In this document: piece by piece, positions 1 to 35,630 of the stretch
Layout of the letters: each line of letters opens with the position of its first letter
Numbering within the stretch: the stretch's first letter is position 1
IMG/VR virus record: IMGVR_UViG_3300021963_000364
Location: 1-35,630 of that record
Reading direction: 5' to 3' (one strand)
Length of the DNA stretch: 35,630 bases
Origin: a virus
The notes under the pieces: model-generated
Database searches by the model: none
What the model was told of the DNA's origin: nothing
What the model saw: the letters and a program-made list of their open reading frames with translations, nothing else
Translations under genes and position numbers: made by a program

Positions 1-4
1 CATT

Positions 5-30
5 AATCCCGACACTTAGTCGGGATTTTT
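5..30 (+). terminator. Rho-independent terminator of the upstream unit
   Basis: A perfect 9-bp stem (AATCCCGAC at 5-13, GTCGGGATT at 19-27) closes a 5-base loop and runs into a T-rich tract (26-33). It would end transcription of a plus-strand gene lying left of the window and isolates the baseplate operon that starts at 80. Confidence 0.88.
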
Positions 31-41
31 TATTTTATAAC

Positions 42-74
42 TATTTATTGAAAATATCGCGACACTATATTTAT
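42..74 (+). promoter_or_regulatory. Two TATTTAT elements before the baseplate operon
   Basis: TATTTAT occurs at 42-48 and again at 68-74. The second copy is 5 bases before the ATG at 80. The same heptamer, at nearly the same spacing and in the sense of the gene, precedes several other starts in the window (11315, 18537 minus, 19605, 21053). It may be a phage promoter core or a translation-start signal; the sequence alone does not decide which. Confidence 0.5.
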
Positions 75-79
75 ATTAT

Positions 80-535
80 ATGGCAGAAGGAAAAACATAT
101 GGGGTTAATTTCCCTTTTAGAGATTCTATGAAAGGTAACTATCTTTCTTTATCACAAACCGCTGATGAAGAAATAAGAAGTAGTTTAATTCATTTATTAT
201 TGACAAGGAAAGGGACGCGATATTACTTACCTGATTTTGGGACGAGGTTATATGAGTATATTTTCGAACCAATGGACGGTCCTACATTTTCAGATATAGA
301 ATCCGAAGTTAGGGATGCGGTTTCGGAGTACATACCTGGAATTACAATAACTAAAATTAGTGTAACCGACGCTTCATTAGGAGAAGAAGATAAAGGAACT
401 TACATCCAAGGGGATGAGAGAGTTTATAGGGTTCCAGGAATCAGTGAAAAAGAACACACTGCTAAAATTAAAATTGATTATATAATTACGGACTCAGCAT
501 TTAATCAGAGTGATTTCGTAATCATTAATATTTAA
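80..535 (+). CDS. Baseplate wedge subunit, T4 gp25-like (GPW_gp25 family)
   Basis: 151 aa, slightly longer than T4 gp25 (132 aa). The segment at residues 43-64 (RKGTRYYLPDFG followed by a short linker and FEP) is the hallmark of the GPW_gp25 family: a basic start, Pro-Asp-Phe-Gly, and Phe-Glu-Pro. In contractile tails this protein joins the inner baseplate to the sheath and helps trigger sheath contraction; that role is known for the family and inferred here. It is the first gene after a terminator and is followed 6 bases later by the gp6-like gene, the same pairing seen in T4-type phages. The ATG at 80 is preceded by a TATTTAT element. Confidence 0.92.
   Translation: MAEGKTYGVNFPFRDSMKGNYLSLSQTADEEIRSSLIHLLLTRKGTRYYLPDFGTRLYEYIFEPMDGPTFSDIESEVRDAVSEYIPGITITKISVTDASLGEEDKGTYIQGDERVYRVPGISEKEHTAKIKIDYIITDSAFNQSDFVIINI
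529..535 (+). promoter_or_regulatory. TATTTAA variant of the start element
   Basis: TATTTAA overlaps the TAA stop of the gp25-like gene and ends 6 bases before the ATG at 542. It is a one-mismatch copy of the TATTTAT element and may be chance in such AT-rich DNA. Confidence 0.25.
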
Positions 536-541
536 TGATAT

Positions 542-2380
542 ATGGCTAATAAAAAAATATCGTATACAACAAGGGATTTTCAGGCGATACGAACTGAGTT
601 AATTAATTTTACCCGAACATATTATCCTGAGTTAATTGACAACTTTAATGATGCGTCAGTTTTCTCAGCATTATTGGATTTAAATGCCGCGGTAAGTGAC
701 AATTTACAATTCAACATTGACAGAAGTATTCAGGAAACGGTATTACAATATGCCCAACAAAGGTCCTCTATTTTTAATATTGCAAGAACCTACGGTTTAA
801 AAGTACCTGGCCAAAGACCATCAGTCGCTTTAGTCGATTTTTCAATTACAGTCCCTGCATTTGGGGATAAGGAAGATTTAAGATATTGTGGTATTTTAAG
901 AAGAGGTTCACAAGTTAACGGTGCAGGACAAGTATTTGAAACTGTGTATGATGTTGACTTCTCATCTGCGATAAATGCTGAAGGGTATCCAAATAGGTTA
1001 AAAATACCTAATTTTGATTCAAATAATAAGTTACTTAATTATACGATAGTTAAAAGAGAAACTGTTGTTAATGGTATAACAAAAGTATTCAAAAGAGTTG
1101 TAACCGCAAATGATGTTAAACCATTTTTTGAAATGTTTTTACCTGAAAAAAATGTTTTAGGTGTAACAAGTGTATTATTAAAAGATGGGACACAATATGC
1201 TAACATGCCTTCACCACAAGAATTTATGGGACTTGATAATAGATGGTATGAAGTTAAAGCATTGGCGGAAGATAGAGTTTTTGTTGAAGACCCAACTAAA
1301 GTCTCAGATTCACCTGGTATTAAAGTAGGAAAGTATATCGTAACAAGTGATAAATTTATTACTGAATATACACCTGAAGGATTCATGAAAATGACTTTTG
1401 GTGGTGGTAGTCAATCTGCGGATGAACAATTAAGAGAATTTGCGAGAAACGGATTTAAATTAGATTTATATAAATACTCAAATAACTTAGCATTAGGTAG
1501 TACCTTAAAGGCGAATACGACAATATTCGTTCAATATAGAATTGGCGGAGGAACAGGAAGTAATTTAGGTGTTAATGTTATAACCCAAATAGGGACTGTA
1601 TCGTTTTTTGTAAACGGTCCTTCAGATTCTATTAACACAAGTGTTGTTAATTCATTGGGTGTGAATAACGTAACCGCAGCTATCGGTGGAGCGGCGTCAC
1701 CAACAACTGAAGAAGTAAGAAATTTAGTAGCGTTTAACTTTTCAGCTCAAGACAGAGCGGTTACGGTTAACGATTATGATTCTTTAATTAGAACAATGCC
1801 ATCACAATTTGGGGCTCCTGCTAAAGTCGCGATTACCGAAGAAAATAATAAGATAAAAATTAAGATGTTATCTTATGATGATTCGGGTAAGTTAACTGAG
1901 ATTGTATCTAACACACTGAAGAATAATGTTGCAAATTATCTATCAAATTATCGAATGATAAATGACTATATTTCAGTTGAAACTGCGAGTGTTATTGATT
2001 TGGCATTTAACATAGATGTTGTTTTAGATAATAGTCAAAACCAAGGTGCGGTAATATCTCAAATAATTAATATAGTTACAAATTACTTTGACCCATCAAA
2101 TAGACAAATGGGTGAAAATGTATATGTGTCGGAGATTAGAAGACAACTTCAAAGTGAAAATGGGGTAATCTCAGTTTCGGGAATACAAGTTTTTAACAAA
2201 GTTGGAGGACAATATTCCTCATCTCAAACATCTCAAGCGTATTTAGATAGTACTACAAGAGAAATCCAATTAATTGATGAGACAATATATGCGGAACCTA
2301 GTCAAACTTATCAAATTAGATTCCCAAACAAGGATATTAACGTTAGAGTTAAGAATCTAACCACAGTTAATTTCTCCTGA
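542..2380 (+). CDS. Baseplate wedge protein, T4 gp6-like / baseplate J-like
   Basis: 612 aa, close to T4 gp6 (660 aa). The N-terminus carries the pattern of this family: an initial DF.. segment, then a stretch in which Asp-Ala-Ser and LLDLNA are followed by an E..L.YAQQRSSIFNIAR helix (about residues 25-90). Around residues 404-417 the motif DRAVTVNDYDSLIR matches the conserved R-x-VT-x-x-DY element of baseplate J/gp6 proteins. In T4 the protein forms the dimer that closes the inner baseplate ring. It follows the gp25-like gene directly and ends in TGA. A 72-base gap follows, longer than the other gaps in this operon, holding inverted repeats and a TATTTAT element. Confidence 0.87.
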   Translation: MANKKISYTTRDFQAIRTELINFTRTYYPELIDNFNDASVFSALLDLNAAVSDNLQFNIDRSIQETVLQYAQQRSSIFNIARTYGLKVPGQRPSVALVDFSITVPAFGDKEDLRYCGILRRGSQVNGAGQVFETVYDVDFSSAINAEGYPNRLKIPNFDSNNKLLNYTIVKRETVVNGITKVFKRVVTANDVKPFFEMFLPEKNVLGVTSVLLKDGTQYANMPSPQEFMGLDNRWYEVKALAEDRVFVEDPTKVSDSPGIKVGKYIVTSDKFITEYTPEGFMKMTFGGGSQSADEQLREFARNGFKLDLYKYSNNLALGSTLKANTTIFVQYRIGGGTGSNLGVNVITQIGTVSFFVNGPSDSINTSVVNSLGVNNVTAAIGGAASPTTEEVRNLVAFNFSAQDRAVTVNDYDSLIRTMPSQFGAPAKVAITEENNKIKIKMLSYDDSGKLTEIVSNTLKNNVANYLSNYRMINDYISVETASVIDLAFNIDVVLDNSQNQGAVISQIINIVTNYFDPSNRQMGENVYVSEIRRQLQSENGVISVSGIQVFNKVGGQYSSSQTSQAYLDSTTREIQLIDETIYAEPSQTYQIRFPNKDINVRVKNLTTVNFS

Positions 2381-2400
2381 TAATTTATTTTAATAAATTA
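2381..2400 (+). other. AT-only inverted repeat after the gp6-like gene
   Basis: TAATTTATT (2381-2389) and AATAAATTA (2392-2400) form a perfect 9-base palindrome with a 2-base centre, right after the TGA stop. It has no GC pairs, so it is weak as a terminator. A DNA-binding operator or a processing site is possible. Confidence 0.35.
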
Positions 2401-2406
2401 TGGTTT

Positions 2407-2448
2407 ATCTTTTTGAAAATGGTATATAAACTATTTATCAAAAAAGAT
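2407..2448 (+). promoter_or_regulatory. Inverted repeat enclosing a TATTTAT element upstream of the 1691-aa gene
   Basis: ATCTTTTTGA (2407-2416) pairs with TCAAAAAAGAT (2438-2448) with a single bulged A. The enclosed segment contains TATATAAACTATTTAT, with the TATTTAT element at 2432-2438. The block at 42-48 has a similar upstream context (ATAAC before TATTTAT, AAAA soon after). Here the spacing to the ATG at 2453 is 14 bases rather than 4-6. Confidence 0.4.
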
Positions 2449-2452
2449 TTAA

Positions 2453-5400
2453 ATGTCAAATTCATATAGAATAAGAACTCAAGTAGGTGTAGATAAATCA
2501 ATTAAAGTATTAATTGACCAAGAATTTGAATATCTTGAAATTTTATCACTTAAAGTACTACAGAGTCAAATTTACACAAGACAATGTTCCGATTACGGAG
2601 TTGTAATTGGAAGAGTAACCGCAAATGACGGTTTTGGTATCCCTAACGCTAAAGTATCAATCTTTATCCCATTAACAGATGAAGATTCCTCAAACCCCGT
2701 TATTTCGGATTTATACCCTTACAAAACATTATCAGAATTAAATGAAGATGGGTACAGATACAATTTATTACCGTACACTCAATCTTATAGTAATCATACC
2801 CCAACGGGAACATTCTTCACTAAGAACGATGTTTTGGTCGACCCAACATTAATTGAGGTTTACGACAAGTATTTTAAATATACTGCAAAGACTAATGATA
2901 GTGGTGACTACATGATTTTTGGAGTACCAACAGGTTCTCAAACAGTTCATGTTGATATTGATTTATCAGATATTGGAGAATTCTCATTATCGCCACAAGA
3001 TTTAGTAAGAATGGGAACGGCAACTGAAGCACAAGTTGCGGGAACTAAGTTTAAGTCATCAAGTAATTTAAATGAGTTACCTCAAATCGTATCTATTAAT
3101 CGAATAATCGAAGTTGAACCACTATGGGGACAACCTGAGGTATGTAATTTAGGAATTACAAGAACTGACTTTGATTTAACTGACGAAGCCAACATAACTA
3201 TTACCCCAACATCTATATTTATGGGGTCTATATTTTCATCTAATGACGACCAATTCCAAAAAAGAAATTGTAAACCAAAATTAAAACAAGGTAAACTTTG
3301 TAATTTGGTTGCAGGTCCTGGGGAGATATTAGCTATTAGACAAACTATACAACAAGATTCTGCGGGTCAACCCGTATTAGAAACTGTTGATTTAGAAAGT
3401 GGTGGTCAAGTTATTGATGATAATGGAACATGGTTAGTTGATGTACCAATGAATTTAGATTATGTGATAACTAATGAATTTGGTGAAAGAGTGTTATCTA
3501 ATGACCCTAAGAAAGGTATCCCAACTAAAGGTAAGTATCGATTTAAAGTAAAATGGAACCAATCCCCAACATTATCAGAACCTATTAAACGAGGTTATTT
3601 TTTAGTACCAAACGTTAGGGAATATGGGTGGTCAAATAGTAATCTTGACCCATTAAAACAACCTTCGGCAAGTCCTGACTATCAAGAGGCTCTTAAGTCT
3701 TATTCCTTTAGTTTAGATTGGAATGATTATGCGGACCCACAATCGGCAATCAATTGTGAGGACACTTTTTATGAGATGAGGTATAATAAAGTTTATACCG
3801 TTTCCCAGTTAATTGACCAATATAGAAGAGGTTATCTACCAAATAGAATGATAACTGTCAAGGACATATTAGACGAATCATGTGAAAGTGAGAATGTTAA
3901 GTTCCCAACAAATGATTCAATCCTTAGATTTGATATCATTTACCTTTTGTTTGTAATGATGATGTTCATTTTCAAACCAATCCTATATATCTTATTAATT
4001 ACAGTCCATGTTTTAGCATTTTTCTTAATGTTAATAGGACCAATTCTTGCAATTATTGTTGGAATTGTAATGAGTTTAGTATTTGTTATATGTAATTTTA
4101 TAAACGGTATTATTTGGGCGATAAATTTAATTCCTGGAGTTGATATTGATGGGTTAGATTGTCCATCACCTGATGATATTAAAGATAGTGTTCAGAAATG
4201 TTTAACGTTGTATAAGTTGTTTACTAATTTAGCAATTCCTAATTTATCTTACCCTGACTGTGAATTATGTTCATGTAAAGATGGGGAAGCAATTGAAGAT
4301 ACTACAACAACTGACCCAGCGACTTCAGGATTATACGGAGCTTTAGCAGAAACGGGAATTAATAGCGTGTTATCACAATTTCAAATACCGACAAATTACG
4401 TTATTGGAGGAGCGAGTTATCCAGGAAATTTCCAATCAATTATTGCGGGAGCGATTATAAATAATTCATCACCAACCTCAATGAGTAGAGCTCCTCAGAT
4501 GACCACTTATGGTACTGATGGTGGTGGAGATAGACATTTGTTTACCTCAAGTTTAACTTTGGCAGAAAGAATTAATTTATTTAATACTAAGGCTAAATAT
4601 TTTGATGACTTTGGAGGAAATAACCCTGGCGGCGGTTATAACAGAATAAAGGTGACGTTTAATACTAGTTTAAATGGTACTTCATTTACAAAATATCATT
4701 ATGATAATGTTTTAGTGATTTCTTGTCAACCAAATCAGTTGGCGAATTTTCAACCAGAACAAATTGTAACTTTCCAAGACCCGAGTTTAACTACTGACGT
4801 TAACTTAACAGGTTATACATTATTGAATCAATTTGGGACTGCTAGTATTACAGGTACTGCAAATCCATCAACAACAATTCAGATTAGTTACGCAAATCCT
4901 AATGGTAGTGGTACAATATCACCCCCAAATTCATTATATACTGTCAGTCAAGACCCTGCGGACGCGGAATATGCAAAATTCCCTATGGATATTGAATATT
5001 TCCAAGTTATTACCGCAATGACGTATAACGATTTTTCAACACAGTGTAATCCAACAGGTAGTGATGTATCTCTAAATAAGAGGTACTTGAATAATAACAT
5101 GTTGTTCCAATATACTACGTCTGAAAATTGTGTCGCACAATTAACACCTGCAATTATACCGATGAATCCATTATCATTATTTACAAGTGGTTCATCACAA
5201 ATATTGGTATTTTTAGTAAGAGGGGTTGACCCATATTCTACTAGACAAAGTAATAGTTATGATTTGAGTAAATTGTTTGGATATAATTTTGGCACAACAT
5301 CTTTAATTGTTAACGGTAATTACAAAATGAATCACCCTGTACAAGGGTCATTTAAATCCGTCAAACATAATATGACGAGTAATGTTATGACTATAGATGC

Positions 5401-7528
5401 AACCACCTCAGAATATTTATATTACGAGTCTTTCAATTTCCAACCTGAAACAAATCCCGCAAATGCAGGATTTACAGGATTTACATCTACATTACCATCA
5501 TACTATTCTTCTTTAGATAGTACAAGTGTTGGATTTGCACCAACAGGAGCACCATTAATGTCTTCAGTTTGTGATAATGGTGTATATGGTGCGTTTTCAG
5601 TTAAAAACTTTGTAGGGAACCCTATTGGTGGTATAGGTCAAAATGGTTTTAACATTAAATGGGTACTCACACCTTCATTTGGTTGTGGACCCAATAACGC
5701 ATTTTATAATTGGAACTTAAATACGTATTCATCTGATAGTCAAGGTTATTATCAAAAAGAGATTGTCGAAGGAGGTTCCGTAATGCTCCAACAGATACAG
5801 GTAGGTCCTTATAGCGGCCCACTATCGTATAATGCGTATTATTACGCTCCAAGATATAATAACACTTATTCTTATGTGACATTAGGAACTAATAACCGAC
5901 AAATTATTATGAGGTCGGATAGATTACCATTGTCAACAAGTGTTCAAGAAACTGCGGGTAATAGTTTCTCATTACAAAATAATTCTTTATTTGCTGCATT
6001 TCAAATAGGTGACGATGGAAGTGTTGCTAATACGGCAGGAACACAATCTAATTCACCTTCAGTCGCTGAAAACGGGGAGACTCAAGAAGAACAATTATCA
6101 GGAATCAGTACTAATGTATTATCCACTTTTAGTTGTGGTCAAATGGTCCCATTAAAATGTTATTATGAAGACTCTACAGGTTCGGGTCCGTGTGTAACAG
6201 GTGAAATTGCGGTTCAGTCAACTTCTGATAATTGTTATGAAAATGGTGTTACAGGTGCAAAAATTATGGAAAATGGTTGTTATATTTTAGTAACTGCAAT
6301 ATTCCTATCTTTACCTAAAGACTTCCAGCTATTAACCGAATGGACATCAAGACTTCAAATCACCTTTGGGGCTTGTAGAGATGTATGGTCACATATTTTC
6401 ACTAATAATTGGATTAATGGGTCGTTATACGCGTTTTCATTTAAAAACGACAGATTCTTTAATAGTCAAAACAAACCGTATAGTAGTTACTGTAAAGACA
6501 CCATTATTTTACACCCAACAACTAATAATTTCTATTATAGAAGTAGTCCTTGGGATGGTACAGGTTTTATAGGTGCAAATGCCCCGTCAGGTTCGTTTGG
6601 GGCTCAAGGAGGTAACCAAAAAAATCTTAAATTCCCAACAACAATTATGGATTTAGGACCAAGAAGTCAGTACTTACAAGAAATTGTAATGTCAGATGAT
6701 TACGATGGTTATGTAGTTAATAAATTAAACTCAACAACATTTACTGATGTTTCCGAGATTTTAAATTTGTTAATTGTTAGTCGATTGATAAATACTAAAT
6801 TCCTTTCACAATTATTTGGAACGGGTGGTGGTAATATTTTATCTTATTTTAATCAGAGAGGAAAACGATTTGTTGATGCTGATTACGCTCAAATGATTTC
6901 GATTAGTTCTGAGTTAGGGGTTGTAGATTTTGAACCCGCAAATTACCCACCAATCGCTGGAGCACAAGACCCTGTATATTTCAACGGGGCTGATGTAAGT
7001 GATGGAGTTATTGGGATATTCTTTTCTTCGGATACTCAAGTCAGAGATTTTATAACACCTAAAAGAACTATAATAACCGATAATGCTATGGTTACTAACA
7101 CATGTGCGTTTAATTACTTTAGTGTATTCACTCAAGATGTACCTTTCTATCAGTGGGAGGTAAAACAAAATACTGATATGGATAGTATTTTCGGTTCTCA
7201 ATCTAATGATTGGTACACGGACTCAATAACAAGTAATTATTTCTTCAGTCACAAATACCAAGAAATGGATAGAATTAACCTTAATTCAAGATATTTTAGA
7301 GGGTCAACATCAATCATTAAAGACTTTAAAGGGTATATATATTCGGTTGACTCTTCAGGTAATTACCAACCTTGTATTACACCGACAAACCCAAATTCAA
7401 ATAATCCTAAACCAAGAACAATTACTGTTGGTGCACCATACCACTTCTACTTTGGTCTTAAAAAAGGTAAAACCGCTTTCGATAGATTCGCAACTAAATG
7501 GATATCATTTCAAACAATAACTGATTAA
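2453..7528 (+). CDS. Very large virion/baseplate protein with an internal hydrophobic block
   Basis: 1691 aa, the largest gene in the window, inside the baseplate operon. I do not recognise the whole protein. Near the N-terminus, residues about 49-77 and 143-170 look like a carboxypeptidase-regulatory-like beta sandwich (V-x-G-R-V...GIPNAKVSI, then TNDSGDYMIFGVPTG). Residues about 490-560 are an almost unbroken run of hydrophobic residues, enough for two or more membrane helices, followed by a Cys-rich stretch (CELCSC) and a short Thr run (617-620). The rest is Gly/Ser/Asn/Thr-rich, as in beta-rich fibre or baseplate proteins. It follows the gp6-like gene and is 1 base from the next gene. A peripheral baseplate or tail-tip part that contacts the host envelope is my inference. 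It is not in the usual place of a tape measure. Confidence 0.72.
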   Translation: MSNSYRIRTQVGVDKSIKVLIDQEFEYLEILSLKVLQSQIYTRQCSDYGVVIGRVTANDGFGIPNAKVSIFIPLTDEDSSNPVISDLYPYKTLSELNEDGYRYNLLPYTQSYSNHTPTGTFFTKNDVLVDPTLIEVYDKYFKYTAKTNDSGDYMIFGVPTGSQTVHVDIDLSDIGEFSLSPQDLVRMGTATEAQVAGTKFKSSSNLNELPQIVSINRIIEVEPLWGQPEVCNLGITRTDFDLTDEANITITPTSIFMGSIFSSNDDQFQKRNCKPKLKQGKLCNLVAGPGEILAIRQTIQQDSAGQPVLETVDLESGGQVIDDNGTWLVDVPMNLDYVITNEFGERVLSNDPKKGIPTKGKYRFKVKWNQSPTLSEPIKRGYFLVPNVREYGWSNSNLDPLKQPSASPDYQEALKSYSFSLDWNDYADPQSAINCEDTFYEMRYNKVYTVSQLIDQYRRGYLPNRMITVKDILDESCESENVKFPTNDSILRFDIIYLLFVMMMFIFKPILYILLITVHVLAFFLMLIGPILAIIVGIVMSLVFVICNFINGIIWAINLIPGVDIDGLDCPSPDDIKDSVQKCLTLYKLFTNLAIPNLSYPDCELCSCKDGEAIEDTTTTDPATSGLYGALAETGINSVLSQFQIPTNYVIGGASYPGNFQSIIAGAIINNSSPTSMSRAPQMTTYGTDGGGDRHLFTSSLTLAERINLFNTKAKYFDDFGGNNPGGGYNRIKVTFNTSLNGTSFTKYHYDNVLVISCQPNQLANFQPEQIVTFQDPSLTTDVNLTGYTLLNQFGTASITGTANPSTTIQISYANPNGSGTISPPNSLYTVSQDPADAEYAKFPMDIEYFQVITAMTYNDFSTQCNPTGSDVSLNKRYLNNNMLFQYTTSENCVAQLTPAIIPMNPLSLFTSGSSQILVFLVRGVDPYSTRQSNSYDLSKLFGYNFGTTSLIVNGNYKMNHPVQGSFKSVKHNMTSNVMTIDATTSEYLYYESFNFQPETNPANAGFTGFTSTLPSYYSSLDSTSVGFAPTGAPLMSSVCDNGVYGAFSVKNFVGNPIGGIGQNGFNIKWVLTPSFGCGPNNAFYNWNLNTYSSDSQGYYQKEIVEGGSVMLQQIQVGPYSGPLSYNAYYYAPRYNNTYSYVTLGTNNRQIIMRSDRLPLSTSVQETAGNSFSLQNNSLFAAFQIGDDGSVANTAGTQSNSPSVAENGETQEEQLSGISTNVLSTFSCGQMVPLKCYYEDSTGSGPCVTGEIAVQSTSDNCYENGVTGAKIMENGCYILVTAIFLSLPKDFQLLTEWTSRLQITFGACRDVWSHIFTNNWINGSLYAFSFKNDRFFNSQNKPYSSYCKDTIILHPTTNNFYYRSSPWDGTGFIGANAPSGSFGAQGGNQKNLKFPTTIMDLGPRSQYLQEIVMSDDYDGYVVNKLNSTTFTDVSEILNLLIVSRLINTKFLSQLFGTGGGNILSYFNQRGKRFVDADYAQMISISSELGVVDFEPANYPPIAGAQDPVYFNGADVSDGVIGIFFSSDTQVRDFITPKRTIITDNAMVTNTCAFNYFSVFTQDVPFYQWEVKQNTDMDSIFGSQSNDWYTDSITSNYFFSHKYQEMDRINLNSRYFRGSTSIIKDFKGYIYSVDSSGNYQPCITPTNPNSNNPKPRTITVGAPYHFYFGLKKGKTAFDRFATKWISFQTITD

Positions 7529-7529
7529 T

Positions 7530-9320
7530 ATGGGAAATAGACAAGATACTAGAGTTATATTAGGTTCGTTAAGATATAAATCGGCTCCTAACACAACATT
7601 ATTGTTTGAAGTTCCTTTAATACAAACTGCAAAAGAAAATGTTGAGTTTGATAGGAACATTGATGTTAATTTAGAACAAGTTTTTAATGATGAAAGACAA
7701 AACTCAGACATTATTAGACCAAGTTGTAAATTCTCACTTTTATTTGAAAATTCTTATTCAGGGTTTACCAATTACCCACCATTTGAAAACAATATGTATT
7801 ATTTAAATGCTGAGGCCGCGGCGGTGTTATCATGTACTGCGGCAACACCAAGTAATATTTCATGGACGGGATTACCACAATATAATGAATTTGATTTTAT
7901 AAGAACAGATTATAATGTACCTGGTTATACACAACCACCAAATGAACATTTAACTTTTATACCCAAAAGTGCCTCAAGTTATAATTGGAATTTTTATATG
8001 AGTTACGCATATGAAAATGACTATTTAAAAAATATGACGGCAACTGATAAAAAGACTAACCTAAGTTTAAATTGGGTTGTTGGTGATGGAATACCGTTTA
8101 TAATTGAAAACACAACGTACAATGGTAAAGATATTATATCATTTAGATGTCCTGTTAAACACGGAATGTCTGTAGGTGAGTTTGTTAAATTAAGTATAAA
8201 TTATAACGGTACGGATTTATTCCAAATCGATTCTTTAGGTGATGGTGCTTTTGACAGTGGATTGTTCATTTTCAACATTATTAATGTTGGTTATTTAGGT
8301 GGGACATTTAATAATAATGTTACAGGAACCGCGAAAAGAGTTATAATACAAGATAATGTTAATGATACAATCTCAACCTATTATGTTAGAAAAAATAAAA
8401 TATTAACAACTTCTGAAAACTCAGTATTGGTTAAAGCGGGGTTTGAACAAAATATTTTTGGTGAGAAGAAAAAATATGAAAGTAGTGGGTATACCCCTAC
8501 ACAAACTGCTAGAGTTTCTATCAAAGAAGGTTCACAATCATATACGTTATCTTTTAATAAAGATATTTTAATTAATCCTATTAGAGATAATCAAAAAAGA
8601 CCAATAACGGAATTGTTTTTTACCGTTGTTTATAAAGGTTATTTTGGATGGATGTTTGGAATCTCAAATGGTAATGGAGGGTATTATGGGTTAAAAGAAG
8701 GATGGGAGTTTAATTTACCTCTTAATTCTGCGGGTAACCCGAGCTCTTGGTGGTCAAACACTAATAGTAATTCTGATGTTAATATACCTGTTGGTAGTTA
8801 TACAACACCCCAAAGTGTTGGTTATGGTCCAGGAGGTTCCTCAATTAATTTTACATATATACAATCATTAAATGAGGGGGATATTATTGATGGTGATTAT
8901 TGTGAATGGAATGATTATGACCAAAAAGAACGAGTAATATCGAACTTATACCATAAATTAAGATTTAATCCTTTTTCTTTTAGAATTGGTGTTAATCCTG
9001 CAAATCAGTTTGGTTATTACTATCAACCTCATCATGTATTAACGACACGAGTATTCTCAGACTACATTGAGAATGGAGATATTAGAAATGTTGTTGGAGT
9101 TCCTGATTACGCTCATTTTTCGACAACTCAAAATTTATTTATTTGGAGAGATTTATACCCATACGGTTTTATTGACAGTTCAGGATTGGGGGTTAATTAT
9201 CCATTTTTAAACGGAACACATTATCCTTTTAAGAATATTATTTTTAGAATAATACCTGAAGGAACTAATTATAATGAACAGACCATAATCGCAGAACCAA
9301 CAATAGATAATTGTGAGTAA
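7530..9320 (+). CDS. Probable virion structural protein, unrecognised
   Basis: 596 aa. It starts 1 base after the preceding stop and its last 8 bases overlap the next gene, so it is translated with the baseplate operon. The composition (many Asn, Tyr, Gly, Thr; few charged clusters; no signal peptide or membrane helix) fits a beta-rich virion protein. I see no catalytic motif and cannot name a family. The N-terminus (about residues 10-50) is more charged and could be the part that docks to a neighbour. A tail or baseplate accessory role is inferred from position only. Confidence 0.7.
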   Translation: MGNRQDTRVILGSLRYKSAPNTTLLFEVPLIQTAKENVEFDRNIDVNLEQVFNDERQNSDIIRPSCKFSLLFENSYSGFTNYPPFENNMYYLNAEAAAVLSCTAATPSNISWTGLPQYNEFDFIRTDYNVPGYTQPPNEHLTFIPKSASSYNWNFYMSYAYENDYLKNMTATDKKTNLSLNWVVGDGIPFIIENTTYNGKDIISFRCPVKHGMSVGEFVKLSINYNGTDLFQIDSLGDGAFDSGLFIFNIINVGYLGGTFNNNVTGTAKRVIIQDNVNDTISTYYVRKNKILTTSENSVLVKAGFEQNIFGEKKKYESSGYTPTQTARVSIKEGSQSYTLSFNKDILINPIRDNQKRPITELFFTVVYKGYFGWMFGISNGNGGYYGLKEGWEFNLPLNSAGNPSSWWSNTNSNSDVNIPVGSYTTPQSVGYGPGGSSINFTYIQSLNEGDIIDGDYCEWNDYDQKERVISNLYHKLRFNPFSFRIGVNPANQFGYYYQPHHVLTTRVFSDYIENGDIRNVVGVPDYAHFSTTQNLFIWRDLYPYGFIDSSGLGVNYPFLNGTHYPFKNIIFRIIPEGTNYNEQTIIAEPTIDNCE

Positions 9321-10110
9321 TAAGTTTTTATTTACCATACCAAAAGGAAACAAGACAATCGATGTGCCAATAGAAATTAAATGGGATTTTTATGGTAGAG
9401 ACGATAGTATTGAACTTTACGAAGAAGAAGTTTTAGGGGAGATTATTGGAGTCCCTAAAGATTTTGAAATATTAAGATTTAGTCATGATACGTATTCACC
9501 AAATCAACAAACATCTGTAAAGTACGATTTTTATTTTTATAGTGGGGTATCAACTAATGTTAGTGCTTCAACAGTTACCGATTGGGGAAATAGTTACCTT
9601 GCGGAAGGATTCCAAGGGGATGAGATTTATTACTATAGTAAACCATTTACCAAATCATTCTTCAAACTTGATTTTTACGACACCAAAGACTCACAGAGTC
9701 AAACTAATTATTTTACAGTGATAATCCCTGTACAACAAGGTGCTACAGAAAGTATAAGTATATCACCATTAACACCCAATGTTGACATTAGAAAACCATC
9801 TTATAGTTTAGATTTTGTTGGTGATAAGGAAGGGTTTTTTATTTATTGGTTAAAAAATGAATTATTTTTAAATATTGATACTTTCTATATGACCGCAAAA
9901 TTCTTTGATGGTAGATTAGGGGTGTTTGTTAAGATGATGAATGAACCACAATCATCATTACCGAATAAGTATAATTTTGATGCTGGTCGTTATTTTTATA
10001 ATAAAGTAGTTTTAGATTACACAACTAAAACATATCAAATATTTGATTATTTAAACAACCGAATAGGTGCGGGTACACCGATAAAATGGTATGAATATGT
10101 TAACCCATAA
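9313..10110 (+). CDS. Probable virion structural protein, unrecognised (GTG start)
   Basis: 265 aa. The start is GTG at 9313, inside the end of the previous gene (GTGAGTAA, 8-base overlap), suggesting translational coupling. No ATG lies near the expected start, which supports GTG. The protein is rich in Tyr, Phe and Asp, without membrane segments or known motifs. Its stop overlaps the next ATG (TAATG). Only its place in the operon suggests a tail role. Confidence 0.65.
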   Translation: MSNKFLFTIPKGNKTIDVPIEIKWDFYGRDDSIELYEEEVLGEIIGVPKDFEILRFSHDTYSPNQQTSVKYDFYFYSGVSTNVSASTVTDWGNSYLAEGFQGDEIYYYSKPFTKSFFKLDFYDTKDSQSQTNYFTVIIPVQQGATESISISPLTPNVDIRKPSYSLDFVGDKEGFFIYWLKNELFLNIDTFYMTAKFFDGRLGVFVKMMNEPQSSLPNKYNFDAGRYFYNKVVLDYTTKTYQIFDYLNNRIGAGTPIKWYEYVNP

Positions 10111-11297
10111 TGGAAGATAGATATTACAGTATACGAATTTCCCCCGAAGTTATTAGTGGTGATTTATTTACCTCACCATATAATGCGGGATATTCACAAT
10201 ATAATTTAAGTGGGGACCCTTGTTGTGATATCACAACAACCACTACAACAAGCCAATATACAGGTTTTACCCATGTATATTCATCCATGACTCAAATAGT
10301 TTCGGGAGGGACTAACGGTACTTCTTTATTGACAGGATTGACATTACCAATTTTTTTAACTGAAAATACTGTCGATATTGGGTATTACTCAGTATTCGAT
10401 GGAATGGTGTTACAAAAAGATACCATGACTAACTTTTTATTTAGCGCGTCAACGTTTACCCCAAACACTTATTATTTTTATAACACTTCAGACACTGAAT
10501 TTAAAAAATATTTATCATTCGCCAACTATGAAATTGATTGGGGAGATGGGTCACCATCTCAAACAGTGAATAACACTTCCCCAAGTTATTATACACATAC
10601 TTACGCAAGTAATGGTGTTTATACGATTACTATGTCAGGTATGAGTCCTTGGGGTTATAATGTGGTTAAAAAAGAGGTTACTGTTCCTTTTACAAATATT
10701 ATTGCGAGTAACCCTAATGGAACCGCTTATTTTTATCCTTCAGGTGGTAATTGGACTGGAACACCATTAATGTATGATTATATATTCTCAGGGGATTCAA
10801 ATTGTGATGTTGAAGACCAATCAAGTTTTAACTATACCACCGTCCCATTCTTGGTTACGGGATATACAAACTCAACAGTGGGGGATTTAGTACAATATGG
10901 TAGTAAGTATGACCCAACAAGGTTTGCGGGTAAATATAAGTTAGGCGTTCAAGTGACGGGGACTTCAGGTAGTATTGGAACTTTTTGGGGACCATCAGTA
11001 GATAACTTATATACTGCCTATACAATTAATGACATTAACTACTATGATTATAATGACGGAACAACAATTTTTACGGTTTATTCTTCAGGGATGACACCTG
11101 ACATGATGGTTTGTTCGGCAATAACAAAAAATGAGGTATTATTAAACGTAATTGATGAAGCAGAAATACAATCCAACGTCTTCATTGAGAGAGGTAAAAA
11201 CTCAGTATTAGAAAGACTTGAGAGATTAGGTGAAGTTGATAACGTAGGAGACCTTGAAAAATACGGATATAAATTTTTTAATGTGATAAAAATATAA
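10110..11297 (+). CDS. Virion protein with poly-Thr linker and PKD domain
   Basis: 395 aa, start overlapping the previous stop (TAATG). After a short N-terminus comes a Cys-Cys-Asp followed by a six-Thr run (residues 42-47), a linker type that recurs in other proteins of this window. Residues about 138-194 form a PKD-type Ig-like domain: the WGDGSPSQT turn (W144 to G147) is followed by HTYASNGVYTITM, the diagnostic pair of PKD strands. PKD domains typically mediate protein or carbohydrate contacts in surface proteins. The last 55 residues are different, helical and charged (E, R, L-rich), and may anchor the protein to the baseplate. Function as a baseplate-attached adhesin or spacer is inferred. 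Confidence 0.75.
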   Translation: MEDRYYSIRISPEVISGDLFTSPYNAGYSQYNLSGDPCCDITTTTTTSQYTGFTHVYSSMTQIVSGGTNGTSLLTGLTLPIFLTENTVDIGYYSVFDGMVLQKDTMTNFLFSASTFTPNTYYFYNTSDTEFKKYLSFANYEIDWGDGSPSQTVNNTSPSYYTHTYASNGVYTITMSGMSPWGYNVVKKEVTVPFTNIIASNPNGTAYFYPSGGNWTGTPLMYDYIFSGDSNCDVEDQSSFNYTTVPFLVTGYTNSTVGDLVQYGSKYDPTRFAGKYKLGVQVTGTSGSIGTFWGPSVDNLYTAYTINDINYYDYNDGTTIFTVYSSGMTPDMMVCSAITKNEVLLNVIDEAEIQSNVFIERGKNSVLERLERLGEVDNVGDLEKYGYKFFNVIKI

Positions 11298-11303
11298 AAA
11301 GGA

Positions 11304-11310
11304 TATTTAT
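11304..11310 (+). promoter_or_regulatory. TATTTAT element before the endonuclease gene
   Basis: TATTTAT lies 4 bases before the ATG at 11315, in the 17-base gap after the PKD protein gene. It may give the inserted endonuclease gene its own expression signal. Confidence 0.4.
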
Positions 11311-11314
11311 TAAT

Positions 11315-12097
11315 ATGAAACAAGTAATCTTTACAAAAAAAGAGATAACTAAAATTAAAGAATTATATTCTAAAGGTTTAAGTTGTACTGGTATTGCAAA
11401 AATTATTAATGTGAGTAAAACACCTATTATAAGAATATTAAAAACTGAAGGATTATTAAAAAAAGGGAATAGTGATGGTAAAAAAATTATATTAACTAAA
11501 CAACAAAAAGAAATTATTAAAAATTTGTATTTAATCAAAAATAAAAATTGTGAGGAAATTGGTAAAGAACTTAAATTAACTAAATCATTTATAAATAAAT
11601 ATCTTGGAACGGTTTCGTATAGAAGAACCAAAGGAAAGGCTAATTCTGTTAGAAGACAAGGTAAAGCATTACCTCAAAAAGTTAAAGAGAATATGAAAAT
11701 TGCTCAACAAAAATTAAGTCAAAGTGGAAATAGAAAACAAACAGGAGGTGTTTGTAAAACATTCATAATAAATGGTTTACGTTGTCAAGGTACTTATGAA
11801 AAGTTTTATATTGAAAAATTGATAAATGAAAATATTACATGTCCAAAAAATTACGGGTCTATAGTCACACCATTTGGGACTTATTATCCTGATTTTTCAT
11901 ATGATGATAGACTAATAGAAATTAAATCGGATTATACTTTTAATATTTTAATCGGTAAACAAATCAGTAGATTTACCAAACAATACGAAACAAAACAATT
12001 GGATAAATTAAAGTGGGTGAATGAAAACATTAAACCCGTAGAAATTTTAGTTGTTGATAAAAGAAATAATGAAGTAATAAAAAAGAATATTTTATGA
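11315..12097 (+). CDS. Free-standing homing-type endonuclease: HTH repeats plus PD-(D/E)XK nuclease
   Basis: 260 aa, very Lys/Ile-rich and thus unlike its Asn/Thr/Gly-rich structural neighbours. Residues 7-50 and 60-100 are two successive helix-turn-helix-like units (for example ELYSKGLSCTGIAKIINVSK), followed by a basic linker (103-143). The C-terminal part has the order expected of a PD-(D/E)XK fold: GTYEKFY (E162), YYPDF (P192-D193) and IEIK (E202, K204). DNA cleavage is therefore likely, with the HTH units recognising the target. It sits between two virion genes and overlaps the next start (ATGA), typical of phage intergenic homing endonucleases. A restriction-like defence nuclease is less likely in this setting. 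I see no intron signature around it. Confidence 0.82.
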   Translation: MKQVIFTKKEITKIKELYSKGLSCTGIAKIINVSKTPIIRILKTEGLLKKGNSDGKKIILTKQQKEIIKNLYLIKNKNCEEIGKELKLTKSFINKYLGTVSYRRTKGKANSVRRQGKALPQKVKENMKIAQQKLSQSGNRKQTGGVCKTFIINGLRCQGTYEKFYIEKLINENITCPKNYGSIVTPFGTYYPDFSYDDRLIEIKSDYTFNILIGKQISRFTKQYETKQLDKLKWVNENIKPVEILVVDKRNNEVIKKNIL

Positions 12098-13002
12098 GTG
12101 TTGGAACATACGGAACAATAAGACCAGCTGATGTGTCACCCGAAGATGTGGACATCATCTTAAACTATACCCCATCAAGGGATGAAACAGATAATTTTGT
12201 TTTAACTAAATTAGATGCGACATCGATATTAAAACCGTATTTTAATAATACGGAAACAGGGGGTAATGCGGGTGTTGAAATTTTAGGTGGTTTATATAAT
12301 TTAAAATTACCTGCCGACCAATTTAATAAGATTGGAATTTATACTTTATTGATTAGACCCGCTCAAATAAGAACTACTATTTTGGATTGTGGAGTTTTAT
12401 CTGCGTTACCTAATGTTAGAGGTATTGTTATTGATTTAAATTCAGTACCGTCTCAATATAGGAATAAGTTTATCAATCAAGGTTTAGTTGGGTTTAGAAT
12501 TGAATATCTTAACTCTGATGGTACAAAAGTACCTAACTTCTTTCGATTAATTACGTCATCATTCTTTTGTGAACCCGTTGTTCAAAATTTAACAAACACT
12601 TCACAAAAGGCGATTAGATATAGATATACTGATAATAATACGAACTTAATATTTTGTACATTATCACCGTCTTCAGCTCCTACGAACAAACCAAATTCTA
12701 TTCCATATATTGGACAACCTGACCAAGATATTATTATTACTAATACTTTCTTTAATCCAATTACTTTAGATATTGAGATTGCGGAACACGACTTCTCAAC
12801 ATTGGCAATCGCATTGTTTGGTAATCAAACCAAATCAATTGATGATGGTATCTACACATTATACGATAGTCAGAATAACATATACAAACAATACAACTTA
12901 TACGAAATTAGAAACCAATTCAATGAGTTGTTGTATGAAGTTAGACAAGATAGAGGTGATAATATTGATTTCAGTAAAAACTTTACAAACATAACACAGT
13001 AA
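12094..13002 (+). CDS. Probable baseplate/tail protein, unrecognised
   Basis: 302 aa, starting in a 4-base ATGA overlap with the endonuclease gene and ending in a TAATG overlap with the next gene. The N-terminus (GTYGTIRPADVSPEDVDIIL) is followed by a beta-rich body with no membrane helix or catalytic motif. The C-terminus ends with a repeated Tyr/Asn pattern and a short charged tail. It presumably followed the PKD-protein gene directly before the endonuclease gene entered. A structural role is inferred from position. Confidence 0.68.
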   Translation: MSVGTYGTIRPADVSPEDVDIILNYTPSRDETDNFVLTKLDATSILKPYFNNTETGGNAGVEILGGLYNLKLPADQFNKIGIYTLLIRPAQIRTTILDCGVLSALPNVRGIVIDLNSVPSQYRNKFINQGLVGFRIEYLNSDGTKVPNFFRLITSSFFCEPVVQNLTNTSQKAIRYRYTDNNTNLIFCTLSPSSAPTNKPNSIPYIGQPDQDIIITNTFFNPITLDIEIAEHDFSTLAIALFGNQTKSIDDGIYTLYDSQNNIYKQYNLYEIRNQFNELLYEVRQDRGDNIDFSKNFTNITQ

Positions 13003-16000
13003 TGGGGGTTAAAAAATATACTTGTCCACCACAATCAGCCACAGGTGCTGGTACGTTTTCTGACGATTTAGTTGGTTTACAACTTGTTTCGGGTGGAGGT
13101 CTTACGCAAGGTAATTTTAATTTTACTACATCAACTAATGAAAAGACCAATAGAACTTTTAGTACTGGAACCTTTTCGAACCCAATTAATCTTGATTCAT
13201 TAGGTATTGGTAATATTGAACAATCAAAATCAATTGTTGAGAATAATTTTAAAGTTTACCCTAATTTTGATTTAACACAGGTTACTAATTTTACATTGTA
13301 TGGGTCCATGACAAAAAGAATGTCAGCATCAATAACAACAATCATTAGTTATTTTCCTGCAGGTATTGAATCGACTTATATGGGGATTAATTATCTTACA
13401 GGTCCTACTGCGGTTAACATTATATACAATCCGACAAATAACGAAACTAAGTTTGATTTAGATGTTTCTAGATTAAGAAACCCTTTTGATGTTGATTTCA
13501 CTGTAAACTCCACAAGAAATTTACAATTAAAAGAAATCCAAGTATCTCCATTAAGAGATATGAGAGTTGAGTATGCAAAATATTCTCTTTATTATAAAAA
13601 TGTTGGATATAGTCTAACAGGTTTAATACCGACAACAAGTTTAACGGGAGGGACTTTAACTTTATATGTTGAAGGAAATCCATTTTCAGGTCAAACCTTA
13701 ACAAATGATGATTTAGTAATTAGACCAAATGACTATGAAGTTAATAAGTCATTCAATGAAAACCTCGATGAGGTTGAAAACTTCCTATTAAATAGGAATG
13801 TTGCACCAATTTATACCTCAACATTCAAAGTCCCAAGAGAGTCTGATGATGGGACTTATTATATTGAAAACCTTAATGTTTCATGGCCATTATATGGTTC
13901 ATGGAATCTTGATATTATTACAAAGTCTTTCGAAACATATTTAACAACTATTAGTAATGTAAGTGATTCATTTGATTTATATAAGACCAATTTAATTTCT
14001 AGATTTTTAACAACGGCATCATTTAATGAGTTTGATACTCAAGACCAAAAAGTTGAAAAAGTATTACAGATTTATGGTAAAAGTTTTGATGATATTAAAA
14101 AATATATCACCGCTTTATCATTTATGACTTCGGTAAATTATAATGTCGGTAATGACATACCGTCCCAGTTACTTAAGAATTTAGCACAAACACTTGGATG
14201 GGCAATAAATATTTCACCAATCTCTGAAACAGAATTATTGAATTCGGTTTTTGGTGATAAAAATAGTAATAACTCTGTTTATCCTGGTATTACACAACAA
14301 CAAACTCCCGATTCATTAAACTACCAATATTATAGGAATTTAATATTAAACTCGGCGTTTTTATTTAAATCTAAAGGTACTCGAAAATCTATTGAAATTT
14401 TATTACGATTGATTGGAGCTCCTGAAGCATTAATTGAATTTAATGAACATGTTTATTTAGCGGACCAAAAAATTAATTTATCGCAATTTAATACTCAGTT
14501 CGCTCAGATATCAGGAGGTACTTATCTCCAACAGATACCAATTTTAGACCAAACAGACATTTACTCTATTTTTGGTAATTCATACACAGGGTTTACGACT
14601 ACTAGTGATATCCAAGACGTTAATATTACAATTGATGAATATCCAATGGATGAGTATGGTTATCCTGTGACACCAACAAACTCTGAAAGTTATTTCTTCC
14701 AAATGGGTAGTGGTTGGTTTGAACAAACACCACAACATAGAGCACCTGAACAAGTTGATATAACTAATAGTATTTTTGTTGGTAACAATCCTAATTATCA
14801 AACGGTATTAATGCCTTATTCATACGGTCAAGAATATCTTAATCGTTATAGAAAATTCCCATTTATGGATTTAGGGTATCAATTAACAAAAACAATTGAT
14901 AATAATAAAAGTTGGGTTGATACTGAAATTGGTATTAGAAGTAATCTTGATGGTAATTTTAACTCAAGATATTTTGTTTCAGATGAAAGATTGGTTTTAA
15001 ACGTTAAAAACGTGGACCTATTCATGAATCCTGCTCAAGGTATTGCTTATGACGTATGGTATATGTCACAACAGTATAATTACCCAATACCTAATGAAGG
15101 TTTAAATTATGTTACACCAACGGCATGTGACCCGCATCCTTATTCACCATACCCAAGTAGAGGAGGAGTTGATTGGACTGAAATTAATCCACAACCAAAA
15201 AGAAAAACATTCTTTGAGTTTGCTCAAACATTTTGGTTAAATACAATTAATGTTAGAAACAGACAGTTCTCATCAAATGGTAAAACAGGTGGATATCCGA
15301 CTTTAGAGTCTATATTCTGGAGATACTTACAATCAAACGAAACTATTGGTATACCTAATGACAATTTCACATATAAAACAATGATGGAATATGTGAATGG
15401 GTTAGGTAATTATTGGATTAGATTGGTTGAACAAATGATACCTGCAACAACAATATGGAATACGGGAACCAAACTTGAAAACTCAATTTTCCATAGACAA
15501 AAATTTGTATGGAGAAGACAGGAAGGTTGTCAGTTAGTAAAAGTACCTTGTAAACCATGTTCAATAATCTCTAATTTATTCTCATATGACTGTCCATTAC
15601 AAACAGTTGAATGTCCTATTTACCCATGGACTAATCACCCAACAATACAAAATTTTGGAGGAGTTTTGGGAGTTTTATTAACGAATTATTTAACCGAGAA
15701 TGGGTATACATTAAACGATTGCGATTTTAATGGTATGACAACCGAATGGTTTGTTGATTTACAGATTAATGATATAACTGTTGTTCAATACCCATTCTTT
15801 AATGGTATTGGATATAGTAGTCCAATATACAGTGTACCAACAGGAACAACATATAATGATGGTCTTTTAATAGCCTTGGAGAGTTTAAAAAACGAAGGGT
15901 ATGATTATTATTTAACGGAAGATGAAACAGTGATATTATATAATCAAGTATGTTCAGAATCTGACACAGGTATCAACTTTAAATTGAATATCGGAATAAA

Positions 16001-16022
16001 CTTTAAAATTTTATGTAGTTAA
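13002..16022 (+). CDS. Large baseplate wedge protein with tail-protein-I/gp7-like segment
   Basis: 1006 aa, near the length of T4 gp7 (1032 aa). Residues about 330-475 are helical and end with KGTRKSIEILLRLIGAPE (about 457-474), the pattern seen in P2 gpI-type baseplate proteins and in gp7-like wedge proteins, where a KGT element precedes a helix and an Ile-Gly turn. Residues about 840-870 carry a Cys cluster (CKPCSII, then CPLQTVECP) that could bind metal or form disulphides. Start and stop overlap their neighbours (TAATG at both ends). Role: likely a wedge arm linking the inner baseplate to peripheral fibres. The gp7 equivalence is tentative; the baseplate assignment is firmer. Confidence 0.62.
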   Translation: MGVKKYTCPPQSATGAGTFSDDLVGLQLVSGGGLTQGNFNFTTSTNEKTNRTFSTGTFSNPINLDSLGIGNIEQSKSIVENNFKVYPNFDLTQVTNFTLYGSMTKRMSASITTIISYFPAGIESTYMGINYLTGPTAVNIIYNPTNNETKFDLDVSRLRNPFDVDFTVNSTRNLQLKEIQVSPLRDMRVEYAKYSLYYKNVGYSLTGLIPTTSLTGGTLTLYVEGNPFSGQTLTNDDLVIRPNDYEVNKSFNENLDEVENFLLNRNVAPIYTSTFKVPRESDDGTYYIENLNVSWPLYGSWNLDIITKSFETYLTTISNVSDSFDLYKTNLISRFLTTASFNEFDTQDQKVEKVLQIYGKSFDDIKKYITALSFMTSVNYNVGNDIPSQLLKNLAQTLGWAINISPISETELLNSVFGDKNSNNSVYPGITQQQTPDSLNYQYYRNLILNSAFLFKSKGTRKSIEILLRLIGAPEALIEFNEHVYLADQKINLSQFNTQFAQISGGTYLQQIPILDQTDIYSIFGNSYTGFTTTSDIQDVNITIDEYPMDEYGYPVTPTNSESYFFQMGSGWFEQTPQHRAPEQVDITNSIFVGNNPNYQTVLMPYSYGQEYLNRYRKFPFMDLGYQLTKTIDNNKSWVDTEIGIRSNLDGNFNSRYFVSDERLVLNVKNVDLFMNPAQGIAYDVWYMSQQYNYPIPNEGLNYVTPTACDPHPYSPYPSRGGVDWTEINPQPKRKTFFEFAQTFWLNTINVRNRQFSSNGKTGGYPTLESIFWRYLQSNETIGIPNDNFTYKTMMEYVNGLGNYWIRLVEQMIPATTIWNTGTKLENSIFHRQKFVWRRQEGCQLVKVPCKPCSIISNLFSYDCPLQTVECPIYPWTNHPTIQNFGGVLGVLLTNYLTENGYTLNDCDFNGMTTEWFVDLQINDITVVQYPFFNGIGYSSPIYSVPTGTTYNDGLLIALESLKNEGYDYYLTEDETVILYNQVCSESDTGINFKLNIGINFKILCS

Positions 16023-18364
16023 TGTCTTGTTTATTGACTTATACAACTAGTGTAACGGGTGACTGTTTAAATGATTTATCAGGTGCGTTTAGCATTGATA
16101 TTACAGGAAGTGCTCCTGATTATACTATCGAATGGATTAGTCCTTATACGGGAACCATTTCGTTAGGGCCTGGTATTACTACTTATGACCAAACAGGGTT
16201 ATCGGGTGGTACATATGTACTTAATATTATTGATAGTTGTTCGCCAACTAATACAGTACAAGCGGTTAACGTTTATATATCAACAGGAACTTGTGTAAGT
16301 CTAACAAGTGAAACAAATACAATATGTGGTTTAGATAATGGTGCGATAACCGCAACAACAACTAATGTTTATTCTACCGCAACATTTTCATTGTATGAAT
16401 ATAGTTCAGGATTTATAACTTCAGGAACTAGTTTTGGTAATACATATGATTTTGGTTCTCTATCTGCGGGAACTTATTATGTTATAGCCGATGACGGAGG
16501 TGGATGTACAGGTAAATCTGAAACATGTATTATTAAAGATTCGGACCCCCTTGATTTTAATTTTTATGTCATCAATGACGCGGGTTGTTCTATTAATTCA
16601 GGGGCAATATATGTGACAGGTTTAACAGGGACACCCCCATACACTTATTTATGGGCACCTGGAGGTCAAACAACCTCATCAATAACAGGTTTAACCACAG
16701 GACCATATAATGTAACAATAACCGATGCTTCAGGATGTATACAAACTAAGGGGACAACAGTTGCGACAGTGCCTCATGTTGGTTTGGGTACATTTACGGT
16801 GGTGAATCCATCATGTTTTGAATCTGATGGTGAAGTAACTGTGATAATAACAGGAGGAACCGCACCATTTTATTATTCAGGGTCAAACGGAACTATTGCG
16901 GTTAGTTTTGCAACTTCTTACACATTTACAGGAGTACCCGCAGGAATATTCTCAGTACAGGTGACAGATGCGGGATTATGTAATTTCACATCATCAACAA
17001 CTCTATTAACGCCAGGAGGATTAACCGTTACGTCAGTTAATTTAACGAATTCTATATGTAACAATAATGGAGGTGAAATACAAGTCGCAATATTTGGAGG
17101 GTCACCACCCTACACATATACTCTAACTGATTCTTTTGGTAATTCAACAGTAGTCACAGGTAGTTTTACAAATTGGACTTTTAATGGGTTATCATCAGGA
17201 ACTTATACTTTATCAATTAGTGATAAAGGACCTTGTGTATTTAAACAAGATTATGAAATTAATAATGTAGTTTTATTTGAATTAACAGTAGATACTATTG
17301 GGACAACTTGTAATTTAAGTGATGGTGAAGTGACTTTAAATATTACAACAGGTGGTGTTGGACCTTATCATTATCAAATTGATGGTGAGAGTATATTCAC
17401 AAGTGACCTATCATATACATTCAATGGGTTACCTTCAGGTAATTATACTGCAACAGTAACTGACAGTAATTATTGTACTCAAACATTACCATTCACAATT
17501 AATAGTTCTGATACTGTTGATTTTGTATTAGTTGGAACTGATTCCACCGATGGAACAAATGGTACTATCTCAACATTTATAACCACAGGAGAACCACCAT
17601 TTACACTATATTGGAGTCCAAATGTTAATGGACAAACCACATTAAATATTAATTCATTATCGGCAGGAACGTACACTTTAACTGTTGTTGATGATAATGG
17701 ATGTTCTCAAACAAGAGATATAATTATTAATGGATTTAACGTATTATCATCATATCAAACATTTAATATTTGTGATGATGATTTTATGAATACAGGACAA
17801 ACAATTAGAAAAGGTCCACAACAAATGTTAACCGAAGGTTTTTATGATTTAACAAGTGGTAATACTAATTGTATTTTAAATCAATCAATATTTTCTGCCC
17901 AAGTTACTGTTAGTGGTGTTACAGAGGAATTTTCATTTTATACGGGTACAACATTATCGGATTATCCATCTGACAGTTTTTTCTATGATATAGTAAAAGA
18001 AATCCTTTTAAATTATGAAGGAATTGGTGAGGTCTTAATTAATTATTTAGATAATAAAATAACAATAAATACAGACTGTAATTCCCCAACTCTTTTAGGT
18101 GATACTGATATAAAAATACAATTAAAAATCTCTTATGATATTAATTGTCAAGAATGTGATTATAAATGTTTGATTTATGAGGTAGGTTCATCATGTAGTA
18201 AATTTGGAGTGGGTGCGACCTTTACTTATTTTGATTGTGAAACATTAACTGAAGAAAGTATATTTGTCGGTAATTGTGGTCCAGGAGTCAATATATGTTC
18301 GTCAACAATCCCAACAGTGGTTGGAGATGGTAGTGTAGTTGTTACAGGAGTTAGTTGTCCTTAA
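16022..18364 (+). CDS. Adhesin with seven SprB-like Ig repeats and a C-terminal Cys-rich module
   Basis: 780 aa. Seven tandem repeats of about 70-80 residues (approximately 15-88, 92-171, 179-248, 256-329, 335-413, 419-493, 500-569) share a pattern: Cys near the start, DGE/NGA, GG-x-PPYTY, a GLSAGTYT turn and a V-x-D-x-x-GC end. This is the SprB repeat of Flavobacterium gliding adhesins. Residues 570-708 are a separate region. Residues 709-779 form a Cys-rich module (YFDCET, then CSSTIP) that also occurs in the minus-strand adhesin at 25366-27387. No signal peptide is present, consistent with virion assembly rather than secretion. It starts in a TAATG overlap with the baseplate operon and ends convergently with a small minus-strand gene. 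A tail-fibre or host-binding role is inferred. Confidence 0.82.
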   Translation: MSCLLTYTTSVTGDCLNDLSGAFSIDITGSAPDYTIEWISPYTGTISLGPGITTYDQTGLSGGTYVLNIIDSCSPTNTVQAVNVYISTGTCVSLTSETNTICGLDNGAITATTTNVYSTATFSLYEYSSGFITSGTSFGNTYDFGSLSAGTYYVIADDGGGCTGKSETCIIKDSDPLDFNFYVINDAGCSINSGAIYVTGLTGTPPYTYLWAPGGQTTSSITGLTTGPYNVTITDASGCIQTKGTTVATVPHVGLGTFTVVNPSCFESDGEVTVIITGGTAPFYYSGSNGTIAVSFATSYTFTGVPAGIFSVQVTDAGLCNFTSSTTLLTPGGLTVTSVNLTNSICNNNGGEIQVAIFGGSPPYTYTLTDSFGNSTVVTGSFTNWTFNGLSSGTYTLSISDKGPCVFKQDYEINNVVLFELTVDTIGTTCNLSDGEVTLNITTGGVGPYHYQIDGESIFTSDLSYTFNGLPSGNYTATVTDSNYCTQTLPFTINSSDTVDFVLVGTDSTDGTNGTISTFITTGEPPFTLYWSPNVNGQTTLNINSLSAGTYTLTVVDDNGCSQTRDIIINGFNVLSSYQTFNICDDDFMNTGQTIRKGPQQMLTEGFYDLTSGNTNCILNQSIFSAQVTVSGVTEEFSFYTGTTLSDYPSDSFFYDIVKEILLNYEGIGEVLINYLDNKITINTDCNSPTLLGDTDIKIQLKISYDINCQECDYKCLIYEVGSSCSKFGVGATFTYFDCETLTEESIFVGNCGPGVNICSSTIPTVVGDGSVVVTGVSCP
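16064..17728 (+). repeat. Seven tandem SprB-like protein repeats
   Basis: The repeats are clear at protein level (PPYTY, GLSAGTYT and DxxGC signatures) but diverged at DNA level, so they are old duplications kept by selection rather than fresh tandem copies. Repeat 7 lacks the first Cys, and repeat 1 has an altered PDYT in place of PPYT. Confidence 0.8.
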
Positions 18365-18537
18365 TCCTTTGGGTTTACTTTACCAATACTACCGTAAAGT
18401 TTCATTAACTTAAGAGACTCTTTATAGTTTTTCTCCAACCTATCAAGTTCTTTTTCACTAACCCCCCTTTCAGATGCTTCGTCAAGTGCCTGTTGAGACT
18501 CCACGACCATTTTTGATATTGTTTTAAGTAATTTCAT
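18361..18537 (-). CDS. Small convergent gene, 58-aa charged helical protein
   Basis: Reading the minus strand from the ATG at 18537 gives 58 codons ending in TAA, beginning MKLLKTISKMVVESQQ and ending GSIGKVNPKD. The sequence is amphipathic and helical (SEKELDRLEKNYKESLKLMK), sensible for a small regulatory or scaffolding protein; I recognise no family. Evidence that it is real: it fills an otherwise empty stretch, it has TATTTAT exactly 5 bases before its ATG, and its stop shares TTAA with the stop of the convergent adhesin gene. It is the only minus-strand gene within the tail block. Confidence 0.65.
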   Translation of the reverse strand: MKLLKTISKMVVESQQALDEASERGVSEKELDRLEKNYKESLKLMKLYGSIGKVNPKD

Positions 18538-18542
18538 ATACT

Positions 18543-18549
18543 ATAAATA
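18543..18549 (-). promoter_or_regulatory. TATTTAT element for the 58-aa minus-strand gene
   Basis: On the minus strand TATTTAT ends 5 bases before the ATG at 18537, matching the spacing seen before the plus-strand genes at 80, 19605 and 21053. Its presence on the opposite strand in the correct orientation argues that the element tracks gene starts. Confidence 0.45.
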
Positions 18550-18608
18550 TCTCCAACCTCACCATTTATTAAAATTAAAACTTTTGTATTTTTAAAACAA
18601 ATAGTATT

Positions 18609-19589
18609 ATGAAGTATAATTTAGTATTCGTAACCGCGCAACCTGATGTTCCCTATTTCCATTGGCAATCAAAAATATATTGTCATAATTTTATTGAAAT
18701 GGGTATTAAACCTGAACAAATACATATTATTTTTGGTATTGTAGATGGAAAAACAGAACCATCTAAAGAATCTTTGGAATTAAAGTCTATAGGTGTTAAT
18801 GTTCATCATTATATGGATGATAGACACCAAAAACATTATATACCAAATATAAAACCATTCTTGGTATCCAAATGGATAAAAGACTATCCTGAACTTGGTA
18901 AATGTTTCTTTCTACATGATGCGGATATTATATTTAGAGAATTACCAAACTTCGAAGAATTACTATCAGATGATATATCATACCTTTCAGATACCAAAGG
19001 ATATATTGGATATGATTATATAAATAGTTGTTGTGAAAGGTATGAGAAACAATACCCCAATTCAGATAAAGGTCAGTTAATCCAAGAGATGGTTGATGTT
19101 ATTGGAGTTGAGGTTGAATGTGTTAAATGTAATCAAGATAATTCAGGTGGTGGTCAATATATTATTAAAAATACGGACCATTTTATATGGAATAAAATCT
19201 ATGAAGATTGTACACCATTGTACGACCAAATGATGAGTTATCAAAAAAGATTTCCGATAAATCCTGGTGAAATACAATTTTGGACTGCAGAAATGTGGTC
19301 TTTATTATGGAACCTTTGGTTGTTTGGGGTAGAAACTAAAATAACTGATGAGTTAAGTTTTTCTTGGGCAACCGATAGTGTTAGAATATATGAAAAATAC
19401 CCAATACTTCACATGGCGGGGGTAACTCATGATTTAAAAGCTACAAAATTTTATAAGGGGGAATTTATTAATGTTAATCCGTTAGATAAGTTAAAAGAAA
19501 ATATAAATTACTTCGACTATGTTGACAGTGACAGTTCAACAATAAAATATGTTGATATAATGAAAAGGATTGTAGAAAATCAATTCTAA
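18609..19589 (+). CDS. GT-A-type glycosyltransferase
   Basis: 326 aa. An N-terminal Rossmann-like strand (YNLVFVTAQP) is followed at residues 99-110 by CFFLHDADIIF, a hydrophobic strand ending in a D-x-D pair (D104, D106) of the kind that binds the metal and nucleotide sugar in GT-A enzymes. The middle contains GGGQYIIK and two Trp-rich segments, plausible parts of the acceptor site. No membrane segment, so it should act in the cytoplasm. It lies among adhesin genes whose products have long Thr and Thr-Pro linkers, so glycosylation of virion adhesins is an attractive inference; modification of a host surface polymer or of phage DNA is also possible. The upstream 70 bases contain no clear promoter that I can name. 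Confidence 0.72.
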   Translation: MKYNLVFVTAQPDVPYFHWQSKIYCHNFIEMGIKPEQIHIIFGIVDGKTEPSKESLELKSIGVNVHHYMDDRHQKHYIPNIKPFLVSKWIKDYPELGKCFFLHDADIIFRELPNFEELLSDDISYLSDTKGYIGYDYINSCCERYEKQYPNSDKGQLIQEMVDVIGVEVECVKCNQDNSGGGQYIIKNTDHFIWNKIYEDCTPLYDQMMSYQKRFPINPGEIQFWTAEMWSLLWNLWLFGVETKITDELSFSWATDSVRIYEKYPILHMAGVTHDLKATKFYKGEFINVNPLDKLKENINYFDYVDSDSSTIKYVDIMKRIVENQF

Positions 19590-19592
19590 ATG

Positions 19593-19599
19593 TATTTAT
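19593..19599 (+). promoter_or_regulatory. TATTTAT element before the second SprB-like adhesin
   Basis: TATTTAT lies 5 bases before the ATG at 19605, in the 15-base gap after the glycosyltransferase gene. Confidence 0.45.
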
Positions 19600-19604
19600 C
19601 GTAG

Positions 19605-21026
19605 ATGAGTAAAGATAAAATTCCATACCAAATCACAGGGGAGACTTGTTATATTCCAACAGGGTATAATGAATGTAATGTAATAACACTATTTGAAATG
19701 GGGGTTGAGTGTGTTGTTAAACAACCGTCACAACCTGAATCATCAGATGGTATTGCGTCTCTTGTTATAACAGGAGGAACACCTCCTTATAGTATTGTTT
19801 GGTCTAATGGAAATATCGGACCAATAATTTATAATTTAAGTGCGGGTTCATATGAAGCCGTTGTTGTGGACTCTTATGGAGATTTTACCGCAAATACCAC
19901 ATGTGTATTAACAGGTACTACAACCACAACATCAACAACATCAACATCAACTACCTCACCTTACCCTGACCAATATGAGTTATGTATGGTGACTAATATG
20001 TTGGTACAAGGAAGTTATGTTGAAACTCAAACACATTATACACCAAATGGAATATATGAAGGAAAACCGACATGGTTATCTGATGACAACCAAACATCGA
20101 TTATTTGGGACACTTCTACTTCTCAATGGTTGGTATCTGCGGCAACACCAACACTTTATGTTATATCAAATCTTAACCCAACTTACCCTCCAATATACGG
20201 TAGTTGGTTCTTAATTGGTGCGACAGGAAGCGTTATTGTTTATGAAGGATTTTGTAATTCAGTTCCTGTAGGTTTACGACAACTTAGAAGTACTGAAATG
20301 GTGACACCGTTAACAATGAATGTTACACAAAATCAAACAATGTGTGGTTGTGATGGAGGATTAACTATTTCTGCTAACGGAGGAACACCACCATATACTT
20401 ATTCAATCGATGGAGGAATGACATACAAAACTATTCCTATATTTAGTAATTTGTGTTCGGGGTCTTATAATGTAATTGTAACTGATGACAGTGGAATAAT
20501 AACAAGTAAAACCATCATACTAAACCCACCATCAAAACCTACAACTTATTCGGTGTCATTAAATACGACTTCAGAACTTGTGGAGAATTCAAATACAAGT
20601 ATCGGTAAAAAATATACGACAACTTTAAATATTTCACCATCATTACCTGATAATGTTTCCTTAACGTTTGATATTAACCATTTAAATACTTCAAAATCAT
20701 CACCACAATTTGACTCGTCAATATCTGAAAGTAATAGTGAATTATTAATTAATGGGGAAGGTGTTAGAAGTCTTTTTACTGAAGACAGTTCAGAAACACC
20801 AAGTACAATACCTGGGTGTCAATCTAACAAAGTTTACATAATCTCAAAAACGGAAAAATGGGAACAGATAACAATAACTAATACAGATACTATTGTATTA
20901 AATACAAAAACTGTAGTGATTAAAAATGAATCGGTTAATTGTTATATTGGAACGAGTGATGAGAAATATTCATTAAGTAATTTAAAAATAAGAGGTTGTA
21001 ATTGTTGTTCGGCAATAACTTCATAA
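19605..21026 (+). CDS. Modular adhesin: SprB-like repeat, poly-Thr linker, Trp module, second SprB-like repeat
   Basis: 473 aa. Residues about 36-103 form an SprB-like repeat (ITGGTPPYSIVWSNG, then NLSAGSYEAVVVDSYG). Residues 104-118 are a Thr/Ser linker (TGTTTTTSTTSTSTTS). Residues 124-217 form a module with Cys at each end and spaced Trp residues (NGIYEG, WLSD, IIWDTSTSQW, YEGFC) that resembles a segment of the minus-strand adhesin. Residues 237-306 are a second SprB-like repeat (ANGGTPPYTYSIDGG). The remaining 165 residues are an unrecognised Ser/Asn/Thr-rich domain ending CNCC. No signal peptide. It is flanked by the glycosyltransferase and the fibre gene, each junction carrying a TATTTAT element. 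Likely a tail-associated adhesin. Confidence 0.75.
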   Translation: MSKDKIPYQITGETCYIPTGYNECNVITLFEMGVECVVKQPSQPESSDGIASLVITGGTPPYSIVWSNGNIGPIIYNLSAGSYEAVVVDSYGDFTANTTCVLTGTTTTTSTTSTSTTSPYPDQYELCMVTNMLVQGSYVETQTHYTPNGIYEGKPTWLSDDNQTSIIWDTSTSQWLVSAATPTLYVISNLNPTYPPIYGSWFLIGATGSVIVYEGFCNSVPVGLRQLRSTEMVTPLTMNVTQNQTMCGCDGGLTISANGGTPPYTYSIDGGMTYKTIPIFSNLCSGSYNVIVTDDSGIITSKTIILNPPSKPTTYSVSLNTTSELVENSNTSIGKKYTTTLNISPSLPDNVSLTFDINHLNTSKSSPQFDSSISESNSELLINGEGVRSLFTEDSSETPSTIPGCQSNKVYIISKTEKWEQITITNTDTIVLNTKTVVIKNESVNCYIGTSDEKYSLSNLKIRGCNCCSAITS

Positions 21027-21040
21027 AAAAGAAATATACA

Positions 21041-21047
21041 TATTTAT
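21041..21047 (+). promoter_or_regulatory. TATTTAT element before the 846-aa fibre gene
   Basis: TATTTAT (within CATATTTATAG) lies 5 bases before the ATG at 21053, the same arrangement as at 68-74, 18543-18549 and 19593-19599. Confidence 0.45.
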
Positions 21048-21052
21048 AGTCA

Positions 21053-23593
21053 ATGGGATTTATAATAAAAAATACATCAGGGTTAATTAATACAAGGTTA
21101 ACTGATACAGGTAGACAAAAATTATCGCAAGGTAATTTTAATATCTCTTATTTCCAAATTGGGGATAGTGAGGTATCGTACAATACCTTACCAACAAGTT
21201 ACAACCAATTTGATACCATGATTTTAGAGCCAGCGTTTAATGCTCAAAACTCAAGTGGTGTGCCACAATCAAATAAAGAAAATGTTAAATATCCGTATTA
21301 TGTTGATGGTTCTGTGGGTAATACTTATGGAATCCCGTTTATGGATTCTATTGTTTCACCTGTTTATAACAGAGCAGTAATGAGAGGTTTCTTTACAGGT
21401 AATACAACTGACGATACAATTAGTTGGAGTGCATTAACTAATAATTTTTACGCCATTAATGCGAACTATGTAGTTCAGATGAACTCGTTAGTTGGTACAA
21501 ATACAATAACATTAGTAAGTAACCCAAGTAATCCTGAAGTAGTTAGAGAACCAGCAATTGGTGACATTATCACCATTTATTATGATGGTAAAGGGATGGA
21601 TGATTGTAATTGTTTGAATATACCAACCCCAACACCGACACCAACAATCTCAATGACACCATCAGTTACTGCGACATTTGGAACATCACCTACACCAACC
21701 CCATCGGCAAGTGGTTTATATCCTTGTGATTCACCAACACCTACACCAACACCTTCTAAAACACCATGTTTAACGCCAACACCAAGTAGACAATGTCCAC
21801 TACCTCCACCACCTGATTGTTTGGTGGATATGAGTAGTTGTTATTCTATGATAACTTATAAAATTACTAATATCTGTTTAGGTGAAATAACCTTAGATAG
21901 ACCAACACCCGACTTTTCAAATGTAACTAATCTTTGTTATGGTAGAGTAATTGTTTATCCTCCTAATATGACAACAATTTATGATAGTGTTACACCTAGA
22001 GAACATTGGAATGATGATGTTATTAATTTTGAATCAGTTTGTTATACTGATGAATTTGATGTTAAGATTTGGAATATGAATATTCCATGGTCAGAAAATC
22101 CTGCAGGATTATTCTCCTCTATCAGTAAAGATTATACTAATTTTGGTTCGGTATCTTATTTAGGTACTAAAGAGTATTTTGGTTACGCATCAAGTAGTGG
22201 ACAAACAGATAGTAGTTCTGTTTATTATGTTAACTCATTTGGAGATATTGTAACGGTTAAACCTGAACAACAAAAGGCTATTGGTATTATCCATTATACA
22301 AATCAAACAGTTGATTTCTTCTATGGTGAGAAATTTGCATTACAACCACATGACCCGTCAAACCCTGAAGATACAACAGGTGAAGCAAGAAACTTCAAAT
22401 TACATATTCCTTGGTTAATGTGGCATAAGAATCCTGATTGTTGTAACGGACAAACATTTTGGGTAGACCCTCCAGGATTTGATGAATTAGACTTATTCAA
22501 AGTACAAACGATTCAGTCAACTAAGAATGTTGATATGAACTCACCTGGTATTAGATATTACCATCTTTGGGACACTAACCCAAATATTGACGGATATCCT
22601 AATAGAATTGGTAAAGTATTCCCTGACGATAAATTGGTTATTATTGATGATGAAGAAATTATTGCTTCGATGTCATATAAATCAAATCGAAATTGGACAT
22701 TACCATCGCCTAAGATTTCATTAATAACACCTAACACATGTGGTACTGATAGTACAAGTGTTGCAGGTATTTTAACAGGTAAGACTGAGTATCTATATGT
22801 GACTTACCGTTTAAGTAATAGTAGTATGTTTACTAACTCATTACACTGTAATTATTATTCTTTAATTCAAGGACCTAACATTGATTGTTCACCAATCACA
22901 TCACAAAACGTGGCGGTTAGATTCGGTGGTGAGTTTGGATGTTTAACACAACCTTATCAACCAACAACTACGACTACTACAACGTATTATCCTGGCACTA
23001 CAACAACGACAACGACTTCATTTATTGGTACTACAACTACGACTACGACTTTATGTCCAACATATTGTGATGTTACTCAAGGGTTCATGGCTGATAAATT
23101 TGAAATTATTTGTCAAAAAGTTGATGGTACAGGAAGACCAAACTCCTCTGAATGGAAGATTATTGATTTCACAAGTCAATTAATATCATCTATGGTTAAT
23201 GGTTATATCACTCAAGAAGGGATGACAGGTAATACTTTTGTAATTACCCAACAAGAATACGATGATGCTCCGTCATACAATTTAAATAATTATATACCTT
23301 TAACACCTGTTGGATATACAGGTACATCTCTTAACTTCGGTGATGAATATTATTTCTATGGTTCATTAGAAAGTGATATTGAAGCAACCATTTATGAGAT
23401 GAGATATAAGATTAATTTAGGTCAAGCTGAGTTTCAAACGACCTCAAATCCTACATGGACAAATGGAAATCCTTCTTATGTTACAGAAATAGGACTTTAC
23501 GATTCTAACAAAAATCTTATGATTATATCAAAAATGCAGTCTCCTGTTTTAAGACAAGGTATTCAGCAGTTTTTGATTAAATTTGACATTTAA
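21053..23593 (+). CDS. Tail fibre-like protein with Pro-Thr and poly-Thr linkers
   Basis: 846 aa. The N-terminus (IIKNTSGLINTRLTDTGRQK, then FQIGDSEV) is of a kind found at the start of phage fibre or baseplate-attached proteins and probably attaches the protein to the tail. Residues about 190-255 are a Pro-Thr linker (PTPTPTP units) broken by Cys residues and ending PLPPPPDC. A body of about 380 residues follows. Residues 638-666 hold three seven-Thr runs separated by YYPG and SFIG. The final 180 residues form another folded region. This layout, rigid or glycosylatable spacers between folded blocks, suits a receptor-binding fibre. It is followed 3 bases later by the resolvase gene. Confidence 0.75.
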   Translation: MGFIIKNTSGLINTRLTDTGRQKLSQGNFNISYFQIGDSEVSYNTLPTSYNQFDTMILEPAFNAQNSSGVPQSNKENVKYPYYVDGSVGNTYGIPFMDSIVSPVYNRAVMRGFFTGNTTDDTISWSALTNNFYAINANYVVQMNSLVGTNTITLVSNPSNPEVVREPAIGDIITIYYDGKGMDDCNCLNIPTPTPTPTISMTPSVTATFGTSPTPTPSASGLYPCDSPTPTPTPSKTPCLTPTPSRQCPLPPPPDCLVDMSSCYSMITYKITNICLGEITLDRPTPDFSNVTNLCYGRVIVYPPNMTTIYDSVTPREHWNDDVINFESVCYTDEFDVKIWNMNIPWSENPAGLFSSISKDYTNFGSVSYLGTKEYFGYASSSGQTDSSSVYYVNSFGDIVTVKPEQQKAIGIIHYTNQTVDFFYGEKFALQPHDPSNPEDTTGEARNFKLHIPWLMWHKNPDCCNGQTFWVDPPGFDELDLFKVQTIQSTKNVDMNSPGIRYYHLWDTNPNIDGYPNRIGKVFPDDKLVIIDDEEIIASMSYKSNRNWTLPSPKISLITPNTCGTDSTSVAGILTGKTEYLYVTYRLSNSSMFTNSLHCNYYSLIQGPNIDCSPITSQNVAVRFGGEFGCLTQPYQPTTTTTTTYYPGTTTTTTTSFIGTTTTTTTLCPTYCDVTQGFMADKFEIICQKVDGTGRPNSSEWKIIDFTSQLISSMVNGYITQEGMTGNTFVITQQEYDDAPSYNLNNYIPLTPVGYTGTSLNFGDEYYFYGSLESDIEATIYEMRYKINLGQAEFQTTSNPTWTNGNPSYVTEIGLYDSNKNLMIISKMQSPVLRQGIQQFLIKFDI
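21622..21815 (+). repeat. Pro-Thr coding low-complexity tract
   Basis: Short CCAACA/CCTACA-type units encode Pro-Thr dipeptides. A related tract lies in opposite orientation near 24905-25110, so the two form an imperfect inverted pair around the resolvase gene. Confidence 0.6.
22964..23050 (+). repeat. Three spaced seven-Thr runs
   Basis: The block encodes T7-YYPG-T7-SFIG-T7. The Thr codons are a mixture of ACA, ACT and ACG, so this is not a simple DNA microsatellite; the amino-acid pattern itself seems to be under selection. Confidence 0.75.
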
Positions 23594-23596
23594 TAT

Positions 23597-24199
23597 ATGA
23601 AAAAAGCAACAAAGGAAAGCCCAAAAGTTCTTGGGCTTGATGTCTCTTCCAAAACCATTGGATGGGCATTATTCGATATACAAACAAGAGAATTATTAGA
23701 GTTAACTCATGTTTCTCCTGTACCTAAACCAAAGGAAGAAAATAAGATTAAGGAACTTATTTTAAAAAGTGAAATTTTTAAAACCAAGTTAATTCAATAT
23801 AAAGATTTGGGTATTACTAAGGTTATCATTGAGGAACCTTTAATGAACAGTAATAACGTCTATACCATCCAAACCTTATTAAGATTTAATACGTTAATTA
23901 CAAAACAAATCTTTGATGTATTAGGAATAGTACCTGACTATATATCAACCTATAATTCAAGAAAATTCGCTTTCCCTGAATTAGTTAGAGAGAATGATAA
24001 AGGTAAACATGTATTGTTTGGAGGATTACCTAAAGACTGTGATAAAAAACAAATCATTTGGGATTTGGTCGCCAAAAGAGAACCACAAATTACTTGGGCA
24101 TATACAAGAAACAATACTCTTAAGAAAGAAAACTTTGACCAAACAGATGCTTACTGTTGCGTGTTAGGTTACATGTCTCAAGAAGGAATTTGGAAGTAA
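23597..24199 (+). CDS. RuvC-like Holliday junction resolvase
   Basis: 200 aa, RNase H-like fold. The first strand VLGLDVSSKTIGWALFD supplies D15; the second acidic site is in VIIEEPL (E79/E80); the C-terminal helix FDQTDAYCCVLGY supplies D181/D184. This D...E...D layout and length match RuvC-type resolvases, which cut four-way junctions to free replicated or recombining DNA for packaging. The start follows the fibre gene by 3 bases, so it is probably co-transcribed with late genes, when junction resolution is needed. It ends before a strong hairpin terminator. A different RNase H-fold nuclease is possible but less likely. Confidence 0.82.
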   Translation: MKKATKESPKVLGLDVSSKTIGWALFDIQTRELLELTHVSPVPKPKEENKIKELILKSEIFKTKLIQYKDLGITKVIIEEPLMNSNNVYTIQTLLRFNTLITKQIFDVLGIVPDYISTYNSRKFAFPELVRENDKGKHVLFGGLPKDCDKKQIIWDLVAKREPQITWAYTRNNTLKKENFDQTDAYCCVLGYMSQEGIWK

Positions 24200-24224
24200 T
24201 ATCGTTTAATATACCGATAATGTG

Positions 24225-24258
24225 AAATATCGTCTAAAAAGACGATATTTTTGTTTTT
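24225..24258 (+). terminator. Strong Rho-independent terminator between convergent units
   Basis: A perfect 10-bp stem (AAATATCGTC at 24225-24234, GACGATATTT at 24241-24250) with a 6-base A-rich loop is followed by TTGTTTTT. It ends the plus-strand fibre/resolvase unit and lies just past the stop of the minus-strand adhesin operon; that side has a weaker U-tract. Confidence 0.9.
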
Positions 24259-25360
24259 AACAAGGTAACACATTCAGTATTAAACCTGTTGGGTCTACTT
24301 GAACTGATACTTTACTTGTTGGTGATAGATAATCAAACAAACCTGGCCACAATGAAACCCAATTATTCCCTCCATTTATAAGTACACTTCCCGAATTATC
24401 GTATAAGTATTGACCAATAGCGATTGAAAATCCATTAGTAATATAAGTTGATTGTGATAAAATATTAGAACATGATAAAGTATTATTTGCCGAACTAACA
24501 CTATTATTACCTATATAATTACCAGCACTTCCTGGTGGTGAACTTTTTATTCCATAATTAAAATTAAATTGGGTTGGACTAATTGGGTATGAGCCTGATG
24601 AGGATAATATTGTTAATCTGAATAATTTTTGACCATAAACAGTCGGACCTACTCTTGTTGTAACACCTGTTATATCGGCAGTACCAAGTGAATTTAACGG
24701 AACTGTGAATGTTGATGTGACACCCTCAGTCAACGAGTTTGAATTTAACGTTGTAGTTCCTGTCATTGTGTTAGTCGCGGGCCAATTAATTTGAATAGTT
24801 AATACATCAAATGGTACACCACTTAAACTGATAACACCTGAAGGAATGTTAAATGATGTATAACTATTAATGGCGTAAACACTTCCAGATGAGTTAAATC
24901 TTGCAAATGGCGTTGGTGGTGTTGGTGTTGGTGTTGGTGTTTTGGTTGGGGTTATAGTATTTGTTGGGGTTAATGATATTGTTGGTGTTATTGTTGGGGT
25001 TAATGATATTGTTGGTGTTATTGTTGGGGTTAATGATATTGTTGGTGTTATTGTTGGTGTGATTGTTGGTGTAATTGTTGGTGTGATTGTTTGAGTTGGG
25101 GTTAAACTTGGAGTTGGACTTGGCAAAAATTCATTACAATAAAAAGTTTCAAATCTTTCACACCCATCAAATGTTATTACTTTAATACCAACCGCAGGTG
25201 CGGTATCGAATTGAGATGGTAAAATTATATTATTAGACGGTGGAACTGTTGTACTAATAGTAGCAATCAATATACAATTATTTCCATACACATCACATGC
25301 GAAAATCTGATATGGTATTGTAATACTACCCGTTATGGATGTTAGTTCTATTGATGTCAT
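24257..25360 (-). CDS. Adhesin with long Thr-Pro stalk and C-terminal head domain
   Basis: 367 aa from the ATG at 25360, 5 bases after the preceding stop; an upstream TTG at 25378 lies inside the previous gene and is less likely. Residues 1-75 form the short N-terminal module shared with the two genes upstream ([20 protein letters not shown], then IKVITFDGC). Residues 80-151 are a Thr-Pro-Ile/Ser stalk of TPTI and TPTISL units, partly encoded by a perfect DNA repeat. Residues 152-367 are a beta-rich domain without Cys until its end. The pattern anchor-stalk-head resembles a receptor-binding protein. It is the last gene of a three-gene minus-strand operon and ends at the terminator at 24225. 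Confidence 0.75.
24961..25050 (-). repeat. Perfect 30-base tandem repeat, three copies, in the stalk coding region
   Basis: 24961-24990, 24991-25020 and 25021-25050 are identical. Each unit encodes ten residues in frame ([10 protein letters not shown] pattern), and 12-base GTTGGTGT-type units continue to about 25090. Perfect identity suggests recent expansion; copy-number change would lengthen or shorten the stalk without a frameshift. Confidence 0.9.
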
Positions 25361-25365
25361 TTTAA

Positions 25366-27387
25366 TTATAAAACACAATTACCATCAATACAATCTCCTA
25401 AAACTGTTACTGATGTTATATTAGTAGTACTTAATACTAATGGGGTTGTTAATGAACAGAAAGGTTGTGTCGATGAATAATCATTAACAACTATAACTTG
25501 TTGTACATTATTACAATCGGTATATACTACAGAAACACTTGACGGATTACCTATACTGACAAAATCTGATTTTGCTTTTGAGGTTTGTTTACCAACAAGT
25601 TGTTTAATAGGACCATCATTCGAAACTCTATAACATTTACATGTTAAAGGAGGACATGAATCATCAACACAGATTCCAAGTTTTGTAATACTATGAACCA
25701 ACAAAGAATTTGTTGTTGGTGTTGTTAGTGAACATACATATGTTGGGATGAGTTCATCGCCACTTGACACCATGGTTGAAATACCTTTACAAGTAATATA
25801 ATTAAAATCGACAGAATCTTTACCACCAAGTAATTCATAACAATAACAAGGGATTCCACTTGGGGTTGGGGTTAAAGTAGGTGTAGGTGTTGGGGTTGAA
25901 CTTGGAACTATCACACATGAAACACAACCACCCAAATTAGAATATCCTGTCGGACCCTCAACCAATTCAATCGAATTAATTCCAATAATATTATTATTAA
26001 TACCAACGTATGAAATACATTTAAACTCACCATCAACATACGCTTTGAATACCATAAATTCCTCTAAAGTATCTCCCGAAGGAGTAGGAAGTAATTCTGT
26101 TGTGTAGTACATCATACCGTTAACACAATCTTGGAATTGTTTACTACTTGGACAACTAATATTACCCTCAATAGTTGTGAATGATACATCACCTGTAACA
26201 TTACAAGGTCTCTCAATAATTGGGGTTGAACTTGGGGTCACTGTTGGCGTTGGAGTCGGTGTCGGACTGTAACTTTCAATTGTTGCGTCAACACCAATAA
26301 CTGAACAATAACTTGTTGAACTTGGAGTCGGAGTATTTGTTGGTGTATTTGTTGGTGTGAGACTTGGAGTTGGACTTGGTTCGACCAAACAATCAAATAT
26401 TGCTTCGAAATCAAATGTTGAACAGGCAATCGTTGTCGTGGTTGTTGTCGGGCAATCACCCTCAAAGAAATATTCGTCGCATAAATCAGGACATTTTGAA
26501 AAACAAGGTGATTTACCTGATAGGATACAAAAACCACCTAATGATGTTGATAAACACCACTGTAATTCTGACGTGTTGTAGTAAATATAATAATTGTGAG
26601 AACTACTAATCCATGATGAATAACCATCATAATCGGAGTCCTGATAATACGTGTCATCGTATTCATTACCCGTATTTGTAATACAATAAGTACCTGAACA
26701 TGTTTTACAAATTGGATTATCAGAACAAAGACCTAAATTAGTTAATGTCCAAGTACATTCATCTACTCGTTTAGGTTCTGTTGTTGAACACAAATAATGT
26801 GTCCCCGAATCCAAACCAATGGTACTAACTTTACCTGTCTCACAATCCGTATATTGTATTGTACATTTTGAGGGTAAATCGATTTGATAACAATTACAAC
26901 AACCTACACAAACTTCACTTTTTAGACAATCCTCACAAGTTTTAAATCTGTCAACCACTTGAGAATACATTTGGCTCCCTAAAGGAGTGTTTGAAGGGAT
27001 ATTCTGTTCAATTTTTACTAAAGTATAACAACCTAAAGGTAATGTATTATTAATGGTACAATCAATTGGGTTTGTAAATTCAGAAATACAAAAGGCGTTT
27101 CCTATATTACCTATTTGTAATGGAAAACTAGGTTGAACACTACCTAAAATATGGAAAACGTCATTACCACAACAACTACTAAATGAAAGACAATATCTTG
27201 AATCCCATGTCTTAACTCCTAAATCTATATTAGGAACAAAAGTGGTTAAATCGGCGGTTATATAATATATTTGACCTGTCTCAATTGTAACTGAACAAGA
27301 GTTACCATAACAATCGATAAAATTTTGTATTTGTGGGACACCAGTCCCATTGGTTAATTCATAAGACGAGCAAATTATTGTAGCCAT
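25366..27387 (-). CDS. Large Cys-rich modular adhesin
   Basis: 673 aa, ATG at 27387 overlapping the stop of the upstream gene (TAATG on the minus strand). The N-terminal 66 residues resemble the modules of its operon partners (ELTNGTG, DCYGNSC, LGVKTWD). Three copies of a Cys-rich module lie at 164-221, 514-573 and 583-666 (C-x-CY, YTDC, CSTT/CSLTTP, LGxC). Residues 232-312 resemble the Trp module of the 19605-21026 adhesin. A six-Thr run (314-319) and several Thr-Pro linkers (337-358, 374-389, 495-510) separate the blocks. There are over 40 Cys, many at module ends, suggesting disulphides or metal sites. No signal peptide. A host-binding virion protein is inferred. Confidence 0.75.
25390..26898 (-). 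repeat. Three copies of a Cys-rich protein module
   Basis: Copies at 26898-26725, 25848-25669 and 25641-25390 (minus strand) share the order C-x-C-Y, Y-x-x-C, C-S-x-T-x-P and LG-x-C over about 60-85 residues. A fourth copy closes the plus-strand adhesin at about 18146-18361. I cannot match it to a named domain. Confidence 0.65.
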
Positions 27388-27602
27388 TAGATAGTAAGTG
27401 TTTGAGTTATTATACAGTGATTGTTATCAACAATTTTCAGAGTAAAGTCATCTTGGCTTGACAAAATAGACGGTAACGTAAAGGTATATGGTAATGTTGA
27501 AATAGTAACGACATATACACATGTAGTAATTGGATTATCACATAGATAAACATGATATGGACTCGCCCCTGTAATATTGTTGATAGTAATGTCTGTAGGC
27601 AT
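27387..27602 (-). CDS. Small one-module protein, first gene of the adhesin operon
   Basis: 71 aa. The whole protein corresponds to the N-terminal module of the 24257-25360 adhesin: ITGASPYHVYLCD against [15 protein letters not shown], then a shared IST, LPS, and a K(I/V)...D..C ending. It lacks stalk and head and may be a stand-alone subunit that caps or docks its larger relatives. Its stop overlaps the next ATG by one base, implying coupled translation. The divergent intergenic region upstream (27603-27685) should hold its promoter; ATAAATA at 27614-27620 reads TATTTAT on this strand. Confidence 0.68.
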   Translation of the reverse strand: MPTDITINNITGASPYHVYLCDNPITTCVYVVTISTLPYTFTLPSILSSQDDFTLKIVDNNHCIITQTLTI

Positions 27603-27613
27603 TTTATTCTTTT

Positions 27614-27620
27614 ATAAATA
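27614..27620 (-). promoter_or_regulatory. TATTTAT element for the minus-strand adhesin operon
   Basis: On the minus strand TATTTAT ends 11 bases before the ATG at 27602, in the divergent gap between the adhesin operon and the primase gene. Spacing is looser than in the 4-6 base class. Confidence 0.35.
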
Positions 27621-27624
27621 AATA

Positions 27625-27663
27625 TAATGGGGTAGTAAAACTTGTGAAGATTGACTACCATTA
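27625..27663 (+). other. Hairpin in the primase leader region
   Basis: TAATGG-GG-TAGT (27625-27636) pairs with ACTACCATTA (27654-27663) as a 10-bp stem with a 2-base bulge and a 17-base loop, followed by TTATTTTT. It could attenuate transcription entering the primase gene, or be an mRNA structure. The primase ATG is 22 bases downstream. Confidence 0.4.
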
Positions 27664-27685
27664 TTATTTTTCTTATTTTTAGTTC

Positions 27686-28585
27686 ATGTCGGATGATGCG
27701 GAAATTTTAATTGAATTACTTACGGATGTTCTTGGTGACCCCAAACAACATTATGAGAACAAAGGACAAATTGCCTTTGACTGTCCAGCATGCGATGAAG
27801 ACCGACACAAAGGAAATCTTGAGATAAATTATTTTTCACACGTTTATAAATGTTGGTCATGTAGTGATGTGAATGACATGCACGGACCGTTAGGAAAATT
27901 GTTTGATAAGTTTGGGAATAAAAAACAAAAGAAAGTTTATAATGTCCTACAACCTGAGGAGTTTAAACCGAAGGAGAAAAAAATTACTAAACTAAGATTA
28001 CCTGAAAATTTTACAACATTTAAGGACTCGAGTCCTGTTTATCCAATTAGACGACAAGCGTACAACTACTTAAAGAATAGAGGAATAACCGATGATATTA
28101 TTGAAAAATATGGAATTGGTTTTTGTGATAAAGGTAGTCATGGTGGTCGTATCATTGTTCCATCTTACGATAAAAAAGGAGAATTGACTTATTATATTGC
28201 TAGAAGTTGGGACCCAAATAGTAGAGCCAAATATAAAAACCCCGAAGCGGAGAAAGATAAAATCATATTCAACGAGAGTTTAATTGATTGGAAAAAGGAT
28301 GTGTACTTAGTGGAAGGAGTTTTTGACGGATTCTTTTTACCTAATAGTATTCCAATGTTAGGAAAACACTTATCAACACTTTTATTTGAAAGTTTATACA
28401 ATAAATCCAAGAAAAATATTATAGTTGCGTTAGATGGGGATGCGTGGGAGAATGGATTGAAAACTTATCACGAGTTAAACGGTGGTGATTTATACGGTAG
28501 GATTAAAATAGTTAAACTACCAAAAGATAAAGATGTCTGTGACTTAAAAGGACAGATTGATGAATATTATGTAACAATTAGATGA
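27686..28585 (+). CDS. DNA primase, DnaG type (zinc finger plus Toprim)
   Basis: 299 aa. An N-terminal zinc-binding site uses FDCPAC (C33, C36) and KCWSC (C56, C59). After a linker and an RNA-polymerase-like region, the Toprim core shows YLVEGVFDGF (E210, D214) and IIVALDGDAW (D250, D252), the metal-binding acids. This matches bacterial/phage DnaG-type primases that lay RNA primers at the fork, though it is short and has no obvious helicase-binding domain, so a separate helicase is expected elsewhere in the genome. It begins the rightward replication/recombination unit and its stop overlaps the next start (ATGA). The upstream hairpin and A/T-rich leader are its only visible control signals. 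Confidence 0.88.
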   Translation: MSDDAEILIELLTDVLGDPKQHYENKGQIAFDCPACDEDRHKGNLEINYFSHVYKCWSCSDVNDMHGPLGKLFDKFGNKKQKKVYNVLQPEEFKPKEKKITKLRLPENFTTFKDSSPVYPIRRQAYNYLKNRGITDDIIEKYGIGFCDKGSHGGRIIVPSYDKKGELTYYIARSWDPNSRAKYKNPEAEKDKIIFNESLIDWKKDVYLVEGVFDGFFLPNSIPMLGKHLSTLLFESLYNKSKKNIIVALDGDAWENGLKTYHELNGGDLYGRIKIVKLPKDKDVCDLKGQIDEYYVTIR

Positions 28586-29445
28586 CAAAAGATTTAAATG
28601 AGATTGCGAAAGAGATTCGTGAAATTTTACAAAAGAGAAGAGAAGAGTTAGATTTAACCTTCGTTGAAGATACTCACACTTACTACATGAAAGACTTGAA
28701 AGGTGTTGTTAGAGATAATTACCCATCTGTAAGTAAAGTGATGAAACTTTTCTATGAGGAGTTTGATAGTGAGGGTATCTCATATAAAAAGGCGAATGGA
28801 GACCCTGAGGTTCAAAAACAGTTACTTGATGAATGGAAGGATGCGGGAGATTACTCAACAAACATGGGAAGTAGAGTTCACTACCTTTTAGAAAAGAAAC
28901 TTATTGAGATGTTTGGTGATTACAAAGAAGTTAGACAACCAATCTTTGACTGTGACTTTACTCAAATACTAAAGGGTGATTCCATGGTAGTTGCGGGAAG
29001 TAATTACTTGGACCTAATGTTAGAACGAGGCGCGGTACTTCTTGATACTGAGATTGTTTTAGGAGACCCTGAGTTAGGTTATACAGGACAACCTGACAAG
29101 GTGTGGTTAATCTTTAATAAAGAGATGACTGAATTCGGAATTGTTATTACGGATTGGAAATCAAATAAACCAAAAAACTTTGAGGAGAATCATTTCACAA
29201 AAAGAATGAAATACCCATTTCAGAAACACCCAAACAACGCTTTAGGTCACTACTTTACCCAATTACCATTCTATGGTAAACTATTACTTAAAATGTTGAA
29301 GGGAACCAAATATGAAAACCTAAAACTATACGGTTGTATTATTGTTTTGGTTAAGGAAACTGGTGATTATGAAGAGTTCAGAGTCCCAAAGGAAGTTATA
29401 AATACCATATTAGATATGGATATGAAGAAATATTTGACAAAATAA
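28582..29445 (+). CDS. RecB/Cas4-type PD-(D/E)XK exonuclease
   Basis: 287 aa. Motifs occur in the family order: GSRVHYLLE (H100), an upstream acid in LLDTEIVLG (E157), GQPDKVWLI (D172), ITDWKSNK (D191, K193) and the QLPFYGKLL helix (Q227, Y231). This is the signature of the RecB/AddB/Cas4-like nuclease group, which resects or trims DNA ends. There is no Cys set for a Cas4-like iron-sulphur cluster that I can see. It overlaps the primase gene by 4 bases and lies in the unit leading to gp47/gp46-like genes, so a part in replication-coupled recombination or host DNA breakdown is likely. The first 25 residues are a charged helix. Confidence 0.85.
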   Translation: MTKDLNEIAKEIREILQKRREELDLTFVEDTHTYYMKDLKGVVRDNYPSVSKVMKLFYEEFDSEGISYKKANGDPEVQKQLLDEWKDAGDYSTNMGSRVHYLLEKKLIEMFGDYKEVRQPIFDCDFTQILKGDSMVVAGSNYLDLMLERGAVLLDTEIVLGDPELGYTGQPDKVWLIFNKEMTEFGIVITDWKSNKPKNFEENHFTKRMKYPFQKHPNNALGHYFTQLPFYGKLLLKMLKGTKYENLKLYGCIIVLVKETGDYEEFRVPKEVINTILDMDMKKYLTK

Positions 29446-29464
29446 ACAAAAATAACTATATTTT
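29433..29464 (+). promoter_or_regulatory. Possible Bacteroidetes-type promoter
   Basis: TTTG (29433-29436), a 20-base spacer, and TATATTTT (29457-29464) resemble the Bacteroidetes TTTG / TAnnTTTG promoter with the final G replaced by T. The spacing equals that of the better promoter at 34653-34684. It could drive the small genes from 29562 onward. Confidence 0.4.
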
Positions 29465-29467
29465 ACC

Positions 29468-29560
29468 ATGGAAAGTAATGTAACATTGGTATGGGTGCAT
29501 ACCACAACTTGGGATGATTTTCTCCCAAATGGATTAACAATAAATTATATAATTAAATAA
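29468..29560 (+). CDS. Possible 30-aa microprotein
   Basis: An ATG at 29468 opens a 30-codon frame ending in TAA one base before the ATG at 29562; it contains VWVHTTTWDDFLP. It fills most of an otherwise blank 116-base gap and is tightly spaced to the next gene, which favours translation. Against it, the candidate promoter at 29433-29464 would place the transcript start at or past this ATG. It may instead be leader sequence. Confidence 0.35.
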   Translation: MESNVTLVWVHTTTWDDFLPNGLTINYIIK

Positions 29561-29561
29561 G

Positions 29562-29774
29562 ATGGACGATATTCTAAGACCAAAAATTGACCTTAAAAAA
29601 CAACCAACAGTTGACTGTGAGAAATGTCACTCAAAATACTTTAAAGAGGTTGTAATGATTAAAAAAGTACCTAAATTAATGACGGGTAGTCATGAGGACA
29701 CAATAGTCCCATTCCCAACTTATATGTGTAGTGAATGTGGACATGTTAATATTGATTTCGAATTGTTTGATTAA
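29562..29774 (+). CDS. Small zinc-ribbon protein
   Basis: 70 aa with two Cys pairs, CEKC (C19, C22) and CSEC (C56, C59), spaced as in a zinc ribbon, the second followed by GHVN. Such short phage proteins often bind nucleic acid or a polymerase partner, but the fold alone does not tell which. It lies 2 bases upstream of the next gene in a run of short genes. Confidence 0.75.
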   Translation: MDDILRPKIDLKKQPTVDCEKCHSKYFKEVVMIKKVPKLMTGSHEDTIVPFPTYMCSECGHVNIDFELFD

Positions 29775-29776
29775 AT

Positions 29777-29986
29777 ATGACACACAAAGAATTTTATATT
29801 TGGTTAGATGGATTCATGACCAATAGAAGTTGGACTGTAATCCAACAATCCGATATTGAAGGAATACAAGAAAAAATGAAAGAAGTTAAAGACGACTTTG
29901 ATTTTGATAAGTTCATCAACATAAGTAAACACAGAAAATTCAACGAACCAATAATCGTTGATTCAAAAGAACAATTAAATGACTAA
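29777..29986 (+). CDS. Small hypothetical phage protein
   Basis: 69 aa, beginning MTHKEFYIWLDGFMTNRSWT, an acidic/helical protein without Cys, membrane segment or catalytic motif. The KEFYIWLDGF start is of a type I have seen in small proteins of T4-like phages, but I cannot assign a function. Its last 8 bases overlap the next gene (ATGACTAA), so it is part of the same operon. Confidence 0.65.
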   Translation: MTHKEFYIWLDGFMTNRSWTVIQQSDIEGIQEKMKEVKDDFDFDKFINISKHRKFNEPIIVDSKEQLND

Positions 29987-30230
29987 CATAAGTAAAATAT
30001 TAATGATATTTGGGGTTTTCGTTTTAGGTATTGCCATGGGACTTATAATTGAAAAATCTAAACCAATTAAAGTTATTACTATAACTAATACCGATACGAC
30101 ATTGGTTAACCAAGTTGAAGAACTTGAAGAACAGAATGAATTACTTTTAGATGAATTACAACTAAAGGAAAGTGAAATTAGTTATTGGGGTAGAAAGTAT
30201 GACGATTTAAAACACAAACGTAATGATTAA
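29979..30230 (+). CDS. Single-span membrane protein with coiled-coil tail
   Basis: 83 aa. Residues about 6-24 are a hydrophobic helix (ILMIFGVFVLGIAMGLII) followed by Lys residues, so the C-terminus should... by the positive-inside rule the basic side (KSKPIK) suggests the tail stays in the cytoplasm. Residues about 45-75 form a Glu/Leu-rich coiled coil. It overlaps the gene before and the gp47-like gene after by 8 bases each, with closely similar junctions (ATGACTAA, ATGATTAA). The shape resembles an inner-membrane spanin, but there are no lysis genes nearby; a membrane tether for the recombination machinery is an alternative. Both are inferences. Confidence 0.68.
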   Translation: MTNISKILMIFGVFVLGIAMGLIIEKSKPIKVITITNTDTTLVNQVEELEEQNELLLDELQLKESEISYWGRKYDDLKHKRND

Positions 30231-31002
30231 GAAACTAGTACACTTTTCTGATTTACACGTCAGATTATTTAAAGACCACGAACTTTATCGTGAAATCTTA
30301 ACTGATATGTTTACTCAGTTTAAAGATATTGCTCCTGATAGAATAGTATTCACAGGTGACTTAGTTCATTCTAAAAATCAAATGACACCTGAACTTATTG
30401 AGTTTGTTGCTTGGGTTTTAACTGAATGTTCTAAGATTGCTAAAACAGTTCTTATCATTGGTAACCACGACTTCCTTGAAAACAACATGTCAAGGTTGGA
30501 TGCTCTAACCCCAATAATTGATTCATTACAGGATGAGAACATTGTTTACTTGAAAAACAGAGGAGTATATGACGACCAAAATATTGATTGGGTTGTATAT
30601 TCATTAATGGACCATAATATCCCACCTGATATTGAAAAGAATGACCGATTAAAGATTGGATTATTCCATGGACCTGTCCAAGGTTTAACAACTGACATCG
30701 GATACAAATTTGAAACGGGATTTGAATCAGATAAATTTGATGGATGTGATTTAGTTCTATGTGGAGATATTCACAAACGACAAATATTCAATATACCTGG
30801 AGGTAAGAAAGCTTACATGGTCGGGTCAACAATCCAACAGAACTTTGGTGAAACGATTAACAAACATGGATACGGTATTTACGATGTTGAAAATGACAAA
30901 TATGAATTTGTTGATTTGAAAAACACAAAACCTTTCCTATCTTTTAAACTAAAATCATTTGACGATATTATAGATGGTACAGAGAAACTCGCAAACGTAT
31001 AA
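30223..31002 (+). CDS. SbcD/Mre11-type nuclease, T4 gp47-like
   Basis: 259 aa. The calcineurin-type phosphoesterase motifs appear in order: HFSDLHVR (D10, H12), FTGDLVHS (D46), IIGNHDF (N81, H82), LFHGP (H149) and CGDIHKR (H184). It should pair with the gp46-like ATPase at 32279-34651 to process DNA ends for recombination-dependent replication. It is shorter than T4 gp47 (339 aa); the missing part lies after the catalytic core, where Mre11 family members have capping and ATPase-binding regions. Unlike in T4, three genes separate it from the ATPase gene. Its 3' end overlaps the next gene by 29 bases. Confidence 0.9.
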   Translation: MIKKLVHFSDLHVRLFKDHELYREILTDMFTQFKDIAPDRIVFTGDLVHSKNQMTPELIEFVAWVLTECSKIAKTVLIIGNHDFLENNMSRLDALTPIIDSLQDENIVYLKNRGVYDDQNIDWVVYSLMDHNIPPDIEKNDRLKIGLFHGPVQGLTTDIGYKFETGFESDKFDGCDLVLCGDIHKRQIFNIPGGKKAYMVGSTIQQNFGETINKHGYGIYDVENDKYEFVDLKNTKPFLSFKLKSFDDIIDGTEKLANV

Positions 31003-31615
31003 TATTGAGATTAAGAACGTCAAGGAAGTTTATGATTATTGTTTATTAAATAAAATCTTAGACATTGACGAATTCATTAACAAATGTTTCAAGAATGGAT
31101 TCCATACCGAAAAATATGGATTGTTGGGAAATCCACTTAATGATGGTGAAAAAGACTTAAAAATAGACGAGATTCAGGAAAAACGTGTGGAAATTGAGGT
31201 AATCCGTGAAATACGTGTGGAAGTACCCGTTGAAGTAATTAAAGAGGTTGAGAAAATAGTTGAGGTTATTAAGGAAATTCCTGTTGAGAAAATAGTAATT
31301 CAGGAAGTGATTAAAGAAATTCCTATTGAAAGAATTGTTAAAGTATCTGACGATACTCAAATAAATGAACTCTTGTTAAAAATACAACAGTTGGAGAACA
31401 GACCTCCTGAGATTGTTGAGATTATAAAGGAAGTTGAAAAGACAAACGATAAAACTTTGATGTTACAGGAAACATTAAATAAATTACGTAAGGAACTTAC
31501 TGATAAAAATAGTAAGATTACGGAACTTGAGGGAACTATCAATAATTTAGAACAAATAAATAAAAATCAAGGTGCGGTCTTTATGAAAGGGTCGAACCTA
31601 TCACAAAATTTATAA
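30974..31615 (+). CDS. Coiled-coil protein with Val-Glu-Ile-Lys repeats
   Basis: 213 aa, starting inside the end of the gp47-like gene (29-base overlap). After a folded first 55 residues, about 65-120 consist of alternating Val/Ile and Glu/Lys units (VEVIKEVEKIVEVIKEIPVE) punctuated by Pro. Residues about 125-205 return to a Leu/Lys/Glu coiled coil. Long extended or coiled stretches suggest a scaffold or tether. Its place between the nuclease and the ATPase genes hints that it bridges or regulates that complex, but I know no homologue with a defined role. Confidence 0.68.
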   Translation: MVQRNSQTYNIEIKNVKEVYDYCLLNKILDIDEFINKCFKNGFHTEKYGLLGNPLNDGEKDLKIDEIQEKRVEIEVIREIRVEVPVEVIKEVEKIVEVIKEIPVEKIVIQEVIKEIPIERIVKVSDDTQINELLLKIQQLENRPPEIVEIIKEVEKTNDKTLMLQETLNKLRKELTDKNSKITELEGTINNLEQINKNQGAVFMKGSNLSQNL

Positions 31616-31619
31616 AATT

Positions 31620-31967
31620 ATGATAATATTAGTATGGTTATTAATTGCTTATGGGATGACTAATATCCTTGTTTACGGGTCCATATTCCAAGGGATGAGA
31701 AATTGGTTTAATAAAATGGGTAATAATGAATATATACCTTTCAGCGGGGTATTCAAGTTTATTTCGGACTTATTATCTTGTATGATGTGTACAAGTACAT
31801 GGGTTGGTTTCTTCTTATCTTTAGTTTTTTATTCACCATCACAAACTTTTTTTGGACATAATGATTTTATTTCCCTATTCTTTGATGGTATGTTAGCGTC
31901 AGGGTTTGTATGGGCGTTTAACGGAATGGTAGAATGGTTTGAAGAAAATAGACCAACAAAATTATAA
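31620..31967 (+). CDS. Multi-span membrane protein with CxxC
   Basis: 115 aa, with hydrophobic segments at about 2-20, 45-72 and 82-102. The middle of the second contains LLSCMMCTSTWVGFF (C54, C57); a Cys pair followed by Trp-Val-Gly at a membrane boundary is reminiscent of the DUF1360 group of small phage and bacterial membrane proteins, an assignment I hold loosely. The start is preceded by ATTTAT 6 bases upstream. Function unknown; possible roles include superinfection exclusion or altering the host envelope. Confidence 0.65.
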   Translation: MIILVWLLIAYGMTNILVYGSIFQGMRNWFNKMGNNEYIPFSGVFKFISDLLSCMMCTSTWVGFFLSLVFYSPSQTFFGHNDFISLFFDGMLASGFVWAFNGMVEWFEENRPTKL

Positions 31968-32004
31968 AATTAATAAATCAAATAACAAATAAATAAAAAC
32001 AATT

Positions 32005-32277
32005 ATGCCAAAGTCAAAATTACGTGGAGGTGCAAAGGCACACAATGCAAGAGTTGCAAAACGAAACGAGCGATTAAAAGTTGAAAGAAAACTAGCGGAA
32101 AAACAGTATGTTGAAATGATGGAACAACGTTTACAAGAATTCCAAAACAAATTCTCAGGTCTTACTGAAACTGATGAGTTAAGTGCTGAAAATGTTGTTG
32201 ATGTTCTAACTAGCAAAGAACCAACACAAGAAAATGTTACACCAACTGAAGACCAAGTTTCTGAATTAGAAAAATAA
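32005..32277 (+). CDS. Small basic/acidic helical protein
   Basis: 90 aa. The N-terminal half is strongly basic (MPKSKLRGGAKAHNARVAKR), the C-terminal half acidic (TEDQVSELEK). The charge split fits a nucleic-acid-binding or adapter protein. It sits 1 base before the gp46-like gene and is certainly co-transcribed with it. No known family. Confidence 0.68.
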   Translation: MPKSKLRGGAKAHNARVAKRNERLKVERKLAEKQYVEMMEQRLQEFQNKFSGLTETDELSAENVVDVLTSKEPTQENVTPTEDQVSELEK

Positions 32278-32278
32278 A

Positions 32279-34651
32279 ATGGATTTATTTAATCCTCCGA
32301 TAGAATTTAATTATAAAAGAATGAGTAAAGAATTAGAGTTTGCAACATTAGACAACCCATACTTACAAGTGGTATGGGAAGACTACGCGGAGAACTTCAC
32401 ACAAGAAAAGATTAAAAGTGTTAGACATTATTTCCAAAAGAAATATAACACTACAAATGTGAATGTTATTACCAAGACAAAGTCTAGTGATGAGGTAACT
32501 CACACCGTAGATATTTCATTCAATATCTTGGATAAGAATTATCAATCCGAATTAGTTAAATCATATCTAACTGTTAAGTCACAAGAAAATTTATTTGATG
32601 AAATTATTCATCTTGATGGAATTGTTGATAATAAGTTACTTATGAACGAAAGTGAGGTTAGTCCATTTAAACGTTGGTTCATTAAAAATATTGAGTTCTC
32701 AAATTTCCTTTCGTATGGTGAAAACCAAAAGATAGATTTTGAAAAGTCCGATGGAATTTCAGTAATTGAATCTAACCCACCAAATTTTGGGGGTAAAACA
32801 GTTTTAAGTGTCGACCTATTGTTGTTCTTATTCTTTAATGAGACAACTAAAACATCTAAAGCGGAGGAAGTATTCAACCGATTCACAGATAAGAATAAAG
32901 TTCATGTTAAAGGTGAGGTAACAATTGATGGTGAGGATTATATCATTGTTAGACAGATTGAAAGAAAAAAGGCTAAGAGTGGGGATTGGAATGTTAAAAC
33001 TGAATTAGACTTCTTCAAAAAATTATCTGACGGTAGTTTACAGAACTTCACAGGGGAACAACGAAGAGAGACCGAAGCATTCATTAAAACTTCTATTGGG
33101 TCCAAGGACGACTTCTTAATGACCATCCTAACAACCGCAACTAACTTAGAGGATTTGATTGACTCTAAACCAACTGCAAGAGGACAAGTACTATCTAGGT
33201 TTATGGGATTGGATTTTCTTAAAAAGAAAGAAGACGCAGGTAAAGAAATTTACAGTGAGTTCTCAAAATCTATGATGTCTAACATCTATAGTAGTGAGAA
33301 GTTAAAGAGTGATAATGAGGACTACAAAGGTAAGATTGACGAGTTAAAAACTCAAAATGAACAGTTACAAAAAGATTTGATTGACGTTCAGAATAGAATC
33401 ATTAAAGGTCAAGAATACCGAGACAATCTCTTAAAGAGTAAACATACTGATATTGACAAAGAAATTAGTATGTTATCACCTGATAAGGTTAGTGCCGAGA
33501 TAACTTCTTTAACTGTTCAGAAACAGAGTGTTGAAAAACAACTATCCGACATTAAGGTTGTTGAACCGTCATCGTTTTATCATGAGGACCAACATGATAA
33601 AGTTAAGGAAGAATATAACGATGCGTTCAAACAAAAGGTTGAGGTTGAAAGTAAGATTAAATCTATTGAAGAATTAAAAAGTTCTGTAGACGGTGGAATC
33701 AAATGTGAACATTGTGGAATTGACTTAATGATGGCCTCAATTACACAATCTAAAATTGCCGAACTTGACGGATATATCATGTGTAAAGACCAAATTTTGG
33801 GGTTAATGACGGATTTATCAGGTAAAGAACAAGCGTTTGTCCAGCTTAAAAAAGAGTTTGATGAGTATGAAAAAAACAAACTTATTAAAGAAAAATACGA
33901 ACTTAGTATTGAGGGGTTTGATTTAAAAATTAAAGGTCACCAAGAGAAGTTAACCAAGTATAATGAGTTACAGGACAAAATCTCAACCAATGATAAAATT
34001 GAGACTCAGTTAATTAAAGCGGGGTTAAAGTTAGATGAACTTGATGCAGAAAAAAATAACATCAATAGAAAAGTTGATAGTAACGATTACCAAATCAAAT
34101 CTTACACTGAGAAGATAGAACAAAATCTTAAAATTATTGTTAAAATTGGTGAAGAGTCAGAAAAGGAAAAAACTTATAAAATCTATTTGGAAATTTATGG
34201 TAAGAATGGAATCTCTAAAATGATTATGAAGACAATGATGCCGTTAATCAATTCTGAATTACAAAGATTGTTGGAAGATAGTTGTCACTTTAGATTGGAA
34301 GTTAGAATCAATGATAAGAATGAAGTTGAGTTCTTAATGATTGATAACAATACTCAAATTGAAAAGTTAATGGCTTCAGGTTCAGGTTATGAAAGAACAA
34401 TCGCTTCACTAGCATTGAGAGCAGTATTAAGTAAAATATGTTCATTACCAAAACCAAATATTATCGTCTTTGATGAGGTGTTTGGTAAAATCTCCAATGA
34501 TAACTTGGATATGGTTTCTGAGTTTTTCATTAAGATTAAAGAGTACTTTGAAAAGATATTCGTTATCACACATAATCCATTAGTAACAAATTGGGCGGAC
34601 AATGTTATTAAGATTAGAAAGGAAGATAATATTAGTTTTGTAACACAATAA
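32279..34651 (+). CDS. SbcC/Rad50-type ATPase, T4 gp46-like, with N-terminal extension
   Basis: 790 aa, longer than T4 gp46 (560 aa). The first ~130 residues are an added domain; the ATPase head starts near residue 132 (FIKNIEFSNFLSYGENQKID). The P-loop is ESNPPNFGGKTVL (K173, T174), with Pro where the first Gly normally stands. Coiled coils flank a zinc hook CEHC (C476, C479). The C-terminal head has the signature ASGSGYERTIASLALR, Walker B IIVFDEVFG (D732, E733) and a switch VITHNP. With the gp47-like nuclease it would form the end-processing complex that feeds strand invasion. It closes the operon; a host-type promoter follows. Confidence 0.9.
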   Translation: MDLFNPPIEFNYKRMSKELEFATLDNPYLQVVWEDYAENFTQEKIKSVRHYFQKKYNTTNVNVITKTKSSDEVTHTVDISFNILDKNYQSELVKSYLTVKSQENLFDEIIHLDGIVDNKLLMNESEVSPFKRWFIKNIEFSNFLSYGENQKIDFEKSDGISVIESNPPNFGGKTVLSVDLLLFLFFNETTKTSKAEEVFNRFTDKNKVHVKGEVTIDGEDYIIVRQIERKKAKSGDWNVKTELDFFKKLSDGSLQNFTGEQRRETEAFIKTSIGSKDDFLMTILTTATNLEDLIDSKPTARGQVLSRFMGLDFLKKKEDAGKEIYSEFSKSMMSNIYSSEKLKSDNEDYKGKIDELKTQNEQLQKDLIDVQNRIIKGQEYRDNLLKSKHTDIDKEISMLSPDKVSAEITSLTVQKQSVEKQLSDIKVVEPSSFYHEDQHDKVKEEYNDAFKQKVEVESKIKSIEELKSSVDGGIKCEHCGIDLMMASITQSKIAELDGYIMCKDQILGLMTDLSGKEQAFVQLKKEFDEYEKNKLIKEKYELSIEGFDLKIKGHQEKLTKYNELQDKISTNDKIETQLIKAGLKLDELDAEKNNINRKVDSNDYQIKSYTEKIEQNLKIIVKIGEESEKEKTYKIYLEIYGKNGISKMIMKTMMPLINSELQRLLEDSCHFRLEVRINDKNEVEFLMIDNNTQIEKLMASGSGYERTIASLALRAVLSKICSLPKPNIIVFDEVFGKISNDNLDMVSEFFIKIKEYFEKIFVITHNPLVTNWADNVIKIRKEDNISFVTQ

Positions 34652-34652
34652 G

Positions 34653-34684
34653 TTTGGTGAATCCAAAAAAGTATTGTATATTTG
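34653..34684 (+). promoter_or_regulatory. Bacteroidetes-type promoter (TTTG-N20-TATATTTG)
   Basis: TTTG at 34653-34656 and TATATTTG at 34677-34684 match the -33 and -7 boxes recognised by the Bacteroidetes housekeeping sigma factor (TTTG / TAnnTTTG), with a 20-base spacer. It lies directly after the gp46-like gene and 19 bases before the next ATG (34704), so it would give a short leader. It should let unmodified host polymerase express the acidic protein and the sigma factor. Confidence 0.78.
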
Positions 34685-34703
34685 TAGAATAGAAATTAAT
34701 AAT

Positions 34704-35249
34704 ATGAAATATTTGTTATTCGTATTTGCGAAACACAAAGACCAAGAATCTTTTGTTAAGATATTGGCAGAGGAAATTGTTGGAGTGATAGACACATCAG
34801 ACATTAAATTTTATTACGGAGATGAATCGGCGGTTCTGACTTTCAACACTAAAGAAAGTATTGAAAATGTTAAAGATTTCTTTTTGGATACATTGGGGGC
34901 TTCGGGAATTGTTTATTTCCTATCCCCTTACGAACCTGACAAAATGTCATATTGGTTAGACAGAAAAATTGAAAAACATCTATTTGATAGTGACAAAAGG
35001 TCCGATATTGTTGAAAAAACCCTTGAAGAACAGGTTGAGGTCCAAAAATTGATATTTGGTGACCTTGAAAAAGGACTTGATTCTTTAATTCAAGATATTG
35101 AAGATGAAGATGTTGATGAGATTAAACAACTAAAATCAAAACCAAGGGTGAAAACTATTGATGAACTTTTGGATAAAATAATTGATTGTGGATACGAATC
35201 ATTAACAGAAAAAGAACTAATTTTACTTAACGAATATTCTAAAAAATAA
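34704..35249 (+). CDS. Hypothetical protein with Bacteroidetes-type C-terminal motif
   Basis: 181 aa from the ATG at 34704. An in-frame TTG at 34674 would add 10 residues but begins inside the promoter, so ATG is preferred. The N-terminal ~90 residues look like a small alpha/beta domain (MKYLLFVFAKHKDQ, then SAVLTFNTKESIENVKDFF). The middle is acidic and helical. The C-terminal 32 residues (IDELLDKIIDCGYESLTEKE and on to the Ser-Lys-Lys end) resemble a short motif found at the C-termini of many Bacteroidetes proteins, including rhomboid family members. It is 2 bases from the sigma gene, so the two share a promoter. Function unknown; a partner of the sigma factor or host polymerase is possible. 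Confidence 0.75.
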   Translation: MKYLLFVFAKHKDQESFVKILAEEIVGVIDTSDIKFYYGDESAVLTFNTKESIENVKDFFLDTLGASGIVYFLSPYEPDKMSYWLDRKIEKHLFDSDKRSDIVEKTLEEQVEVQKLIFGDLEKGLDSLIQDIEDEDVDEIKQLKSKPRVKTIDELLDKIIDCGYESLTEKELILLNEYSKK

Positions 35250-35251
35250 AT

Positions 35252-35630
35252 ATGAGAGAGAAAAACGCAGGTATACCGATTAATCAGGAAGAAATTCAAC
35301 ATTATCTTAAGGACATCCGTAGGATAAAAGTAATGACACCTGAACGTGAAAAAGAATTGGCCCAATTAATGAAGTCGGGAACACTTAGTGATTCACAACG
35401 AGACCAAGTTCATAAAGAATTACTTGAGGGTAATTTACGATTTGTGATTACCGTTGCAAAACAGTATCAAAACCAAGGGTTAGATTTTCCTGACCTAATC
35501 GCCGAAGGTAATTTTGGTTTGATGAAAGCAATCAAAAACTTTGATTGGAACAAAGACTTACGTTTTATATCTTATGCGGTGTGGTGGGTTAAACAATCAA
35601 TCCTACAATCTCTTAACGACAACGCACGAA
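35252..35630 (+). CDS. RpoD-like sigma-70 factor (3' end outside the window)
   Basis: The first 126 codons are present. Region 1.2 is visible (YLKDIRRIKVMTPEREKELA), then region 2: NLRFVITVAKQYQNQG, DLIAEGNFGLMKAIKNFDW and FISYAVWWVKQSILQSL, the core-binding and -10/melting elements. Similarity to Bacteroidetes primary sigma factors (AKQYQNQG, FISYAVWW-(V/I)-(K/R)-QSILQ) is striking and stronger than to T4 gp55. Region 1.1 is absent, as in Bacteroidetes RpoD. It would take over host RNA polymerase and could direct it to phage promoters, perhaps those with the TATTTAT element. Regions 3 and 4 cannot be judged. Confidence 0.9.
   Translation, partial: MREKNAGIPINQEEIQHYLKDIRRIKVMTPEREKELAQLMKSGTLSDSQRDQVHKELLEGNLRFVITVAKQYQNQGLDFPDLIAEGNFGLMKAIKNFDWNKDLRFISYAVWWVKQSILQSLNDNAR

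Follow-up and report, generated by a model that had tools for sequence, protein, structure and literature searches.

In phages Mu and P1, inversion of a DNA segment (the G segment and the C segment, respectively) switches which end is joined to a tail protein. Recent domain exchange among receptor-binding and tail proteins has been described, and has been tied to the arms race with the host (Smug et al., 2023; PMC10684548). In mycobacteriophages the virion itself is modified, the C-termini of capsid and tail-tube subunits being glycosylated by a phage-encoded glycosyltransferase (Freeman et al., 2023, doi 10.1016/j.chom.2023.05.028, as relayed in PMC12619734 and PMC12363180). Freshwater Bacteroidetes myophages are known to encode bS21 (Chen et al., 2022; PMC9723584), and the main text of that study mentions neither SprB, inversion nor a glycosyltransferase.

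Here we describe a viral locus that bears a partial likeness to each of these systems. The window, by which we mean the whole stretch of DNA analysed, is one IMG/VR record of 35,630 bases that opens with T4-type baseplate wedge genes and closes with genes for replication and a sigma factor, and is best explained as coming from a large myophage with an adhesin or tail-tip cassette. As in the myophages of Chen et al. (PMC9723584), baseplate genes, large genomes (up to 322 kb in the largest relatives) and bS21 (PF01165, encoded in five of the eight large relative contigs tested) occur among its relatives, and the host of this freshwater virus group is probably a member of the Bacteroidota. Searches with P1006, P846 and P673 gave no match among isolated phages. 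The plus strand carries, in order, P1006, P780, a phrog_4417 protein (hereafter GT), P473, P846 and a RuvC-like resolvase, after which P373, P673 and P71 follow on the minus strand. A preliminary description had reported six open reading frames here, of 780, 473, 846, 367, 673 and 71 aa; all are present where it placed them, the fourth being P373 when read from TTG and 367 aa if started at the ATG at 25360. Its statement that no phage system of this kind had been described holds for the exact set, within the literature searched, but not for the domain shuffling of receptor-binding proteins, which is known (PMC10684548). The features are as follows.

80-535, window start: gp25-like baseplate wedge gene, T4-type
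542-2380, window start: gp6-like baseplate wedge gene, T4-type
15648..16010, plus strand: MID domain at the C-terminus of P1006 (aa 883-1003), common to P780
16022..18364, plus strand: P780, with seven Ig/SprB repeats, a MID domain (aa 577-707) and a Cys-module tip (aa 716-779)
18542..18549, plus strand: TATAAATA element in the P780-GT gap, putatively promoter-like
18609..19589, plus strand: GT, phrog_4417 protein (5.2e-66), proposed poly-Thr glycosyltransferase of virion proteins
19605..21026, plus strand: P473, 473 aa, with an Ig domain, a Thr linker, a Trp module, a second Ig domain and two more domains
19911-19958, plus strand: Thr linker of P473
19962-20264, plus strand: Trp module of P473
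21053..23593, plus strand: P846, 846 aa, conserved block protein with 468 related IMG/VR stretches
about 21620-21802, plus strand: Thr-Pro linker of P846
22964..23050, plus strand: poly-Thr linker of P846, (T7)-YYPG-(T7)-SFIG-(T7)
23597..24199, plus strand: RuvC-like Holliday-junction resolvase (phrog_159, 4.6e-6), last gene of the block
24257..25378, minus strand: P373, 373 aa from TTG, with an N-module, a Thr-Pro linker and the fC tip
24260..24904, minus strand: fC tip domain of P373 (aa 159-373), carried by three different genes among relatives
24908..25126, minus strand: Thr-Pro linker of P373, with 12/18/30-nt tandem repeats, a proposed candidate recombination joint
25366..27387, minus strand: P673, 673 aa, with pN, Cys, Trp and C2 domains, two further Cys modules, and Thr and Thr-Pro linkers
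25375-25641 and 25654-25848, minus strand: the two further Cys modules of P673
25915-26208, minus strand: C2 domain of P673
26431-26703, minus strand: Trp module of P673
26707-26898, minus strand: first Cys module of P673
27387..27602, minus strand: P71, 71 aa, an N-module alone
27621..27648, minus strand: TTCACA-N16-TATATT upstream of P71, putatively promoter-like

The preliminary description held that these proteins reuse a small set of modules. We cut 24 segments from the six proteins and used them in iterated profile searches against 1,521 proteins of relatives. The SprB-like, Cys, Trp and N-terminal modules all proved to be homologous between genes. The seven repeats of P780 and the two of P473 match the Pfam SprB family (PF13573; 7.6e-19 and 67.5 bits, and 1.7e-10 and 40.8 bits, respectively, with a gathering score of 28 bits); they thus resemble the SprB gliding adhesin of Bacteroidota, but are virus-encoded and lie beside a baseplate cluster. 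The Trp module of P473 (aa 120-220) matches that of P673 (aa 229-319; 1.1e-16), the Cys modules of P673 (aa 164-227, 514-578 and 583-671) match the tip of P780 (aa 716-779; 8e-8), and an HMM of P71 finds aa 7-77 of P373 (1.2e-24). A further shared domain, absent from the preliminary description, is MID: an HMM of P780 572-708 aligns aa 577-707 of that protein with aa 883-1003 of the baseplate-cluster protein P1006 (1.6e-24). The claim of reuse holds for five of the six proteins. The sixth, P846, has in the window only Thr and Thr-Pro linkers in common with the other five and no folded module, and in four relatives (L083, L084, L088 and L124) its Thr linker has a Cys module inserted in it.

Thr- and Pro-rich tracts are of low complexity, and the modules might on that ground be taken for unrelated low-complexity or Cys/Trp-rich segments. 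We give this reading almost no credence and rejected it, as the folded segments outside the linkers have profile matches of 1e-7 to 1e-24, and structure prediction renders most of them as confident, separate beta modules. The structure prediction proposed in the preliminary description bears this out: in the AlphaFold2 model of P673, disordered linkers (pLDDT <50) lie between beta-rich modules that are mostly predicted with confidence. At E <= 0.001 the P673 fold had no match in the PDB and four in BFVD, of which three are uncultured phage proteins without a named function and one is without a name; the predicted model of P846 was poor (pLDDT 51.7). By these profile matches, homologous domains are common to otherwise different proteins, which is the mark of domain shuffling.

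Comparison with about 80 IMG/VR relatives established that the locus is not invariant in related phages, and that its parts vary to very different degrees. The Igx7-MID portion of P780 is conserved in nearly all complete relatives, whereas the tail beyond MID ranges from none to >450 aa. In a scan of IMG/VR with short exact peptides, P846 and GT found 468 and 208 related stretches and P673 a single relative, so that P673 appears to be evolving much faster; P846 is 62-87% identical in A1. Three layouts recur. In layout A, P780, an N-module gene, often another large open reading frame, GT, P473, P846 and the RuvC-like gene all lie on the plus strand and are followed by P673 and P71 on the minus strand. 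Layout B is the same with the block inverted. Layout C, that of the window, keeps the block in the plus orientation but places the N-module gene next to P673, on the minus strand. The gap between the N-module gene and its upstream neighbour, mostly P780 or P673, has a median of 1 nt, and the effect of inversion is therefore to shift the block between two strings of co-directional genes.

Of 57 distinct genomes, 13 have the block that runs from GT through P473 and P846 to the RuvC-like gene inverted as a whole. At least four changes of orientation are required, and these fall in the same clades on a tree of P1006, which lies outside the block, and on one of P846, which lies inside it. A block of defined extent that occurs both ways round could be a programmed invertible cassette, driven by a site-specific invertase as in phase variation, or else be accompanied by a diversity-generating retroelement. 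We regard this as very improbable. Orientation was discordant in none of the 67 genome pairs at >=80% identity, compared with 25 of the 64 pairs at 70-80% identity, and on this absence of discordance among close relatives we rejected a phase-variation switch. Pfam profiles for resolvase/invertase and integrase (PF00239 and PF00589) and for reverse transcriptase (PF00078), each with positive controls, found nothing in 11 relatives of up to 322 kb, most of them fragmentary records, and the retroelement was rejected on that last result. The window, moreover, has no clean inverted repeat at the flanks of the block. The gene at the end of the block, called a resolvase in the preliminary description, is one of the RuvC-like Holliday-junction kind and not a site-specific recombinase. 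Of the features of a Mu- or P1-type cassette, then, both orientations were found, and a cognate invertase and discordance between near-identical genomes were not. As in Mu and P1, inversion is proposed to change the end of a tail protein; unlike in those phages, no invertase was found in the 11 relatives, mostly fragments, or clean flanking repeats in the window, and orientation is stable among close relatives, making the process evolutionary rather than programmed. Block inversion here is a recurrent rearrangement and not a phase switch.

The movement of end domains, or tips, is clearest for fC. This domain terminates P373 on the minus strand in the window and in L084, P780 on the plus strand in L087, and P673 on the minus strand in L106 and L134. 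In L087, P780 reads ...GICSPLP(TP linker)...VARFGG, that is, a Cys module, a Thr-Pro linker and then fC; P780 of the window ends at ...GVSCP, the same Cys-module end at which the L087 linker starts, and it is P373 that carries (TP linker)...FARFNS, a Thr-Pro linker followed by fC. Were the L087 layout inverted once, with one breakpoint in the linker of P780 and the other in that of the N-module gene, the outcome would be the layout of the window, with fC attached to P373. In L084 the linkers of P780 and of the N-module gene, the P373 homolog, still form an inverted repeat (84 bp, 81% identical). The transfer of fC as one event is inferred from these end states. The proposed inversion from layout B to layout C has this one clear case behind it, and the L087 contig stops before the position of the reciprocal tip. 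A peptide pattern for fC found nothing in viral and genome collections, a short-exact-peptide scan that also missed the fC copies of L087 and L134.

Tips are likewise common to P780 and P673 and to P473 and P673, the latter pair at 66% over 474 aa. Of 64 homologies between the tips of different genes, 19 begin beside a linker in both partners, compared with 1.7% of random positions. The sequences thus show that tips relocate between genes on opposite strands, which upholds the shuffling between opposite orientations claimed in the preliminary description. Neither of the two outcomes that it named as refuting, unrelated segments or an invariant locus, was observed; the observation made there is confirmed as a whole, and its overall interpretation is partly supported. 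Inverted repeats within a locus lie mostly in linkers, where they could also stem from common amino-acid repeats instead of recombination sites. The likeness to the shuffling surveyed by Smug et al. (PMC10684548) lies in the exchange of domains among proteins of the receptor-binding and tail type; the difference is that here several genes on opposite strands of one locus draw on a single pool of tips, the joints are Thr-Pro linkers and the intervening block is repeatedly inverted.

It may be that tips are exchanged only between co-infecting genomes, by two crossovers in or near linkers, and that the rare block inversions are a separate matter and move no tips. This is consistent with the pairing of P780 tips with their minus-strand counterparts, which joins genomes of the same orientation in 13 of 18 cases and of opposite orientation in five; much of the exchange may accordingly not be tied to inversion, and exchange during co-infection likely contributes. 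Distant relatives also have tip families in common, and domain shuffling of phage receptor-binding proteins is established (PMC10684548). As the sole route, however, co-infection seems to us unlikely, given that the fC case fits a single inversion exactly, down to the tip missing from P780 of the window, that a residual inverted repeat persists in L084, and that the genes involved occupy opposite strands, facing one another from either side of the block.

The linkers are also connected with GT. The preliminary description called this protein a glycosyltransferase; it has no sequence match in Pfam, NCBIfam or the PDB, and phrog_4417 has no annotated function, yet its association with poly-Thr makes the assignment likely. 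GT contains a conserved HDADIIF (DxD) motif in which HDxDI is invariant. A likeness to plant hydroxyproline/serine glycosyltransferases found no profile support. A poly-Thr run is present in P846 of 56 of 60 relatives with GT compared with one of 11 without it, and the contig of that one is cut before the GT position. GT has been lost about three times on the tree, with poly-Thr lost alongside in 2.6 of three independent pairs, too small a number for significance. Homologs occur in 74 isolated phages with hosts including Enterococcus, Staphylococcus, Lactobacillus and Lactococcus. In 14 of 19 isolated phages examined a strict poly-Thr tract is encoded <=200 nt from GT, usually in the gene immediately upstream, and two more of the 19 (Lactococcus phages 1706 and bIL285) have shorter poly-Thr C-termini. 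The major tail protein of the phiFL1A type has a poly-Thr end in all three phages with GT, and its seven homologs from whole records without GT lack one; those seven genomes have at most 7 Thr in any 15-residue window of the open frames fetched. In an independent draw of loci picked by poly-Thr-coding or poly-Ser DNA, GT was present at 12 of 98 in-frame poly-Thr loci vs none of 120 poly-Ser loci (P = 4.6e-5), and in 11 of the 12 it lay <=34 nt from a poly-Thr open reading frame on the same strand. One of the 12, L306, appears by sequence to belong to the window lineage. The other 86 loci have no phrog_4417 GT within the DNA fetched, so that poly-Thr does not imply GT.

GT might instead act on DNA or on the host surface, its closeness to poly-Thr genes being incidental. 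DNA and host antigens are substrates of other phage glycosyltransferases, according to work cited in PMC12619734, and GT matches no solved enzyme in sequence. We nonetheless think it quite unlikely that GT does the same, since it is the next gene to a poly-Thr gene in unrelated phages of Firmicutes, Actinobacteria and Bacteroidota, one and the same major tail protein bears poly-Thr only in phages with GT, and the independent draw was so one-sided. Genetic linkage to a glycosylatable virion protein, one mark of a virion-modifying glycosyltransferase, was thus found, and these gene associations make it most likely that GT glycosylates poly-Thr in virion proteins. Glycosylation of the mycobacteriophage virion is the closest known case to the role proposed; here the host group is another one, the function of phrog_4417 is unannotated and the proposed target is poly-Thr.

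Taken together, we consider it probable that the locus is an adhesin cassette with tip exchange at linker joints, block inversion and a GT that acts on poly-Thr. According to the model, conserved scaffolds (P780 with its seven Ig repeats and MID, the N-module genes, P673, P473 and P846) would bear exchangeable end domains, attached through flexible Thr-Pro or Thr linkers. Linker DNA, being repetitive and present on both strands, allows genes to be joined within linkers, and homologous or short-homology recombination may do so. Recombination between linkers on opposite strands would invert the intervening block and exchange the tips, exchange between co-infecting phages would probably supply additional ones, and the GT encoded in the block would probably add O-linked sugars to the poly-Thr linkers of these same virion proteins. 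That the adhesins would bind the host is inferred from their architecture, their variability and the neighbourhood of the gp25 and gp6 baseplate genes. More tentatively, the Thr-rich linkers may have a dual role, serving as DNA as joints for the exchange of tips between opposite strands and as protein as mucin-like stalks, sugar-coated by the phrog_4417 GT. If so, such stalks could accept new receptor-binding tips, and phrog_4417 would be a widespread, so far unnamed glycosyltransferase family. The model suggests that abundant uncultivated phages could alter their adhesin tips by recombination of repetitive linkers, without a dedicated recombinase, and it proposes a function, open to testing, for phrog_4417, a family of phage proteins whose annotation reads unknown. 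Several of the 74 isolated phages that bear phrog_4417 are obtainable for bench work, and glycosylation of poly-Thr can be checked by mass spectrometry.

Two putative promoter-like elements accompany these genes. The T4 late promoter consensus TATAAATA matches the window 10 times vs 9.5 expected and is not enriched; the consensus alone is therefore meaningless, and only positions conserved among relatives are informative. The element is found upstream of GT in cases where GT comes after a gap, with TATAAATAT present in 20 of 37 upstream regions vs 0.7 expected. Upstream of P71, the TATATTTAT part of TTCACA-N16-TATATT recurs in 49 of the 55 upstream regions of relatives vs 0.5 expected, at -13 to -29 relative to the start codon.

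Viral contigs commonly encode poly-Thr proteins. The gene for the proposed poly-Thr glycosyltransferase (GT, phrog_4417) is absent from the available DNA of 86 of the 98 poly-Thr loci among L191-L310, and poly-Thr proteins may be modified by other enzymes encoded beside them. Two ORFs beside GT in relatives of the window have profile matches:

L122:261-5432, 1,724-aa ORF between GT and the gene carrying the short N-terminal module; match to PF21300 (grass antifreeze beta-roll family), 2.6e-11
L114:4804-6015, GT neighbour of 404-410 aa with homologs in L065, L104, L115, L119 and L154; match to phrog_1645 (virion structural protein), 1.2e-48

Sibling ORFs of the former resemble tail fibres and have in common an N-terminus of the form MALLTDR..GVT..DLIHIV.P.D.SQNPAGSSYK. 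The latter lies on either strand relative to its flanks across L114 and its homologs.

The promoter-like element upstream of the adhesin-locus gene P71, TAGTCAATCTTCACAAGTTTTA, occurs again on the plus strand within the neighbouring gene P673, through an inverted repeat:

window:26923-26944 and 27636-27657, 22-nt inverted repeat, 91%

This second copy is possibly an antisense element, or possibly due to chance.

In the close relative L082 (L082:3603-6785), the tail of the repeat protein P780 contains an additional region of ~350 aa, in which the stretch CFIKGTKITLASG recalls a Hint/intein-like domain, with no Pfam match to such a domain. L143-L146 show a rearrangement bigger than, and distinct from, the block inversion: their primase/exonuclease side has the opposite orientation with respect to the baseplate-cluster protein P1006 and the RuvC-like resolvase. 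The baseplate gene string of the window includes a further gene:

window:11315-12097, 260-aa HNH-endonuclease/regulator-like gene; matches to phrog_8446 and phrog_323

P395 lies directly next to P302, without this intervening gene, in several relatives.
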